Shown here piece after piece: positions 1-64,000 of a DNA stretch of 64,000 bases (positions within the stretch are counted from its first letter, which is position 1; every line of letters begins with the position of its first letter). The translations under genes were made by a program, and so were the position numbers. The stretch is taken from NCBI RefSeq assembly GCF_003855255.1, contig NZ_CP034072.1, forward strand, positions 1,603,723 through 1,667,722, read 5' to 3'. The notes under the pieces are model-generated. The model was given only the letters and a program-made list of their open reading frames with translations. It was not told the DNA's origin and did not search any database. The DNA is from Mycolicibacterium nivoides (GTDB lineage Bacteria; Actinomycetota; Actinomycetes; Mycobacteriales; Mycobacteriaceae).

Positions 1-186
1 ATCGGACATGCCACGGTAACCGCCGTGGTGATAGCCCTGGCCCGCACCGATCATCAGTCCGCTGAAGAAGATGACGGCAACGATGAAGAGGATCCCGGCG
101 ATGATGCCCACCACGGCGGCAGCCTGACCGAGCCGGTTGGGCCGGCTTACAGATTCGTCCGTGTGGGGTTGGGGTGCTTCGGTCAT
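1..186 (-). CDS. Small membrane protein, 3' end cut by window edge
   Basis: Reading the minus strand from an ATG at 186 gives 62 codons that run off the window. The first 21 or so residues are polar (starting MTEAPQPHTDES). A strongly hydrophobic helix of about 25 residues follows (core VVGIIAGILFIVAVIFFSG), and then a Gly/His/Tyr-rich stretch. This looks like one membrane anchor near the N-terminus. A strong ribosome binding site (AGGAGG) sits about 9 nt upstream of the ATG and decides the start. Function is unknown. The gene is too short here to assign a family. It lies downstream of isocitrate lyase on the same strand with a 238-bp gap, so it is probably transcribed separately. Confidence 0.7.
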   Translation of the reverse strand, partial: MTEAPQPHTDESVSRPNRLGQAAAVVGIIAGILFIVAVIFFSGLMIGAGQGYHHGGYRGMSD

Positions 187-424
187 GTCTGCTGCCCTCC
201 TGAACGAATGTGGCTGTGGTCAGTATGTGCCGCCTTGGCGGCTGCCAATAGGGACGTTGGTCCTCAATTTGGGCAGCACGGGTCCGTTGTCAACTGTGCA
301 TCGGATTCCACGGCCGGGTGGCGATCAACCCTGCGGTCCACGTGCCGCCGCCGAATGAGCACACGTGCATCGGCTGCGCATCGCACATGCGTCAGTGACG
401 CGGTACGAATTTCCGGCGAAAACC
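187..424. other. Intergenic region downstream of isocitrate lyase
   Basis: No convincing gene. It holds the ribosome binding site of the truncated membrane protein at its left end and a short GC-rich inverted repeat (GCCGCC-TT-GGCGGC, 228-241). It presumably also contains the promoter of the minus-strand gene at 186, but no clear -10 box stands out. Confidence 0.4.
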
Positions 425-2701
425 TCAGTCCTCCTTGCGGATCAACCGTCCCAGTGCCTCACGATCGGGTGCCAGCAGTTCATCGATGCGGGCCTGGTTC
501 ACATCGGCGACGATGATCTCACCGACCTCCTGGTACACATCGCTGAAGATGCCGTGCGCCTTCATCTTCTCGGTCTGATAGACGTTGTCCTCGGTCGGCG
601 TCACGTAGTAGACGATCTCCGGCTTGAACCGGTGGATCAGCCACACATGGATCAGATCCATCAGGCGCTTCTTGCGCAGCTTCTCGGCGAAGGTGTTCTG
701 GTCGCGCACCGTGAGAATGTTGCGGCCGTGCCGGTCCTTGATCGGGTCGACGACGACGTTGGCCAGCGGCTCCTCGCCATCACCGTAGATGCCGAGGTCG
801 AGCACGTCCGACCCTGCGCGGCGCGGCCGAAGCTGCACGCGCAGATTTTCACCGATCTTGTAGTAATCGCTCCACAGCGCCAGCCACTCCTCGAGCAGCT
901 TCTTGGGCACCTCGGTCTGCACCAGATGTTGGTGTTGCGTGGAGCCTGCGCCCATCGCCTTGGTGGTGGCGGTGCGGCCCGAAGAGGCGGCCAGGGCGGC
1001 ATCGCTGCGAGGCCCGCCCACCAGGGTTTGCGGTGTGCGATAAGGAGATTCGACCAACCGCATCTTGCGTTGCAGCCGGGCCAGCGCCAGCATGCCCTCC
1101 TGCTGCAGGGACGTCGCGAATTCCTCGCACGCCACGCCGTCGACCTGATGGCCGCCGTAGGTGATGAAGTTGAAGACGAACCCCATCTTGCCGAGTTCCG
1201 CGGGGAAGGCCCGCATTTCGTCGTCGGTCATGCCGGTGGTGTCCCAGTTGAACGACGGTGACAGGTTGTAGGCCAGCATCTGGTCGGGGAACTCGGCGTG
1301 GATGGCATCGGCGAACTGCTTGGCATCGGCCAGGTCGGCGGTCTTGGTCTCCATCCACAGGATGTCGGCGAACGGTGCGGCCGCCAGCGACTTCGCAATC
1401 GCATACGGGATACCGCCGCGCACCTGGTAATAGCCCTCGGGGGTCTTGACCCGCTCGCAGTCCCAGGCCACGTCGGCGCCCAGCTCGTGGGCTTTCTCCT
1501 GCGCCGTGTACAGCGACGCCCGGGCAGCGAAGGCGCGCCAGTCGGCGGCGCTCATCGCGGCGGGCTCGCCCTCGCGTTCCCGGAATTCCAGAAGCTCGGC
1601 AACCGCCTCGCCGTAGGTGTTCAGACCGGCGTCGGCCTGCCACGCCTCGACGAATGCCGACTCGACCTTGTCGAAGAGGGCATCCACCGAGCCGCCGGTG
1701 TGGCCCTTGACGGCGTCGGCGATGGTGCTCGTGAGGCCCTGGCGTTCCAGCCAGGCCTCGGCGGTCGCGTACTCGCCGGTAGGCAGCGCGTACAGCAGGT
1801 GGCCGTTGAGTTCGGTGACACCGAGGTCGTAGAACCGGCGCACCATTGCCAGGAAACACGACTTGTACGTCGGCACCGAGAGGTTCGTAGCCCCCAGCAG
1901 GAATGGTTGATCACGCTCATCGGCGCGGCTGTCGATCAGATTGGCCGCCTCGGCGTCGGTGCGCGCGACGATGATGCCGGGCACGCGCATGATGTCCAGC
2001 TGGAATCGCGCGGTGTTGAGCCGTTTGATCTGCTCATCCGAGGGCACCAACACCTTGCCGCCCTGGTGTCCGCATTTCTTGGTGCCGGGACGCTGATCTT
2101 CGATGTGATAGCCCGGCACCCCGGACTCGACGAAGCGGCGGATCAGGTTGCGCACATGCGGATCGCCACCGTGACCGGTGTCGGCGTCGGCGATGATGAA
2201 CGGCCGGTAGTCGACCGCCGGGGTGGCCGCGCGCTGTTCGGGGGTCATCCGCAGCCGCAGATACTGCTGGTTGCGGTCAGCGGTGAGCAGCGCCCGCACC
2301 AGCCCGGCTGCTTCATCAGGCACCTGACTCAACGGGTAGCTGGCCAGGTCGGGCCCGGGATCCTCACTGATCGAGCCCTTGGCCGAGGTGGCCCATCCAC
2401 CGAGGTAGATTCCCCTGATCCCCATCCGTTTCATCACCACCGCCTGGCCAGGCGAGTACGGCCCGAAGGTGGTGATGCTCAGCTTCTGCGCGAACAGGTC
2501 TCGAAGGTAGAGAAAGAACTCCGTGGCGGCCTCACGGGCCACCGGATAGTCCGATGGGATCGTGCCGCGTTGCTCGGCGACCTGACGCGCCGAATACAGC
2601 CGGGTGATGCCCGCGAACCGAGGGCTGTCGATGTAGGCCTGGGTGGCCTCGACATCCTTCGTGAACGGTGACGTCTCTGCGTTGGCTTCGATGGTGGCCA
2701 T
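425..2701 (-). CDS. aceA: Isocitrate lyase, long form (ICL2)
   Basis: Cleaves isocitrate to glyoxylate and succinate, the first step of the glyoxylate shunt. ICL2-type enzymes also act as methylisocitrate lyases. The protein has 758 residues, far longer than the roughly 430-residue ICL1, as expected for ICL2 with its large inserted and C-terminal domains. The active-site signature KKCGH is at residues 208-212, with catalytic Cys210. A ribosome binding site (AGAGGAG) lies about 8 nt before the ATG. In M. tuberculosis H37Rv the homologue is split into Rv1915/Rv1916; here it is one intact reading frame. The partner malate synthase (glcB) is 56 kb away in the same window. It appears monocistronic, divergent from the small gene at 2918. 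A carbon-source regulator is likely, but I cannot define its operator. Confidence 0.96.
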
Positions 2702-2917
2702 GGGTTTGCTCCTCTACGAGCTCGGCTTCCTCGATTATCGCGGCGTAGGCGATGAAAGGGACCGGATGCGGAAAAATCGCCGCGATGGCCGGCAGCACCG
2801 ATGCCACCTGCTTGCGGACAATCTCGAAAAGCTGTGTATTTCAGCCAGTTTGACAAGCGGTTTCGCCGACTTCGCCAACCCGTGGCCGCCGCCTGCGTTC
2901 GCCCCTACGATCGGGGC

Positions 2918-3079
2918 ATGCCGAAGCTGACCAAGAAGGTGAAATCGCTGTTCAGTAGGCGTCGGCCGGTCACGCGCGAAGATGCCGCAGAGATTGCCGA
3001 CTGGCTCAACGAAGGCGGTGCGCTGCATCCCGACGGACCGCCGACGGTCATCGATCCGAATAAGAGCAAGAACGCCTGA
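2918..3079 (+). CDS. Small basic/acidic hypothetical protein (53 aa), leaderless
   Basis: A 53-residue protein starting MPKLTKKVKSLFSRRRPVTR. It has a basic N-terminal third and an acidic C-terminal part (EDAAEIADWLNEGG). The frame stays open further upstream, but a mycobacterial -10 box TACGAT at 2906-2911 ends 7 nt before the ATG at 2918. This puts the transcription start on the start codon, so I choose this internal ATG. It is divergent from isocitrate lyase and 62 nt ahead of the next plus-strand gene. Function is unknown; no membrane segment and no motif I recognise. Confidence 0.6.
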   Translation: MPKLTKKVKSLFSRRRPVTREDAAEIADWLNEGGALHPDGPPTVIDPNKSKNA

Positions 3080-3141
3080 CACCGGGCCGGATTCGCAGAT
3101 AACGGGCTTGTCGATTCCGCTCGCCGCCTAGGCTGCACGCC

Positions 3142-3537
3142 ATGTCGATCGACCGGGCCGCGCTGGCCGCCGGTGCCATCCGATTCGCGTCGGGCGTCTC
3201 GTTTCTCGTCGACCCGAAGCGGGCCGACCGGTTGTGGGGCGGACGGGAAACACCAGACGCGACCGCGCAGTTGATGTGGCGGTCGATGGGCTATCGCGAT
3301 GCGCTGATCGGCGGCCTGCTGCTGGCGGCGGGTCTGCGGGGCAGGGACACCCGCGGTTGGTTCCTGGCCTCCGGCGGGGCTGATGCCGCCGACCTGCTCG
3401 GCGGGATGGCGGTACACGACCAGCTGCCACGGTCGCAGCAGGTCATCGGCCTCGGGGGAGCCGTGGTCGGCATCGCGGTGGGACTCTGGGGCGCAACCCG
3501 CCGCCGTGAGCGCGCGGCAGAATCGGTCACCGGCTAG
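3142..3537 (+). CDS. Small integral membrane protein (131 aa), unknown function
   Basis: A 131-residue hydrophobic protein with three or four predicted membrane segments: around the N-terminal AAGAIRFASGVSFL region, around ALIGGLLLAAGL, around DAADLLGG, and a C-terminal GLGGAVVGIAVGLWGA followed by a basic tail (TRRRERAA). This layout resembles the DUF4267-like membrane proteins of actinobacteria, but I am not certain of the family. A -10 box TAGGCT at 3129-3134 ends 8 nt before the ATG, so the mRNA is probably leaderless. It converges with the MFS gene that ends at 3554, only 16 bp away. Confidence 0.65.
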   Translation: MSIDRAALAAGAIRFASGVSFLVDPKRADRLWGGRETPDATAQLMWRSMGYRDALIGGLLLAAGLRGRDTRGWFLASGGADAADLLGGMAVHDQLPRSQQVIGLGGAVVGIAVGLWGATRRRERAAESVTG

Positions 3538-3553
3538 GTCGATCGACCTCGAT

Positions 3554-4855
3554 CTAGAAATCTGCCTCGACGATGTCGCCGCGGTACCAGCGCGTCCCCA
3601 TCAGATAGCAACCCATGGCCATCAGCTGCAGCGTCGGCACCAGGATCAGCAGCGCCCGGCCCAGCGCGTGTGCGCCGAGATCAGGGGTCAGCGTGTCACT
3701 GATCAGGCCGGTGACGAACGGCCCGACGGCCCCCAGGGTGGCATTGAAGAACAAGAAGATCGCCGAGGCGGTCGCCCGTTGACCGGGTAGCACCAGACGT
3801 TGAATGGCTGCGATCGACGGGGCCATGTACGACGTGCCGATGATGTAGCTCAGCGCCAGGAACCACACGCATGCCACCCGACTCTCGACCGTGAACGCCA
3901 GCACCGAGGCCGGCAGCAGCAGGGCCGTGGTCAGCACCACGATCCACAACAGCCAGCGCGGATCGCGCGCGGCCAGCCGATCCGCCAGCCGGCCCACGAT
4001 CAAAAGCCCCAGGACTCCGGCCACCCCGGTGGCCAGGCCGTACTCCCACCCGACCTCACTGAGCGTCATGGACCGGGTCCGCATCAGGAAAGCCGGGGTG
4101 AACGTGGTCAGCGAGTACCCGGCGGCCGCGATGAACGCGGTGCCGCCGACAAGTGACAGGAAGCTGCGCTTGCGCAGCAGGGCCCACCACTTGACCTGCG
4201 TGCCCGGTTCCGCGGGCGCCGTCACCGGCAGCGACTGGCGGACCCCGACCAGCAGCAGCACCAGCGGGGCGAACACCACGCTGATCACACCCATCACCAC
4301 GAAAGCCGTTCGCCAGCCGAGGTTGTCGGCCAACAGTCCGCCGCCGATCAGGCTGGCGCCGCTGGCCAGGGGGATGGCGAAGGTGAGCACCGCCAGCGGT
4401 GCCGCGCGATGCTGCGGGGCGAAGTTGCGGGCCACGTACGCATGAGCGGCCGGGGTGCTCCCGGCCTCACCCACCGCAACGCCCACCCTGGTGAGGGCGA
4501 GCTGAAAGCCGGACTGCACGGCACCACCGAGCATGGTCATGGTGCCCCACAGCGTCAGGCAGGCCGCGACGACCGCGCCATACGTTCCGCGGTCGGCGAT
4601 TCGCGCCACCGCGATGCCGAGCACCGCGTACACGATGAGGAAGCCGAACCCGTTGATCACCCCGATCGCGGTGTCCGACAGGGCGAGGTCGTGCTTGATG
4701 GGCTCGGCCAGCACCGCAGGCAGGAACCGGTCGACGTAGTTGAGGGTTCCGACCAGGGTCAACAGTGCGACCGCCGCCCACGCCCGCCGCGGCCCGTGCC
4801 CGTCGGCGGCTGCGGACGGCAGGGTGGTCAATGGCGCCTGGCCGGTCTCACCCAT
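3554..4855 (-). CDS. MFS transporter, spinster-like
   Basis: A 433-residue major facilitator with about 12 hydrophobic segments. The first helix region carries NYVDRFLPAVLAEPIK, which is typical of the spinster (Spns)-like branch. The substrate is unknown; spinster-like carriers in bacteria are often tied to lipids or aromatic acids. The frame stays open upstream into the SDR gene. The ATG at 4855 is chosen because it overlaps the SDR stop (ATGGGTGA), a layout that favours translational coupling. The SDR (4848-5702) and this transporter therefore form a two-gene operon, suggesting uptake or export of the SDR's substrate or product. Confidence 0.85.
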   Translation of the reverse strand: MGETGQAPLTTLPSAAADGHGPRRAWAAVALLTLVGTLNYVDRFLPAVLAEPIKHDLALSDTAIGVINGFGFLIVYAVLGIAVARIADRGTYGAVVAACLTLWGTMTMLGGAVQSGFQLALTRVGVAVGEAGSTPAAHAYVARNFAPQHRAAPLAVLTFAIPLASGASLIGGGLLADNLGWRTAFVVMGVISVVFAPLVLLLVGVRQSLPVTAPAEPGTQVKWWALLRKRSFLSLVGGTAFIAAAGYSLTTFTPAFLMRTRSMTLSEVGWEYGLATGVAGVLGLLIVGRLADRLAARDPRWLLWIVVLTTALLLPASVLAFTVESRVACVWFLALSYIIGTSYMAPSIAAIQRLVLPGQRATASAIFLFFNATLGAVGPFVTGLISDTLTPDLGAHALGRALLILVPTLQLMAMGCYLMGTRWYRGDIVEADF

Positions 4856-5702
4856 GCCGGACGCCGCGCGCGAACCGCCACAGGTACTGCGGCAGACGCC
4901 GTACCGGCACGGACTTCGGCCAATCCCGGGGACGGAAGAAGGCGTCGGAGCCTCCGTCGACGAACACCACACTGCCGCAGAGGAAATCGGCCGAGTCCGA
5001 CAGCATGAAGCAGATCCAGTCGGCCAGATGGCCGGCGTCGCCGTAGCCACCGATGGGCACCGGGAACGACCGTACGGCGCGGCCCTCGCGCGGATCCGCG
5101 AGTTGGGCCTCGAGCAACGGCGTCAGGATCGCCCCCGGAGCCAGTGCGTTGAGCCGGATCCCTGCACCGGCCCACGCTGCGGTGACCGCATTGATCCGCA
5201 GCCAGCGGCTGACCGCGATCTTGGAGGCCGCGTACATGATGGCCGACCCGTTGCGGCCCAGCAGCCGCAACGAGCGCACCGCCTTGTCGGTGTCACGCGC
5301 CAACAGCGCCCGAATGGTCCGGCGCGGAACGACCGGTACGGTTGTCGTCGAATTACTGGCGATCACAACGACTTTGGCGCGGTCCGCGGCGGCCAGTGCC
5401 GGGCGCAAGGCATCCAGCAGCTCCACCACGCCGAGGAAGTTGACCTCGGCGATCAATCGGTTCCGGTCAGCGCCGGATCCGGGACCCAGCCCGGCGGCCA
5501 GCACGGCCCCATCGAGCACCCCGCCGCACGCTGCCAACACGCCATCGGCCGCTGCCCGGCGCCCCTGCGGGGTGGACAGATCGGCCACCACATCGCCGGA
5601 CGTGACGTCCACGCCGACCACGGTGTGCCCGAGTTCTCGCAGCCGTTCGGCGGCCTGCAGTCCCATGCCGGATGCGGACCCGGTAACCGCGTATGTGCCG
5701 AT
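4848..5702 (-). CDS. Short-chain dehydrogenase/reductase, probable non-standard ATC start
   Basis: An NAD(P)-dependent SDR of 284 residues. The Rossmann motif TGSASGMG is at residues 7-14, followed by VVGVDV, and the active-site YxxxK is Y157-K161. The C-terminal VDGG element follows at about 248-251. This shape resembles 3-alpha-hydroxysteroid dehydrogenase-type SDRs. No ATG, GTG or TTG lies in frame between the ribosome binding site and the Rossmann motif. AAGGAGG (5708-5714) is followed 5 nt later by ATC at 5702, which I propose as the initiator. The next in-frame ATG (GMGLQ) would destroy the NAD-binding loop. The gene is divergent from the SDR at 5763 (60-bp gap) and coupled to the downstream MFS gene. 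Confidence 0.85.
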   Translation of the reverse strand: MGTYAVTGSASGMGLQAAERLRELGHTVVGVDVTSGDVVADLSTPQGRRAAADGVLAACGGVLDGAVLAAGLGPGSGADRNRLIAEVNFLGVVELLDALRPALAAADRAKVVVIASNSTTTVPVVPRRTIRALLARDTDKAVRSLRLLGRNGSAIMYAASKIAVSRWLRINAVTAAWAGAGIRLNALAPGAILTPLLEAQLADPREGRAVRSFPVPIGGYGDAGHLADWICFMLSDSADFLCGSVVFVDGGSDAFFRPRDWPKSVPVRRLPQYLWRFARGVRHG

Positions 5703-5762
5703 GATCGCCTCCTTGCGGCCCGATCGTGGGCCGGTCCGGCGGCCAAAGATAGCATCCGAGAC

Positions 5763-6563
5763 ATGACCGACCTTGCCAAATACGGGCCGTGGGCCGTAAT
5801 CGCCGGCGGCTCCGAGGGGGTCGGCGCGGAGTTCGCCCGGATGCTCGCCGAGGACGGGTTCAACCTGGTCCTGCTGGCGCGGAAAGCCGGTCCGCTGGAG
5901 GTCACCGCGCAGCGCTGCCGGGACCTGGGCGTGCAGGTGCGCGCCGTGGCGGTCGATCTGGTGGACGATGCGTCGACCGCGCAGATCGCCGAGGCGACTG
6001 CCGACCTGGAGATCGGCCTGCTGATCTACAACGCCGGGGCCAACACCTGCAGCGAACGCTTCCTGGATGCGCCGCTGGCCGATTTCCAGAAGGTCGTCGA
6101 CCTCAATATCACCAGGATGATGGAGTTGGTTCAGCACTTCGGCAGGCCGATGGCCGCACGAGGCCGGGGCGGAATCCTGCTGGTGGGTTCACTGGCGGGC
6201 TACGCGGGGTCGATGCGGCACACCGTCTACGGCGGGGTGAAGGCGTACGGCCGGCTGTTCGCCGAGAGCCTGTGGCTGGAGTTGCGCGAATACAACGTCG
6301 ACGTGCTGGAGCTGGTGCTCGGTGTGACCCGTACCCCGGCGATGGAACGCGCCGGCCTGAACTTCGAGGCACCGGGCATGCGGATCAACGATCCGGCCGA
6401 GGTCGCGCGGGAGGGGCTGGATCACCTCGGTGCGGGGCCGGTGCACGTGGCGGGCGGCAACGCCAAACGCGCCGAGATGAACAGTGCGCCGGACCGGGCG
6501 CAGGTTGTGCTCAAGTCCGACGCCGCGATCCGCAACCTGATCAATCAGCGGGCGCCGCAATGA
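5763..6563 (+). CDS. Short-chain dehydrogenase/reductase (266 aa), leaderless
   Basis: An SDR with an unusual cofactor loop GGSEGVGAEFA (residues 15-25), NAG at 90-92, Ser143, and the catalytic Y156-K160 (YGGVK). The substrate is unknown. The reading frame extends far upstream, but the -10 box TAGCAT (5750-5755) ends 8 nt before the ATG at 5763, so I take this as a leaderless start. Its stop overlaps the ATG of the next gene (ATGA at 6560-6563), so the two are translationally coupled with an NTF2-like protein, a frequent partner of SDRs in mycobacterial lipid and sterol catabolism. It is divergent from the SDR/MFS operon. Confidence 0.88.
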   Translation: MTDLAKYGPWAVIAGGSEGVGAEFARMLAEDGFNLVLLARKAGPLEVTAQRCRDLGVQVRAVAVDLVDDASTAQIAEATADLEIGLLIYNAGANTCSERFLDAPLADFQKVVDLNITRMMELVQHFGRPMAARGRGGILLVGSLAGYAGSMRHTVYGGVKAYGRLFAESLWLELREYNVDVLELVLGVTRTPAMERAGLNFEAPGMRINDPAEVAREGLDHLGAGPVHVAGGNAKRAEMNSAPDRAQVVLKSDAAIRNLINQRAPQ

Positions 6564-7063
6564 CATCCGAGCTCGCTGCGCTCGAGGCGCGGCTGCGCCG
6601 ACTCGAGGACGAACGCGACATCGCCCGGTTGATCGCGTCCTACGGCCCGCTGGTGGATGCCGCGGACGCCGACGGGACCGCCGCGCTGTGGGCGACCGAC
6701 GGTCGCTATGAGGTCGAGGGCTGGGCGATGGCCGGCCGGGCAGACGTCCACGCGATGGTCAGCTCGACATCCCACCGCGCCCTGGTGGCCACGGGATGCA
6801 GTCACTTTCTCGGCCCCGCCGTGGTCACCGTCGACGGCGACACCGCGGTGGCCGTGTGTGAGTCGCTGGTGCTGGTCCGCCGCGAGACCCCCGACGACGG
6901 GTCCAGCGAGTATGGGGTGTGGCGGGCAACGGCCAATCACTTCGAGCTGGCCCGCATAGACGGGCGATGGCAGATCAGCCGGCGTTCCAGCCGCCTGCTC
7001 AACGGCGACCCGGCAGCACACCGGCTGCTGACCGCCGGTGTGGCCGGAGAGCCAGCGACCTGA
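6560..7063 (+). CDS. NTF2/SnoaL-like protein
   Basis: A 167-residue protein with the SnoaL-like (NTF2 fold) pattern. It has an N-terminal helix (LEARLRRLEDERDIARLIASYG), then DAADADGTAALWATDGRYEVEG and a C-terminal beta-rich half ending in a typical ARIDGRWQISRRS strand. Relatives are small hydratases, isomerases or accessory subunits. The ATG at 6560 overlaps the stop of the SDR (ATGA), so the pair is one operon and probably one pathway. No substrate can be inferred. Confidence 0.8.
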   Translation: MTSELAALEARLRRLEDERDIARLIASYGPLVDAADADGTAALWATDGRYEVEGWAMAGRADVHAMVSSTSHRALVATGCSHFLGPAVVTVDGDTAVAVCESLVLVRRETPDDGSSEYGVWRATANHFELARIDGRWQISRRSSRLLNGDPAAHRLLTAGVAGEPAT

Positions 7064-7183
7064 CCCAGATGAATTCTCGGTGCCCAGGCGGTTACCGATC
7101 TCTCCTCCGAGATGCCGATGCGGCCGGGGCGACTTACGCTCGTCGCGGTCGGGTGTCAGCCGAGGGGAATCGAGGTCGCAGGG

Positions 7184-8275
7184 GTGAAGACAGTGCTGGG
7201 GCTGTCGGTGACTTCGCACGGCATCGCCTGGGCGCTGGTCGACGGCCGCTCGACGGATGTCACCGCGCTCGATGACGACGCTTTCGAGGTCGACGCCTCC
7301 GATCAGCTGGCCGACCGCGTCGCTGCCGCTGCCCGCAGTGCACAGGCCATCGCGGCGACCAGCGGCCAGGACGTGGCCGCGATCGGTGTGACCTGGCACG
7401 GGCCCGACGGTGCCGATACCAGCGACGAGTTGGCCGAACTTCTCGATCTTCTTGCCGCCGCGGGGTTCGACGACGTGCGCGTGGTTGCCGGGCAGACCGG
7501 CGCCGACGACCTGGACGAGGACGAGGCTCAGGTGCGCGACGCCCAGGCCGCCGCACGAGCTGTCGCGACCAACGCGGTCGCCGCCACATCCAGACTGCCC
7601 CGCTACCGCCCGCCGGCCCCGTGCAAAAACCGGGCGGCACGGGTGGTGGCCGCCGCCGCGGCGACGGTTGCGGCGGGCATGCTGACGGTCGGCTCACAGT
7701 TCACCGCACCCGCACCGGTCCCGGCCGGCGACGAGGGGGACATCACCGCGGCGGCCCCGGCTCCGCGGCTGGTCACCGTCGCCGCACCCCGACTGTCGGA
7801 ACGTGCGGTGCCGATGCTGCCCACCGAGGAGCCCGTCCAGGTGCAGGTCGCCGAGCGGGCCGAACGGGCACCGGTCGAGCAACCGGCGGAACCGGTCGTG
7901 GCCGCACACGTGACGCCCGCCGAGCCGGTTGCTCCCGTGCAACTCGCCCAGCCGGTATCCGTGGTGCAAACCGCTGGGCCCCAAACGGTTCCAGTGGTTC
8001 AGATGGCAGTCCCGGCGCAGGCGCCGGTCGCGTCGAACATACCGACGCAGCAGCCGGCCGGAGTCCCCGCCGCGCACCTGCCGGCTGTCCAGCCGCAGCT
8101 GCCTGCAGCCGAAGCCCACATCGCGGCCGATCCGTCGCCGGGCCCCACGTCGGCCCCCACTGCCTTGTCGGTACCCGCCCCAGCACTGGCCCCCGCGCCT
8201 CTGACGGCCCCCGCGCCGGCCCCCGTACCTCCACCTGATCCCATCAGCGGATGGCTGCTCGCCGCGATGCCGTAG
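7184..8275 (+). CDS. DUF7159-type protein with proline-rich C-terminus
   Basis: A 363-residue protein with three parts. Residues 1-135 form a globular domain beginning VKTVLGLSVTSHGIAW, with the actin/hexokinase-like look seen in mycobacterial DUF7159 proteins. Residues about 153-171 form one membrane helix. The C-terminal half is very rich in Ala/Pro/Val (many PVQ, PAP, PAE units), probably disordered and crossing the cell wall. The frame is open 24 codons further upstream; I prefer the GTG at 7184 because the DUF7159 domain begins there. Function is unknown. It converges on the gene ending at 8283 with 7 bp between. Confidence 0.7.
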   Translation: MKTVLGLSVTSHGIAWALVDGRSTDVTALDDDAFEVDASDQLADRVAAAARSAQAIAATSGQDVAAIGVTWHGPDGADTSDELAELLDLLAAAGFDDVRVVAGQTGADDLDEDEAQVRDAQAAARAVATNAVAATSRLPRYRPPAPCKNRAARVVAAAAATVAAGMLTVGSQFTAPAPVPAGDEGDITAAAPAPRLVTVAAPRLSERAVPMLPTEEPVQVQVAERAERAPVEQPAEPVVAAHVTPAEPVAPVQLAQPVSVVQTAGPQTVPVVQMAVPAQAPVASNIPTQQPAGVPAAHLPAVQPQLPAAEAHIAADPSPGPTSAPTALSVPAPALAPAPLTAPAPAPVPPPDPISGWLLAAMP

Positions 8276-8282
8276 CGCGGGG

Positions 8283-9287
8283 TCAACCCATCGTCGCCAG
8301 GTTGTTCCAGAAATGCCTCAGACTGCCGGTGCCGCCGAACAACGTCGTGAAGTTGGTGGAATCGACCAGGACGATATCGCCGGCCCGGCCGGACGCCGGG
8401 GGCATCCAGATCAGCGCGTTGAACTCGGCGTTGCCCGCCTCGGTGAACGGATGCGGCCGGGTGGGGTCGACGAGCTGGCGTCCCAGCACCCGCAGGGCGT
8501 CGCTTTCCGGTGCCGTCAGTTCGTAGTGCGGCAGGTGCGGATGGAAATTGAAGGTGCTGACGTCGGCGAGCAATCCAGGGGAGTCCAGATCGCGCAGTGC
8601 CGTCAGCGGTGCGATCTCGGTGGTGCCCTCGACGACGGCCGGACGCAGCCCCCACACGTTGTGCACCGGGACGTCGAGCGCGGCCATCAGCGAGCGGGTG
8701 TACTGGCCGAAGCGCTGTTGCCGTGGTACCAGCGGATCTCCGTGATGCAGGTACTCGACCTGGCGCCGGCCGAAGTCGTCAGTGTCACCGACGTCGTGGT
8801 GCGGCGCCAGCAGCAGGCAGGTGCCCTCGCGCTGTAGCCAACGCCGGATCGCCGCGATCTCGGCCGGGTCGGCCTCTTGTTCCGACAGGATGTGGTCGAG
8901 GCCGAACACCATCAAGGTGTCGCAGTCATCGAGAACCCGCTCGTCGATGGGGAGCCGGTAGCCGGCCTGATCGATCCGCTGGAACACGGCCACCGGATGC
9001 CCAGTGACCTCACCTGCCAATTCCTGGAAGGCCAGCGTCGAACGGTGGAACAACTCCAGCGTGCCGGCGATGCCCTGCAGGAAGGAGGCGGCATCGTATT
9101 CGGGCGTCTCGTATGCCGGCCACAGCACGTTGCGGACTTCGGTCATGGTGGAGAACCGGTTCTCCATGGCCGCCGGATCGCGTTGGGCTTCCCAGGGGTA
9201 GCTCCAGGTCCAGTAGATGCTGATCCGGCGGTGCCCGTCGTGAGGGCGGGGAATGTGCGTCTGGTTGTACGTGCGGGCACCGGTCAT
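8283..9287 (-). CDS. Conserved protein of unknown function in DyP operon
   Basis: A 334-residue soluble protein that I do not recognise with confidence. The middle part (DDCDTLMVFGLDHILSE, then AIRRWLQREGTCLLLAPHHD, near residues 123-165) resembles the class I glutamine amidotransferase-like fold used to sense or open a hidden domain. I see no Cys nucleophile. Aromatic/His-rich N-terminus (ISIYWTWSYPWEAQRD). Its ATG overlaps the stop of the peroxidase gene (ATGA at 9284-9287), so it is the third cistron of a tight operon with the DyP-type peroxidase and the small barrel-like protein. Joint work on one substrate or heme-protein complex is likely but unproven. Confidence 0.7.
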   Translation of the reverse strand: MTGARTYNQTHIPRPHDGHRRISIYWTWSYPWEAQRDPAAMENRFSTMTEVRNVLWPAYETPEYDAASFLQGIAGTLELFHRSTLAFQELAGEVTGHPVAVFQRIDQAGYRLPIDERVLDDCDTLMVFGLDHILSEQEADPAEIAAIRRWLQREGTCLLLAPHHDVGDTDDFGRRQVEYLHHGDPLVPRQQRFGQYTRSLMAALDVPVHNVWGLRPAVVEGTTEIAPLTALRDLDSPGLLADVSTFNFHPHLPHYELTAPESDALRVLGRQLVDPTRPHPFTEAGNAEFNALIWMPPASGRAGDIVLVDSTNFTTLFGGTGSLRHFWNNLATMG

Positions 9288-10615
9288 GAGGCCGCCTCTC
9301 CTTCACCGGTGGCCAGATAGCGCAGTCCCGACATGCCCGGCAGGAAGAAATACGCACCACCCCGAAGTGTGGTGAAAGCTGGAATCCCCTTGTGTACCTT
9401 ACGTATCGGCCGCTTGGGGACGGTGAAGTCCAGGGTTCCGTCCTGCGTGCCGCAAATGGGGTCGTGCTCGTTGCCCAGCTCGTGGAACGTCTTGTCGTTG
9501 ATCCAGACGTTCTGGGCGAACTCGAACTGGCGCACCAGGTCGGCGCAGATGATGAACGCCGCGATACCCCGGTCCGCTCCGTCGTCGGGTGCGTCGTCCG
9601 GTAGGGCCGGACCGTAGGTGGCGCCGCGCCGGATCATCCGCCGCCGGTTCATGTAGTGCGCGGTGTCGCGGGGGTTGAGCCGGCGCGCGTGCGACCCCAG
9701 GGGGCAGGCGTAGCCGAAGGGGTCCATCTCCTTGTAGTTGAAATCGTTGTTGCGCAGGGGATCCGCGCCGAGCTCGGGATCGTCGTGGTCGGGTGCCAGC
9801 ACCAGGGGAGCGCCGCTGCGCCACCGGCCCATGAACTTCGCCGCCAGTAGTTCCTCGGCTTCCGGCGTATCCGACCGCTGGCGAACGTACTCCCGGAACA
9901 GCGTGACGTGTTCCTCTAGCCGGCGGTAGGCCATATAGCTGCCGTTGCGCGAAAGTACCTCCGGTTGAGGAAGATTCGGTATAGACCCGTCCTCGTCGGG
10001 ATAGCCGAGGATGAATTCGCCGGGCTCGAGCGGGTCGCCCGATCCCGGTGTCGGCTCTTCCCCGGAACCCTTCATCACCGGCTGGGACAACCGGTCGCGG
10101 AATCCGAAGTGATCGTGTGCGTAGTTGAACGGCGGCGTCGCGTTCAGGTCCAGATAGGACAGGCTGCGCACGCCGGCGGTTCTGTCGAGCAGTTTGTCGT
10201 GCTCCTCGATGGAGCGCCGGCACTGCTCTTCGGTGCGTGAGAACAGGATCGCGATCGCATGAAGATCCTCACCGGCAAGACCGCCCAACCAGTGTTCGGG
10301 TGCGGCCTCACCGGTGTCCCCGAGGATCGTGGCACGCTGCGCCATGCCCTCCCGGAACGCGGCCGGGAAGGTCGCCAGCGACTCCTCGCCGACACCGAGT
10401 GCCCGCAGTCCGGTCCAGGTGAACGCCAACGTGACCCAGCGGTCGGATTCGTCCATGGTGGATACCGCCTCGGTGGCCGAGGCCACCTTGTCCAGCAGCT
10501 CGGAGAGCCACGCCCGGCCGCCCTCCGGGGTGTCGAAGGTCAGGAACTCGTAGCGCCCGGTGATGGCCGGGGTGCGAGTCAGCAGGATGTGCTGGATCTC
10601 GTCGAACTCGAGCAC
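9284..10615 (-). CDS. DyP-type peroxidase family protein, divergent
   Basis: A 443-residue protein of the dye-decolourising peroxidase superfamily (heme, dimeric alpha/beta barrel). It keeps the proximal histidine region GSHARRLNPRD (307-317, His309). The distal signature normally reading GxxDG in FGFRDGxSQP is GFRDR here (171-175): the catalytic Asp174 remains but the Gly is Arg. A separate GTQDG sits at 389-393. No Tat or Sec signal is visible, so it is probably cytoplasmic. The frame is open upstream through the preceding gene; I choose GTG 10615, 5 nt after that gene's stop, because the conserved domain begins there. It is flanked by coupled genes on both sides. Confidence 0.85.
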   Translation of the reverse strand: MLEFDEIQHILLTRTPAITGRYEFLTFDTPEGGRAWLSELLDKVASATEAVSTMDESDRWVTLAFTWTGLRALGVGEESLATFPAAFREGMAQRATILGDTGEAAPEHWLGGLAGEDLHAIAILFSRTEEQCRRSIEEHDKLLDRTAGVRSLSYLDLNATPPFNYAHDHFGFRDRLSQPVMKGSGEEPTPGSGDPLEPGEFILGYPDEDGSIPNLPQPEVLSRNGSYMAYRRLEEHVTLFREYVRQRSDTPEAEELLAAKFMGRWRSGAPLVLAPDHDDPELGADPLRNNDFNYKEMDPFGYACPLGSHARRLNPRDTAHYMNRRRMIRRGATYGPALPDDAPDDGADRGIAAFIICADLVRQFEFAQNVWINDKTFHELGNEHDPICGTQDGTLDFTVPKRPIRKVHKGIPAFTTLRGGAYFFLPGMSGLRYLATGEGEAAS

Positions 10616-10620
10616 GGCCG

Positions 10621-11181
10621 CTACTGCATCTGGTCGAGCATGGTGGAGAAGGCGGCCTTGAGCCGCAGTGCTTTCTTGATCTCGTCGGCGGTCACGTACG
10701 GGTACTCGCCGTACTCCAGGAAACTCGGGACCTGGTGGGCCCGGACGAACTCGATGAATGCCTGGGGGTTCTCCTTCCAGTCCTCGGGGAACCCCTCCAG
10801 ATTGGTGAAGACGGTGGTGATGCCGGTGGCACTGAACAATTGCACCGCGTCCTCGGTGTACTTGTCGAAGTCGGTGTCGAAGATGCCCTGATATTGGAAA
10901 TGCAGTCCCGAGCCGACGTCGAAAAGTACCCAACGCAAATAATGCAGCCGCAGCGGCGCCAGCACCTCCGGGCTGGCCGCGATCGCCTCCTCGATCTGTT
11001 TTCCGTATGCCCGCACCGCATCTTCGCGGCCTTCTTTTACCTTCGCGATGATGGAAAAGCCGTGGCAGGCAGGGGTTCTCGGGTAGGTGGGCCCGTACCG
11101 GCCCGGCTCGAGTTCGAAATAGCCTTCGGGCGGGATGGCCATCGCGGCCGGCTTGCTCCAGACAGGTTCGGTGGCAGTCAA
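10621..11181 (-). CDS. Small alpha/beta-barrel-like protein, first gene of DyP operon
   Basis: A 186-residue protein. The segment HGFSIIAKVKEGREDAVRAY, followed by a helix and by LHYLRWVLFD strands, looks like a dimeric alpha/beta (ferredoxin-like) barrel, the same general fold as DyP peroxidases. Family not identified. Start: a TTG at 11181 preceded by AGGGGG at about 8 nt is preferred. A GTG at 11226 would add 15 residues (MLAFRVIRERIGGPK) and is the alternative. The stop TAG lies 5 nt before the peroxidase start, so the two are co-translated. The two-protein arrangement suggests a heme-binding helper or pseudo-subunit for the peroxidase. Confidence 0.65.
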   Translation of the reverse strand: MTATEPVWSKPAAMAIPPEGYFELEPGRYGPTYPRTPACHGFSIIAKVKEGREDAVRAYGKQIEEAIAASPEVLAPLRLHYLRWVLFDVGSGLHFQYQGIFDTDFDKYTEDAVQLFSATGITTVFTNLEGFPEDWKENPQAFIEFVRAHQVPSFLEYGEYPYVTADEIKKALRLKAAFSTMLDQMQ

Positions 11182-11436
11182 TTTGGGGCCCCCTATACGC
11201 TCTCGGATAACGCGGAACGCTAGCACTGTTGCAGGCCCGTGAACGGCGATTGTGTTGACGCGCCATTAAATTTGCCGCGCATTTCTCGGAAAACCTGGAA
11301 AACACGCGTACCGGGCGTATTGTCCGCTGTGTCGGGGCCGTTCGAGGGGTAGGCCGCGACCGTTACCGAGTGACAGTGCGCCAGAGATGGGGCAGCGATG
11401 ACGATCGGAGCGGGCACGAGGATGAAGCCCGATCTG

Positions 11437-12957
11437 TTACGCGTCCTGGGTACCGCCGCGGTCGACGGCAGCGCGAGCGAAGGCGCGAACCTGGTCCTTC
11501 GCGACCTTCCCGTTGCCGGTCAGCGGTAGCCCCTCGGTGAACAGCACCACCCGCGGTCGCTTGAAACCCGCGATCTCTGTCCGGACGTGGTCGACGAGTT
11601 CTTCGGCGGTCGGCCGGAGTCCCGGCACCGGGACGACCACCGCGCACACCGCCTCGCCCCAGTAGTCATCGGGTACCGCGACCACGGCCACCTGGTCCAC
11701 CGCTGGGTGGCCGGACAAAACGTCCTCCACTTCACGGGAGGACACGTTCTCGCCGCCGGTGACGATGATGTCCTTGAGCCGGTCGACGACGAACAACCGA
11801 CCGTCGGGGTCGGTGCGGCCCATGTCCCCGGTGTGCAGCCAACCGTTCTCGGTAGTGACACCGCCGGGCCAGTAGCCGGGCGTCACCTGCGCGCCGCGCA
11901 CCACGATCTCACCGACCTGCCCGGACGGCAGTAGATCCCCGGACGGCGCGGCGATTCCGATCTCGACGTCCCGGTGCGGATAGCCGGCACTGGTGAGCAG
12001 CTCGGGTCGGTCCGCCGCTCCGGCGCGGTGGTCGTCGGGGCCGAGAAACGTGATATTCCCACCGGTTTCGGTCATCCCGTACCCCTGGTGAAAGTCCACG
12101 CCGAGCATCTCGATCGCGCGGCGCAGCAGATCCAGCGGCATCGCGGCCGATCCGTAGGCGATCGCCGTGAGGCTGGGCAGGCCGGTCCCGGTGTGGTCCA
12201 GATGGCCGAGCAGCGAGTGCAGCATGGTCGGCGCCAGCGAACACGAGGTCACTCCGTGCGTGCGGACGAGCTGTGCGAAACCCTCCGGGCGGAACTGTGC
12301 GCACAGGACGACCGTGGCCGCCACCGCATGCTGGACCAGTATGTTGTATCCGGCGATGTGACACATCGGGAACGGCAGCAGGTACACCCCGCCGGGCGGC
12401 ACGGAGCGGCCCTCGACCGAGCCCCAGACCGCCGTAAGAATCGAACGATGGCTGTGCGCAACAGCTTTCGGTACACCGGTGGACCCGCTGGTGAACAGCA
12501 GCCAGGCCGGATCGTCCGGGTTCGTGACGTCAGGGCAGGGGAGATCGGCCGCGGGGGCGGTCCGCCACTGCTCGTCTTCGAACGCGATTGCCTGCTCGAC
12601 GGGAGCCCCGGCGCCGGCCAGGGCCGACAGATAACGCTCGTCGCCGAGCAACAGGGAGGGCGCGGCGGTGACCAACTGCGCGGCCTGCTCGGCCGGGCTG
12701 AGACGCTGGTTGATCAGCGTCAGTACGCGTGCACTGCGCGGCACGGCGTAATACAGCTGGGCGTAGGCGGCGCTGTTGTCGGCGACGACGGCCACCCGGT
12801 CACCAGGAGCGGTCCGGGCGGCCACCCAGCCTGCGACACCGCGGATCTGGCGGTCGAACTCGGCAAAAGTGGCGGTGGTGCCGTCGTCGGTCACCACGGC
12901 CCGGCGCTGAGGCGCACCGGCCGCCGCCGCCGAGATCAACTCATGCAGCAGGGTCAT
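11437..12957 (-). CDS. Fatty-acyl/aryl-CoA synthetase (AMP-binding)
   Basis: A 506-residue ANL-superfamily ligase that activates a carboxylic acid with ATP and joins it to CoA. It has the P-loop LLFTSGSTGVPKAV (about 153-166), the YGMTETGG motif, the ENGWLHTGDMG motif, and the C-terminal LTGNGKVAK carrying the catalytic lysine. The substrate is unknown. It is the second gene of an operon with a TetR repressor (ATGA overlap at 12954-12957) and faces an SDR-P450-SRPBCC operon across a palindromic operator. This suggests that it acts on an acid produced by that oxidation pathway. Confidence 0.9.
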   Translation of the reverse strand: MTLLHELISAAAAGAPQRRAVVTDDGTTATFAEFDRQIRGVAGWVAARTAPGDRVAVVADNSAAYAQLYYAVPRSARVLTLINQRLSPAEQAAQLVTAAPSLLLGDERYLSALAGAGAPVEQAIAFEDEQWRTAPAADLPCPDVTNPDDPAWLLFTSGSTGVPKAVAHSHRSILTAVWGSVEGRSVPPGGVYLLPFPMCHIAGYNILVQHAVAATVVLCAQFRPEGFAQLVRTHGVTSCSLAPTMLHSLLGHLDHTGTGLPSLTAIAYGSAAMPLDLLRRAIEMLGVDFHQGYGMTETGGNITFLGPDDHRAGAADRPELLTSAGYPHRDVEIGIAAPSGDLLPSGQVGEIVVRGAQVTPGYWPGGVTTENGWLHTGDMGRTDPDGRLFVVDRLKDIIVTGGENVSSREVEDVLSGHPAVDQVAVVAVPDDYWGEAVCAVVVPVPGLRPTAEELVDHVRTEIAGFKRPRVVLFTEGLPLTGNGKVAKDQVRAFARAAVDRGGTQDA

Positions 12958-13547
12958 GCCGGGCCACCCGGGGGGAGTTCGAACCGGTCCAGATATCGCC
13001 GCACGAAATCCTGCGCCTGGGTATGGCCGCGGCTGATGCCCAGGCCCTGCTCCAGCACCAGGATGCGCGCCAGGCTCGCCACGATCATCGACATCACCAC
13101 GGGTGGGAATTCGTCGGTGTCGACGCCGTGGGCCTGCAGCGCCGAGGCCATTGCGGACTCCTCAAGGTCGCGGAACCGGTCGGCGTAGCCGGCGATCTCG
13201 CTGCGGATGGCCTTGCGGTGGTTGGCCAGCGCCATGAATTCCATCCACAGCGCCGCACCTTGCGCGCTGTTGAGTTCCCACAGCGCATGCAGCGGGGAGT
13301 CCTCGGCGAAGGCCTCCTGCTGGGTGCTCAGGTTCGTCTCGGCGCCGGCCTGCAGCACCGCCACGAACAGGTCGTCCATGCTGGGGAAGTAGTAGTGCAC
13401 GAGTGCGGGTTTGACCCCGGCCTGCGCGGCGACCCGCCGCGACGTCGCCGCGGCGTACCCCTCTTCGAGCATGACCTGGGCGGTGGCCCGGATCAGCGCC
13501 CGGCGGGTCGTCGAATCGCGTCCGGAAGGCGCCTTTTGCGTACTCAT
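12954..13547 (-). CDS. TetR-family repressor
   Basis: A 197-residue TetR regulator. The N-terminal helix-turn-helix spans about residues 15-60 (TTRRALIRATAQVMLEEGYA, then VKPALVHYYFPS). The C-terminal half is a ligand-binding helical domain. Start at ATG 13547 (MSTQKAPSG) with AAGGG about 5 nt before it; a GTG at 13562 is the alternative. It is first in an operon with the acyl-CoA synthetase. The 20-bp palindrome at 13600-13619, between this gene and the divergent SDR, is its likely operator and could control both arms. Confidence 0.9.
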   Translation of the reverse strand: MSTQKAPSGRDSTTRRALIRATAQVMLEEGYAAATSRRVAAQAGVKPALVHYYFPSMDDLFVAVLQAGAETNLSTQQEAFAEDSPLHALWELNSAQGAALWMEFMALANHRKAIRSEIAGYADRFRDLEESAMASALQAHGVDTDEFPPVVMSMIVASLARILVLEQGLGISRGHTQAQDFVRRYLDRFELPPGGPA

Positions 13548-13599
13548 CGCACCCTTGACCACGCGCGGCAGCGGCTGCTAGACATGGCCTGAGTGTAAT

Positions 13600-13619
13600 T
13601 ATTGGGCGATCGCCCAATA
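13600..13619. promoter_or_regulatory. Perfect 20-bp palindrome, probable TetR operator
   Basis: The sequence TATTGGGCGATCGCCCAATA is a perfect palindrome, centred between the divergent TetR/acyl-CoA synthetase operon and the SDR/P450/SRPBCC operon. It lies 53 bp upstream of the TetR start and 43 bp upstream of the SDR start. Perfect symmetry, length and position fit a homodimeric TetR operator acting on both directions. Confidence 0.75.
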
Positions 13620-13661
13620 TCGGCAGTGTGGCGGCACCTGCCCTGGCGACGAAGGTGGGCA

Positions 13662-14498
13662 ATGACAGGACGGGTCGACGGCAAGGTCGCGCTGATCACC
13701 GGGGCGGCACGCGGGCAGGGACGCAGCCATGCCGTGCGGCTGGCCGCCGAGGGCGCCGACATCATCGCCGTGGACATCTGCGCGACCTTCGACCGGTCCC
13801 CGGCATCGGGTGCGACGGCCGAGGACCTCGCCGAGACCGCCGATCTGGTCAAGAACCTCGGGCGGCGCATCGTCACCGCCGAGGTGGACGTGCGCGATTT
13901 CAGCGCACTCAAGGCAGCGGTCGACAGCGGCGTCGAACAGCTGGGCCGGCTCGACATCATCGCGGCCAACGCGGGTATCGGCACCACCGGGGTGAAGCTG
14001 GACCGGATGGACGAGGACCTCTGGCAGGAGATGATCGACGTCAACCTCAGTGGGGTGTGGAAGACGGTGAAAGCCGGTGTGCCCCATATGCTCGCTGGCC
14101 GACGCGGCGGCTCGATCATCCTGACCAGCTCGGTGGCAGGGTCGAAGGCTTACCCGTTCACGGGGCACTATGTCGCGGCCAAGCACGGCGTGGTCGGCCT
14201 GATGCGCAGCTTCGCGGTCGAACTGGGCCACCATTCGATCCGGGTGAACTCCGTGCACCCGACCCACGTCAACAGCCCGATGTTGATGAACGAGAAGACC
14301 TATCGCATGTTCCGGCCCGATCTGGCGAATCCGGGACCGGACGATCTGGCGCCGATCTGCCAGACCTTCCACATGCTGCCTATCCCGTGGGTCACACCCG
14401 AGGACATCAGCCATGCGGTCCTGTTCCTGGCGTCGGACGAAGCCCGTTACATCACCGGGGTCACGTTGCCCGTCGACGCCGGTAGCTGCTTGAAATGA
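13662..14498 (+). CDS. SDR oxidoreductase, mycofactocin-coupled type
   Basis: A 278-residue SDR with TGAARGQGRSHAVRLAAEGAD (from residue 13), VDIC at 38-41 and a long insertion after it (FDRSPASGATAEDLAETADL). NAG is at 103-105, with catalytic Ser157, Tyr170 and Lys174. The GAARGQGRSHA loop plus insertion is the pattern I associate with SDRs that hold NAD tightly and pass electrons to mycofactocin. It probably oxidises an alcohol made by the downstream P450. GAAGGTGG upstream of the ATG at 13662 sets the start. Its stop overlaps the P450 ATG (ATGA). Confidence 0.88.
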   Translation: MTGRVDGKVALITGAARGQGRSHAVRLAAEGADIIAVDICATFDRSPASGATAEDLAETADLVKNLGRRIVTAEVDVRDFSALKAAVDSGVEQLGRLDIIAANAGIGTTGVKLDRMDEDLWQEMIDVNLSGVWKTVKAGVPHMLAGRRGGSIILTSSVAGSKAYPFTGHYVAAKHGVVGLMRSFAVELGHHSIRVNSVHPTHVNSPMLMNEKTYRMFRPDLANPGPDDLAPICQTFHMLPIPWVTPEDISHAVLFLASDEARYITGVTLPVDAGSCLK

Positions 14499-15679
14499 CC
14501 GTCTACTACGACCCGTACGACGTCGGCATCGTCGCCGATCCGTATCCGGTGTACACCCGCCTGCGCGACGAGGCGCCGATCTACTACAACGAGCGCTACG
14601 ACTTCTGGGCGTTGTCCCGGCACGCCGATGTCGAAAAGGCGTTGTCGGACTGGGAAACCTTCTCCAACAGCCGAAGCGACATCCTCGAACTGGTCAAGTC
14701 CGACTTCGACATGCCGCCCGGCGTGATGATGTTCGAGGACCCGCCCATGCACACCCTGCTGCGCGGACTGATGTCGCGGGTGTTCACCCCGCGGCGCATG
14801 GCCGAGATCGAGGATCAGATCCGGCAGTTCTGTGTGCGCTGTCTGGACCCGCTGGTCGGCTCGGACGGATTCGACATCATCGCCGAACTGGCGTCGATGA
14901 TGCCGATGCGGGTGATCGGAATGCTGCTCGGCATACCGGAATCCGAGCAGATCGGGGTTCGTGACGCCAACGACGCCAATCTGCGCACCAAGCCCGGCGC
15001 GCCGATGAAGGTCGTGCAGGCCGACCGTATCGCCGACGGCCGGATCTACGCCGACTACGTCGAGTGGCGGGCCAACAACCCGTCCGACGACCTGATGACG
15101 GCCCTGCTCAACGTCGAATTCACCGACGAATTCGGAGTCACCCGCAAGCTTGACCGCAAAGAAGTCCTGCACTACACGCAGGTGGTGGCCGGGGCGGGCA
15201 ACGAGACCACCGGCCGGCTCATCGGCTGGCTGGCGAAAGTGCTTGCCGAACACCCCGACCAGCGTCGCGAGGTGGCCGATGATCGCTCACTGCTGACCCG
15301 CGCGGTCGATGAGACACTCCGCTTCGAACCCACCGGCCCGCACGTAGCGCGATGGGTGGCAAGGGATTTCGAGTACGACGGCACAACGGTACCGGCCGGC
15401 AGTGCGGTGCTGCTGCTGTTCGGTGCCGCCAACCGCGACCCGCGTCGCTACCGCAACCCCGATACCTTCGACATTCACCGCGACAACATCAGCCACCTCA
15501 CCTTCGGCAAGGGGCTGCACTACTGTCTGGGCGCCAACCTGGCCCGGCTGGAGGGCCGCGTCGCACTCGATGAGCTGCTCAACCGCTTCCCCGAGTGGGA
15601 GATCGACTACGACAGTGCCCAACTGGCGCCGACCTCGACGGTACGTGGCTGGGAGAAACTGCGCCTTGTGGTGAACTGA
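14495..15679 (+). CDS. Cytochrome P450
   Basis: A 394-residue soluble bacterial P450. The I-helix oxygen-binding motif is AGAGNETT (232-239), ExxR is E273-R276, and the heme loop FGKGLHYCLG (337-346) has the axial ligand Cys344. Acid-alcohol pair position is N-E-T-T, as is common in mycobacterial CYPs. The substrate is not readable. The operon context (mycofactocin-type SDR before it, SRPBCC protein after it, acyl-CoA synthetase in the divergent arm) suggests oxidation of a terpenoid, steroid or lipid side chain to alcohol, aldehyde, acid and then CoA ester. It needs a ferredoxin and reductase from elsewhere; none is in the operon. Confidence 0.95.
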   Translation: MTVYYDPYDVGIVADPYPVYTRLRDEAPIYYNERYDFWALSRHADVEKALSDWETFSNSRSDILELVKSDFDMPPGVMMFEDPPMHTLLRGLMSRVFTPRRMAEIEDQIRQFCVRCLDPLVGSDGFDIIAELASMMPMRVIGMLLGIPESEQIGVRDANDANLRTKPGAPMKVVQADRIADGRIYADYVEWRANNPSDDLMTALLNVEFTDEFGVTRKLDRKEVLHYTQVVAGAGNETTGRLIGWLAKVLAEHPDQRREVADDRSLLTRAVDETLRFEPTGPHVARWVARDFEYDGTTVPAGSAVLLLFGAANRDPRRYRNPDTFDIHRDNISHLTFGKGLHYCLGANLARLEGRVALDELLNRFPEWEIDYDSAQLAPTSTVRGWEKLRLVVN

Positions 15680-15684
15680 GCACC

Positions 15685-16143
15685 GTGAACATCTGGATCG
15701 GACAGGCCCGGCGCCGCGTCGGCGGTGAGGTGCCCGCACCGCCCGAGCAGGTGCGGGCCTTCTACGTCGACCTGGACAACATCTCGCAGGTGCACCCGCT
15801 CGTGCAGTGGGTGCGCAGCACGTCCCGGGTGGACCTGGCCGACGGGTATCGGCAGGACTATCAGGTGCGCGATCGAATACCGTTGGGGCCGTTGGCGCTC
15901 CCGATCACCTACCGGGCCCGGCTCATCGTTCCCGCCGTGGGTCCGGTGACCGCGCAGGCCCGGCAGTTCCCGCAGGTGAGGCTGGACAGCCGGGTGGACT
16001 TCGCGGCCACCGGGACCGGAACCCGGATCACCGAGGAGTTGACCATCGCCGCGCCCAGGCCGTTGCTGGCGATCACCGTGAAGCAGGCGGTTGCTGCCCA
16101 CGCCACGATGCTGGCGGCCATCGGAAAGCTGTTCGCGGCCTGA
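15685..16143 (+). CDS. SRPBCC (START-like) lipid-binding protein
   Basis: A 152-residue protein with the SRPBCC/polyketide-cyclase pattern. It runs GEVPAPPEQVRAFYVDLDNISQVHPLVQWV at the N-terminus, then long beta strands, and a C-terminal helix (LAITVKQAVAAHATMLAAIGKL). The GTG start at 15685 is 5 nt after the P450 stop. Such proteins carry hydrophobic ligands, and here it may bind the P450 substrate or product. It is the last gene of the SDR-P450 operon and is followed by the long inverted repeat at 16158-16233. Confidence 0.8.
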   Translation: MNIWIGQARRRVGGEVPAPPEQVRAFYVDLDNISQVHPLVQWVRSTSRVDLADGYRQDYQVRDRIPLGPLALPITYRARLIVPAVGPVTAQARQFPQVRLDSRVDFAATGTGTRITEELTIAAPRPLLAITVKQAVAAHATMLAAIGKLFAA

Positions 16144-16157
16144 ACTGAGGCCCAACG

Positions 16158-16233
16158 TTTTTCCGCGAGCAGACGCGTATGTACCCGGAAATCGCGGATT
16201 CGGGGTACATACGCGTCTGCTCGCGCGAAAAAA
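16158..16233. repeat. Long perfect inverted repeat between convergent genes
   Basis: Two 23-nt arms (16164-16186 and 16203-16225) are perfect reverse complements. They contain the core GCGAGCAGACGCG and end in GTACCC. The 16-nt centre (GGAAATCGCGGATTCG) is itself nearly palindromic (AATC-GCG-GATT). Outside the arms, a T run on the left and an A run on the right also pair, with one unpaired base, so the folded RNA would be close to 30 bp. It lies between the convergent SRPBCC and FadD genes. Because the T and A runs pair with each other, neither strand shows the normal stem-then-U-tract of an intrinsic terminator. It may be a two-way terminator or a mobile palindromic element. Confidence 0.85.
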
Positions 16234-16247
16234 GGGGGCTCGTCGGG

Positions 16248-17921
16248 CTACGAGGTGGCGACCGCCTCAGCGTGCTCGGTGGCCACCGTCTTCGCCCAGC
16301 GGTAGTCGGCCTTGCCGGCAGGGGAGCGCACGATCTGCGGGGACCGGACGAACGCCTTCGGGATCTTGTAGCGCGCGATCGAGCGCTCACACACCGCCGC
16401 GAGATCCTCGTCGGTGGCCGAGGCGCCCTCGGCGAACTGCACGACCGCCACGACCTCGTTGCCCCAGCGCTCCGACGGGCGGCCGACCACGACCACGTCG
16501 TAGACGGCGGGGTGCGCGGCGACGGCCCGCTCGACCTCTTCGACGAAGATCTTCTCGCCGCCGGAGTTGATGGTGACCGAATCCCGGCCCAGCAGCTGAA
16601 TACGCCCGTCTTCCAAGACATTTGCCCGGTCACCCGGAACCGCCCAGCGGACCCCCTCGATGGTGGGGAAGGTGCGTGCGGTCTTGGCCTCGTCGCCCAG
16701 GTAGCCGAGCGGGATCAGATCGCGCCGCGCCAGCCAGCCGCCGCTCTCGCCGGGGCCGAGCACCCGGGACAGATCCTCGGCCACCACAGCTGTGTCGGAC
16801 TGGGCGTTGAAGGTGGCTGCCTCGGAATCGGTGCCTGCGGTGGAAGCGGTGCTCATCTGGGTGCCCGACTCCGAGGAACCCACGGCATCGAGCAACATCA
16901 GATGCGGCAGCGCGGCCAGGATGCGCTCACGCACGGTCGGGGACAGCGGCGCGCCGCCGTTGGTGATCGTGAACAGACCCGACAGGTCGTAGTCGCCCTT
17001 CTCGATCTCGTCGATCAACGGTCGGGCGATCGCATCGCCGACCACCGGGATGCTGAGCACCCGTTCGCGTGCGGCCAGCTCCAACACGTTGTCCGGGCGC
17101 ATCTTCACCACATCGTCGGGGATGACGAGCTTCCCGCCCATGGTGATGGCGTTGTAGGCGGCCCACTGCGCGGCACCGTGCATGAACGGCGGGATCATCA
17201 GCAGCGACAGCCCGCCGCCGGCGGTGGCGGCCCGCTCGGCGAGTTCCTCGTACGACGCGATGAAGGTGTCGCTGCCGAACGGCCGGCCACCCATCGAGGA
17301 CAGGAAGATGTCGTGCTGGCGCCACAGCACGCCCTTGGGCATGCCGGTGGTTCCGCCGGTGTAGAGGACGTACAGGTCATCGCCCGACGGAGTCGGCATC
17401 CCTGCTGGGGGCGCAGGGGTTTTCAGGATCGTCTCGTAATCGACGGCACCCGGCAGGAGCTCGTTGCCCGATTCGTCGGCGACCTGGATGAGCACCTGCA
17501 GATTCGGCAGCTGGTCGCGGATCGCGGCCACCCGGGGCGCGAACTCGGCGTTGTAGATCACCGCCCGGGCGTTCGAATCCTTCAGCAGGTAGAGGAGTTC
17601 CTCCTCGACGTAGCGGTAGCTGACGTTGAACGGTGCCACCCGGGCGCGGTAGCTGCCGATCATCGACTCGAGGTACTCGTTGCCGTTGCGCAGGTAGATG
17701 CCAAGGTGGTCCTGACCTGATTCGTGTCCGGCCAGCCCGTCGCGCTCGGCGTGCGTGCCGAGACCGGCCGACACCAGGTAGTGGGCGAATCCGTCGACGC
17801 GCGCGTCGAAGTCGGCGTAGCTGAAACGGCGGTCCCGCCACACCAGGAAGGTTTGATCGGGCACGGCTTTGGCCACCGTGGAGAACACTGTGGACAGGTC
17901 GAACTTCACGTCAGCGCTCAT
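16248..17921 (-). CDS. Acyl-CoA synthetase, FadD19/FadD17-like
   Basis: A 557-residue ANL ligase. The P-loop reads LYTGGTTGMPKGVLWRQHDI, the A5 region is VGSSESG, and the C-terminal lysine motif is SPAGKADYRWAK. The GGTTG...GVLWR P-loop and the SPAGKxDYRWAK ending are features I recall from mycobacterial FadD19-type ligases, which activate C24-C27 sterol side chains. A sterol or bulky lipid acid is therefore the likely substrate. Start at ATG 17921 with AGGAGT 6 nt before; the frame is open 13 codons further. It stands alone between a secreted protein and the inverted repeat at 16158-16233. Confidence 0.88.
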   Translation of the reverse strand: MSADVKFDLSTVFSTVAKAVPDQTFLVWRDRRFSYADFDARVDGFAHYLVSAGLGTHAERDGLAGHESGQDHLGIYLRNGNEYLESMIGSYRARVAPFNVSYRYVEEELLYLLKDSNARAVIYNAEFAPRVAAIRDQLPNLQVLIQVADESGNELLPGAVDYETILKTPAPPAGMPTPSGDDLYVLYTGGTTGMPKGVLWRQHDIFLSSMGGRPFGSDTFIASYEELAERAATAGGGLSLLMIPPFMHGAAQWAAYNAITMGGKLVIPDDVVKMRPDNVLELAARERVLSIPVVGDAIARPLIDEIEKGDYDLSGLFTITNGGAPLSPTVRERILAALPHLMLLDAVGSSESGTQMSTASTAGTDSEAATFNAQSDTAVVAEDLSRVLGPGESGGWLARRDLIPLGYLGDEAKTARTFPTIEGVRWAVPGDRANVLEDGRIQLLGRDSVTINSGGEKIFVEEVERAVAAHPAVYDVVVVGRPSERWGNEVVAVVQFAEGASATDEDLAAVCERSIARYKIPKAFVRSPQIVRSPAGKADYRWAKTVATEHAEAVATS

Positions 17922-18005
17922 GGCACTCCTGGTGTGCGCGGATTCGGGCTCCACGACCATACATGGACCACTTGGCTGTATGGCCTAGGGGATGTGACCC
18001 GCGCC

Positions 18006-18443
18006 TCAGACCGGGAAGAAGCCGTCTCCGGTCAGAATCCCCGGCTGCCAGCCCTGCGGTCCGAGGCACAGCATCGGCCGGCCGTCAGGCGACTGAGCGG
18101 CCTCTTGCGGCCCCGGACACGGCGACCCGATCTCCTGCACGCCGTTCAACGGGTAGGCGTAGGTCCAGAAGCCGGTGTAGACGGGCGGCCACTGGTTGGG
18201 AATCCACTTGCACTGCATCGCCGTGCCGCCCGGCCCACGGCCGAACACGTTGCGTTCCCAGCTGTAGCAGGGTGCGCCGTTGGACGCCTCGTAGCTCATC
18301 CCCGGGACATCGGTGGGGTAGCGGCCCGGATTGTCGGGATACATGTTGCTGCCGTCGTCGGCCATCGCACCCGGCGCAGCCGAGATCGCTGTTGCCAGTG
18401 CCGCCGCGGCGACCGCCGTCGTGGCGAAGAGTTCGCGAATCAT
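18006..18443 (-). CDS. Secreted cysteine-containing protein (145 aa)
   Basis: Starts MIRELFATTAVAAAALATAI and continues to a Sec signal peptide with probable cleavage after GAMA (about residue 28). The mature part of about 117 residues is rich in Gly, Pro, Trp and Tyr and has four cysteines, probably forming two disulphides. GAGGGTGG precedes the ATG. I recognise the general type (small secreted mycobacterial proteins with repeated WxP/Y elements) but no function. Single gene, upstream and codirectional with fadD. Confidence 0.75.
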   Translation of the reverse strand: MIRELFATTAVAAAALATAISAAPGAMADDGSNMYPDNPGRYPTDVPGMSYEASNGAPCYSWERNVFGRGPGGTAMQCKWIPNQWPPVYTGFWTYAYPLNGVQEIGSPCPGPQEAAQSPDGRPMLCLGPQGWQPGILTGDGFFPV

Positions 18444-18556
18444 GTTCCACCCTCAGCATTGCCGACCGCCAGTCGAATCAGGCTGGCCAGTTCTTTGACT
18501 TTGGGCCAGAAGCCTAGCTGGTCGCCAAGGCGAGCAGTCGACATTTGGGGCCGTTG

Positions 18557-18943
18557 TTACTCGCCGGTATCGGTGTCGAGCACGCTGACCGCGATGCCGT
18601 AGGGCAGGAACCGCACCCGCCGGACCGGATCGGTGTTGCCCGCGTTGGCCCGCAGGGCTTCGAGCTCGCTGGGATAGACCTGCTCGATGTGGGCGCCGCC
18701 GGCGTCGTCGACGGTGTAGATGGCCCACACCCCGTCGCCCTTCTCGCCGGTGGTCTCGGGCTCGGTCCTGGGCCGGGAGAAGCGGGTCACCTCATCCAGC
18801 AGGCCGGCCCACCCGGTGGCCTGGCCGGGGTTTGCGATGAACTTGCTCAACCCGTCGATGGCATCGCGCAACCCTTCGCCGGCCTCACGGGCGACGCGGT
18901 CGAAGTCCTCAGGGTCGAATCCGAACGGTCCACTGCCACTCAT
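18557..18943 (-). CDS. Conserved hypothetical protein (128 aa)
   Basis: A soluble 128-residue protein beginning MSGSGPFGFDPEDFDRVARE. It has an amphipathic N-terminal helix and a beta-rich C-terminal half (VWAIYTVDDAGGAHIEQVYPSELE, RRVRFLPYGIAVSVLDTD). Start at ATG 18943 with GAGGAGAG about 7 nt upstream; an in-frame extension to 19033 lacks such a site. No family recognised and no signal peptide. It is divergent from the NTF2-like gene at 19034. Confidence 0.65.
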   Translation of the reverse strand: MSGSGPFGFDPEDFDRVAREAGEGLRDAIDGLSKFIANPGQATGWAGLLDEVTRFSRPRTEPETTGEKGDGVWAIYTVDDAGGAHIEQVYPSELEALRANAGNTDPVRRVRFLPYGIAVSVLDTDTGE

Positions 18944-19033
18944 GGCGCTCTCCTCGGTGGTTGTGGGCAATCTCAACCTGTCAAACACCAGTGTGCTCGC
19001 ATGCGGCGGTGAGCGGGATGGTAAACGAACCAT

Positions 19034-19834
19034 ATGGCCTTCACACGGGACGAACTGTTAGCCACCGTCGAATTGTCACCGCAGGCAGCGGGTGCACACG
19101 ACCGCCAGGGTTGGGTGGGACTGTTCGCTGCGGGCGGAAAGGTCGAGGACCCGGTGGGTTCGCGGCCACACCGCGGAGCCGCCCAGATCGAGCGGTTCTA
19201 CAACACCTTCATCGCCCCGCGCGACATCACCTTCCACCGCGACGTCGACATCGTCGCAGGGTCCACGGTGATCCGCGATCTCGAGCTCGAAGTCGTCATG
19301 AGCCCGTCGGTCACCATGCGGATCCCCGCGTACCTGCGCTACGCCGTCGCTCCCGGCACGGAGGGACCGCGAATCGACGAACTGCAGGCCTATTGGGAGC
19401 TGCCCGCGATGATCGGGCAATTCGCCCGGGCCGGACTCGGCGCCGTGCCGGTCGGGCTGCGGCTGAGCGCGGCGTTGCTGCGTAACCAGGGGCTTTCGGG
19501 CACGCTCGGTTTCGCCAAGGGAATGGGTGGCGCGGGCCGCAAGGGCGAGCGTCTGATCGCCGGGCTGCTCGACGACCTGTGCCGCGGTGACGCGGTGGCG
19601 GTGCAACGACGGCTGGGCGCCGACACCGTCATCTGCGCCGGCGACGACGGACCGCTGAGTGCGTCCGGGCTGGTGGAGCACACCTCGGGCGCGTCCTGGC
19701 GCAAACTGATCGCGTCCGGCCCGAGCCTGGTGGCCGGGCTGGACCGCGACGGCCGCCGGGCGGTCGTGATCGTCGATCTGGGCAGCCGGCCGCGCGCGAT
19801 CGCCCGATTGCGGTACTTCGCTGACGCGACATGA
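19034..19834 (+). CDS. NTF2/ketosteroid-isomerase-like protein (266 aa)
   Basis: Residues 1-130 follow a SnoaL/ketosteroid-isomerase pattern (GAHDRQGWVGLFAAGGKVEDPVGSRPHRG, then RFYNTFIAPRDITFH). The second half carries another partial domain with a hydrophobic hairpin (ARAGLGAVPVGLRLSAALLRN) and a second NTF2-like C-terminus (DAVAVQRRLGADTVICAGDD). This suggests a duplicated or two-domain protein. Function is unknown; the domain architecture is common in mycobacteria next to lipid genes. It precedes the 187-residue gene by 71 bp on the same strand. Confidence 0.68.
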   Translation: MAFTRDELLATVELSPQAAGAHDRQGWVGLFAAGGKVEDPVGSRPHRGAAQIERFYNTFIAPRDITFHRDVDIVAGSTVIRDLELEVVMSPSVTMRIPAYLRYAVAPGTEGPRIDELQAYWELPAMIGQFARAGLGAVPVGLRLSAALLRNQGLSGTLGFAKGMGGAGRKGERLIAGLLDDLCRGDAVAVQRRLGADTVICAGDDGPLSASGLVEHTSGASWRKLIASGPSLVAGLDRDGRRAVVIVDLGSRPRAIARLRYFADAT

Positions 19835-19905
19835 CCGCGGCATGAACACGCGTACAGGCCCGGCTGCACCATCCCCACATACCGGCGTGAGACCGTAGAA
19901 GGATC

Positions 19906-20469
19906 ATGGCTGATCACGCTTTCATCACCTACGAGGAATTCGGTCGCCGGTTCTTCGAGGTGGCCGTATCCGAGGACCGGGTCGGCGACGCCATCGGGGC
20001 GATCGCCGGCGATGAGTTCGAGCTGGGTCCGATCGGCCAGGGGCCTGGCAAGATCGCCAAGGTCACCGCGCGGGTCAAGATCCAGAAGCCCCGGGTGAGC
20101 CGCATCGTGGGCGAAACCATCACGTTCTCCATCCGGATCCCGCTGGAGATCGACATGGTGATCGACCTGCGCATCGACCGGCCCAAGTTCATGGTGTTCG
20201 GCGAAATCGCGCTGCGCGCCTCGGCGTTGGCCGCCGAGCCGCTGTTGCTGATCCTCGACGTCAAGAAACCGCGCCCGTCCGACATCTCGATCCACGTCAC
20301 CTCGAAGTCACTGCGTGCCGAGGTGTTGCGCATCCTGGCGGGTGTCGACGCGGAGATCAAACGGTTCATCGCCGCGCACGTGGCCGGTGAGATCGACAGC
20401 CCGGAATCGGAGCAGGCCAAGGTGATCGATGTCGCCAAGGAGCTCGACTCCGCGTGGGGCGGGATCTGA
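19906..20469 (+). CDS. Conserved hypothetical protein (187 aa)
   Basis: A soluble protein whose middle (residues 40-110) is a series of alternating beta strands (KVTARVKIQKPRVSRIVGET, TFSIRIPLEIDMVIDLRI), followed by a C-terminal helix (VLRILAGVDAEIKRFIAAHV). The pattern suggests a lipid-binding beta barrel or START-like fold, but I cannot name the family. GAAGGA 5 nt before the ATG supports the start. No signal or membrane anchor. Separated from the next gene by 44 bp, which has its own leaderless promoter. Confidence 0.68.
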   Translation: MADHAFITYEEFGRRFFEVAVSEDRVGDAIGAIAGDEFELGPIGQGPGKIAKVTARVKIQKPRVSRIVGETITFSIRIPLEIDMVIDLRIDRPKFMVFGEIALRASALAAEPLLLILDVKKPRPSDISIHVTSKSLRAEVLRILAGVDAEIKRFIAAHVAGEIDSPESEQAKVIDVAKELDSAWGGI

Positions 20470-20513
20470 CACCGAGGCGGGGGTGCCGGGCGTCGGCCCG
20501 TACCATTCAAGCC

Positions 20514-20915
20514 ATGCAGCGCAACGTGATCCGGTCCAGTCGAGTGCTCGCGGGTGCCGGGGCATCGGTGGTGATCGGGATCGCAGCTGTCGTCATCGCA
20601 GCGCCGGCCCACGCCGATCCGGTGGACCGGACTTTCGTCGACGCGCTGAGCCAGGCGGGCGTGGGCGCGGCAGATCCGGCCCAGGCCGTGGCGCTCGGGC
20701 AGTCGGTGTGCCCGATGCTCGCCGAACCGGGTCAGAACGCCGCCGATGTGGCAGCCAAGGTCGCCGATGCCGGCGGGATGTCGCTGGGGCCGGCCACGAT
20801 GTTCACCGGGATCGCGATCTCGACGTTCTGTCCCGCGATGGTGGCCAAGGCCGGCGAGGGCAATCTGACCGGCGGCCCGGCCGACCTGGCCTGGTCGATC
20901 CTCGGCTTCGGTTAG
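20514..20915 (+). CDS. Secreted DUF732 protein, leaderless
   Basis: A 133-residue exported protein. The signal peptide runs from a basic start (MQRNVIRSSR) through GAGASVVIGIAAVVIAAPAHA, with cleavage expected after AHA (about residue 35). The mature part has the DUF732 pattern: DRTFVDALSQAGV, then GQSVCPML, and a second Cys (ISTFCPAMV). The two cysteines form a disulphide in this family. The -10 box TACCAT (20501-20506) ends 8 nt before the ATG, so the transcript is leaderless. Its stop overlaps the stop region of the convergent SGNH gene by 4 bp. Confidence 0.85.
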   Translation: MQRNVIRSSRVLAGAGASVVIGIAAVVIAAPAHADPVDRTFVDALSQAGVGAADPAQAVALGQSVCPMLAEPGQNAADVAAKVADAGGMSLGPATMFTGIAISTFCPAMVAKAGEGNLTGGPADLAWSILGFG

Positions 20916-21682
20916 GCGGTCAGGTACATCAGATCGGGCCGGCGCGGCGAGCGGCCGGTGCCGCCCGACTGGCCGCGAAGGTGACGCCACAGCCACGGCA
21001 TGAGCATGTTCTGCGTCCACAGCACCTGTGAGTACGCCCGGGACCGGAACGACTGGGTCTGGTCACGACCGGTGGCCAGCGCCCAATCATGGTTGCTGCC
21101 AGGCAATCCGAGTGCCTCTGCGGCTGCCGCGGCGAACAGGCGGTGTCCCTTCGCCGACCCGTGCACCCGATCGGGACTCCAGGTCTCCGGTTCGCGCATC
21201 GAAGGCGCCGAGTACAGATCGACAAGGTGGAACCCGTAGCGATCGGCGGCACCGTTGACCGCGTCGTTGATCTGGATCACCCGCTTCCCGAGCAACCGGC
21301 CCACCGGCAGGATCTGGGTGATGTCCGGGAACGTCGTGGTGACGACGGTGGCCCCGGAATCCGCGAGGGTGCGGTAGACGTACTCGAGATCGCCGAGTGC
21401 CCGGGTGAACGAGCGCCCGGGCCGGGTCACATCGTTCATCCCGATGCACACGGTGACCAGGTCGGGCCGCATGGACAGCGCGGTGGGCAACTGGGTGTGG
21501 AGCACATCGCCGATGCGATGGCCGCGAATGGCGAGATTGGCATACCCCAACCCCGGGTAGAGCCCGTCGAGGCGTACCGCGAGCCGGTCGGCAAAACCCA
21601 TCAGGCCGACGGTGTCGTCGCCATCCCACAGTCCTTCGGTCTGGCTGTCGCCCAGGGCGACATACCGGGTGAAACGTCGCAC
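20912..21682 (-). CDS. SGNH/GDSL hydrolase, leaderless
   Basis: A 256-residue hydrolase of the SGNH superfamily. Block I is GDSQTEG with nucleophile Ser13, block III is GMND, and the C-terminal catalytic Asp/His pair lies in DRVHGSAKGH. It is probably a lipase, esterase or acyl-carbohydrate esterase; no signal peptide. An earlier GTG exists at 21703, but on the minus strand the -10 box TAGAGT (21695-21690) ends 8 nt before the GTG at 21682, so I choose that as a leaderless start. It converges with the DUF732 gene, overlapping it by 4 bp. Confidence 0.87.
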   Translation of the reverse strand: MRRFTRYVALGDSQTEGLWDGDDTVGLMGFADRLAVRLDGLYPGLGYANLAIRGHRIGDVLHTQLPTALSMRPDLVTVCIGMNDVTRPGRSFTRALGDLEYVYRTLADSGATVVTTTFPDITQILPVGRLLGKRVIQINDAVNGAADRYGFHLVDLYSAPSMREPETWSPDRVHGSAKGHRLFAAAAAEALGLPGSNHDWALATGRDQTQSFRSRAYSQVLWTQNMLMPWLWRHLRGQSGGTGRSPRRPDLMYLTA

Positions 21683-21732
21683 TCTGGGGACTCTAGCGCG
21701 CACGGGATCGGGCTCCGCACCCAGACACGTCG

Positions 21733-21757
21733 AAGGGGCGCCCGAAAAGGGCGCCCC
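21733..21757 (-). terminator. Hairpin terminator
   Basis: A perfect 10-bp stem (AGGGGCGCCC/GGGCGCCCCT) with a 5-nt loop lies 27 bp beyond the stop codon of the small secreted protein at 21784. There is no U tract, as is usual for mycobacterial terminators. Confidence 0.65.
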
Positions 21758-21783
21758 TCCTTGATGTTTCGATAAGTTTGGGC

Positions 21784-22083
21784 TTACTTCACGTCCACGT
21801 AAACCGTCTTGTTGACGACGTTGGTCTGCAAGTTGTCGCCCGGGTTACCGGAATCTGTCCGGGTGTAGGTCTGCCCCGGTCGTACCGCCACCACCGACGC
21901 CTTGTCCAGCGGGGTGGAGCCGACGTGGTTGACGACCACCTTGTAGCCCTGGGCCTGCAGTTCGCTGATGGTCTGTTGGGCGTTGCCCGGTCCGGTCGGA
22001 GCGGCTTGGGCGGGTGCGGCCAGGCCGATCACCGCTGCGGCTGCCGCGCCTACCAGTGCTGTGGCAAATCCGATTCTCATCAT
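21784..22083 (-). CDS. Small secreted protein with PASTA-like segment (99 aa)
   Basis: Starts MMRIGFATALVGAAAAAVIG and has a signal peptide ending after AQA (about residue 27). The mature 70-odd residues contain QQTISELQAQGYKVVVNHVG, the helix-then-strand arrangement of PASTA-like domains, and a C-terminal strand NKTVYVDVK. The start ATG 22083 has GAAGG 8 nt upstream; ATG 22080 directly follows and is possible. A related layout (signal peptide, then ALAILKSQGVKATF) occurs in the protein at 25009-25419. Function is unknown; extracellular or periplasmic. It ends before a strong hairpin. Confidence 0.75.
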   Translation of the reverse strand: MMRIGFATALVGAAAAAVIGLAAPAQAAPTGPGNAQQTISELQAQGYKVVVNHVGSTPLDKASVVAVRPGQTYTRTDSGNPGDNLQTNVVNKTVYVDVK

Positions 22084-22382
22084 CTTTGGTGCCTTCTTTC
22101 TTGTTCTGTTGTGCCGCATGCGACGCACCGGTAGGAGATGTCGGTTGGCGCCGTAGCTTGTTCGTTTAGGTGTTACATAGGAGTTAACCAGCAGTTCACA
22201 AATAAAATTCCGGCTGCACGAAAAGGTATGCAGAGGGCTGCGTCACACTCGGGAACCGGCGGGCGGGTGCCGCGTGCGGGTTCGTGATACCGACGCTGAA
22301 GTGACCCGAGTTACGCAGATCCAGCAAAGTGTCCTGGATCACCTGCGTTGTCGTGGCCCGGCGCTCGCGTAGCGTGCAAGCC
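22084..22382. other. Intergenic region between divergent genes
   Basis: 299 bp with promoters for both neighbours. The right end has the -10 box TAGCGT (22370-22375) of the Nudix gene. The left part (22160-22200) is AT-rich for this genome and probably holds the minus-strand promoter. No gene seen. Confidence 0.5.
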
Positions 22383-22880
22383 GTGGCAAAGCTGAGCGCC
22401 GGTGTTCTGCTGTACCGCTTCGCCGGAACCGATGTGGAGGTGCTGATCGCCCACCCGGGCGGGCCGTTCTGGGCCCGTAAGGATGCCGGGGCATGGTCGG
22501 TACCGAAGGGTGAGTACGCCGACGGGGAAGACCCGTGGTCGGCGGCGCAACGCGAGTTCACCGAGGAACTCGGCGCACCGCCGCCCACCGGCCCGCGGAT
22601 CGATCTCGACCCGGTGCGGCAGGCGGGAGGCAAGGTGGTCACGGCGTTCGCGGTGCGCGGGGACTTCGATCCGGCGACGGCCGTGAGCAACACGTTCAGC
22701 GTGGAGCTGCCCAAGGGGTCGGGGCGCTTCGTCGAGTTCCCCGAAATCGACCGTGTCGCTTGGGTTTCGGTGGCGGTAGCCCGTACCAAGCTGCTGAACG
22801 GGCAGCGTCCGCTGTTGGACCAGCTGATGGCCGCACCCGAACTGGCCGGCTACGGAGAGGGTCACCCGGAGGCCGGGTGA
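22383..22880 (+). CDS. Nudix hydrolase, leaderless
   Basis: A 165-residue Nudix hydrolase that cleaves nucleoside-diphosphate-linked compounds. The Nudix box G-x5-E-x7-REUxEExGU is complete at residues 43-65 (GEYADGEDPWSAAQ, then REFTEELGA). The preceding AWSVPKG is typical. The substrate (NADH, ADP-ribose, dinucleotide polyphosphate) cannot be read. The frame is open upstream, but the -10 box TAGCGT ends 8 nt before GTG 22383, indicating a leaderless start there. It converges on the reductase gene ending at 22885. Confidence 0.9.
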   Translation: MAKLSAGVLLYRFAGTDVEVLIAHPGGPFWARKDAGAWSVPKGEYADGEDPWSAAQREFTEELGAPPPTGPRIDLDPVRQAGGKVVTAFAVRGDFDPATAVSNTFSVELPKGSGRFVEFPEIDRVAWVSVAVARTKLLNGQRPLLDQLMAAPELAGYGEGHPEAG

Positions 22881-22884
22881 GGGC

Positions 22885-24015
22885 TCAGAGGTCGAGCGTC
22901 AGCCGGTCTCCGGCCTCGGCCCGCGACACGCAGGTGAGCAGATAACCCGCGTCGCGCTCCGGGTCGGTCAACAACGTATCGCGGTGCTGCACAGTACCGT
23001 CGGTCACCCTGATCCGGCAGGTGCCGCAGAAACCTTGCTGGCATGAGTACGGGGCGTTCACCCCGGCCCGGCCCAATGCGGCGAGCAGGGTCTCGTCGGC
23101 TCCGACGGTCACCGAGTCGCCGGTGGAGGCGATCGTCACCGAGAACTCGGCACCATCGACAACCGGTGGCGCCGCGAACCTTTCGAAATGCAACTCGACG
23201 TCGTCGCGGCCGGTGAGCGCGGCCCGGATTCCGGTCAGCATCGGGGCCGGGCCGCAGGCGTAGACCGTGGTGCCGTCGGGGCAGCCGCCGAGAAGATCCT
23301 CGGCAGTGGGCAGGCCGTCGACATCGTCGGTGCGGATCTCGATGCGGTCGCCGAACCGCGCGAGCTCATCAAGGAACGGCAGGCTGTCGCGGCTGCGCCC
23401 CGCGTAGACCATCGACCAGTCGACGCCCAACCGCGCCGCCAACCCGAGCATCGGCAGGATCGGGGTGATGCCGATTCCGCCTGCGATGAAGCGGAACCGC
23501 TGGGTGGGCGACCCGTATCCGGGCACCGTGAGGGCGAACGCATTGCGCGGGCCGTGCGTGCTCACCCGGCTGCCGACCTGCAGGCTGTCGTGCACCTCCA
23601 AGGAGCCGCCGCCACCACCGGGGATGCGCCGCACCGCAATTCGATAACGATCGGACGCGGAGGGATCCCCGCACAGCGAGTACTGCCGTACCCGGCCGCT
23701 GGCCAGGTGCAGGTCGATATGAGCACCCGGATACCACGGTGGCAGCGTCCCGCCGTCAGCGGCGGCCAGGGTCAGCGCGATGACGTCCTGATCGTGGGCC
23801 ACCACCTGCCGGTCCGTCACGGTCAGCGTGATCGTGCGGTCGAGTTCGGGCGGCGGACTGGAACGCCGCACCAGCCTGCCCACCGTCCAGATGGTGGCGA
23901 TGGCGGCGCCGGCGGCGCCGAGCATCGGATCATGCCGGAAACGGCCCGACATGCTCGGTGGCAGCCGGCGGTATCGGGATATCAGTGACAGCGTCGGCAT
24001 GCCGGCGCCCGTCAC
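22885..24015 (-). CDS. Ferredoxin-NADP reductase-type oxidoreductase with C-terminal 2Fe-2S domain
   Basis: A 376-residue flavin/iron-sulphur reductase. It has an N-terminal extension of about 55 residues with a short hydrophobic stretch (MLGAAGAAIATIWTVG). The flavin-binding RQYSLCGDP comes next, followed by the nucleotide-binding GGIGITPILPML and ACGPAPML. The plant-type ferredoxin domain has cluster ligands Cys325, Cys330, Cys333 and Cys362. This is the layout of phthalate dioxygenase reductase-like proteins that feed electrons to oxygenases. It is coupled (ATGA at 24012-24015) to the upstream di-iron hydrolase family gene, which is its probable electron acceptor. Confidence 0.9.
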   Translation of the reverse strand: MTGAGMPTLSLISRYRRLPPSMSGRFRHDPMLGAAGAAIATIWTVGRLVRRSSPPPELDRTITLTVTDRQVVAHDQDVIALTLAAADGGTLPPWYPGAHIDLHLASGRVRQYSLCGDPSASDRYRIAVRRIPGGGGGSLEVHDSLQVGSRVSTHGPRNAFALTVPGYGSPTQRFRFIAGGIGITPILPMLGLAARLGVDWSMVYAGRSRDSLPFLDELARFGDRIEIRTDDVDGLPTAEDLLGGCPDGTTVYACGPAPMLTGIRAALTGRDDVELHFERFAAPPVVDGAEFSVTIASTGDSVTVGADETLLAALGRAGVNAPYSCQQGFCGTCRIRVTDGTVQHRDTLLTDPERDAGYLLTCVSRAEAGDRLTLDL

Positions 24016-24911
24016 AGGTGTGCGGCCCGCGCCGCGGGTGAGCTCGCCAGGTAGGCGACGGCCTGGGCCGTCGAACCCATCTCCTCGGGGGAGAAGCCAG
24101 GCCGGCAGTAGGCCAGGGTGTTGGAGCCGAACATACGGGAGAACTTCGGCAGCAGTCCGAGCTTGGAATCACGCATGCGCATCTTGTTCATCCGCCACCA
24201 GCCGATGTCGAGGGTCGGGTCACTCTTGACCATCGCCCAGCAGCCGCGCTGGAAGAACAGGTAGACCGCTGTCGCGGCGATGGACATCGCCCGCACCCGG
24301 CTGAAATAGCTGTCCTGGAAGTACACCGCGACGTCGTGGGCGACGCTGCGGTGCTCGACCTCCTCGGCGCCGTGCCAGCGGAACAGGTCGGTCATTGTCG
24401 CGTCGGCGTCGTAGTCCTCCCACGCGCAGTTCAGCACGAAGTCGCCCAGCACCGCCGTGTAGTGCTCGATCGCGGCGATGAGCCACAACCGGTCGCACAG
24501 GTGCGCCAGCCTGCGGCGCGGATCGGGGGAGTCCGATGGTGCCAGCGTCTTGGTGAACACGTGCTCCACCAAGGACAGGACCGGCTTGTAGTCCACTCCG
24601 TGGGTGGTGAGGAACTCGTCGAGCACCTGATCGTGCGTCTCGGCGTGCGTGGCTTCCTGGCCGATGAAGCCTCGCATGTCATCGGCGAGCTTGGGATCGC
24701 GCACGTACGGCAGCGCTTCGTTGAACGTCGCGACGAACCAGTGCTCGGCCACGGGCAGCACCACGTTGAACAGATTCACCATCGACGAGGCCACGGGATG
24801 GCCCGGAATCCAGTGCAACGGGATGTCGTCGAGATCGAAGTGCACTTTGCGGGCCTGGATCTGTACCGGGCCCGGGTCGATCTCATTGTCGAACCGCAAC
24901 GGACGCAACAT
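24012..24911 (-). CDS. Metal-dependent hydrolase family (DUF/PF10118-like), di-iron helical protein
   Basis: A 299-residue helical protein. Glu/His clusters sit in FIGQEATHAETHD (about residues 82-94) and in the EEVEHRSVAHD block (about 181-191), which look like ligands of a di-iron centre. A hydrophobic segment follows (AMSIAATAVYLFFQRG, about 205-220). The family is named metal-dependent hydrolase, but the ligand pattern is like ferritin-fold oxygenases. The adjacent and coupled FNR/2Fe-2S reductase supports an oxygenase or desaturase role. A -10 box TACACT (24950-24945) and GGGAGG before the ATG are visible. No substrate known. Confidence 0.82.
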   Translation of the reverse strand: MLRPLRFDNEIDPGPVQIQARKVHFDLDDIPLHWIPGHPVASSMVNLFNVVLPVAEHWFVATFNEALPYVRDPKLADDMRGFIGQEATHAETHDQVLDEFLTTHGVDYKPVLSLVEHVFTKTLAPSDSPDPRRRLAHLCDRLWLIAAIEHYTAVLGDFVLNCAWEDYDADATMTDLFRWHGAEEVEHRSVAHDVAVYFQDSYFSRVRAMSIAATAVYLFFQRGCWAMVKSDPTLDIGWWRMNKMRMRDSKLGLLPKFSRMFGSNTLAYCRPGFSPEEMGSTAQAVAYLASSPAARAAHL

Positions 24912-25008
24912 CGAGAGCCTCCCTGGGATGAGTGGACTCTCAGCAGTGTACGGATTTAGGTGGGAACAGCGGTACCGGGTTACCCCTTTGGGTGAACCCG
25001 GGCCGGCA

Positions 25009-25419
25009 TCAGGCCGGCGGCGGGGTGCCCGCGCCCGGGGCTCCTGCGATCGGGACCACCGGCGTCGGCGTCACCGTCGTCACACCGTTGCTGCCCACCC
25101 TGGGGCCGCCCGGCACGGCCGCATCGGCACCCTGCTCGGCCGCCGCCTCGCTGCAGTCCAGCATCAGGATCATCTTGCCGCTGGAGTTGACCTTCTGGGA
25201 ATCGACCAGGCACTCGGACTGCGGCAGAGCGCTGCCGAAGGAGCCGCCGAAGGTGGCCTTGACGCCCTGGCTCTTCAGGATCGCCAGCGCCTTCATGTAC
25301 GGCTCGCCGACGACGTTGATCGAGGCCGCGCTCGGCTGTGAGGTGGCGGTGCCTGAGGCCAACAAGGCGATCGAACCGGCGGCGAGCAGACCGCCGCTGA
25401 GCGCAACAAGCTTCTTCAC
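25009..25419 (-). CDS. Secreted PASTA-like protein with Pro-rich tail (136 aa)
   Basis: The GTG start gives a signal peptide (MKKLVALSGGLLAAGSIALL, cleavage around residue 27). The mature domain has YMKALAILKSQGVKATFGG, a PASTA-like helix/strand unit, with two cysteines (ECLV and LDCS) likely joined by a disulphide. The tail is rich in Pro, Gly and Thr. A -10 box TATGTT (25454-25449) lies upstream. It is exported to the cell envelope; function unknown. Similar in design to the protein at 21784-22083. Confidence 0.75.
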   Translation of the reverse strand: MKKLVALSGGLLAAGSIALLASGTATSQPSAASINVVGEPYMKALAILKSQGVKATFGGSFGSALPQSECLVDSQKVNSSGKMILMLDCSEAAAEQGADAAVPGGPRVGSNGVTTVTPTPVVPIAGAPGAGTPPPA

Positions 25420-25498
25420 GTGAACTCCGTCAGTCGGGTGCGGTTGCGAACATATCGCAGCTGTGACGAATGTGAAACCGGAGCGGACGCCCCGCGCG

Positions 25499-27640
25499 TT
25501 ACATACGGTCGCGGTCCGGGCGGGCGGTGATCGACGCCATCACGTCGCACAGCGCCGCCGCCCGCGGATCCGCGAACACCTCCTCGAGCAGAATTCGCCG
25601 GCCGTCGGGACCTGCCAGCGGGATCCGCCAGTTCGGGTATTCGTCGGTGGTTCCGGGCTGATTCTGGGTGCGCACCTCGCCGACCGCGTCGGCCAGTGAC
25701 AGCGCCAGCAATTTCGAGGGAGTGCGGCCGAGATAGCGGTAGAGCGCCGACACGATCTGATCGGTATCCGGATCGGGTCCGAGCAGCCCGACCCGGCGCA
25801 GCTCGTCGAGCCACGCCGTCTGCGCGGTGCGGTCCGCCGCCAGCTCCTGATCGGCCGGCCGGGTCAGCAACCCCAGTCGTTCCCGTAACCGCACGTGCTC
25901 GCCGGCCAGGTATCCGGGTGTCGGCGGCAGATCGTGCGTGGTCACCGACGACAGGCAGTACTCGCGCCAGCGTTCGGCGGGTAAGGGTCCTCCGGACTCG
26001 TCGGACTCGAACCACAGGATCGAGGTGCCGAACAGGCCCCGCTCGCGCAGATAGTCACGCACCCATGGTTCGACCGTGCCCAGATCCTCGCCGACCACGA
26101 GGGCGCCTGCGCGATGCGCCTCGAGCGCGATGATGCCGATCATCGCGTCGTGGTCGTAGCGCACATAGGTGCCTTCGGTCGGTGCGGCCCCCTTCGGGAT
26201 CCACCACAGCCGGAACATGCCGATGATGTGGTCGATGCGTACCCCGCCGGAATGCCGCAGCGCCATGTTGACCACTGCCCGGAACGGTTCGTAGGCCTGC
26301 TCGGCGAGGCGGTCCGGTCGCCAGGGCGGCTGCGACCAGTCCTGCCCGAGTTGATTGAACTCATCCGGCGGTGCGCCCGCCGTGACCCCCAGTGCGAGCA
26401 CATCCTGAAGGGCCCAGGCGTCGGCTCCGTCGGGATCGACGCCGACGGCGAGGTCGCTCATGACGCCCAGCTCCATCCCCGCCTGTACCGCGGTGGCCTG
26501 GGCCGCGGTGAGCTGCTCGTCGAGCAGCCACTGCACCCACCGGTGGAAGTCGACCGCCTGCGGATCGGCCGCCGCGAACGCGGCCACCTCAGGGTTCGCC
26601 GGATGCTGCAGCGCGTGGGGCCAGCCGTGCCAGTCGGCGCCGTACTGTTCGGCCAGCGCGCACCAGATCGCGAAATCCTCGAGGCTGCGACCCTGCCGGG
26701 CCCGATAGGCGGCGTACGCCACATCCCGGCCCGCCGAGCGTTCAACCCGGTACACCTGTTCCAGCGCGGTGCGTTTGGCCTGCCAGGCCGCGTCGCGGTC
26801 GATGGTCGCGTCACGGTCGGCGCGCCTGTTGAGCGCGGTACGCAGCGCCCGGATGCGGCCGCGGTGCCGGACCGTGGCGAACTCCGGGATGGCGTCTACC
26901 CGCAGATAGAGCGGATTGCCGAAGCGCCGGGAGGTGGGCAGGTACGGCGAGGGCTCCATCGGTGCGGTGGGGGCAGCCGCGTGCAGCGGGTTGACCAGGA
27001 TGAACCCGGCGCCGTGCTCGGCCGCCGACCACACCGCGAGATCGGTCAGATCGGTGAGATCGCCTGTGCCCCAGGAGTTTTTCGAGCGAATGCTGTACAG
27101 CTGGACAGCCAGGCCCCAGGCTCGCCGCCGGCCCAGCCGGGCGGGCAGTTCCAGCGTGGCGGGGGAGATCACTACGGGGGTTTCGGTATCGAACTCGCCG
27201 ACCCGCAACCGCAGCCGGTGATAGCCCAGCGGCAGGTCCGCAGGCAGCTCGAACGTGGCCTCACCGACCAACCGGTCCCCGAGGTCGTACGGCGGGCGGT
27301 TGTTCTCCAGCTGTCGCAGACCGCTGCGTTCGGTGCCGTCCTCGAGGAACAGCGTCAGGTCGACCGGATCCCCGTGGGTGACGTGCACCCAGAAGCTCGA
27401 CGCCACTGCCGCCCGGCCCAGCACGATGGGCGGCAGAGCGCGTTGCCAGTACTGGCGGTCGTGGGCGGCCAGGGCGTCGGCTCGCATCTGCTCAGTGCCG
27501 GCCGGCACGCCGAGCGCCTCGAGCACGGCCACCAGCGTGGACTCCGGGACGTCGGTGCGCCGGCCGGTCCAGTCGTCGAACTCGGCGGCCACCCCGTAGC
27601 GGCGGGCCAACTCCAGCAGGGCCGGTGACGAAGCGGTCAT
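25499..27640 (-). CDS. malQ: 4-alpha-glucanotransferase (amylomaltase)
   Basis: Transfers alpha-1,4-glucan segments between maltodextrins (GH77); acts in glycogen/maltodextrin metabolism in the cytoplasm. The 713-residue length includes the extra N-terminal beta domain typical of actinobacterial and enterobacterial MalQ. Catalytic elements are visible: the nucleophile region GGVRIDHIIGMFRLWW near residue 467, the acid/base region VGEDLGTVE near 518, and SSVTTHDLPPTPGYLAG near 567. It stands alone, codirectional with a lysA-like gene 34 bp away. Confidence 0.95.
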   Translation of the reverse strand: MTASSPALLELARRYGVAAEFDDWTGRRTDVPESTLVAVLEALGVPAGTEQMRADALAAHDRQYWQRALPPIVLGRAAVASSFWVHVTHGDPVDLTLFLEDGTERSGLRQLENNRPPYDLGDRLVGEATFELPADLPLGYHRLRLRVGEFDTETPVVISPATLELPARLGRRRAWGLAVQLYSIRSKNSWGTGDLTDLTDLAVWSAAEHGAGFILVNPLHAAAPTAPMEPSPYLPTSRRFGNPLYLRVDAIPEFATVRHRGRIRALRTALNRRADRDATIDRDAAWQAKRTALEQVYRVERSAGRDVAYAAYRARQGRSLEDFAIWCALAEQYGADWHGWPHALQHPANPEVAAFAAADPQAVDFHRWVQWLLDEQLTAAQATAVQAGMELGVMSDLAVGVDPDGADAWALQDVLALGVTAGAPPDEFNQLGQDWSQPPWRPDRLAEQAYEPFRAVVNMALRHSGGVRIDHIIGMFRLWWIPKGAAPTEGTYVRYDHDAMIGIIALEAHRAGALVVGEDLGTVEPWVRDYLRERGLFGTSILWFESDESGGPLPAERWREYCLSSVTTHDLPPTPGYLAGEHVRLRERLGLLTRPADQELAADRTAQTAWLDELRRVGLLGPDPDTDQIVSALYRYLGRTPSKLLALSLADAVGEVRTQNQPGTTDEYPNWRIPLAGPDGRRILLEEVFADPRAAALCDVMASITARPDRDRM

Positions 27641-27673
27641 GCTGCCAATCTTGGTGCCAAGAACGCGATCGTG

Positions 27674-28951
27674 TCAGTCGACATCGCGGGACAGCAGGTC
27701 CTCCCAGGTGTCGCGGCGCACCACCGACCGGGCAGTTCCGTTGTGCGCGAACACAACCGGAACCCGGCGGGCGCCGTTGTACTGATTCGACATGGTGTAG
27801 CAGTACGCCCCGGTGACCGGCACCGCCAGCAGGTCGCCGACCTTCGGTTCGCGCAGCGCGACGGCGTCGATGAGCTGATCTCCGGACTCGCAGTGCCTGC
27901 CGACGACGCTGACCGTCTCGCCGCCGCCGACACGGTCGGCGATGGTGGCCTCGAACCGCTGGCCGGTCAGCGACACCTCCAGGTTGTCGCCCATCCCGCC
28001 GTCCACCGCCACATGGGTGATCACCCCGCGTTTGACGGTGGTGACGCGGTACAGCGTGCACGCACTGGTCGCCACCATGCTGCGACCGGGTTCGACGATG
28101 ATCCGGCTGTCGTGCGGCAACAGCTCACGGGCCTGGGCCACCATCGCCTCGGCGTAGTCGTCCAGGCTCGGCGGGCGCTCGTCGTAGGTGTAGCGCACCC
28201 CGAGTCCGCCGCCGAGGTCGTAGACCTCGAATGTGCCCAGCGCGGCGATCGGTTCCACCGCCGCGGCCAGCTGCTCGACATTGAGCAGTTGCGATCCGAC
28301 GTGGGTGTGCACACCGTCCATGCGTAGCCGCGGGCTGGCCTCGATCCGCGCGATCGCGGCCCGGGCGTCCGCGGGCATCAGTCCGAACTTGGACCCGGCA
28401 TGGCCGGTGGCCTGCGAGGCGTGCGTGGCGGCCTCGACGCCGGGGATCACCCGGACCAGACACGGTTGCTTGTGGCCGGCGGGCACGATCCGCTCCAGCC
28501 GGTCGATGTCGTCGAAGTTGTCGACCACCACCAGGCCCACACCGCGCCCGACGGCCAGCGTGAGCTCCTCGTCGGTCTTGGCGTTGCCGTGCAGCACCAG
28601 CCGGGCCGGGTCGGCGCCGGCCTTGATCGCCGACAGGATCTCGCCTCCGCCCGCGACGTCGAGGTGTAGTCCTTCGGACACCATCACCCGCTGGACCGCG
28701 GTGCACGGGAAGGACTTCGACGCGAATGCGACATCGCTGCGTGGCCAGCGGCTGCGGAAGGCCGCGAGGTAGTCGGCGGCCCGCTGCCGCAACGCGCCCT
28801 CGTCCACCACGATCGCCGGGGTGCCGAACTGATCGGCGACGGTATCCATCCGGCAGCCGCCGACCATCAGCGTGCCGTCGGCGTCCTGCTGCGTTCCCGG
28901 TGGAAATAGCCCGATCAGATCGGCGGCGGTGGTCTCGCTGTGGATCGTCAC
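27674..28951 (-). CDS. PLP-dependent decarboxylase, diaminopimelate decarboxylase-like (lysA paralogue)
   Basis: A 425-residue fold-type III PLP enzyme. The Schiff-base lysine is K79 in FASKSFPC. Further motifs are HVGSQ (217-221), the phosphate-binding GGGLG (247-251), EPGR (287-290) and the active-site CESGD (354-358). The family covers diaminopimelate, ornithine/arginine and related carboxy-lyases; CESGD and EPGR are of the LysA type. It is not next to argS/thrA as the main mycobacterial lysA is, so it is probably a paralogue, possibly for another amino acid or a natural product. Divergent from a TetR gene, with an operator-like repeat between. Confidence 0.85.
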   Translation of the reverse strand: MTIHSETTAADLIGLFPPGTQQDADGTLMVGGCRMDTVADQFGTPAIVVDEGALRQRAADYLAAFRSRWPRSDVAFASKSFPCTAVQRVMVSEGLHLDVAGGGEILSAIKAGADPARLVLHGNAKTDEELTLAVGRGVGLVVVDNFDDIDRLERIVPAGHKQPCLVRVIPGVEAATHASQATGHAGSKFGLMPADARAAIARIEASPRLRMDGVHTHVGSQLLNVEQLAAAVEPIAALGTFEVYDLGGGLGVRYTYDERPPSLDDYAEAMVAQARELLPHDSRIIVEPGRSMVATSACTLYRVTTVKRGVITHVAVDGGMGDNLEVSLTGQRFEATIADRVGGGETVSVVGRHCESGDQLIDAVALREPKVGDLLAVPVTGAYCYTMSNQYNGARRVPVVFAHNGTARSVVRRDTWEDLLSRDVD

Positions 28952-28998
28952 CGGTTCAGCGTGCCACTGGCGAAGTGTCTGCGAGCGCTGTTAGCCTG

Positions 28999-29018
28999 TC
29001 TGTAACGATCCTTACAGA
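28999..29018. promoter_or_regulatory. Inverted repeat, probable TetR operator
   Basis: TCTGTAA-6 nt-TTACAGA forms perfect 7-bp arms. It ends 11 bp upstream of the TetR start at 29030 and lies in the only gap between that gene and the divergent lysA-like gene. It is likely the TetR's own operator. Confidence 0.65.
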
Positions 29019-29029
29019 GGTGGGTTCAG

Positions 29030-29638
29030 ATGACAGCTGCCGCCACGAGACGACAACAGCAGGGCGCGGATTCTCGCGAACAGATCCTCGACGCCACCGG
29101 GCGACTGATGGCCACGCGCGGTTACGCCGCCACCTCGATCAGCGACATCCGCAAGGCCTGCGGCCTGCCGGCCAGCTCGATCTACTGGCATTTCGGGTCC
29201 AAGGACGGAGTCCTCGCGGCCGTGATGGAACGCGGAGCCGACCGGTTCTTCGCGGCCATCCCGAGCGGCGGAAGCATCGACGACCAGCTGGCGGTCCTGG
29301 CCGACCAGCAGTCGCAGCGCCCCGAGTTCCTCCGCATCCTCTACCTGCTGTCCCTGGAACGCGGCGACGACCCGACGGTGACAGCGGTGGTGCGCCGCGT
29401 GCGGGACACCGCCATCTCGCGCTTCTCGGCCGCCGTGCGCGGCCAGTTGCCCGACGACGTGTCGCCACGCCGTGCGGATCGGGTGGTCGCCGAACTCACG
29501 GCATTCGCCGTGGCGCAGTCCGACGGCGTGTTCTTCGCCGGGCACCTCGAGCCCGACACCACCGACGTGGCGCGCATGTACCTTCGGCTGTGGCAGGCCG
29601 TCACCGCCCTCATCCCGATACTCCTGGAGGAAAAGTGA
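29030..29638 (+). CDS. TetR-family regulator
   Basis: A 202-residue TetR protein. The DNA-binding domain is SREQILDATGRLMATRGYAA, then the recognition helix ACGLPASSIYWHFGSKDG (residues 15-60). The remaining helices form the ligand domain. AGAGGTGG precedes the ATG. Its stop overlaps the GTG of the SDR (GTGA), so the repressor and SDR are co-translated; the SDR is probably a direct target. Confidence 0.9.
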   Translation: MTAAATRRQQQGADSREQILDATGRLMATRGYAATSISDIRKACGLPASSIYWHFGSKDGVLAAVMERGADRFFAAIPSGGSIDDQLAVLADQQSQRPEFLRILYLLSLERGDDPTVTAVVRRVRDTAISRFSAAVRGQLPDDVSPRRADRVVAELTAFAVAQSDGVFFAGHLEPDTTDVARMYLRLWQAVTALIPILLEEK

Positions 29639-30543
29639 CCGGCAAGACCGCGATCATCACCGGCGCGAACACGGGGCTCGGATTCGAATGTGCCCGTGCA
29701 CTACTGGAATCCGATCCGGGGTGGCATGTGGTGCTGGCGGTGCGCGACACCCGACGTGGGGCCGACGCGGCGGCCCGGCTCGACCGTCCCGGACGCAGCA
29801 CGGTCGTTGAACTCGACCTGGCCTCGCTGCGGTCGGTGCGCGACTTCGCCGGCAGATTGCCGGATCTGGAGGTTCCGCCGTTGACCGCGCTGGTGTGCAA
29901 CGCCGGGCTGCAGGTGGTCTCGGGTGCGGCGACGACGGCGGACGGCTATGAGATGACGTTCGGTGTCAACCACCTCGGTCATTTCGCCCTGGTACAGCAG
30001 GTGCTCGGTGCCCTGACCACCCCGGCCCGAATCGTCGTGGTCAGCAGCGGCACCCACGATCCGGACAAGTTCACGGGTATGCCTGCACCGCAATACAATT
30101 CAGCTGACGAACTGCTGCGCCCGCCGGCGGGTGGCCTGACCGGTGAAGAGGGCCGGCGTCGCTACACCACTTCCAAACTCTGCAACATGCTCTTCGCCTA
30201 CGAACTGGACCGGCGGCTGGGGCACGGGGCCCGCGGAGTCACGGTCAACGCATTCGATCCGGGCCTGATGCCGGGTTCAGGGCTGGCCAGAAACTATGGG
30301 AGCGTCCAGCGGCTGGCTTGGCGCCTGGTCATGCCGGTACTGCGGATCTTGCCCAATGTGAACAGCACCAGACGTTCCGGAGCCAATCTCGCCGCGCTGG
30401 TCGGCGATCCCGCCCTCGACGGCGTCACGGGGGAGTACTTCGAGGGAACTCGCCGGATCCGCTCCTCGCGCGATTCGTACGATCCGGCCCTGGCCGCCGA
30501 TCTGTGGCAGGTCAGCGAGCGGTTGGTGTCGGCGGTCGGCTAG
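29635..30543 (+). CDS. SDR, protochlorophyllide reductase/retinol dehydrogenase-like
   Basis: A 302-residue SDR with TGANTGLGFECA (residues 9-20), CNAG at 88-91, VSSGTHD at 136-142 (catalytic Ser) and YTTSK at 177-181 (Tyr177, Lys181). The long loop between Ser and Tyr (about 40 residues) is typical of the protochlorophyllide-reductase-like branch, which in mycobacteria reduces or oxidises lipid alcohols. The GTG start at 29635 overlaps the TetR stop and has GGAGG 5 nt before it. Probably controlled by that TetR. Confidence 0.88.
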   Translation: MTGKTAIITGANTGLGFECARALLESDPGWHVVLAVRDTRRGADAAARLDRPGRSTVVELDLASLRSVRDFAGRLPDLEVPPLTALVCNAGLQVVSGAATTADGYEMTFGVNHLGHFALVQQVLGALTTPARIVVVSSGTHDPDKFTGMPAPQYNSADELLRPPAGGLTGEEGRRRYTTSKLCNMLFAYELDRRLGHGARGVTVNAFDPGLMPGSGLARNYGSVQRLAWRLVMPVLRILPNVNSTRRSGANLAALVGDPALDGVTGEYFEGTRRIRSSRDSYDPALAADLWQVSERLVSAVG

Positions 30544-30573
30544 CTTTCCCGGCGGCCCAGTAGTGTCGCCTCG

Positions 30574-31836
30574 GTGGCATCCAGACCGGTCTCAGAACAA
30601 CGCGGCACCGCCACGCTGCGCCGGGCCCGGATCGCCGTGGGAGCGCTGTTCCTGACCAACGGAGCGATCTTCGCCAATCTGCTGCCTCGCTATCCGGAGA
30701 TCAAAACCGACCTGGACCTGAGCAACGCGGTGTACGGCGCGGCCGTCGCCTCGTTCTCCGGCGGGGCACTCGTCGCGGGATTGACTGCGGCGACGCTGAT
30801 TCGACGGTTCTACAGCGCGCGGGTCGCGGTGATCGGCACCGTGGCCCTTTCCGCCTTCGTCGTCGCGGCAGGCGCCGCGGGCACACCGCTCATGCTTGCC
30901 GCGGCGCTGTTTCTTGCCGGGGCGAGCGATTCGGTGGTCGACGTCGCGCAGAACGCGCACGGGCTGCGGCTGCAACGCAGACACGGGCGCTCGATCATCA
31001 ACTCCCTGCACGCGGTCTGGGCGGCCGGGGCGATTCTCGGCGGGCTCATCGGTGCCGGTGCGATTGCGCTCGGAATACCGCGCGGAATCCAGCTTTCGGT
31101 GGTCGGAGTGCTGCTGAGCGCGGTGGCCGTGGTCGCCTACCGCTACCTGCTGCCCGGCCCCGACCATGACGACCACCCGGCCGCACACGCTTCGGCGGCG
31201 GGGACCAGGGCCGGGCCGCGGGTGTACCTGATCCTGGTGGCCCTGGTGCTGATCGCCATCGCGGGTGCCACCGTCGAGGACGCCGGAAGCTCGTGGGCCA
31301 CGCTGTACCTGCGCGACTCCCTGCACACGCCGCCGGCGCTGGCGGTCTCCGGTTACATCGCCCTGGTCGGGTTCATGTTCATCGGCCGGCTGCTCGGCGA
31401 CCGGCTGGTCGACCGGTTCGGCGAGGCCACGGTGGCGCGGGTGGGTGGCTCGATCGCGGCGGCCGGGATGGGGGCCGCACTGGCCTTCCCGAGCATCGCC
31501 ACCACGATCGCCGGGTTCGCGCTCGCGGGACTGGGGGTGGCCACCCTGGTGCCCGCCGCCATGCACGGCGCCGATCAGCTGCCCGGTCTGCGACCCGGCA
31601 CCGGTCTGACCGTGGTCACGTGGCTCATGCGGGTCGGCTTCTTCGGGGCGCCGCTGCTGGTCGGGCTCGTCGCCGATGCCGCCGGATTGCGGGCCGGTCT
31701 GCTGGCCGTACCGGTGGCCGGGGTGGTGGCCGCGTTGCTGGCCGGGGTGCTCCCGCGGAGACCGGCGTCGGTACCCGATTCAGTGGGTGGGGCCGACGCC
31801 CGCGAGCTCGATCGTGAACACACCCGACACGATTAA
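30574..31836 (+). CDS. MFS transporter, leaderless
   Basis: A 420-residue major facilitator with about 12 membrane segments. The first segment region GALFLTNGAIFANLLPRYPEI resembles the FucP/YbjJ-like MFS branch. The substrate is unknown. The -10 box TAGTGT (30561-30566) ends 8 nt before GTG 30574, so its transcript is leaderless. The last 19 codons (polar tail, DARELDREHTRHD) overlap the 3' end of the convergent SMR gene by 57 bp. Confidence 0.87.
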   Translation: MASRPVSEQRGTATLRRARIAVGALFLTNGAIFANLLPRYPEIKTDLDLSNAVYGAAVASFSGGALVAGLTAATLIRRFYSARVAVIGTVALSAFVVAAGAAGTPLMLAAALFLAGASDSVVDVAQNAHGLRLQRRHGRSIINSLHAVWAAGAILGGLIGAGAIALGIPRGIQLSVVGVLLSAVAVVAYRYLLPGPDHDDHPAAHASAAGTRAGPRVYLILVALVLIAIAGATVEDAGSSWATLYLRDSLHTPPALAVSGYIALVGFMFIGRLLGDRLVDRFGEATVARVGGSIAAAGMGAALAFPSIATTIAGFALAGLGVATLVPAAMHGADQLPGLRPGTGLTVVTWLMRVGFFGAPLLVGLVADAAGLRAGLLAVPVAGVVAALLAGVLPRRPASVPDSVGGADARELDREHTRHD

Positions 31837-32112
31837 CGCGATGCCCAGCATCATCACCGGGGTCAGCGGCTCCTTGAACAGGAACTTGGCGATGACCGCG
31901 ACGAGGGCGACCCCGCACGCGGTCCAGATGCCGTAGGCGATCCCCACCGGCACGCCCAAGGACAGGGCCAGCCACAGCAGATAGAACGACATCACGTACC
32001 CGGCGACGACCGGCACGACCCAGACCTTGCGGCGGAATCCGTCCGATGCCCGCAGTGCCAGCGTGGCGAACACCTCGACCAGGATCGCCCCGGTCAGCGT
32101 CAGCCACATCAT
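31780..32112 (-). CDS. Small multidrug resistance (SMR) protein, second of a pair
   Basis: A 110-residue four-helix membrane protein (SMR family) that would export cationic or hydrophobic compounds by proton exchange. The first helix LTGAILVEVFATLALRASDG carries the conserved membrane Glu (residue 14). Helix 3 has PVGIAYGIWTACGVALVAV. The ATG at 32112 overlaps the stop of the upstream SMR (ATGA), so the two are co-translated. This fits paired SMR systems in which two unequal subunits form the pump. Its 3' end overlaps the convergent MFS gene. Confidence 0.92.
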   Translation of the reverse strand: MMWLTLTGAILVEVFATLALRASDGFRRKVWVVPVVAGYVMSFYLLWLALSLGVPVGIAYGIWTACGVALVAVIAKFLFKEPLTPVMMLGIALIVSGVFTIELAGVGPTH

Positions 32113-32444
32113 GATTCGGCCCGCGGCGGGTGCGATCCGAGTTCGACCAGCAGCACGCCCCCGATGATCAGACCGATGCCGGCCACGATCGGCCAGGTGA
32201 ACGGGTCCCCGAACAGCACCGCGGCCAGCACGGCCGTCGCCGCGGTACCCAGGGCACCCCAGATGCCGTAGGCGACGCCGACGGGCATGCCGGCTCGCAG
32301 AACCAGGGTCAACAACACGAACGCGGCCAGATAGCCGGACACCACCAGTACCAGCCAGCCCGCATGGTCCTGGGACGCGCGCAGCGACAGTGTGGCGCTG
32401 ACCTCCGTGGCGACGGCCGCGATCAACAACGCCCAGGTCCGCAC
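32109..32444 (-). CDS. Small multidrug resistance (SMR) protein, first of a pair
   Basis: A 111-residue four-helix protein. Helix 1 is LLIAAVATEVSATLSLRASQ with the conserved Glu14. Helix 3 is MPVGVAYGIWGALGTAATAV. Similar to but distinct from the partner downstream (32112-31780), with which it overlaps by 4 bp. Paired SMR subunits often insert in opposite directions and work as a heterodimer. The gene begins 56 bp from the end of the flavoenzyme gene and is on the same strand. Confidence 0.92.
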   Translation of the reverse strand: MRTWALLIAAVATEVSATLSLRASQDHAGWLVLVVSGYLAAFVLLTLVLRAGMPVGVAYGIWGALGTAATAVLAAVLFGDPFTWPIVAGIGLIIGGVLLVELGSHPPRAES

Positions 32445-32500
32445 CCGACAAACCTAGCCGAGCTCTCCTCGGTGCGGCGCCGCGGTTGTCGCGGGCCGGT

Positions 32501-33751
32501 TCAGAGCACCAGGCCCAGCCGCGGCGGGCGGGTGCCGTGCAGCGTGTGGTTGCCCAGGTGGACGTACTTCCAGCGGGCCGGATCATGCAGCGAATGCGTG
32601 CGTACATTGCGCCAGTGCCGGTCGAGATTCGCCGCCGAGTCGGTACCCGAGGTGCCGGTCAATTCGAAGATGGCACTGGCAATTTCGACCGCGTACTCCT
32701 GTGCGAGCGCCTTGGCGGCGGCAACTTGCAGCGACGCGCGCGCCGCGGTGTCCCGCGACAGTTCGGTCTCGGCCAGACCCTCGTCGACCACCGCGGTGCC
32801 GTGGGCCAGCAGGGCCTCCAGCGCGTATAACCGCGCGGTCAGCTCACCGAACCGGCGCACCACGTGGGGCTCCTCGTCGGCGCGGGTCACCCCGGCCAGT
32901 ACCGCCTCCTTCCACGGCCGTGACCGGGTGCCCACGAACTCGGCGCCGTCCTCGAGCGCGGCGCGGGCGATGCCGATGTCGACCGCGGCGTGCAGGGCTT
33001 GGTCGTAGGCGCCGAGCACACTGGGCGGCCCGTCGACCGGATCCGGTGCGGCGCCCTCCTCGATGACCAGGTCCCCGTCGACCACGACGTCGGCCAGTCG
33101 CACCTCGCCGCTGACGGTGCCGCGCTGTCCGAACGCCGACCATTGGTCCAGATCGAGTGTCACACCGTCCTGATCCGGCCGGATGAACACCGTGGCGGTC
33201 TCGCCGTCCCTGCCGGCGATGACGGCGGCCACCGCGATCCACTTCGCGCCGAGTGCACCCGTCGCGTAGTACTTGGTGCCGTTGAGCACCCACGTCCCGT
33301 CGGCTTGCGGGGTCACGGTCGTCCGCCGGTCCAGGGCGGTCGCGGTGCCGCGTTCGGCGGTGGCATTGCCCAACTGCGCACCGGCCAGGATGTCTGCGTA
33401 GATGCGCGGCGCCGGCTGCTGTTGCCCGAGGCCTGAAATCGCTTGTCCGATGACGAAATGCGACAGCAGCAGCTGGCCGATCGCGCTGTCGCCGCGGGAC
33501 AGCAGGCGCAGCACCTCGACCTTGACGGCCGCCGACAGCCCCGGCCCGCCGTGCTCGGCCGGAACCACGACGCTCAACAGGCCCGACTCGGCAACCTGTC
33601 GCAGTTGAGGCAACAGGGAGGCTCCGGAACGCTCGCGCTCGGCGCTGCCCGCGGCAAGCTCGCCGGCCAGCGCCTCGGCGGCGGCCAGGGCCTGCTCCGC
33701 CGTGCCCAGCAGAGCGGGAGTGGTGGCTGGATCGATGTCGGTGACGGTCAT
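32501..33751 (-). CDS. Acyl-CoA dehydrogenase-fold flavin monooxygenase, SfnB/DszC-like
   Basis: A 416-residue protein with the acyl-CoA dehydrogenase fold. The C-terminal segment NLDRHWRNVRTHSLHDP with KYVHLGNHTL is the pattern I associate with SfnB and DszC, FMN-dependent enzymes involved in sulphur acquisition or S/N oxygenation rather than CoA-ester oxidation. The middle beta domain has NATAERGTAT and LNGTKYYATGA, where the flavin sits. A reduced-flavin supplier is needed; none is adjacent. It is upstream of and codirectional with the SMR pair, with a 56-bp gap. Confidence 0.85.
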   Translation of the reverse strand: MTVTDIDPATTPALLGTAEQALAAAEALAGELAAGSAERERSGASLLPQLRQVAESGLLSVVVPAEHGGPGLSAAVKVEVLRLLSRGDSAIGQLLLSHFVIGQAISGLGQQQPAPRIYADILAGAQLGNATAERGTATALDRRTTVTPQADGTWVLNGTKYYATGALGAKWIAVAAVIAGRDGETATVFIRPDQDGVTLDLDQWSAFGQRGTVSGEVRLADVVVDGDLVIEEGAAPDPVDGPPSVLGAYDQALHAAVDIGIARAALEDGAEFVGTRSRPWKEAVLAGVTRADEEPHVVRRFGELTARLYALEALLAHGTAVVDEGLAETELSRDTAARASLQVAAAKALAQEYAVEIASAIFELTGTSGTDSAANLDRHWRNVRTHSLHDPARWKYVHLGNHTLHGTRPPRLGLVL

Positions 33752-33875
33752 GGCGGCAGACGCTACGACGGCCGTAACGCCAGGCCGAGGTTTGCAACCA
33801 GCACGAATGTTTTCCGGCCCCGCACAGCCGGTGAGTACCGTGGGGGAGTTCGCCCAGATTCACCGAGGAGCCCGC

Positions 33876-33941
33876 ATGACCGATCCGACACGCGCTTGCA
33901 CCAGGGGTTTCCCGGGTGCCGACGAGCGGGCCGAATCGTGA
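33876..33941 (+). CDS. 21-codon leader ORF coupled to carboxylesterase
   Basis: An ATG at 33876 with a perfect GAGGAG ribosome binding site opens a 21-residue peptide (MTDPTRACTRGFPGADERAE plus Ser) whose stop overlaps the GTG of the esterase (GTGA at 33938-33941). The esterase start has no ribosome binding site of its own, so this ORF probably delivers ribosomes to it. A -10 box TACCGT (33836-33841) lies upstream. The peptide has one Cys and three Arg; a regulatory role is possible but not shown. Confidence 0.6.
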   Translation: MTDPTRACTRGFPGADERAES

Positions 33942-35500
33942 CGGCCCCCGGTAGCCCGGTCGTCGACACCGGGTACGGCCCGGTTCGCGGGAGCGACGAC
34001 GGAACTGTCAAGCAGTGGCTGGGTATTCGCTACGCCGCGGCGCCGGTCGGTGAGTTGCGCTGGCGGTCACCGCAACCGCCCGCGCGCAGGCAGGAGATCG
34101 CCGACGCGACCGTATCGGGGCCGGTGTGCCCGCAGATCACCGATCCGAGGCTCCCGCTCGACCTCGGCGGGCGTCAGGGCGAAGACAGCCTGGTGCTCAA
34201 CGTCTGGGCGCCGAGCGGAACCGAGGCCGGCGACGGCAAACCGGTCATGGTGTGGGTTCACGGCGGTGCCTATGTCATGGGGTCGGGAAGTCAGCCGCTC
34301 TACAACGGGGCTGTCCTGGCCGCCGAGGGTGATGCCGTGGTGGTCACGGTCAACTACCGGCTCGGCCCGTTCGGATTCCTCGACCTGTCCCAGTTCAACG
34401 GGCGTCCCGGTGCGAAGGGACTGCGTTTCGACACCAACCTCGGCCTGCGTGATGTGCTGTCCGCATTGCGTTGGGTACGCGACAACATCGCCGCATTCGG
34501 TGGCGACCCGCAACGGGTGACCCTGTTCGGTGAGTCGGCCGGCGGCGGGATCGTCACCACCCTGCTGGCCAGCCCGGCCGCCGAAGGGCTGTTCAGCGCT
34601 GCGATCGCGCAGAGTTCCCCTGCGACATCGGTCTACGACGTCGAGCGATCCCGGGTCGTGGCCGCCCAGTTCCTCGAGCGCCTCGGCATCGAAGGTGACG
34701 AGGTCGGGCAATTGTCCGGCGCACCGGTGCCCGGCATCCTGGCCGCGGCCAAGGAGGTGTTCGACGCGGTTCCGACCGAGACGCCCGGCCTGCTGGCGTT
34801 CGCCCCCGTCGTCGACGGCGACGTGGTCCCGGACTATCCGGTGACGGCGGCAAGGGAGGGGCGCACCCACCCGGTGCCGCTGATCATCGGAACCAACGAG
34901 CACGAGGCCACGGTGTTCCGCTGGATGAAGTCGCCGCTGATGCCGATCACCCCCGGCGCGTTGCGGTCCATGTTCGCCGCGATCGCGGCCGAACAACCGG
35001 GGCTGCAACTGCCGACCGAAGCCCAGATCACCTCCGCCTACGCGGGTCTTCGCCCCAAGGCGATCGGGTTGGGCATGGCGCGTGACATCGGATTCCGCAT
35101 GCCGACACTGTGGTTCGCCGAGGGGCACAGCGCTGTCGCTCCGGTGCATCTGTACCGCTTCGACTTCACCACCCCGATGCTGCGCCTGCTGCGGCTCGGC
35201 GCCGCCCACGCCACCGAGCTGCCTTACGTGTGGGGCAATCTCGTTGCCGGATCGAAGGATCCGACGTTCAAGCTGGGTGGGCTCAAGCCCGGACGTGCGG
35301 TGTCGCAGCGGGTGCGTCGTCGGTGGGTCAACTTCGCCGCCACCGGGCAACCCTCGGGTGCCGTCGGGGAACCGGTGTGGCGGCCATACCGCCGCGAGGA
35401 CCGGGCCACCCTGGTGATCGACAAGCACGACAAGACCGTCGCCGACCTGGACCGCGATCTGCACGCGGCGTGGGGAAGCCAGATACTCAATTTCCGGTGA
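33938..35500 (+). CDS. Type B carboxylesterase
   Basis: A 520-residue alpha/beta hydrolase of the carboxylesterase/lipase family. The oxyanion-hole region is VWVHGGAYVMGS (106-117), the nucleophile Ser200 is in GESAG (198-202), the probable acid is Glu323 (NEHEATVF), and the catalytic His424 is in HATELPYVWGN. No signal peptide, so cytoplasmic or exported by another route. The GTG at 33938 overlaps the stop of the leader ORF and lacks a Shine-Dalgarno, implying coupled translation. The substrate is not readable. Confidence 0.9.
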   Translation: MTAPGSPVVDTGYGPVRGSDDGTVKQWLGIRYAAAPVGELRWRSPQPPARRQEIADATVSGPVCPQITDPRLPLDLGGRQGEDSLVLNVWAPSGTEAGDGKPVMVWVHGGAYVMGSGSQPLYNGAVLAAEGDAVVVTVNYRLGPFGFLDLSQFNGRPGAKGLRFDTNLGLRDVLSALRWVRDNIAAFGGDPQRVTLFGESAGGGIVTTLLASPAAEGLFSAAIAQSSPATSVYDVERSRVVAAQFLERLGIEGDEVGQLSGAPVPGILAAAKEVFDAVPTETPGLLAFAPVVDGDVVPDYPVTAAREGRTHPVPLIIGTNEHEATVFRWMKSPLMPITPGALRSMFAAIAAEQPGLQLPTEAQITSAYAGLRPKAIGLGMARDIGFRMPTLWFAEGHSAVAPVHLYRFDFTTPMLRLLRLGAAHATELPYVWGNLVAGSKDPTFKLGGLKPGRAVSQRVRRRWVNFAATGQPSGAVGEPVWRPYRREDRATLVIDKHDKTVADLDRDLHAAWGSQILNFR

Positions 35501-35529
35501 GACGAATCCGCTGAGACAGAGACAATTAC

Positions 35530-36441
35530 ATGGACATGATCAGGTCCGTTCTGGACTTCCTGCCTCCGCCGATGCGGGACCCGGTGTTCTTCGCGATCCC
35601 GTTCTTCCTGGTCTTGCTGACCGTGGAATGGGTTGCGGCCCGGCGCCTGGAGCACATCGAATCCCAACGGGCGCCCGCCGGTGCGTTCAACTCCCGCGAC
35701 GCGTGGGCGAGCATCTCGATGGGGTTGGTGTCGATCCTCACCACCGCCGGATGGAAACTGCTCGCGCTGTTGGGTTATGCCGCCATCTACGCCTACCTGG
35801 CGCCGTGGCACCTGCCCGGAAACCGGTGGTACACCTGGGTGATCGCGATAGTCGGGGTGGATCTGCTGTTCTATGCCTACCACCGGATCGCCCACCGGGT
35901 GCGGTTGATCTGGGCGACGCATCAGGCCCACCACTCCAGCGAGTACTACAACTTCGCCACCGCGCTGCGGCAGAAGTGGAACAACAGTGGTGAGATTCTG
36001 GCGTGGATCCCGTTGCCGCTGCTCGGCGTCCCGCCGTGGCTGGTGTTCGCCAGCTTCTCGGTGAACCTCGTCTATCAATTCTGGGTGCATACCGAGCGCG
36101 TCGGAAAACTGTGGCGGCCAATCGAATTCATCTTCAACACACCGTCGCATCATCGCGTGCACCACGGACGCGACCAGCTGTACCTGGACCGCAACTACGG
36201 GGGCATCCTCATCATCTGGGACCGGATGTTCGGCACTTTCCAGCCGGAGGTGTTCCGGCCGCACTATGGGCTGACCAAGCCGGTGAACACGTTCAACATC
36301 TGGAAGCTGCAGACCCACGAATACGTGGCGATCGCCCGCGACGTGCGACGGGCCGGCGGGCTGCGTGACAGGTTGGGCTACGTCTTCGGCCCTCCGGGCT
36401 GGCAGCCCGCCGAGGTGTCCGAATCCCAGCCGGTCGGGTAG
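35530..36441 (+). CDS. Sterol desaturase/fatty acid hydroxylase family membrane protein
   Basis: A 303-residue membrane di-iron enzyme with several membrane helices (about 18-36, 62-92, 101-117, 155-185). The histidine boxes are HRIAH (118-122), HQAHH (131-135) and SHHRVHH (206-212). The C-terminal ligands are less clear. Family members hydroxylate or desaturate sterols, carotenoids or fatty acids. Gene begins 29 bp after the esterase on the same strand, so the two may be one transcript. Confidence 0.9.
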   Translation: MDMIRSVLDFLPPPMRDPVFFAIPFFLVLLTVEWVAARRLEHIESQRAPAGAFNSRDAWASISMGLVSILTTAGWKLLALLGYAAIYAYLAPWHLPGNRWYTWVIAIVGVDLLFYAYHRIAHRVRLIWATHQAHHSSEYYNFATALRQKWNNSGEILAWIPLPLLGVPPWLVFASFSVNLVYQFWVHTERVGKLWRPIEFIFNTPSHHRVHHGRDQLYLDRNYGGILIIWDRMFGTFQPEVFRPHYGLTKPVNTFNIWKLQTHEYVAIARDVRRAGGLRDRLGYVFGPPGWQPAEVSESQPVG

Positions 36442-36774
36442 CGCGGTCTCCCGGGCCGGCCCACCCCGTCCGCGTCGGCCGGGGGTCAGCGTCCGGCCCT
36501 CGCCAGAATCATTGGCCGGCACAGGAATTGACGCGACTTACGATTCGCGCTGACCCGGTCCGGTCGCACCGGAGGGATGTCCTCCGAGCCTGAACCGCGA
36601 CACGCCGGGAGTGTGCGATCCGGGCCTTCCGGCGGCGAAGTTCCCAGTGTTCCCCAGTGTTTGTTTGACGTTTGAATTCGGGCCGAGCCGAATGGCACCA
36701 AAGCAAACTTCGAGTCAGTAAGGTCGACAGAGCCGGGTGCACAATCCGGATCACGGTTCAGAAAGGGGCAATGC
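36442..36774. other. 333-bp intergenic region
   Basis: No gene seen. The left part (36442-36500) is very GC-rich with imperfect inverted repeats that may end transcription from the desaturase gene. At 36641-36660 there is a near-tandem repeat (TTCCCAGTGT, TCCCCAGTGT), followed by an AT-richer stretch containing TTGACG (36665-36670), a possible -35 box for the lectin gene. I could not place a matching -10 box with confidence. Confidence 0.45.
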
Positions 36775-37383
36775 GTGGGAGACACACTGACCGAAGGACA
36801 GAAGCTGGAGAAGGGGGGGTCGCTCACCTCCAACAACGGCGCGTACACGCTGACGTTGCAGGATGATGGCAACCTCGTGTTGGAAGCACGTGGCCAAGCG
36901 GTCTGGTCGACTTCCACCAACGGCCAGGACGTGCAGCGGGCGGAGGTGCAGACCGACGGCAACTTCGTTCTGTACACGTCCGAGAAGCCGGTGTGGCACA
37001 CCGACACCAAGGGCAAGAAGGACGTCAAGCTCGTTCTCCAGGATGACCGCAACCTGGTGCTGTACGCCGCGGACGGGCCCGCGTGGTCGTCCAAGACCGA
37101 GACCTCCGAGCCGCCGCCACCGGCGCCCGAGGCCGCCGCTCCCGAGGTCGAGGTTGCCCCGGCCGCTGTCGAGGAGCCGGTTGCCGCGCCCGAGCCGGCC
37201 GCGCCGCCGCCACCCCCGCCGGCACCCGAGCCGCGGACCTACACCGTGGTCTCCGGTGACACCCTCTGGGCGATCGCCGAGCGGTTCTACGGGGACGGCA
37301 ACAAGTACCAGCAGATCGCCGATGCCAGCGGCGTCGCCAACCCTGACCTGATTCACCCGGGCCAGGTTCTGACGATTCCCTGA
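36775..37383 (+). CDS. Bulb-type lectin-LysM protein
   Basis: A 202-residue protein. Residues 1-108 form a beta-prism (monocot mannose-binding type) lectin with three sugar-binding motifs QxDxNxVxY at 29-37, 59-67 and 89-97; the first ends in Glu instead of Tyr. Residues 110-153 are a Pro/Ala/Glu linker, and 155-202 are a LysM domain (TYTVVSGDTLWAIAERFY), which binds peptidoglycan. No signal peptide is present and none exists in frame upstream. AAAGGGG lies 6 nt before the GTG. M. smegmatis has a lectin of this design as I recall. It probably links mannose-containing envelope glycans to the cell wall. A terminator follows. Confidence 0.9.
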   Translation: MGDTLTEGQKLEKGGSLTSNNGAYTLTLQDDGNLVLEARGQAVWSTSTNGQDVQRAEVQTDGNFVLYTSEKPVWHTDTKGKKDVKLVLQDDRNLVLYAADGPAWSSKTETSEPPPPAPEAAAPEVEVAPAAVEEPVAAPEPAAPPPPPPAPEPRTYTVVSGDTLWAIAERFYGDGNKYQQIADASGVANPDLIHPGQVLTIP

Positions 37384-37397
37384 CCTAGAACAGATGC

Positions 37398-37426
37398 ACG
37401 GCCCGGACCTTCGCGGTCCGGGCCGT
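37398..37426 (+). terminator. Intrinsic terminator after lectin gene
   Basis: A perfect 12-bp stem (ACGGCCCGGACC/GGTCCGGGCCGT) with a 5-nt loop begins 14 bp after the lectin stop and is followed by CGTCGTTTTC, a short U-rich stretch. Confidence 0.85.
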
Positions 37427-37538
37427 CGTCGTTTTCGGGCCGTGGATACGGGCACCCCCGGTAACGAAGTTGCCACCTGGCCGATATTGAAGTCGGTAGG
37501 GTGACTTTCACCACGTCCGAAAACGAGGGAGGCCGGCC

Positions 37539-38234
37539 GTGAACAGTTGGCTTGGTGGGGCGATGCGGGCGATGGCGGGGGTGCCGGTGGCAGGGCTGCT
37601 GGTATGTCCGGTTCCGACGGCCGCGGCGGCAGGTTCGCTGGTGTATCCCGGGATGGAGATCCGGCAGGGCACCAATTTGTGCACTCTGGGCTTCGTCGAC
37701 CCGGCCAGCCGGGTCGGGTTCACCGCCGGGCATTGCCGCGCCGGCGGACCGGTGAACGACCGGGACGGCAATTTCATCGGGCACATGGGTTCGTTCCGGG
37801 ACAACACGCCCGACGGGGCCACTGTCGATACCAATCACATGATCTCCGACTGGGAGACCATCCAACTGGCCGGCGACGTCGTGGTGAACAACATCCTGCC
37901 GGGTGGACGGATGCTCGTGGAGGATCCGGCGGTGGTGCCGACACCGGGGGCCCCGGTCTGCCACTTCGGGGTGGTGACCGGGGAGACCTGCGGCACCGTC
38001 GAGGCCGTCAACAACGGCTGGTTCACCATGGCCAACGGCGTGGTCAGCCAGAAGGGTGATTCCGGGGGTCCGGTGTACATCGTCACGCCGGACGGCCGCG
38101 CGGCCATCGTGGGGATGTTCAACAGCACATGGGGCAACTACCCGGCCGCCGTATCGTGGCAGAACGCCAGCGGCCAGGCCCGCAGCGACGGCGCGCCACT
38201 CGGCGAGGTGTCGAATCTGGTCGGGCAACCCTGA
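37539..38234 (+). CDS. Secreted S1-family serine protease
   Basis: A 231-residue chymotrypsin-fold protease. The signal peptide has a hydrophobic core [16 protein letters not shown] and cleavage around residue 31. The catalytic triad is visible: His65 in FTAGHC, probable Asp104 in SDWETIQL, and Ser175 in GDSGGP. Four cysteines (48, 66, 141, 151) could form two disulphides. The GTG at 37539 has GGGAGG upstream. Small secreted mycobacterial S1 peptidases of this kind lack PDZ domains. It is a single gene followed by the KstR-controlled operon. Confidence 0.88.
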
Positions 38235-38291
38235 CCGCGGTGTGAACCGGACGCTCTGCGGCGCCCGCTTCAGGCCCGGCGAATCCCAGAA

Positions 38292-38307
38292 CTAGAACAC
38301 GTTCTAG
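38292..38307 (+). promoter_or_regulatory. KstR operator
   Basis: CTAGAACACGTTCTAG contains a complete match to the KstR consensus TNNAACNNGTTNNA. The 7-bp arms are perfect. It ends 20 bp upstream of the -10 box TATTCT (38328-38333), so bound KstR would cover the -35 region and block the promoter. It marks the downstream two genes as part of the cholesterol-responsive regulon. Confidence 0.85.
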
Positions 38308-38340
38308 CTTTCGCGCCGGGCGGGCGATATTCTCATGGCG

Positions 38341-38835
38341 ATGCTTAGTCAGACACCTGTCCAGATCGCCTGGGTAACCGCCGATCTGGACGCCACCGAA
38401 CAAGCGCTGACCACCCTGCTGGGGGCGCGCCGGTGGGTGCGTATGCCCGCGGTGCACTTCAGCCCCGAGGCCTGCAGCTACCGGGGAAGGCCCGCCGACT
38501 TCGTGGCCGACATCTCGCTGAGCTACGCCGGTGACACCCAGCTGGAGCTCATCGCACCGGTGCGCGGCGAGAGTGTCTACACCGAGTTCCTCGACCGCCA
38601 CGGCGCGGGACTGCACCACATCTGCATCGAGGCGGCCGACGCACAAGCGTTCGAGGCAAAACTGCGCGAAGCCGAGGCAGGCGGGACACCGGCCGTCTGC
38701 CAGGGCGAGATGCCCGGAGGAATGAGATTCGCCTACCTGTCGGCCGCTGGGGCCGGGGTGCCGTATCTGGAGATCGCTTACATACCGCCCGAGATCCGGG
38801 CGTTCTTCGAGTATGTGAAACAGGAGCAGCAGTGA
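38341..38835 (+). CDS. VOC-family (glyoxalase-fold) protein, KstR-controlled
   Basis: A 164-residue vicinal-oxygen-chelate protein with two beta-alpha-beta-beta-beta repeats. The first is PVQIAWVTADLDATEQAL, the second begins GAGLHHICIEAADAQAFEAK. Possible metal or active-site residues are in LHHICIE and LEIAYIP. Relatives include epimerases and isomerases. The -10 box TATTCT ends 8 nt before ATG 38341, so I take this second ATG (not 38335) as a leaderless start. Its stop overlaps the FAD enzyme start (GTGA at 38832), giving one operon under the KstR site. It probably handles a sterol-derived CoA ester or ketone. Confidence 0.85.
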   Translation: MLSQTPVQIAWVTADLDATEQALTTLLGARRWVRMPAVHFSPEACSYRGRPADFVADISLSYAGDTQLELIAPVRGESVYTEFLDRHGAGLHHICIEAADAQAFEAKLREAEAGGTPAVCQGEMPGGMRFAYLSAAGAGVPYLEIAYIPPEIRAFFEYVKQEQQ

Positions 38836-40319
38836 AGGAAATCCCCGAGGTCGTCGAGGCTGCGGACGTCGAATCCTGGTCCGACGAGTTCGACGTCGTG
38901 GTGATCGGGTTCGGCATCGCCGGAGGTTGCGCAGCGGTCAGTGCCGCAGCGCAGGGGGCCCGCGTCCTGGTGCTGGAGAAGGCCGCGGCGGCCGGCGGGA
39001 CCACCGCGATGGCCGGTGGGCACTTCTATCTCGGCGGCGGCACCGCGGTGCAGGAAGCGACCGGGCATCCGGACACCGCCGACGAGATGTACAAGTACCT
39101 GGTCGCCGTCTCGCGCGAACCGGATCTGGACAAGATCCGCGCCTACTGCGACGGCAGCGTCGAACATTTCAATTGGCTTGAGGCGCTGGGCTTCCAGTTC
39201 GAGCGCAGCTTCTACCCGGGCAAGGTGGTGGTGCCCCCGGGTACCGAGGGGCTGTCCTACACCGGCAACGAGAAGGTGTGGCCGTTCACGGAGCAGGCCA
39301 AGCCGGCTCCGCGCGGGCACTCGGTGCCCGTCCCGGGGGAGTTGGGCGGCGCCGCGATGGTGATCGACCTCCTGCTGAAACGCGCCGAGACGCTGGGCGT
39401 CACCATCCGCTACGAGGTCGGGGCCACCAATCTGGTCGTTCAGGGCAGTGCCGAGGACCGCACCGTGGTCGGCGTGAAGTGGAAGCACTTCGGCGAAACC
39501 GGTTGTGTCAAGGCGAAATCGGTCATCATCACCGCCGGTGGCTTCGCGATGAACCCAGAGATGGTCGCCGAATACACCCCGGCGCTCGGCAAGAAACGTC
39601 GCACCAAGCACCACGGTGAGGTCGAGCCCTACATCCTGGGCAACCCGAACGACGACGGCCTGGGCATCCGGATGGGCGTCGCCGCGGGCGGCGTGGCCAA
39701 CGGCATGGACCAGCTGTTCATCACCGCCGCGGCCTACCCTCCGGAGATCCTGTTGACCGGCGTCATCGTCAACAACCAGGGCCAACGGTTCGTCGCCGAG
39801 GACTCCTACCACTCGCGCACCTCGGCTTTCGTGCTGGAACAGCCCGATCAGCAGGCGTACCTGATCGTGGACGAGGCGCACATGGAGATGCCCGCCATGC
39901 CGCTGATCCAGTTCATCGACGGCTACGAGACGATCGCCGAAGCCGAAGAGGCACTGGGCATTCCGGCCGGGAACCTGGCCGCGACCCTGGAGCGCTACAA
40001 CAAGGACGCGGCCAACGGCGAGGATCCCGACTTCCACAAGCAGCCCGACTACATCGCGGCGCAGGACAAGGGCCCGTATGCGGCGTTCAACCTGTCCCTC
40101 GGTATCGCCATGTACTCCGGATTCACCATGGGCGGGCTGACCGTGTCGATCGACGGCGAGGTACTGCGGGAGGACGGCAGCGTCATCGCGGGCCTGTACG
40201 CGGCGGGCGCCTGTGCGTCCAACATCGCCCAGGACGGCAAGGGGTACGCCAGCGGTGTGCAGCTCGGCGAAGGGTCGTTCTTCGGACGCCGCGCCGGTAC
40301 TCACGCGGCGGCCCGCTAG
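38832..40319 (+). CDS. FAD-binding dehydrogenase (fumarate reductase/ketosteroid dehydrogenase family)
   Basis: A 495-residue flavoprotein of the FAD_binding_2 family. The dinucleotide-binding motif VVVIGFGIAGG spans residues 22-32, followed by the VLVLEKAAAAGGTTAMAGG loop. The C-terminal FAD-contact YAAGACASN is present. The family includes 3-ketosteroid delta-1-dehydrogenase and fumarate reductase. The substrate is uncertain, but the KstR operator ahead of the operon makes a steroid ring or side-chain intermediate likely. The GTG overlaps the VOC stop, so translation is coupled. It converges with the ABC transporter gene 13 bp away. Confidence 0.9.
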   Translation: MKEIPEVVEAADVESWSDEFDVVVIGFGIAGGCAAVSAAAQGARVLVLEKAAAAGGTTAMAGGHFYLGGGTAVQEATGHPDTADEMYKYLVAVSREPDLDKIRAYCDGSVEHFNWLEALGFQFERSFYPGKVVVPPGTEGLSYTGNEKVWPFTEQAKPAPRGHSVPVPGELGGAAMVIDLLLKRAETLGVTIRYEVGATNLVVQGSAEDRTVVGVKWKHFGETGCVKAKSVIITAGGFAMNPEMVAEYTPALGKKRRTKHHGEVEPYILGNPNDDGLGIRMGVAAGGVANGMDQLFITAAAYPPEILLTGVIVNNQGQRFVAEDSYHSRTSAFVLEQPDQQAYLIVDEAHMEMPAMPLIQFIDGYETIAEAEEALGIPAGNLAATLERYNKDAANGEDPDFHKQPDYIAAQDKGPYAAFNLSLGIAMYSGFTMGGLTVSIDGEVLREDGSVIAGLYAAGACASNIAQDGKGYASGVQLGEGSFFGRRAGTHAAAR

Positions 40320-40332
40320 CCGACGCGACGCC

Positions 40333-42246
40333 TCAGGCCGGCGAGCCGACGGGCGCGAGGTTCCACCGACCGTCGCCGAGCAGTTCCAGGCGACGGTCGT
40401 GGAGCCGGTTGACGCTGTCTCGATGGCTGATGCTGACCACGATGCAATCGGGTAACTCGGTGCGCAGTGTCGTGTACAAGGCGTGCTGCTGACCGGCGTC
40501 GAGTGCCGAGGTGGCCTCGTCGAGGAACACCGCCGACGGTTTGGCCAGCAGAACCCGGGCGAAGGCGATCCGCTGCTGTTCCCCCGGGGACAGCACCTTT
40601 CCCCAATCGGCATCCTCGTCCAGGCGGGACGTCAGGTTTCCCAGCGCGACTGCGTCGAGCGCTGCCCGGATCTCGTCGTCGCTGTAGGTGCCGGGCGGTG
40701 AGGGATAGCAGGCCACCGTCCGCAGATCGCCGAGCGGGGCATAGGGGAGTTGGGACAGGAACATGACCCCGCCCTCCTCGGGATACCGCACCGTGCCGGA
40801 TCCGTACGGCCACAGCTGTGCCAGGCTGCGCAGCAGCGTCGTCTTCCCGGTACCCGACGGCCCGGTGATGACCAACGAATCACCGGGGGCGAGCTGCATG
40901 TCCAGGTCGTGCAGCAGCAGATCGCCATCGGGGGAGCGCACTTCGACGTCCTCGAGCTCGACCCCGCCGTTGGCGCTCACCCCGGTATCCAATCGTGGTA
41001 GCGCCCTTGCCTGTTCGTTCGCGGCGACCAGGCCGTCGAGGCGGATGATGGCGGCGCGGTAGCCGGCGAATGCGTCGTACACCGAGCGGAAGAAGCTCAG
41101 GGAGCTCTGCACCCGGTTGAAGGCGCTCGACGACTGCAGGACGTCTCCGTAGGTCAGTTGACCCGCGAACAACCGCGGCGCCTGGATGATCAGCGGGAGA
41201 GGGTCGATGATCTGGTTGATGGACCGATTCCAGCCGAGGAACGCGACCCCCCGGAGCACGAGCCTGCGATAGTTGGCGATGACCCTGGCGAACCGATCCG
41301 CCAGCGTGGCGCGTTCGGTGCGTTCGCCGTGATAGAAGCCGACCGCTTCGGCGCCGTCCCGAACCCGCACGAGGGCGTACCGGAACGCGGCGTTGGTGAG
41401 CGAGTTGCGGAAGGTCAGGCGGATCATCGGCCTACCGATCCAGATCGCCACGACCGTCGTGACCGCCACCCACAGCAGCGCGATCCAGAACAATGCCTTG
41501 GGCACCGTGATGCCCAGAATCGTCAACGGGCCCGCGAGATTCCACAGGATCGGCGTGAACGCGACGACCGAGACGATCGAGTACACCGATCCGAACAGCA
41601 GCGTCTGCGCGGTGGCGACCGTCGGTGTGTTGGTCTCGGGCCCGGTACCGGTGGTGAAGACATCGATGTCCTGCTGGATGCGCTGATCCGGGTTGTCGAT
41701 CGGGGTACCGCCGAAACCGCCGACGAATCGGCCGCGATAGTAGGCGCGTTGATCCAGCCAGTCGCCGGTGAGCCGGTTGGTGAGCCACACCCGCCACCGA
41801 ACGATGAAGTACTGCATCAGATACAGGTCGAGCAGGGTGCGGGTGATGTCGGCCGTGACCAGCATCGCGAAGATCAGGATCGACTGCCAGAACCCGTCGA
41901 TTCCCGAACGGCGCACCGCTTCATCGCCAGAACCGGCTCCGGAGAACGCCACCTGCAACGCGGTTGTCTGGTCGTTGAGGTAGTAGCTGAACAACACGTC
42001 CATGCGCACCGAGAGCATCACCGACAGGAGCAGCACCCCGAGCAGCGCCCACACCGGAATGCTCTGGCGCCCAATGAAATAACCACCCGTGACCCGCCAG
42101 AACTGGCGGCCCCATGTGGTGATTCGGGCCAGCACGGCAAGGACGGCCACGAGTGCCACCGCGCCGATCGCCCACGCCTTGAGGACCCAGAACAGCGACG
42201 CAAGGATTTCGTTGCCCCAGTCCAGCGACTGGGTGAACATCTCCAT
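40333..42246 (-). CDS. BacA/SbmA-like ABC transporter, second paralogue
   Basis: A 637-residue fused ABC protein. The N-terminal six-helix membrane domain (about 1-410) is of the SbmA/BacA type ([27 protein letters not shown]). The C-terminal ATPase has Walker A GPSGTGKT (462-469), signature LSPGEQQR and Walker B AVFLDEATSALD. In M. tuberculosis the single homologue Rv1819c imports vitamin B12, bleomycin and antimicrobial peptides. Here two copies stand in tandem, 32 bp apart. This copy differs more from my memory of Rv1819c (a GFGGTP insertion before the DNPDQRI motif), so it may have a different cargo. Confidence 0.9.
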   Translation of the reverse strand: MEMFTQSLDWGNEILASLFWVLKAWAIGAVALVAVLAVLARITTWGRQFWRVTGGYFIGRQSIPVWALLGVLLLSVMLSVRMDVLFSYYLNDQTTALQVAFSGAGSGDEAVRRSGIDGFWQSILIFAMLVTADITRTLLDLYLMQYFIVRWRVWLTNRLTGDWLDQRAYYRGRFVGGFGGTPIDNPDQRIQQDIDVFTTGTGPETNTPTVATAQTLLFGSVYSIVSVVAFTPILWNLAGPLTILGITVPKALFWIALLWVAVTTVVAIWIGRPMIRLTFRNSLTNAAFRYALVRVRDGAEAVGFYHGERTERATLADRFARVIANYRRLVLRGVAFLGWNRSINQIIDPLPLIIQAPRLFAGQLTYGDVLQSSSAFNRVQSSLSFFRSVYDAFAGYRAAIIRLDGLVAANEQARALPRLDTGVSANGGVELEDVEVRSPDGDLLLHDLDMQLAPGDSLVITGPSGTGKTTLLRSLAQLWPYGSGTVRYPEEGGVMFLSQLPYAPLGDLRTVACYPSPPGTYSDDEIRAALDAVALGNLTSRLDEDADWGKVLSPGEQQRIAFARVLLAKPSAVFLDEATSALDAGQQHALYTTLRTELPDCIVVSISHRDSVNRLHDRRLELLGDGRWNLAPVGSPA

Positions 42247-42278
42247 ACCCCCGGAAGTTACCGGGAACTACCGCCCGA

Positions 42279-44210
42279 TCAGGGTTGCTTGACCAGGTCG
42301 GCTGTGTCGTCCTCGACCCGGCCGAGTCGCCATTCGCCGTCACCCAGCAGTTCGAGCTCGTGGGTGTGGTGCTGCTCGACGGTCGTGCGGTGGCTGACAC
42401 TGACCAAGATCGTGTTGGGCAGGTCGGTGCGCACACGCTGATAGAGCATGTACTCGAGACCTTCGTCGAGTGCGGAGGTCGACTCGTCGAGGAACACGAC
42501 CTTGGGCTTGACGAGCAGGATGCGGGCGAACGCGATCCGTTGCTGCTCACCGGGAGACAGCACCTTGGCCCAGTCCTGGACCTCGTCGAGTCGGTCGACC
42601 AGATGCGCCAGCGCCACCTCTTCCAGCGTCCGCTTGAGTGTCTCGTCGTCGATGGTGCACTCCTCACCGGGATAGGTGACCACGGCGCGCAGATCTCCGA
42701 GCGGCACGTAGGGGAGCTGGGACAGGAACATCGTCTCGTTCGGGCCGCACGGACGGGTCAGAGTGCCCGAGGTGAACGGCCACAGCTCGGCAAGGCTTCG
42801 CAGCAGGGTGGTCTTGCCGCTGCCGGACTGGCCGGTGATCACCAGTGTGTCGCCAACCTGCAGGTGCAGGTCGAGCGGCTTGATGAGCTGTTTCCCGTCC
42901 GGCGTGCGGACCTCGACATCGGTGAGCTTCACCGTGCCGTCGACGCATGGCAGGGTGGTCACCTCCGGCAATGCCCTGCCCGCGTCGTTGGCAACGACGA
43001 GCCCGTGCAGACGCATGATCGCGGCCCGGTAGCCGGCGAATTGGTCGTAGGCATTGCGGAAGAAGGACAGCCCGTCGAGCAGGCTTCGAAAGGCGCTGGC
43101 AGTCTGGTTCAGCGCGCCGAGGGTGATCTCGCCGCTGTAGAACCGCGGGAATTGCACGATGTAGGGGATGAGCTCCTGGGCTTGGTCGATGGAGTTGTTC
43201 CAGCCCTGGAACTTGATCATCCGGTTGATGTAATTCCGGTAGTTCGACACGACCGGTGCGAACAGCTTCCGTAGGCCGGTTCGCTCGGCGATCTCTCCAC
43301 GGTAGAAGGCCACTGCCTCGGAAGCATCGCGCAGCCGCACCAGCGCATAGCGGAAGGCCGCGTTGTACTTCTCGTTGTTGAAGGCCAGCCGGATGATCGG
43401 CCGGCCGAGCCAGAATGCCACCACTGTGGCGAACAGGACATAGACGATGCCGATCCAGAAGATCGCCCGTGGCAGTTCGATCCCGACGAGGGGCAAGGTG
43501 ACTCCACCGGACAGGTTCCACAGAATCGCTGTGAACGAAATCATCGAGGCCACCGAATAGATGGAGCCGAACAGCAGGGTGTTCGTGGAGCCGGCGCTGG
43601 GACGGTTCGGCAGCGAGTCGATGCCCGCGGTGAAAGTGTCGATGTCGGCCTGGATGCGCTGGTCCGGATTGTCGATGGTGTCGTCGATGAAGCGCGTCCG
43701 GTAGTAGGCCTTGCCGTCCAGCCAGTCACCGGTGAGCCGGCTGGTCAGCCAGGCCCGCCAGCGCAGCATGAATCGTTGGGCCATATAGATGTCGAGCATG
43801 ATCCGGGCGATGTGGATCGCGGCCAGGAACGCGAAGACGCCCAGCGACAGCCAGAAACCGTCTTTACCGGACACCTTCACGGCCTCGTTGCCGCTGGATA
43901 TGCCGCCGGCGATGACCTGGAAGCTGGTCATCATGTCGTTGCCCTGGTAGCTGAAGAGCACCGCCAGTCGCACCCCGGTGATCACCGACAGCAGCATCGC
44001 CCCCAGCCACGCCCACACGATCACACTGTCGCGCCCGGTGAAATACTCGCGGGTGATCCGCCAGAACTGCCTGCCCCAGGTGGTGAACCGGGCGATCAGG
44101 ACCAGGATCACCAAAGTGCAGGCCGCGGTGATCAGCCAGCCTTTGGCGATCCACACCAGCGACGTCACGAGCTCGACGCTCCAATCGAGCGTGGGACTGA
44201 ACATCTCCAT
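42279..44210 (-). CDS. bacA: BacA-type ABC transporter (Rv1819c-like)
   Basis: A 643-residue homodimeric-type transporter with membrane domain 1-410 ([28 protein letters not shown]) and ATPase domain. Walker A GQSGSGKT is at 460-467, with LSPGEQQR and [12 protein letters not shown]. It probably imports hydrophilic molecules such as cobalamin, as the M. tuberculosis BacA does. It is the upstream gene of the tandem pair and is divergent from secA2 (98-bp gap), the same neighbourhood as Rv1819c-Rv1821. No cobalamin riboswitch is visible in the short upstream gap. Confidence 0.9.
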
Positions 44211-44296
44211 GCGGGCAAGGTACCCCGCAATGCTGCGACGGGCGGCGCGGAGCGCTCAGCGGGACCGGTCGCGTTCGCGGCCCACTGACCTCCGCG

Positions 44297-44302
44297 TACC
44301 GT
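44297..44302 (+). promoter_or_regulatory. -10 box of leaderless secA2
   Basis: TACCGT ends 7 nt before GTG 44309, so transcription starts on or next to the start codon of secA2. Confidence 0.6.
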
Positions 44303-44308
44303 GAACAT

Positions 44309-46654
44309 GTGCCGAAGACGTCCAACGCCAAACCGGGCCGCGTGAGCAGCAAGTTCTGGAAGCTACTGGGGGCCAGCACCGAGCGGAATCAGGCCCGGTC
44401 GCTCTCAGAGGTGAAGGGTGCAGCCGAATTCGAGGACAAGGCTGCCGGACTCGACGACGAGCAGCTCACCAAGGCCGCCAAGCTGCTTGAGCTGCAGGAC
44501 CTGGCCGCGTCCGCGGACATGCCGCAGTTCCTGGCGCTGGCGCGCGAAGCCGCCGAACGGACCACCGGTCTGCGTCCTTTTGACGTGCAGCTGCTCGCGG
44601 CGCTGCGCATGCTCGCCGGCGACGTCGTCGAGATGGCCACCGGTGAGGGCAAGACCCTGGCCGGGGCGATCGCGGCGGCCGGTTACGCGATCGGCGGGCG
44701 CCACGTCCACGTCATCACCATCAACGACTACCTGGCGCGACGCGATGCCGAGTGGATGACCCCGCTGCTGGAGGCGCTGGGGCTCACGGTCGGCTGGATC
44801 ACCGCGGATTCCACGGCCGAGCAGCGCCGGGAGGCTTATGAGTGCAACGTCACCTACGCCTCGGTCAACGAGATCGGTTTCGACGTGCTGCGCGATCAGC
44901 TGGTCACCGACGTCGCCGACCTGGTCTCCCCGAATCCCGACGTGGCCCTTATCGACGAGGCCGACTCGGTGCTGGTCGACGAGGCGCTGGTGCCGCTGGT
45001 GCTGGCCGGCACCAGCCACCGGGAGCAGCCGCGCGTCGAGGTCATCCGCATGGTCGGCGACCTCACCGCCGGAACGGATTTCGACACCGACGACGACAAC
45101 CGCAACGTGCACCTCACCGAGGCCGGCGCCCGCAAGCTGGAGGCCCGGCTGGGCAACATCGACCTGTACTCCGAGGAGCACGTCGCCACCACACTGACCG
45201 AGATCAACGTCGCGCTGCACGCGCATGTGCTGCTGCAGCGCGATGTGCACTACATCGTCCGCGACGGTGCGGTCCACCTGATCAACGCGTCCCGCGGGCG
45301 CATCGCCTCGCTGCAGCGCTGGCCGGACGGCCTGCAGGCCGCTGTCGAGGCAAAGGAAGGCATCGAGACCACGGAGACCGGTGAGGTGCTCGACACCATC
45401 ACCGTCCAGGCACTCGTCAACCGCTACCCGACGGTGTGCGGCATGACCGGTACCGCGCTGGCCGCCGGCGAGCAGCTGCGCCAGTTCTACAAGCTCGGCG
45501 TGTCGCCGATCCCGCCGAACAAGCCCAACATCCGCGAGGACGAGACCGACCGGGTGTACCTCACCGAGGCGGCCAAGAACCACGCCATCGTCGAGCACAT
45601 CGCCGAGGTGCACGAGACCGGTCAGCCGGTGCTGGTCGGCACCCACGACGTCGCCGAGTCCGAGGACCTGCACCGCAGGCTGGTCAAGGCGGGCGTGCCC
45701 GCCGTCGTGCTCAACGCCAAGAACGACGCCGAAGAGGCCGCTGTGATTGCCGAGGCGGGCAAGTTGGGCTCGGTGACGGTGTCCACCCAGATGGCCGGCC
45801 GCGGCACCGACATCCGGCTGGGCGGATCCGACGCGGCCGACGATTCGGCCGAGAAGGAGAAGGTGGCCGACCTCGGCGGACTGCACGTCGTCGGCACCGG
45901 CCGCCACCACACCGAGCGGCTCGACAATCAGCTGCGCGGGCGCGCCGGGCGCCAGGGCGACCCCGGCTCGACGGTGTTCTTCTCCAGCTGGGAGGACGAG
46001 GTGGTGGCCTCTCACCTGGACGACACCAAGCTGCCCACCGAGACCGACGAGGACGGCCGGATCACCGCGCCCAAGGCGGCGGGTCTGCTCGACCACGCGC
46101 AGCGCGTCGCCGAGGGCAGGCTGCTCGACGTGCACGCCAACACCTGGCGCTACAACCAGTTGATCGCGCAGCAGCGCGCCATCATCGTGGACCGTCGCGA
46201 AACCCTGCTGCGTACCGACACCGCACGTCAGGAGCTGAAAGACCGCTCACCGGAGCGCTACGCCAAGCTGGCCGAGGACCTCGGCGAGGACAGTGAGGAG
46301 AAGCTGGAGAGGATCTGCCGGCTGATCATGCTGTATCACCTGGACCGGGGCTGGTGTGACCACCTGGCGTTCCTCGCCGACATCCGGGAGAGCATCCACC
46401 TGCGGGCGCTGGGCCGCCAGAACCCGCTCGACGAGTTCCACCGGATGGCCGTCGACGCGTTCGCGTCGCTGGCCGCCGATGCCATCGAGGCTGCGCAGCA
46501 GACCTTCGACACGGCGGACTCGATCGAGGACGAGCCGGGCATCGATCTGTCCAAGCTCGCGCGGCCGACGTCGACGTGGACCTACATGGTCCACGACAAT
46601 CCGCTCAACGACGACACGATGTCGGCGCTGAGTCTGCCGGGCGTATTCCGCTAG
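44309..46654 (+). CDS. secA2: Accessory preprotein translocase ATPase SecA2
   Basis: ATPase of the accessory Sec pathway that exports a small set of proteins, many without classical signal peptides, in mycobacteria. The 781-residue length is shorter than housekeeping SecA. Walker A ATGEGKT is at 110-116 with catalytic Lys115, Walker B is [15 protein letters not shown], and [10 protein letters not shown] is present in the second motor domain. It lacks the C-terminal zinc tail of SecA1. The GTG start at 44309 is leaderless. The downstream pgsA2 promoter overlaps its stop codon. Confidence 0.96.
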
Positions 46655-46657
46655 GTT
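46652..46657 (+). promoter_or_regulatory. -10 box of leaderless pgsA2, overlapping secA2 stop
   Basis: TAGGTT begins with the TAG stop codon of secA2 and ends 7 nt before the pgsA2 ATG at 46664. This gives pgsA2 and the following operon a promoter of their own. Confidence 0.65.
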
Positions 46658-46663
46658 TTAGGC

Positions 46664-47293
46664 ATGGAACACGCGCCTGCTCCTGAGGGCAGGAGCGCGA
46701 CGAGTCGGGCCGCTTCACCGGGGCCGGACCGGGTGCTGACCGTGCCCAATGCGCTCAGTGTGCTGCGGCTGGTGCTGGTGCCGGTGTTCCTGTGGCTGCT
46801 GTTCGGTGCGCATGCCAACGGGTGGGCCGTCGCGGTCCTCATGTTCAGCGGCTTCTCCGACTGGGCCGACGGCAAGATCGCGCGCCTGGTCGCCAACCAG
46901 TCCTCGCGGCTCGGCGAACTGCTCGACCCCCTCGTCGACCGCATCTACATGGTCACCGTCCCGGTCGCGCTGGCGTTGTACGGCGTGGTGCCGTGGTGGC
47001 TGGTGTTGACCCTGCTGGGGCGTGATGTGCTGCTGGCGGCGACGCTGCCGCTGTTGCGCAGCCGGGGACTGACCGCTCTGCCGGTGACGTATCTGGGCAA
47101 GGCCGCCACTTTCGCGCTGATGTCGGGATTCCCGTGGGTGCTGCTCGGCCAGTGGGACGCGACGTGGAGCCGGGTGGCACTGGCCTGCGGCTGGGCCTTC
47201 CTGCTGTGGGGCGTGGCGCTGTATCTGTGGTCGGCGGTGCTGTATCTGATACAGGTGACGATGGTGGTGCGACAACTCCCCGCCCGGTCATGA
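46664..47293 (+). CDS. pgsA2: CDP-alcohol phosphatidyltransferase
   Basis: A 209-residue membrane enzyme that joins an alcohol headgroup to CDP-diacylglycerol. The full signature D66-x2-D69-G-x2-A-R74-x9-G84-x3-D88-x3-D92 is present (DWADGKIAR, GELLDPLVD). Several membrane helices follow. M. tuberculosis PgsA2 (Rv1822) has the same place after secA2; its exact product (phosphatidylglycerol phosphate or cardiolipin) is not settled by sequence. The N-terminal 22 residues are polar. It is first in an operon with the DUF881/DUF1290 genes; its stop overlaps the next ATG. Confidence 0.92.
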   Translation: MEHAPAPEGRSATSRAASPGPDRVLTVPNALSVLRLVLVPVFLWLLFGAHANGWAVAVLMFSGFSDWADGKIARLVANQSSRLGELLDPLVDRIYMVTVPVALALYGVVPWWLVLTLLGRDVLLAATLPLLRSRGLTALPVTYLGKAATFALMSGFPWVLLGQWDATWSRVALACGWAFLLWGVALYLWSAVLYLIQVTMVVRQLPARS

Positions 47294-48189
47294 GCACCCT
47301 GGGCGGCTACGAGTCAGGGGCCGGGCTCAACGACCATGAGGCCCACGCCCCCAAGCGCATTCCGCTGCCCTCGCTCCTGCGGTCGTTGCTGACGGACCAT
47401 CTCGATCCCGGTTATGCCGCGGCAGCCGCAGCTCGTGAAGCCGGTGACCGCCCGCGCCGGCGGTTCGGCGATTTCGCGTGGATGCTGGTGGGCGCGGGCG
47501 CGATCGCCACGGTGTTCGCCGTGGCTGCCGGTCAGGCCCAGACCGCTGCCCCGGCCGCCCGGGAAGCCCAGCACACGCTGGCAGGCCGGGTGCGGGCGGC
47601 TCAGATCGGTGCTGACAAGGCCAGTTCCGAGCGCGACGCACTCGTGGATCAGGTGGACGCCGAGCGCCGCAGCAGACTCGGCATGGACGAGAACGGCCAG
47701 CGTCTGCTCGGCAGCCTGGACACGGCCAACATCGAAGCCGCGGCCATTCCGATGATCGGTCCCGGGCTGACCGTCACGGTCACCGACCCCGGTCTGTCCA
47801 AAGATCTGAGCGACGTGTCCAAACAACGCGTTGCCGGTGGTCAGCAGATCATCCTCGACCGGGATCTGCAGCTGGTGGTGAACTCGCTGTGGGCCAGTGG
47901 GGCAGAGGCGGTTTCGGTGGGCGGCGTGCGGGTCGGTGCCGGTGTCACGATCCGCCAGGCGGGCGGAGGGATTCTGGTCGACAACCAGCCGATCACGAGT
48001 CCGTATGTCATTGTGGCCATCGGACCGCCGAAGGGGATGGCCGATACTTTCGATCGCACTCCGGGTCTGCAGCGGCTGCGGCTGCTGGAGACCTCCTACG
48101 GGGTCGGAGTGAACGTGAGTGCGGGCGACGGGCTGACCGTGCCCGCGGTATCGGTACGAGATGTCAACTTCGCCAAACAGATTGGATAG
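47290..48189 (+). CDS. DUF881 membrane-anchored protein (Rv1823-like)
   Basis: A 299-residue protein with a cytoplasmic N-terminus of about 60 residues, one membrane helix (WMLVGAGAIATVFAVAAG, about 64-81), a coiled-coil segment, and the DUF881 domain (GPGLTVTVTDPG, then GAEAVSVGGVRVGAGVTIR). DUF881 proteins occur in pairs around DUF1290, near cell-division or glycine-cleavage genes in actinobacteria and firmicutes. They probably form an envelope complex; function is unknown. ATGA overlap with pgsA2. A second DUF881 gene follows at 48552. Confidence 0.9.
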   Translation: MSTLGGYESGAGLNDHEAHAPKRIPLPSLLRSLLTDHLDPGYAAAAAAREAGDRPRRRFGDFAWMLVGAGAIATVFAVAAGQAQTAAPAAREAQHTLAGRVRAAQIGADKASSERDALVDQVDAERRSRLGMDENGQRLLGSLDTANIEAAAIPMIGPGLTVTVTDPGLSKDLSDVSKQRVAGGQQIILDRDLQLVVNSLWASGAEAVSVGGVRVGAGVTIRQAGGGILVDNQPITSPYVIVAIGPPKGMADTFDRTPGLQRLRLLETSYGVGVNVSAGDGLTVPAVSVRDVNFAKQIG

Positions 48190-48217
48190 GCCTGACGTGC
48201 ACAGGATTGACCGTTAG

Positions 48218-48550
48218 ATGATCGGGATCGTCGCACTGGTCGTCGGGATCGTGCTCGGGTTGGTATTCCACCCGAGCGTTCCCGAGTTCGTCGAGCCGTA
48301 TCTTCCGATCGCCGTGGTGGCCGCACTCGATGCGGTCTTCGGCGGGTTGAGGGCCTATCTGGAGCGGATATTCGACGCCAAGGTGTTCGTGGTGTCGTTC
48401 GTGTTCAACGTGCTGGTCGCCGCGTTGATCGTCTACGTCGGCGATCAATTGGGCGTCGGTACCCAATTGTCGACGGCGATCATCGTGGTCCTCGGCATCC
48501 GGATCTTCGGCAACGCCGCAGCGCTGCGGCGCAGGTTGTTCGGCGCCTGA
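48218..48550 (+). CDS. DUF1290 small basic membrane protein (Rv1824-like)
   Basis: A 110-residue protein with three membrane helices (IVALVVGIVLGLVF at the N-terminus, VSFVFNVLVAALIVYVG in the middle, TAIIVVLGIRIFG near the end). This is the small basic protein family found between two DUF881 genes. Molecular function is unknown. It sits 28 bp after the first DUF881 gene and 1 bp before the second. Confidence 0.9.
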   Translation: MIGIVALVVGIVLGLVFHPSVPEFVEPYLPIAVVAALDAVFGGLRAYLERIFDAKVFVVSFVFNVLVAALIVYVGDQLGVGTQLSTAIIVVLGIRIFGNAAALRRRLFGA

Positions 48551-48551
48551 C

Positions 48552-49484
48552 ATGAGCGAACCCGAATCTCCGCCCCCGCCCGAACCGGACAAGCCGGTCG
48601 GCACCCCCGAGCCGGACCAGCCCGAAGCGCAGCCTGATGCCCAGCCCGCGGCGCAGGCCGAACAAGCGCCGCCGGAAGCGCAGCCGGAACATCACGCCGA
48701 GCACCATGCCGAGCACCACGGCCGCCATGAGATGCCCGCGGATGTCTCGCCACGCCGGTTCCGGAATCTTCGCATCGCGCGCCGCAGCCGTTCGCAGCTG
48801 ATGTTCGGCGCCCTCGGGGTGTTGCTGTGCATTCTGCTGGGCATGGCGATCGTCACACAGGTTCGCCAGAACGAGTCCGGAGATTCGCTGGAGACTGCCC
48901 GGCCGGCGGATCTGCTGGTGCTGCTGGATTCTCTGCAGCAACGTGAGGGCTCGCTCAACACCGAGGTGGCCGATCTGCAGCGGACCCTGCAGCAGTTACA
49001 GGCCTCCGGCAGCAGCGATCAGGCCGCGATCGAGAACGCGCAGTCCCGGCTGGAGGCGCTGTCGATCCAGATCGGCACCGTGGCTGCGACGGGTCCCGGA
49101 GTGACGCTCACCATAGAAGACAACGCGCCCGGGGTGCCTGCCGAGACGATGCTCGATGTGATCAACGAGCTGCGTGCCGCCGGGGCCGAGGCCATCGAGA
49201 TCCGCGGTGGCGATCAGCAATCCGCGGTGCGGGTGGGCCTGGACACCTGGATCATCGGTGCGCCCGGGGCGCTCACCGCCGACGACGTGACCCTGCGGCC
49301 GCCGTATTCTGTTCTGGCGATAGGGGATCCGCCGACGCTGGCGGCCGCGATGAACATTCCCGGCGGGGCAATGGACAGCGTCAAGCGCGTAGGCGGCACG
49401 ATGGTGGTACAACAAGCCGAGCGTGTCGACGTCACCGCCTTGCGGCAACCGAAACCGCGCCAATACGCTCAGCCCGTCAAGTGA
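48552..49484 (+). CDS. DUF881 membrane-anchored protein (Rv1825-like)
   Basis: A 310-residue protein. The N-terminal 70 residues are very rich in Pro, Glu, Gln and His ([17 protein letters not shown], then [11 protein letters not shown]). A membrane helix [19 protein letters not shown] lies near residues 79-97, followed by a coiled coil ([16 protein letters not shown]) and the DUF881 domain ([24 protein letters not shown]). It probably forms a complex with the DUF881 protein upstream. The His-rich stretch could bind metal, which is only inference. It begins 1 bp after the DUF1290 gene. Confidence 0.9.
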
Positions 49485-49521
49485 GTCCAGCAACCCATCG
49501 CCCGACAACCAAAGGAGCGCC

Positions 49522-49917
49522 GTGAGCGAGATCCCAGCCGACCTGTACTACACCTCGGAGCACGAGTGGGTACTGCGTACCGGTGACGACACGGTGCGCG
49601 TCGGCATCACCGATTACGCGCAGTCCGCCCTGGGCGATGTGGTGTTCGTGCAGCTGCCCGACGTCGGTGCCCAGCTGGCCGCGGGCGATGCGTTCGGCGA
49701 GGTCGAGTCGACCAAGTCGGTGTCGGACCTGTACGCCCCCGTCGCGGCGAAAGTCGTTGCGGTCAACGGTGATCTGGACGGCAGCCCGCAGCTGGTCAAC
49801 TCCGACCCCTACGGCGAAGGCTGGCTCGTCGATCTGCGGCTCGAGGAGGGCACGCTCGAGGACGCCCTCGCCGGTTTGCTCGACGCGGACGGCTACCGCG
49901 CCGCCGTGACCGAGTAA
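49522..49917 (+). CDS. gcvH: Glycine cleavage system H protein
   Basis: The lipoyl-carrying shuttle protein of glycine cleavage, 131 residues. The lipoylated lysine is Lys65 in [15 protein letters not shown]. The N-terminal YYTSEHEWV and C-terminal [13 protein letters not shown] are family hallmarks. The GTG start at 49522 has AAAGGAG 6 nt upstream. It works with GcvP (encoded at 53202), GcvT and lipoamide dehydrogenase; the last two are not in the window. Confidence 0.97.
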
Positions 49918-50106
49918 GTAATTGTTAGGGTTTCCACGGCCGGTCGCCAAGACCGGTTGGGCCGTGCCCGGCGCGCAGATATCTTCCCCATCGGATCCGG
50001 CGGTGGTGGACCCAACGATGCCTGATGCGCGGTACGGTCGACATGAGACCGACGATGGGCTGGGGCCACGCCGGGCAACGCCACAGCAGCCAGTGAGGAG
50101 CAGCGG

Positions 50107-50586
50107 GTGACGGACAAGGACAGCAATTTGGGGGCCGACCAGTCGGAGGACGTGACGGTGGAAACCACATCGGTTTTCCGCGCGGACTTCTTGAACGAAC
50201 TGGATGCGCCCGCAGCGGCCGGTACCGAAGGCGCCGTATCCGGTGTCGAGGGCCTGCCCGCGGGTTCGGCATTGCTCGTCGTCAAGCGCGGACCGAACGC
50301 CGGGTCGCGTTTTCTGCTCGATCAGCCGACCACGTCGGCGGGGCGCCACCCGGACAGCGATATTTTTCTCGATGACGTGACGGTGAGCCGGCGACACGCC
50401 GAGTTCCGGTTGGAGAGCGGCGAGTTCCAGGTTGTCGACGTCGGCAGCCTCAACGGAACGTATGTCAACCGCGAGCCGGTCGATTCGGCCGTTCTCGCCA
50501 ACGGCGACGAGGTGCAGATCGGGAAGTTCCGGCTGGTGTTCCTCACCGGTCCCCGGTCTGACGACGACAGCGGCTCCGCCAGCTAG
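50107..50586 (+). CDS. garA: FHA-domain metabolic regulator GarA
   Basis: A 159-residue forkhead-associated protein that switches 2-oxoglutarate metabolism in mycobacteria by binding and inhibiting 2-oxoglutarate dehydrogenase and glutamate dehydrogenase and activating glutamate synthase. The ETTS motif (19-22) is the target of PknG and PknB; phosphorylation makes the FHA domain (55-145, with SAGRHPDSDIFLDDVTVSRRH) bind its own tail and shuts it off. The GTG start has GAGGAG upstream. A -10 box TACGGT (50033-50038) may give it a promoter separate from gcvH. Confidence 0.97.
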   Translation: MTDKDSNLGADQSEDVTVETTSVFRADFLNELDAPAAAGTEGAVSGVEGLPAGSALLVVKRGPNAGSRFLLDQPTTSAGRHPDSDIFLDDVTVSRRHAEFRLESGEFQVVDVGSLNGTYVNREPVDSAVLANGDEVQIGKFRLVFLTGPRSDDDSGSAS

Positions 50587-50589
50587 CCG

Positions 50590-51339
50590 ATGACTGCCCC
50601 CGACAGACCTGCACTGGCCGGGATGTCGATCGGCGCAGTGCTGGACCTGCTGCGGGGCGACTTTCCGGACATCAGCATCTCCAAGATCCGATTCCTTGAG
50701 GCAGAGGGACTGGTCACGCCGCAGCGCACCGCGTCGGGGTACCGGCGGTTCACGGCGTACGACTGTGCGCGGTTGAGGTTCATCCTGACCGCCCAGCGTG
50801 ACCAGTACCTGCCCTTGAAGGTGATCAAGGCCCAGCTGGACGCTCAACCCGACGGTGAGTTGCCCCAGGTGGGATCCGCCTACGGCGTGCCGCGTCTGGT
50901 GCCGGTATCCGAGGGCGGGGACGGCTCGGCGGACGGCGCTGCCGGTGTTTCAGCGGTGGCGCCGCCCCAGGTCCGGCTGTCCCGTGAAGATCTGTTGGCC
51001 CGGTCGGGCATCGACGACGAGATGCTGGGGGCGCTGGTGCGCAACGGCATCATCACCGCCGGGCCGGCCGGGCTTTTCGATGAACATTCCGTGGTGATCG
51101 CGCAGTGCGCGCGCGCCCTCGGTGACTACGGTGTCGAGCCCCGACACCTGCGGGCGTTCCGCTCCGCGGCGGACCGGCAATCTGACCTGATCGCCCAGAT
51201 CGCGGGCCCGGTGGGCAAGGCGGGCAAGGCCGGAGCCCGCGACCGCGCCGACGATCTGGCGCGTGAGGTGGCCGCCCTGGCGATCACCTTGCACACGTCG
51301 CTCATCAAGTCCGCCGTACGCGACGTTCTGGATCGCTGA
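50590..51339 (+). CDS. ftsR: MerR-family regulator, FtsR/Rv1828-like
   Basis: A 249-residue MerR regulator. The winged helix (10-80) has [20 protein letters not shown] and [16 protein letters not shown]. The C-terminal half is a long effector or dimer domain without the Cys residues of metal sensors. The Corynebacterium homologue FtsR activates ftsZ, as I recall. The gene starts 3 bp after garA, so it is co-transcribed with it. Confidence 0.85.
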
Positions 51340-51343
51340 GGAC

Positions 51344-51349
51344 TAGACT
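51344..51349 (+). promoter_or_regulatory. Probable -10 box for the DUF151 gene
   Basis: TAGACT, 5 bp after the MerR stop, matches TANNNT. It would start transcription near 51357, about 105 nt ahead of the ATG at 51463. Confidence 0.45.
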
Positions 51350-51462
51350 CGTTTTGACGGCCAGTTCGTCTACGTCGGGACCCCTGGCAATGTGGTGATG
51401 GCGGACGGTGCGACGGACGAAGATTCGACGAAACGGCACGGCGGTGCGGAGGGCAGGCACAG

Positions 51463-51957
51463 ATGGCTGAGGTTCGCGTGGTCGGCATTCGGGTGGAACA
51501 GCCGCAGAACCAGCCCGTGTTGCTTTTGCGGGAATCCAACGGCGATCGCTACCTACCGATCTGGATCGGGCAGTCGGAGGCTGCCGCGATCGCGCTGGAA
51601 CAGCAGGGCGTCGAACCCGCCCGGCCGCTCACCCACGACTTGATCCGAGATGTCATTACCGCCCTTGGGCATTCGCTCAAAGAGGTGCGGATCGTCGACC
51701 TGCAGGAAGGCACTTTCTACGCCGACCTGATCTTCGACCGTGACATCAAGGTGTCGGCCAGGCCTTCGGATTCGGTGGCGATCGCCCTGCGTGTCGGCGT
51801 CCCGATCTACGTGGAGGAGGCGGTGCTGGCCGAAGCCGGCCTGCTGATTCCCGACGAGAACGACGAAGAGGCCGCCGGCACCGTCCGCGAGGACGAGGTC
51901 GAGAAGTTCAAGGAATTCCTGGACAGCGTTTCACCGGACGACTTCAAGGCCACATGA
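51463..51957 (+). CDS. DUF151/bifunctional nuclease family protein (Rv1829-like)
   Basis: A 164-residue protein of the DUF151 family, some members of which cleave DNA and RNA. Typical elements are LLRESNGDRYLPIWIGQSEAAAI (about 22-44), ALEQQGVEPARPLTHDL, and DLIFDRDIKVSARPSDSVAIAL (84-105). The C-terminal tail is acidic (NDEEAAGTVREDEVEKF). Role in mycobacteria is unknown. It lies between two MerR genes and is kept there in M. tuberculosis. Confidence 0.9.
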   Translation: MAEVRVVGIRVEQPQNQPVLLLRESNGDRYLPIWIGQSEAAAIALEQQGVEPARPLTHDLIRDVITALGHSLKEVRIVDLQEGTFYADLIFDRDIKVSARPSDSVAIALRVGVPIYVEEAVLAEAGLLIPDENDEEAAGTVREDEVEKFKEFLDSVSPDDFKAT

Positions 51958-52212
51958 CCGCCGCCCGCGCCGCTGCGCCGTCGCAGATCACGGATACGTC
52001 TCAAGTGCGCATACCGGTGTCAACACGCGGCGCGGGAGCCAATCGGGCAGGAATTCGGGCGCCATACTTTCTCTACAGCGGGCAATCAGGGCTCGGCGGG
52101 AAGCGTATGCTCGACACATTCGAGCTCGCAGCAAACCGCCGCGGCACAGGTGGCCGCGGTACATGACGTAGCAGTACGACGCGGGCGAGTTCGAACGGCG
52201 AGAGGATTCACA
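51958..52212. other. Leader region of the second MerR gene
   Basis: 255 bp without a convincing gene. TANNNT boxes TACTTT (52066-52071) and TATGCT (52106-52111) and a small inverted repeat CTCGA-5 nt-TCGAG around 52110-52125 may form the promoter and an operator of the MerR gene at 52213. Confidence 0.4.
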
Positions 52213-52833
52213 GTGGGTGACACGCCACGGCAGGAAGAGCTGGATCTGACCACCGGGAGCGGCGCGGAGCCGCCTGTCAGGCCGGCTGGCGAACCCGTGC
52301 AGGGTGGGCTGTTCCCCGACGATTCGGTTCCTGACGAACTCGTCGGTTACCGCGGTCCCAGCGCGTGCCAGATCGCCGGGATCACCTACCGGCAGCTCGA
52401 TTACTGGGCGCGTACCTCCCTGGTGGTTCCCTCGATCCGGGGCGCGGCCGGTTCGGGCAGCCAGCGCCTCTACTCGTTCAAGGACGTTCTGGTCCTCAAG
52501 ATCGTCAAGCGGTTGCTCGACACCGGTATCTCGTTGCACAACATCCGGGTCGCGGTCGACCACCTGCGCCAGCGCGGCGTGCAGGATCTGGCCAACATCA
52601 CCCTGTTCTCCGACGGCACCACGGTCTACGAGTGCACGTCGGCCGAAGAGGTTGTCGACCTGCTGCAGGGCGGTCAGGGCGTGTTCGGCATCGCGGTATC
52701 CGGCGCCATGCGTGAGCTGACCGGCACCATCGCCGATTTCCCGGGTGAGCGTGCCGACGGCGGCGAGTCCATTCCATCCCCCGAGGATGAGCTGGCGTCG
52801 CGGCGCAAAAGCCGCGACCGCAAGATCGGCTGA
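52213..52833 (+). CDS. resR: MerR-family regulator, Rv1830/ResR-like
   Basis: A 206-residue MerR regulator. After a polar 40-residue N-terminus comes the winged helix: SACQIAGITYRQLDYWARTSLV, then GSGSQRLYSFKDVLVLKIVK (about 47-100), followed by a dimer helix (LHNIRVAVDHLRQRG) and a small C-terminal domain. The M. tuberculosis homologue Rv1830 (resR/mcdR) influences cell growth and division timing and drug resilience, as I recall. AGAGGA is 7 nt before GTG 52213; longer in-frame starts lack one. The glycine riboswitch and gcvP follow. Confidence 0.85.
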   Translation: MGDTPRQEELDLTTGSGAEPPVRPAGEPVQGGLFPDDSVPDELVGYRGPSACQIAGITYRQLDYWARTSLVVPSIRGAAGSGSQRLYSFKDVLVLKIVKRLLDTGISLHNIRVAVDHLRQRGVQDLANITLFSDGTTVYECTSAEEVVDLLQGGQGVFGIAVSGAMRELTGTIADFPGERADGGESIPSPEDELASRRKSRDRKIG

Positions 52834-52932
52834 CCCTCCCTCCCGACCAGACACCTAGGTGCCCCGTATCCGGTGATGCGGGGCACCTGCGCGTCGGTTC
52901 GCGGCTATGCGGAGAAGCCGGTGGATGCCCGG

Positions 52933-52938
52933 TAAGAT
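52933..52938 (+). promoter_or_regulatory. -10 box of riboswitch-gcvP transcript
   Basis: TAAGAT matches TANNNT and lies about 20 bp before the first conserved base of aptamer 1, giving a transcription start near 52946. Confidence 0.55.
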
Positions 52939-52956
52939 GAGGGACGCATCGCCCTC

Positions 52957-53155
52957 GCGCGGGAGAGCTTCGTGACAGCCAGCCACGGACGCCGAAGGAG
53001 CAATACCTCTCCGTCAACCTCTCAGGCACCCAGGACCGCGCCAGGCCCCGATGCCTCTGGAAAGTGGTGCCCGCTGGGCACCCGCCCATGGGGAAAAGTC
53101 CTGTACCGGGACTGAATCTCTCAGGCGCCCGGACCGGGTCGACGACAGAGGGAGA
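52957..53155 (+). promoter_or_regulatory. Tandem glycine riboswitch
   Basis: Two glycine aptamers ahead of gcvP. Aptamer 1 (52957-53041) has P1 halves GCGCGG and CCGCGC and the conserved GGGAGAG, CGCCGAAGGAGCAA and CTCTCAGGCACC elements. Aptamer 2 (about 53049-53155) has GGGGAAAAGTCCTG and CTCTCAGGCGCC, and ends in GACAGAGGGAG. About 7 nt link them, as in other tandem glycine riboswitches. High glycine should turn on gcvP. No terminator hairpin with a U tract is seen before GTG 53202, so control may act on translation (AGGGGAG at about 53191). Confidence 0.92.
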
Positions 53156-53201
53156 GGGACGCCTAGGACGTCTGAGCACGTCTGCGCCTCAGGGGAGTGT
53201 C

Positions 53202-56033
<2,832 letters not shown>

Positions 56034-56063
56034 CGGCCCCTGCGGCTGCCGGTTGTGCCGCCC

Positions 56064-56489
56064 CTATCGGGGCGACGGTGTCATCGCCGAACGGATGAGC
56101 TCGAAGTCGTGTCGGTCGATGCGGAACAGGCCGAACCGGAACCGGTAGCCCCAACGGCGCTTGTCCTCGATGAAATCGAGTTCGTCGATGAGTGGCCGGA
56201 TGGGTGTCTCGACGCAGTCGGCGAATGCCACATGGCGTCGGTACGGATGGAAGTCGGGACTCATCTCGACTTGGTAGGGCTCGTCGTCGGTGACTGTTCC
56301 GAGGGCCGTGAAAGTCTGCAGCACAGCTCCGTCGGGGTAGTCCGACTTGGGTGAGTAGAAGATGATCTCGTCACCACGACTGAGCCGACGCACCCCGTCG
56401 GCCTTCCCGTGGTTGGCCTGCGTGAAGCCTCCGGCGACGCCCCGCAGTACATGCGCCCGGGTGATCGTGTTGATCCAGTACGCGGTCAC
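56064..56489 (-). CDS. EVE-domain protein (UPF0310)
   Basis: A 141-residue EVE domain protein of the PUA-like superfamily, starting YWINTITRAHVLRGVAGGF after a GTG. Hallmarks are HGKADGVRRLSRGDEIIFYSP and the C-terminal RRWGYRFRFGLFRID. EVE/UPF0310 proteins are thought to bind modified bases (for example 5-methylcytosine) and often accompany restriction or toxin systems; no such partner is next to it here. Single gene converging with gcvP, 30 bp apart. Confidence 0.85.
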   Translation of the reverse strand: MTAYWINTITRAHVLRGVAGGFTQANHGKADGVRRLSRGDEIIFYSPKSDYPDGAVLQTFTALGTVTDDEPYQVEMSPDFHPYRRHVAFADCVETPIRPLIDELDFIEDKRRWGYRFRFGLFRIDRHDFELIRSAMTPSPR

Positions 56490-56532
56490 AGCGCCACGTT
56501 AACCGTGACGTGTGACATCGCCTGATCGCGGA

Positions 56533-58824
56533 TCAGCCCAGCAGGGTGTTGACGGCGGTGGTCAACTCGGGTGAGGCCGAGCTGGAGATGTGTTGGTAGG
56601 TGCCGCTACTGGCCTGTGCGACAGCCTCCCAGGTGGCCCGGTCGGAGCTGCTGCCGAAATCGATCACGTTGACCGCGATCGGGCGCGCGGGGTCGAATGC
56701 GCCGCGGATGTACTCCTGCAGCCCGGGCCCGTCCAGGCTCTGATCGGTGTGTGGCCCGGTGGTGATCACCAGAATCGAGTTGGTCTGGCCCTCACGGTAC
56801 TTCGACAGTGCCTCGGTGTAGAGCATCCGCAGCGTGGTGAACGACACCGCACCGCCACCGGACGCGGACTGTTCGTCCAGCGTCGAGGTCAGCGCATCGG
56901 AGCGGCGTTGACCGCTCACCGGTTCTGCCAACGGCCCGGTCGAGATCTCGGAGCGGCCCTCGGTGCCGTCGAAGGTCCACAACCCGACCGAGGCGGTGTC
57001 CGGCATCGCCTTGAGCCGGCTGTCGAGCGCGGCCACGACGTTGGCCAACCGGGACTTGCCGCCCTCCTCGGTGGGCATCGACTGGTCGAGCATGATGGTG
57101 ACCGCCGGATTTCCCGACGGCGCGGCCGTCGAGTTCGCCAGCGTCACCCGCATGGTGTTGTCACCGATCGACAGCGGCGCCGCGAGCTGGGAGAAGCCGG
57201 TGACGTCGCTGGACGGCGGCGTCGTTCCCTCGGCGCGGAACCCGGCCTTGGCGAGCTCGGCCAGCTGCTCCGGCTTGCGCAGATAGCGGGCGAACTCGTT
57301 GGCCGCGGTGACCTGTTCCTTCTCCAGCCAGTCTCCGGCCAGCAGCACCGTCGGGTAGTCGGCGGTGGCGGTCGGTCCGGGCGGCAGCCAGCCGGCCAAC
57401 GAGGACTTGGCGTTGTCGAGCGAGGTGCCCCGCTGGAAGATCTGCTGTTCGGTGGTGGCCACCGCGTGCACCGGCGCGGTCGCCGGATCGGAGGCATTGA
57501 GCAGCGCGTCCATGGCGGTTCCCAGCTCGGAGTCGTCGAGTTTGGGCTGCCCGCGGAGCAGGCTGTTGACACCGCTCATGCCCGAGGTCGCCGGTGCGCC
57601 CGCGGGGGCAGATGCCGCGGCGACGGCCTCGACGGCCAAGGCGGCGGCATCGCCGTTGCTGTGGGTCGGCAGTGCGAGTTTGAGTGTGCCCCAACCGGGT
57701 AGCTTGAGCGCGTTCATCGCGGCCGGGCTGCTCTGCAGTTGCGGCAGGGTGGCCCAGGTCTGTTGTGCCAGTGCGTCCTTGAGCTGCGGACGGACAGCGA
57801 GCAGAACCGGTGAGGTGACCAGGGAGCGGCTGTCGCTGACCGTCTTGGCGCCGGCCGTCGCCTCCAGTCGCGCCTCGGCGATGCTGCTCGCCGGAATCCA
57901 CAGCGCCGGACGGTCGCCGAGCTCGCTCGGCCACGCGTTGGCGAAGCCACTGACCACCCGGTCGGAATCGGCGGACTGGACGCGCACCTTGACGCAGCGG
58001 TCACCCACGGGGCTGACCGACTCGTTGTAGGTGTTGGCCAATCCCTCGATGCGGGACGAGATGGTCGGGTCTGCGATAACGGCGACCCCGAGTTCGCCGT
58101 CGACGCAGCGCGCGGCCGCGGCATCGCTGCGGCCGGCGAGTACGTCACCGAAGAACTTCCACAGGATCATCGCGCCGACCACGGCCACCACGGTGCACAG
58201 CGCGACGATCACGCCGATGCTGACACCCCTGCGGCCGGACTGAACGGCGCGGTGGCTGCCGGTCCACTCACCGTCCCAGTCGCCGCGCTGGCGACTCGTC
58301 GGGGTGGCCGGGGGTGGCGGTTCGGAAACCGCGCCGAACTGCGCGGTCGGTTGATCGTCGGCGTAGTCGTCGCCGTCGGAATACTCGCCCGCGTACTCCG
58401 CGGCATAGCCGTCGTCGGCATCGGCGTACTTGCCGCGATAGCCGTCGACGTATTCGTCTTCGTAGCCCTCGTCGTCCCCGGTGTAGTCGCCTTCGTCGTA
58501 CTCGGCTTCTTCGTAATCGGCGTACTCCGAATCGCGATAGTCGGATTCGTAGTCGTCGTCACCGTCGGCGTACTGGGGCGTGCGGTAATCGGGCTCGGCC
58601 CGGTACCCCCGGTCGTCCCGGTAGTCAGGCCCTTCGAGGTACCCGGGCGCATCCCGGTACCCGCGATCGACCTGACGCCCGGGCGTGTCGAATTCGTCTC
58701 CGGCGCGCCCTGACTGGTCGCCGCGGGGACGCTCGTACTCGCCGGAGTAACCGGAGTCACCGACGGGCCCGTGGTCGGGCCCGTCGGGGGCATCCTCAGG
58801 GTCGGGAATGCTGTGCCTGCCCAT
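56533..58824 (-). CDS. Membrane-anchored substrate-binding/VWA protein (Rv1836c-like)
   Basis: A 763-residue protein. Residues 1-165 are extremely rich in Asp, Tyr, Glu and Gly in loose YxD/DYR repeats and are probably disordered in the cytoplasm. A basic stretch and one membrane helix (201-223) follow. The outside part has a bacterial solute-binding-like domain (about 240-545) and a von Willebrand A domain (about 572-762). The metal site reads D580-Q-S582-M-P584, lacking the second Ser of DxSxS, so metal binding is doubtful. The same gene lies beside glcB in M. tuberculosis. Function is unknown; a large envelope complex is likely. Confidence 0.9.
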   Translation of the reverse strand: MGRHSIPDPEDAPDGPDHGPVGDSGYSGEYERPRGDQSGRAGDEFDTPGRQVDRGYRDAPGYLEGPDYRDDRGYRAEPDYRTPQYADGDDDYESDYRDSEYADYEEAEYDEGDYTGDDEGYEDEYVDGYRGKYADADDGYAAEYAGEYSDGDDYADDQPTAQFGAVSEPPPPATPTSRQRGDWDGEWTGSHRAVQSGRRGVSIGVIVALCTVVAVVGAMILWKFFGDVLAGRSDAAAARCVDGELGVAVIADPTISSRIEGLANTYNESVSPVGDRCVKVRVQSADSDRVVSGFANAWPSELGDRPALWIPASSIAEARLEATAGAKTVSDSRSLVTSPVLLAVRPQLKDALAQQTWATLPQLQSSPAAMNALKLPGWGTLKLALPTHSNGDAAALAVEAVAAASAPAGAPATSGMSGVNSLLRGQPKLDDSELGTAMDALLNASDPATAPVHAVATTEQQIFQRGTSLDNAKSSLAGWLPPGPTATADYPTVLLAGDWLEKEQVTAANEFARYLRKPEQLAELAKAGFRAEGTTPPSSDVTGFSQLAAPLSIGDNTMRVTLANSTAAPSGNPAVTIMLDQSMPTEEGGKSRLANVVAALDSRLKAMPDTASVGLWTFDGTEGRSEISTGPLAEPVSGQRRSDALTSTLDEQSASGGGAVSFTTLRMLYTEALSKYREGQTNSILVITTGPHTDQSLDGPGLQEYIRGAFDPARPIAVNVIDFGSSSDRATWEAVAQASSGTYQHISSSASPELTTAVNTLLG

Positions 58825-58879
58825 TCCTAACCCCTGTACGTCTCGCGCCGACTAGTCATCCGGACCCGCCGAAGTCTAA

Positions 58880-61090
58880 TCACTTCCCGGCGGTGCTCGC
58901 TTTGAACTCGCGGCGGCGGCGGTGCAGGATCGGCTCGGTGTAGCCGTTGGGCTGCTGAGCTCCGGCCAGGATCAACTCCTGCGCCGCGCCGAACGCGATG
59001 CTGGCATCCGGGTTGGGCGCCATCGCCAGATAGTCGGGATCGCCGGCGTTCTGCTCGTCGACGACCGCGGCCATCCGGCGCAGGCTGGCCTTGACGTCCT
59101 CTTCGGTGATGACGCCGTGACGCAGCCAGTTGGCCAGCAGCTGGCTGGAGATCCGCAGTGTGGCGCGGTCTTCCATGAGCGCGATGTCGTGGATGTCGGG
59201 AACCTTCGAGCAGCCGACACCGGCGTCGATCCAGCGGACCACGTAGCCCAGGATCGACTGGCAGTTGTTGTCCACCTCTTCGTGGATCTCCTCGGGCGAC
59301 CAGGTCAACGAGGAATCCGCCAGCGGGATCGTCAGCAGATCTTCGATCGTGGCGCGCTTCTTGCCGGCCAGCTCCTTCTGCACGGCCTCGACGTCCACCT
59401 GGTGGTAGTGCATCGCGTGCAGGGTGGCGGCGGTCGGCGAGGGAACCCACGCGGTGGTGGCACCGGCCTTCGGCTGACCGATCTTCTGCTCGACCATGTC
59501 GGCCATCAGATCGGTCATGGCCCACATGCCCTTGCCGATCTGGGCCTTGCCGGCCAGGCCGGTGGCCAGGCCCACGTCGACGTTGTTGTCCTCGTAGGCC
59601 TTGATCCACGGCTGGGCCTTCATGGCGCCCTTACGGATCATCGGTCCGGCCTCCATCGAGGTGTGGATCTCGTCGCCGGTGCGGTCCAGGAAGCCGGTGT
59701 TGATGAACACCACGCGGTCGGCAGCGGCCTTGATGCTGGCCTTCAGGTTGACCGTGGTGCGACGCTCCTCGTCCATGATGCCGACCTTGAGGGTGCCGCC
59801 GGGCAGGCCCAGCACATCCTCGACGCGGCCGAACAGCTCGCAGGTGAAGGCGACCTCGTCGGGGCCGTGCATCTTGGGCTTGACGATGTAGACCGATCCG
59901 GTGCGGCTGTTCTTCAGCGGGCCATTCGCCTCATCGTCCTTGAGCCCGTGCATGGCGATCAGGCCGGTGAACAGCGCGTCCTGGATCCCCTCGGGGATCT
60001 CGTTGCCGTCCGCGTCCATGATCGCGTCATTGGTCATCAGGTGACCGACGTTGCGCACGAACAGCAGGCTGCGTCCGGGCAGGGTCAGCTCACCCTCGCC
60101 GTCCGGGGTGGTGAAGGTGCGGTCGGGGTTGAGGACGCGGGTGAAGGTCTTGCCGCCCTTGGCGACCTCTTCGGCCAGGTCGCCCCTGTTCAGGCCCAGC
60201 CAGTTGCGGTAGCCGAGCACCTTGTCGTCGGCGTCGACGGCGGCCACGGAGTCCTCGAAGTCCATGATCGTGGTGATCGCGGATTCCAGCACGACGTCCT
60301 TGATGCCTGCGGGGTCGGTAGAGCCGACGGGGGAGTCGGGGTCGACCAGAATCTCGATGTGCAGGCCGTGGTTGGCCAGCAGCACGGACCACTGCGGCTG
60401 CCCCAGCTCACCGGTGTAGCCGACGAACTGCTCGGGAGTGGCCAGGCCGGAGGACAGCCCGTCGCCGTACTCGACGAGCAACTGGCCGGCCCCGTCTTCG
60501 TGGACGATCTTGAGACCGGTTGCCTCGGCCCAGGTGCCCGCGGCCAGCGGCACAGCCTCATCCAGGAAGTTGCGCGCGTAGGCGATCACCTTGTCGCCGC
60601 GGACCTTGTTATAGCCCGTGCCCTTTTCGGCGCCGTCCTGTTCACTGATGACGTCCGTGCCGTAGAGCGCGTCGTACAGCGAGCCCCAGCGGGCGTTGGC
60701 GGCGTTGAGCGCGAAGCGGGCGTTGAGGATCGGCACCACGAGCTGCGGACCGGCGGTCGAGGTGATCTCGTCATCGACACCGGAGGTGGTGATGGTGAAG
60801 TCGGCGGGCTCGGGCAGCAGGTAGCCGATATCGGTGAGGAACTGCTTGTAGGCGTCGGGGTCGACAGGCTCCAGCACGTGAGCGCGGTGCCACTTGTCGA
60901 TCTGCGCCTGCAGATCGTCGCGACGGGCCAGCAGGTCCTGGTTCTTCGGGGTGAGGTCAGCGACGACCTTGTCCACGCCGGACCAGAAGCTGTCCGGGTC
61001 GACGCCGGTGCCCGGCAGTGCCTCGTTCGTGATGAAGTCGTGCAGCACCTGCGCGACGCGCAGGTTTCCGACAGTCACGCGATTGGTCAT
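58880..61090 (-). CDS. glcB: Malate synthase G
   Basis: Condenses glyoxylate with acetyl-CoA to malate, completing the glyoxylate shunt begun by isocitrate lyase. The 736-residue length is typical of form G. Conserved elements include [19 protein letters not shown] and [11 protein letters not shown] (nucleotide/glyoxylate region), and [16 protein letters not shown] near the active site. GAGGGAGGAAACGC precedes the ATG. A small inverted repeat TTACC-4 nt-GGTAA (61145-61158) in the promoter may bind a regulator. Single gene followed, 55 bp later, by the VWA protein gene on the same strand. Confidence 0.97.
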
Positions 61091-61168
61091 GCGCGTTTCC
61101 TCCCTCGGCTCCAGGCACCGTGCGATGCCTGCCGTTTATCCAGCTTACCCATTGGTAACGTCGGCCTT

Positions 61169-62095
61169 TCAGCCGTCCAGCCTGGTGAGCAACTGCTCAC
61201 ACCTGTTTGCCAGAGTGACCCGCAACGGAGCCGCCCGTTCGGCGATGCGCTGTTGGGCCCTGACGTATTCGGCACGCCCGGCCGGTGTTTCGATGGCGAT
61301 CGGCTCGAAACCATAGCGCTTCAAGTCGTATGGGCTGGCACACATGTCGAGTGCCCGCGCGTCGGCCGCCAGATCGAGCGCGTCCATCACCAATTCCGAA
61401 GGCACCAGAGGGCCCAGTTTGTAGGCCCATTTGTAGGTGTCCATGGCGGCGTGGATGCAGCCGGGCTGCTCGGCGTCGATCTGGTGCTCCCGGCTCAGTT
61501 GCCGGTCGTTGCGGGGAACGGCGGCGTCGGTGAAGAATCGGAATGCATCGAAGTGACTGCACCGCAACGGCATCGACTCGACAACGGCATCGGTTCCGGC
61601 GGTGCCGAGGCGCAGCGGAACCTGGTCGTGCCGTAGCTGGGGAGTCCGGTAGACCATCGCCCATTCATGTAGGCCGAAGCAGTTCATCCGGGGTGCCCGC
61701 GCGGCGGTCGCGCGCATCAGCCGCGCGACGAATCGGACCGTCTCGATGCGTGAGCTCAGGTAGTCGGCCCGCACCGTCACACCGTGCGGGTGCGGACCGT
61801 ACCCGGTACGGCTCAGATAGGAGGCGGCGTTATCGCCCTCGAGTACCACCCCGAAACCCGGATGCCATCGCCGCAGCTGCCGGGGACGGAGGCTGTAATA
61901 GGTGAACAGGAAATCCCACACCGGATGCGGTTCACCGGCGTGTTGGCGGCGCAGGTGCGGTGTGAGGAATTCGTCGGCGCGTCGCCGGTGTGATTCAGCT
62001 CGTTCCGCCCAGTCCGGGGCCGCCAGAACTTCTTCGGCTTCGGCGATTCCCGGAAGGGTCAGTCCAGCCGCGTGAGATCCAGCGCGTCCTTCCAT
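61169..62095 (-). CDS. Conserved protein annotated elsewhere as 3-methyladenine DNA glycosylase
   Basis: A 308-residue soluble protein. Conserved-looking blocks are PVWDFLFTYYSLRPRQLRRW, PRMNCFGLHEWAMVYR, LRCSHFDAFRFF and CIHAAMDTYKWAYKLGP. My memory is that mycobacterial homologues carry the label 3-methyladenine DNA glycosylase, but I see no helix-hairpin-helix motif, so I do not trust it. His, Asp and Tyr-rich blocks suggest a metal or hydrolase site. ATG 62095 has GGAGG before it. Located 78 bp upstream of the glcB start, same strand. Confidence 0.6.
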   Translation of the reverse strand: MEGRAGSHAAGLTLPGIAEAEEVLAAPDWAERAESHRRRADEFLTPHLRRQHAGEPHPVWDFLFTYYSLRPRQLRRWHPGFGVVLEGDNAASYLSRTGYGPHPHGVTVRADYLSSRIETVRFVARLMRATAARAPRMNCFGLHEWAMVYRTPQLRHDQVPLRLGTAGTDAVVESMPLRCSHFDAFRFFTDAAVPRNDRQLSREHQIDAEQPGCIHAAMDTYKWAYKLGPLVPSELVMDALDLAADARALDMCASPYDLKRYGFEPIAIETPAGRAEYVRAQQRIAERAAPLRVTLANRCEQLLTRLDG

Positions 62096-62158
62096 GTCTC
62101 CTCCACCGGGTGGCCCGCCGCCGCCGTGCGGCTCGAGCCTACCTGTGGAGTCACGGGC

Positions 62159-63232
62159 TCAGTCGTGTGCGCCCGTGGTGACCACCAGCCGGCCGGTGGT
62201 CTGCCGGGCCTGCATCCGCTCCAGTTGGGCGGGCAGGTCCGACCACGCCACCTCGGCGCCGATGACGGTCCGGATGGCCCCGGTACGCAGCATTTCGAGC
62301 AGTTTGACGTGGGCGTCGAGGCCCTCGGAGCGGGCCGGCCAGTTGAACCCGAGGGTGCGGCGAACCGCCAGCGGGTCGGTCACGTAGACCAGGCAGACCC
62401 CGCACACGTCGAAGTTGCCGTAGGCGATGGGACGCGGCGAGAGGTAGTCACCGTCCTCCAGAGCGATGTCCTCGGCGAACCCCGCCATCAGGTGCCGCCC
62501 GTGCAGGCCCATGCAGCGGAAGGTGTCGGTGGTCACGCTGCCGCCGACCGCGTCGAATGCGACGTCCACCCCGCGGCCGTAGGTGAGGTCCATGACCTGC
62601 TCCACCCAGTCGCCGTTGCGGTAGTTGACGGCGTGATCGGCGCCCAGTTGGCGACAGAACTCGACCTTCTCGTCACTGCCGGCGGTGGCGATCACGCGAG
62701 CGCCGAGCGCCTTGCCCAGCACCAGCGCGCCCGACCCGGTTCCGCCGGCCGCCGCGTGCACCAGCAAGGTCTCGCCGGGCTTGAGCCGGCCGCGCTCGTG
62801 CAGTGCGAACCAGCCCAGATGGAACGGGTAGTGCAGGGCCGCGCCGTCGGCGTCGCTGACCCAGGCCGGCAACTCCAGCGCGGTCGCCGCGTCGACGATG
62901 GCGTAGGAGGCGTACCCGCCGAAGGCCATCGAGGGGATGCCCACGATGCGCCGGCCCACCAGGTGCTCGGCGCCGAGCCCGGCGCTCTCCACGACGCCCA
63001 CGGCCTCCATGCCGGGGATGAACGGCGGCTGCAGGGGCATGGTGGTGTACCGGCCACCGATGACGTCGATGTCGTTGAAGTTCAGGCAGAACGCGCGCAC
63101 CGCGACCCGCACCTCGCCGGGCCCGGGTGCGCGCACCTCGACGGTCTGGCGTTCCAGGACCTTCGCCGGGTCCCCGAGGGCGGTGGCCACCCAGGCTTCG
63201 GCCGAAATCGGTTTGGCTGCAATATCGTTCAC
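62159..63232 (-). CDS. NADPH:quinone oxidoreductase/medium-chain reductase
   Basis: A 357-residue zinc-free medium-chain dehydrogenase/reductase. The GroES-like N-terminus is LNFNDIDVIGGRY, PFIPGMEAVGVVE; the NADP-binding loop is VHAAAGGTGSGALVLGKALGA; DVAFDAVGGSVT follows. No cysteine cluster for structural zinc is seen. It probably reduces quinones or enones with NADPH. GTG 63232 with GGAGG 9 nt before. The frame is open further but crosses the operator. It is divergent from a TetR gene and likely repressed by it. Confidence 0.88.
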   Translation of the reverse strand: MNDIAAKPISAEAWVATALGDPAKVLERQTVEVRAPGPGEVRVAVRAFCLNFNDIDVIGGRYTTMPLQPPFIPGMEAVGVVESAGLGAEHLVGRRIVGIPSMAFGGYASYAIVDAATALELPAWVSDADGAALHYPFHLGWFALHERGRLKPGETLLVHAAAGGTGSGALVLGKALGARVIATAGSDEKVEFCRQLGADHAVNYRNGDWVEQVMDLTYGRGVDVAFDAVGGSVTTDTFRCMGLHGRHLMAGFAEDIALEDGDYLSPRPIAYGNFDVCGVCLVYVTDPLAVRRTLGFNWPARSEGLDAHVKLLEMLRTGAIRTVIGAEVAWSDLPAQLERMQARQTTGRLVVTTGAHD

Positions 63233-63252
63233 TGACTCACACCTCCATGGAG

Positions 63253-63283
63253 CATTTGTTATTACAGGATGTAACAACAAATG
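63253..63283. promoter_or_regulatory. 31-bp inverted repeat, probable TetR operator
   Basis: Arms of 14 nt, CATTTGTTATTACA and TGTAACAACAAATG (inverted, one mismatch), separated by GGA. It is AT-rich against a GC-rich background and lies between the divergent oxidoreductase and TetR genes, 21 bp from the oxidoreductase GTG. Confidence 0.8.
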
Positions 63284-63368
63284 TGACACCATGGCAACAG
63301 TGAGTTCCGGTAGGCGGCCACCGTTGTGCCAGACTCGGCTGACCTGCCCGGCGATGTGAGGAGACAGC

Positions 63369-63983
63369 GTGGCGACGCGTTCGGTCGGCACTCGCCATCG
63401 GCGGCAGGGCTCGCGCCCCGACCCGTCGATCGACCAGGCCGTGCTGAGCACGACCCGCCGGCTGCTGGTGCAGCGCGGGTATGCGGCGACGTCCATCGAC
63501 CTGATCGCCAGCACGGCCGGGGTCAGCCGGCCGACCATCTACCGCAGGTGGAAGTCCAAGGCGCTGCTGGTCCATGAGGCGGTGTTCCCGGACCTGGACC
63601 CGGCTGCGCCGAGCGACGACATCGCCACCGAGATCACCCGGCTCTGTCGCGGAGCGTTTCTGATGTTCTGCGATCCCGCTGTGCGGGAATCGATTCCGGG
63701 CCTGTTGACCGATCTGCGGGCGGACTCCGACATCCGCAGGCTCATGACGGAGCGGCTGGACTCCGCCGCGCGCACCCAGCTCGCATCGCTTTTGACCGAT
63801 CCCGCCTCAGCGCGGCGGGCCCACCGGCCGATCAACGTCGACACCATCATGGATGCGATCGGCGGGGCGGCCCTGTACGCCGTGTGCGTACGTGGGGTCG
63901 ACGATCCCCATGAGATCGAACGTGCCGCCGCCGATCTGGCCGACCTCATCCTGCGCGGGATGCTCGATCAACCCGAGGGATAG
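63369..63983 (+). CDS. TetR-family regulator
   Basis: A 204-residue TetR protein. The DNA-binding domain spans about 20-66: SIDQAVLSTTRRLLVQRGYA, then TAGVSRPTIYRRWKSKALLV. The C-terminal part is the TetR_C-type ligand domain with AIGGAALYAVCVRG. GAGGAGA precedes the GTG. It probably represses the divergent oxidoreductase through the repeat at 63253-63283. The ligand is unknown. Confidence 0.92.
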   Translation: MATRSVGTRHRRQGSRPDPSIDQAVLSTTRRLLVQRGYAATSIDLIASTAGVSRPTIYRRWKSKALLVHEAVFPDLDPAAPSDDIATEITRLCRGAFLMFCDPAVRESIPGLLTDLRADSDIRRLMTERLDSAARTQLASLLTDPASARRAHRPINVDTIMDAIGGAALYAVCVRGVDDPHEIERAAADLADLILRGMLDQPEG

Positions 63984-64000
63984 CCCTACCGCTCAGATGC

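Follow-up and report, generated by a model that had tools for sequence, protein, structure and literature searches.

A 60-nt hairpin between two convergent genes belongs to a mycobacterial family of candidate two-way 3'-end elements

Our analysis of a 64,000-nt stretch of mycobacterial DNA (the window) points to a role of the hairpin at positions 16165-16224 as a genus-specific two-way 3'-end element that would act on RNA from both genes flanking it, a reading to which we give a probability of roughly 0.68. Judged from its sequence, the hairpin is genuine, looks functional and is best placed within a known mycobacterial kind (TRIT or I-shaped terminators), not in a new class. What is added here is the fixed unit length, the division of the stem into sequence-kept and pairing-kept parts, a set of 392 U-less transcript-side ends, a sister arm type and the turnover of sites.

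The hairpin unit is 60 nt long and is bounded by the outer arms GCGAGCAGACGC and GCGTCTGCTCGC, two 12-mers offset by 48, as is usual in the family. Two 23-nt arms on the forward strand, at 16164-16186 (5' arm) and 16203-16225 (3' arm), are perfect complements and enclose a partly self-complementary centre or loop of 16 nt (16187-16202). A preliminary description of this DNA had recorded a near-30-bp perfect hairpin built from two such 23-nt arms around an almost palindromic centre. The arms are indeed perfect, but they measure 23 bp unless a T/A extension is counted, and the palindromic character of the centre amounts to just three further pairs in the minimum-energy fold. The extension consists of a T run (16158-16162, +) and an A run in the purine-rich 3' flank (16228-16233, +), which pair into a longer stem by direct reading as well as by folding, with a single unpaired (bulged) C at 16226 between the 3' arm and the A run; the stem at this site is 23-29 bp long. 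This mutual pairing leaves both strands without a U tail past the hairpin, as had already been proposed, and none was seen on either strand when 16158-16233 was read directly. The T and A runs are an extreme of a flank trait of the family, not a terminator tail; the pyrimidine-rich 5' flank of the focal copy is a family trait as well. The segment 16158-16233 folds at -57.4 kcal/mol on the plus strand and -55.8 kcal/mol on the minus strand, with a z-score of -11.6 on both; none of 200 shuffles folded as well, and the hairpin tops the list of 24 inverted repeats in the 64-kb window. The early judgement that such a structure is unlikely by chance agrees with these figures, and the z-score together with the existence of the family rules out a chance origin.

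The element does lie between convergent genes, whose ends at 16143 (+) and 16248 (-) are 104 bp apart. Gene 1 (15685-16143, +; start codon from our own gene-calling script) follows a cytochrome P450 gene (14495-15679, +) and stops 21 nt before the unit. Its product is SRPBCC-like, the match to Polyketide_cyc2 scoring 24.4 bits, below the curated cut-off of 27.4. Gene 2 (16248-17960, -) encodes an AMP-binding acyl-CoA synthetase-like protein, and its stop lies 23 nt from the unit. Two tiny stems with U runs flank the element, at 16137-16152 (+) and 16254-16239 (-). We give them little weight as terminators: the plus-strand stem folds at a z-score of -0.64 (the minus-strand one was not folded), and 14 sites of this type occur in 16 kb against 6.2 in shuffles. 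As the median gap between stop codon and hairpin is 10 nt, most family copies leave scant room for a tiny terminator outside the gene.

Rfam returned no family at its gathering threshold on the focal hairpin, which microRNA models match only below threshold; the sole match at that threshold in the window was a glycine riboswitch at 52950-53048 (54.8 bits, above the gathering score). A second, looser family member lies nearby in tandem context, at 52843-52902 (47.2 bits, fold z-score -4.3), 9 nt past a stop codon and 47 nt ahead of the riboswitch. This terminator-like stem parts the upstream gene from the riboswitch-led gene.

The exact 12-mer GCGAGCAGACGC has 41 matches in the 6.9-Mb genome against 2 for the reversed control; 35 of these fall in 29 hairpins and six lie outside hairpins. 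A covariance model was built from 28 of the 29 hairpins (alignment A1, one 61-nt copy being omitted), whose rows had been selected for an exact 12-mer in one arm. In the same genome it produced 149 strand matches (E<=1), which merged to at least 77 elements, a lower bound obtained by scoring the best 150 of 2925 candidates. A score of at least 28 bits was reached by 72 of the 77, the weakest stands at 19.4 bits, and the focal copy has the top score of the genome (83.9 bits). The suggestion that this is a recurring mycobacterial intergenic palindrome is supported: the 12-mer recurs, instead of occurring once per genome, and the elements lie most often between convergent genes. The focal copy stands at the perfect end of a looser family, with only 4 of the 77 copies having 20 or more contiguous perfect pairs and a median of 22 pairs out of 30 possible, and the reading of perfection as a mark of function is not supported. 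A gapped pattern permitting units of 48-72 nt was also run over the genome collection and found at least 118 loci; the 118 listed were used for unit length, 98 for gene context, and 80 for the pairing, loop-word and G-U counts.

Placement relative to genes follows gene ends. Using genes called with our own codon-usage script, not curated annotation, 46 of the 77 elements in this genome are convergent, 30 tandem and one divergent, and none lies inside a called gene; element-free gaps of at least 60 nt at the same loci comprise 7 convergent, 65 tandem and 61 divergent cases (n=133). The distance from stop codon to hairpin has a median of 10 nt (93 ends of 59 elements scoring at least 40 bits), with 90 of the 93 ends within 26 nt, one at 59 nt and two beyond 1 kb. 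In the relative G262, 31 of 52 elements are convergent and 21 tandem, and the median distance is 9 nt. A pooled set was assembled from this genome (limited to the 72 of 77 elements at 28 bits or more: 43 convergent, 28 tandem, one divergent), from G262, from three more genomes (their 64 best-scoring loci) and from the pattern search, which contributed 66 loci, namely those among the 80 that lie more than 400 nt from locus ends. It contains 146 convergent, 100 tandem and 7 divergent elements and one inside a called gene (n=254). The larger pattern set gave 52 convergent, 41 tandem and 5 divergent cases among the matches listed (n=98), and a median stop-to-hairpin distance of 11 nt (145 ends, again among the matches listed). 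A two-way terminator had been among the first suggestions made for this site, and with 46 of 77 copies between convergent genes, a two-way 3'-end element is now our best reading.

The family has one hallmark of the canonical intrinsic terminator, a stable G+C-rich hairpin past the stop codon. The other, a U-rich tract directly past the stem, is absent: in the pooled set, not one of 392 transcript-side ends, the focal site included, carries TTTT in the 12 nt that follow the hairpin, and a canonical U-tract terminator is thereby ruled out. The T fraction at these ends is 0.143 after the stem and 0.256 before it. Flanks are pyrimidine-rich before and purine-rich after the unit in tandem and convergent copies alike.

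Unit length is nearly constant: among the matches listed, it was 60 nt in 98 of 118, 59 nt in 11, 61 nt in 8 and 50 nt in one. The inner arms are held together by pairing. The 98 sixty-mers form 8.46 of 10 possible inner pairs, a figure that falls to 5.80 for arms drawn from two different elements, and alignment A1 contains 86 double-change cells against 46.0 when shuffled and at most 45 when slid. This genome and G262 have 23 sites in common, and 54 of the 77 elements have no counterpart among the G262 element loci, the sites themselves having been examined in G262 for the focal one alone. Divergence was counted at 18 of the 23, the other five being omitted because they carry indels or a nested insert. 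Changes affect 19/216 and 12/216 positions (9% and 6%) in the outer arms, 65/216 and 54/216 (30% and 25%) in the inner arms, 84/216 (39%) in the loop and 71/216 and 95/216 (33% and 44%) in the adjacent flanks. Among the inner-arm changes, 26 are double changes that preserve the pair; at 41 of the 216 inner pairs, just one of the two species can form the pair. These comparisons indicate that the base of the stem is mostly sequence-kept, the inner stem mostly pairing-kept and the loop hardly kept, with the conservation of the outer arms being partly a matter of ascertainment, as the model and pattern that find the copies reward outer arms. Gene conversion between copies is not needed for the strongly changed inner arms: since the adjacent flanks differ by 33-44%, drift with compensation is enough.

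The loop is otherwise free, despite the recurring word CGGCGTGT: the word or its complement occurs in 14 of 77 elements of this genome and 20 of 80 others, where single-base shuffles predict about 0.1. Selection on RNA should leave tandem copies with more G-U than A-C mismatches along the sense strand. The counts were 108 versus 79 in three sets but, in the opposite direction, 2 versus 7 in a fourth (three genomes), or 110 versus 86 when pooled (p 0.10); convergent copies gave 124 versus 133.

The family is found almost only in Mycobacterium sensu lato. In the window's genus (33 genomes) the exact 12-mer occurs 775 times and the control 45 times, with 2-147 copies of the 12-mer per genome and an excess over control in 32; in 17 other genomes of the taxonomic family the counts are 64 and 40. 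Outside that family, in the other 198 of the 248 genomes of the order, counts are far below the high genus values yet not always at control level, with single genomes reaching 19 (G011, 19 versus 12; G041, 19 versus 3). Of 59 genus genomes, 54 contain covariance-model matches at E<=1e-6, and the number of strand matches per genome ranges from zero to at least 77, so that the idea of a species-specific family had to be abandoned. Three of the 118 listed pattern loci (L140, L153, L237) come from metagenome bins with the labels Acidobacteria, Actinomycetes and Bifidobacterium breve, probably misbinned mycobacterial contigs; their hairpins have perfect outer arms. The titles of the remaining 115 name Mycobacterium, Mycolicibacterium, Mycolicibacter or Mycobacteriaceae. 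A phage or plasmid origin was rejected, the exact pattern having no match in viral contigs and blastn none in phages and plasmids.

To follow the focal junction, we searched 148 genus genomes for the synthetase, found it with a strong match in 52 and read 30 loci (our own and those of 29 relatives). A convergent SRPBCC gene is present at the synthetase junction in nine of the 29 relatives, and in seven of these nine the hairpin is absent: in L257-L262, where the synthetase is 92-97% identical and the genes are 3-30 nt apart (L258 and L259 being almost identical), and in the more distant L265. L264 retains an 8-nt half-arm joined to a flank that is present also in our genome, a scar, and L263 carries a 60-nt family hairpin with different inner arms, a diverged copy. 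In the synthetase gene tree, L262, L263 and L264 group together with weak support, beside our genome and L257-L261. The scar and the diverged copy argue for an older element, and the sequences fit best with an old element that has suffered repeated losses at this junction; regain or exchange between lineages is possible. The alternatives first offered, recent origin or strong selection, thus meet a mixed outcome: the seven of nine relatives without the element would suit the former, yet the scar and the diverged copy speak for greater age.

Further hairpins share the layout with other arms. A sister family with the outer arm GCGAGCGACCG has a 60-nt unit and 11 copies at 82% median pairwise identity (L110, L115, L117, L118, L119, L121, L124, L127, L128, L129 and L136). 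Its left arm is nearly invariant, several copies have TGCACC/GGTGCA outside, and it looks recently copied. At least three more sister copies lie at 1533394, 2399022 and 4765571, and one hairpin of GCGAGCGTGGG type at 2893458. In G279, a 61-nt hairpin of GCGAGCGTGCG type (L281) lies downstream of the acyl-CoA synthetase relative and seems to represent yet another arm type built to this layout. We also found a 26-27-nt repeat starting with TCCCCCGCAAGCGGG inside one outer arm of 12 hairpins (L357-L361 in our genome, and L319, L366, L368, L378, L381, L382 and L384), directly after CGAGCAG in 9 of the 12. The 15-mer TCCCCCGCAAGCGGG occurs in 67 of 98 genus genomes, outside hairpins too, and the repeat may be a tiny mobile one with hairpins as its targets.

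These observations can be assembled into a model. From the position, symmetry and pairing of the element, RNA polymerase finishing either convergent gene would copy one shared 60-nt hairpin into RNA some 20 nt beyond that gene's stop codon. The stem would then fix the 3' end of the mRNA and prevent either transcript from running into the facing gene. As the stem has no U-rich tract after it in either direction, we read the hairpin as a probable pause and barrier rather than a classical intrinsic terminator; release would probably be aided by NusG/Rho just downstream, and exonucleases would trim back to the stem. This route of assisted release and trimming, taken alone, is a tentative proposal to which we give somewhat less than even odds. 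Within the ascertainment noted for the outer arms, the 12-bp stem base largely keeps its sequence and the unit keeps its 60 nt, which suggests that the stem base is read by something, possibly RNA polymerase with Nus factors or a nuclease. In a bolder version, the element would be a sequence-read punctuation mark: the 12-bp base of the fixed 60-nt stem would be recognized by some mycobacterial factor, or by a trait of RNA polymerase or NusG peculiar to mycobacteria, which would end transcription both ways without a U-tract, and at least one further arm type (GCGAGCGACCG) would be a dialect in the same genome. We regard this as unlikely. For the two-way 3'-end role as such, inner-arm covariation and placement past stop codons count in favor; the inner pairs that form in just one of two species, the share of outer-arm conservation owed to ascertainment, and the seven of nine relatives that manage the same junction without the element count against it.

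One sub-case of the 3'-end role, the nearest rival to assisted release, dispenses with Rho and trimming. In a direct, U-less (I-shaped) intrinsic terminator, the stable stem alone would dislodge RNA polymerase in both directions. The fold of -57 kcal/mol suits this, and the absence of a U tail and a position within 50 bp of the stop codon fit the description excerpted from PMC12288462. The requirement for a U-tract is contested, however, the same excerpts citing papers with opposed titles, and stem strength alone leaves unexplained both the conservation of the outer 12-bp sequence and the 60-nt rule; this version seems to us rather doubtful. That near-constant length, with the 23-29-bp stem at the focal site, would also suit an RNase III/RNase J site, where the duplex is cut or blocks degradation and so sets 3' ends after termination further downstream. 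Family members with a median of 22 of 30 pairs and internal mismatches make poor candidates for such a duplex, and we think the explanation improbable.

A further rival acts in DNA, where a protein could recognize the palindrome, whether duplex or cruciform, and turn it into a roadblock for polymerase, for example, or a nucleoid mark, in the manner of REP/BIME: there are two 12-bp half sites at fixed spacing, both strands are used symmetrically, and the pooled G-U count (110 versus 86, p 0.10) does not speak clearly against it. Such a DNA-level site has a low likelihood in our estimate, as a protein reading two half sites has no need of inner arms that co-vary to pair (a cruciform would), and placement tracks stop codons. 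The same placement, about 10 nt past stops, and the compensated inner arms point to selection and so weigh against a selfish or mobile palindrome for which gene ends are no more than tolerable sites, although the range of zero to at least 77 strand matches across 59 genus genomes, the turnover of presence and absence at the focal junction and the recently copied look of the 11-copy sister family (82% median identity) would be natural for one. With no exact-pattern match in viral contigs, no blastn match in phages or plasmids, and a scar in G084 that suggests deletion, we hold the selfish explanation to have a small chance.

The family offers a uniform natural set with tens of copies per genome in many of the genomes searched. 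Two convergent genes often share one stem, and among the copies the outer sequence varies independently of the inner pairing, the length and the flanks, as each of these does of the others. Close relatives provide natural comparisons, such as the focal junction with and without its hairpin. The family bears on how mycobacterial transcripts end with few U-tract terminators, a matter of dispute according to the excerpted text of PMC12288462. Should it be true that a factor reads the stem base, this would be a new termination mechanism.

Among known systems, the REP/BIME elements of enterobacteria are dispersed intergenic palindromes at gene ends. Both they and the present family are found at gene ends, including between convergent genes, but sequence and unit length differ. 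The paired DNA-uptake-sequence terminators of Neisseria and Haemophilus likewise mark gene ends with inverted pairs of one short, fixed word, as this family does. Unlike those systems, the family has few lone copies of its word (6 of 41 outside hairpins), and we dropped the analogy for that reason. The RNIE work of Gardner and colleagues from 2011 reportedly described TRIT, the tuberculosis Rho-independent terminator, as a conserved structured motif enriched at M. tuberculosis gene ends. We give the focal family the TRIT label provisionally, from circumstance and from likeness in description. A conserved structured motif enriched at mycobacterial gene ends is indeed what we found in the genomes studied here, among whose identified names M. 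tuberculosis does not figure. Compared with TRIT by that description, what has been measured for this family is the 60-nt rule, a stem with sequence-kept outer and pairing-kept inner parts, the sister arm type and site turnover. Excerpts of PMC3526491 name a TRIT model of the RNIE authors for M. tuberculosis. As we read the sequences, a primer for M. tuberculosis pckA has the 12-mer 1 nt past the stop codon (PMC5843633) and an Rv1219c EMSA primer contains it (PMC4155686); the exact string was matched also in a paper on intestinal stem cells.

The closest likeness by structure is to the I-shaped terminators of mycobacteria, which, in passages of PMC12288462, have no poly-U and lie within 50 bp of stop codons. 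The family likewise has a U-less stem soon after the stop codon, at 21 and 23 nt for the focal copy and within 26 nt at 90 of 93 family ends. The I-shaped class, as it appears in those passages (PMC12288462), is defined by structure, and to this the present family adds a largely fixed outer sequence and a fixed length.
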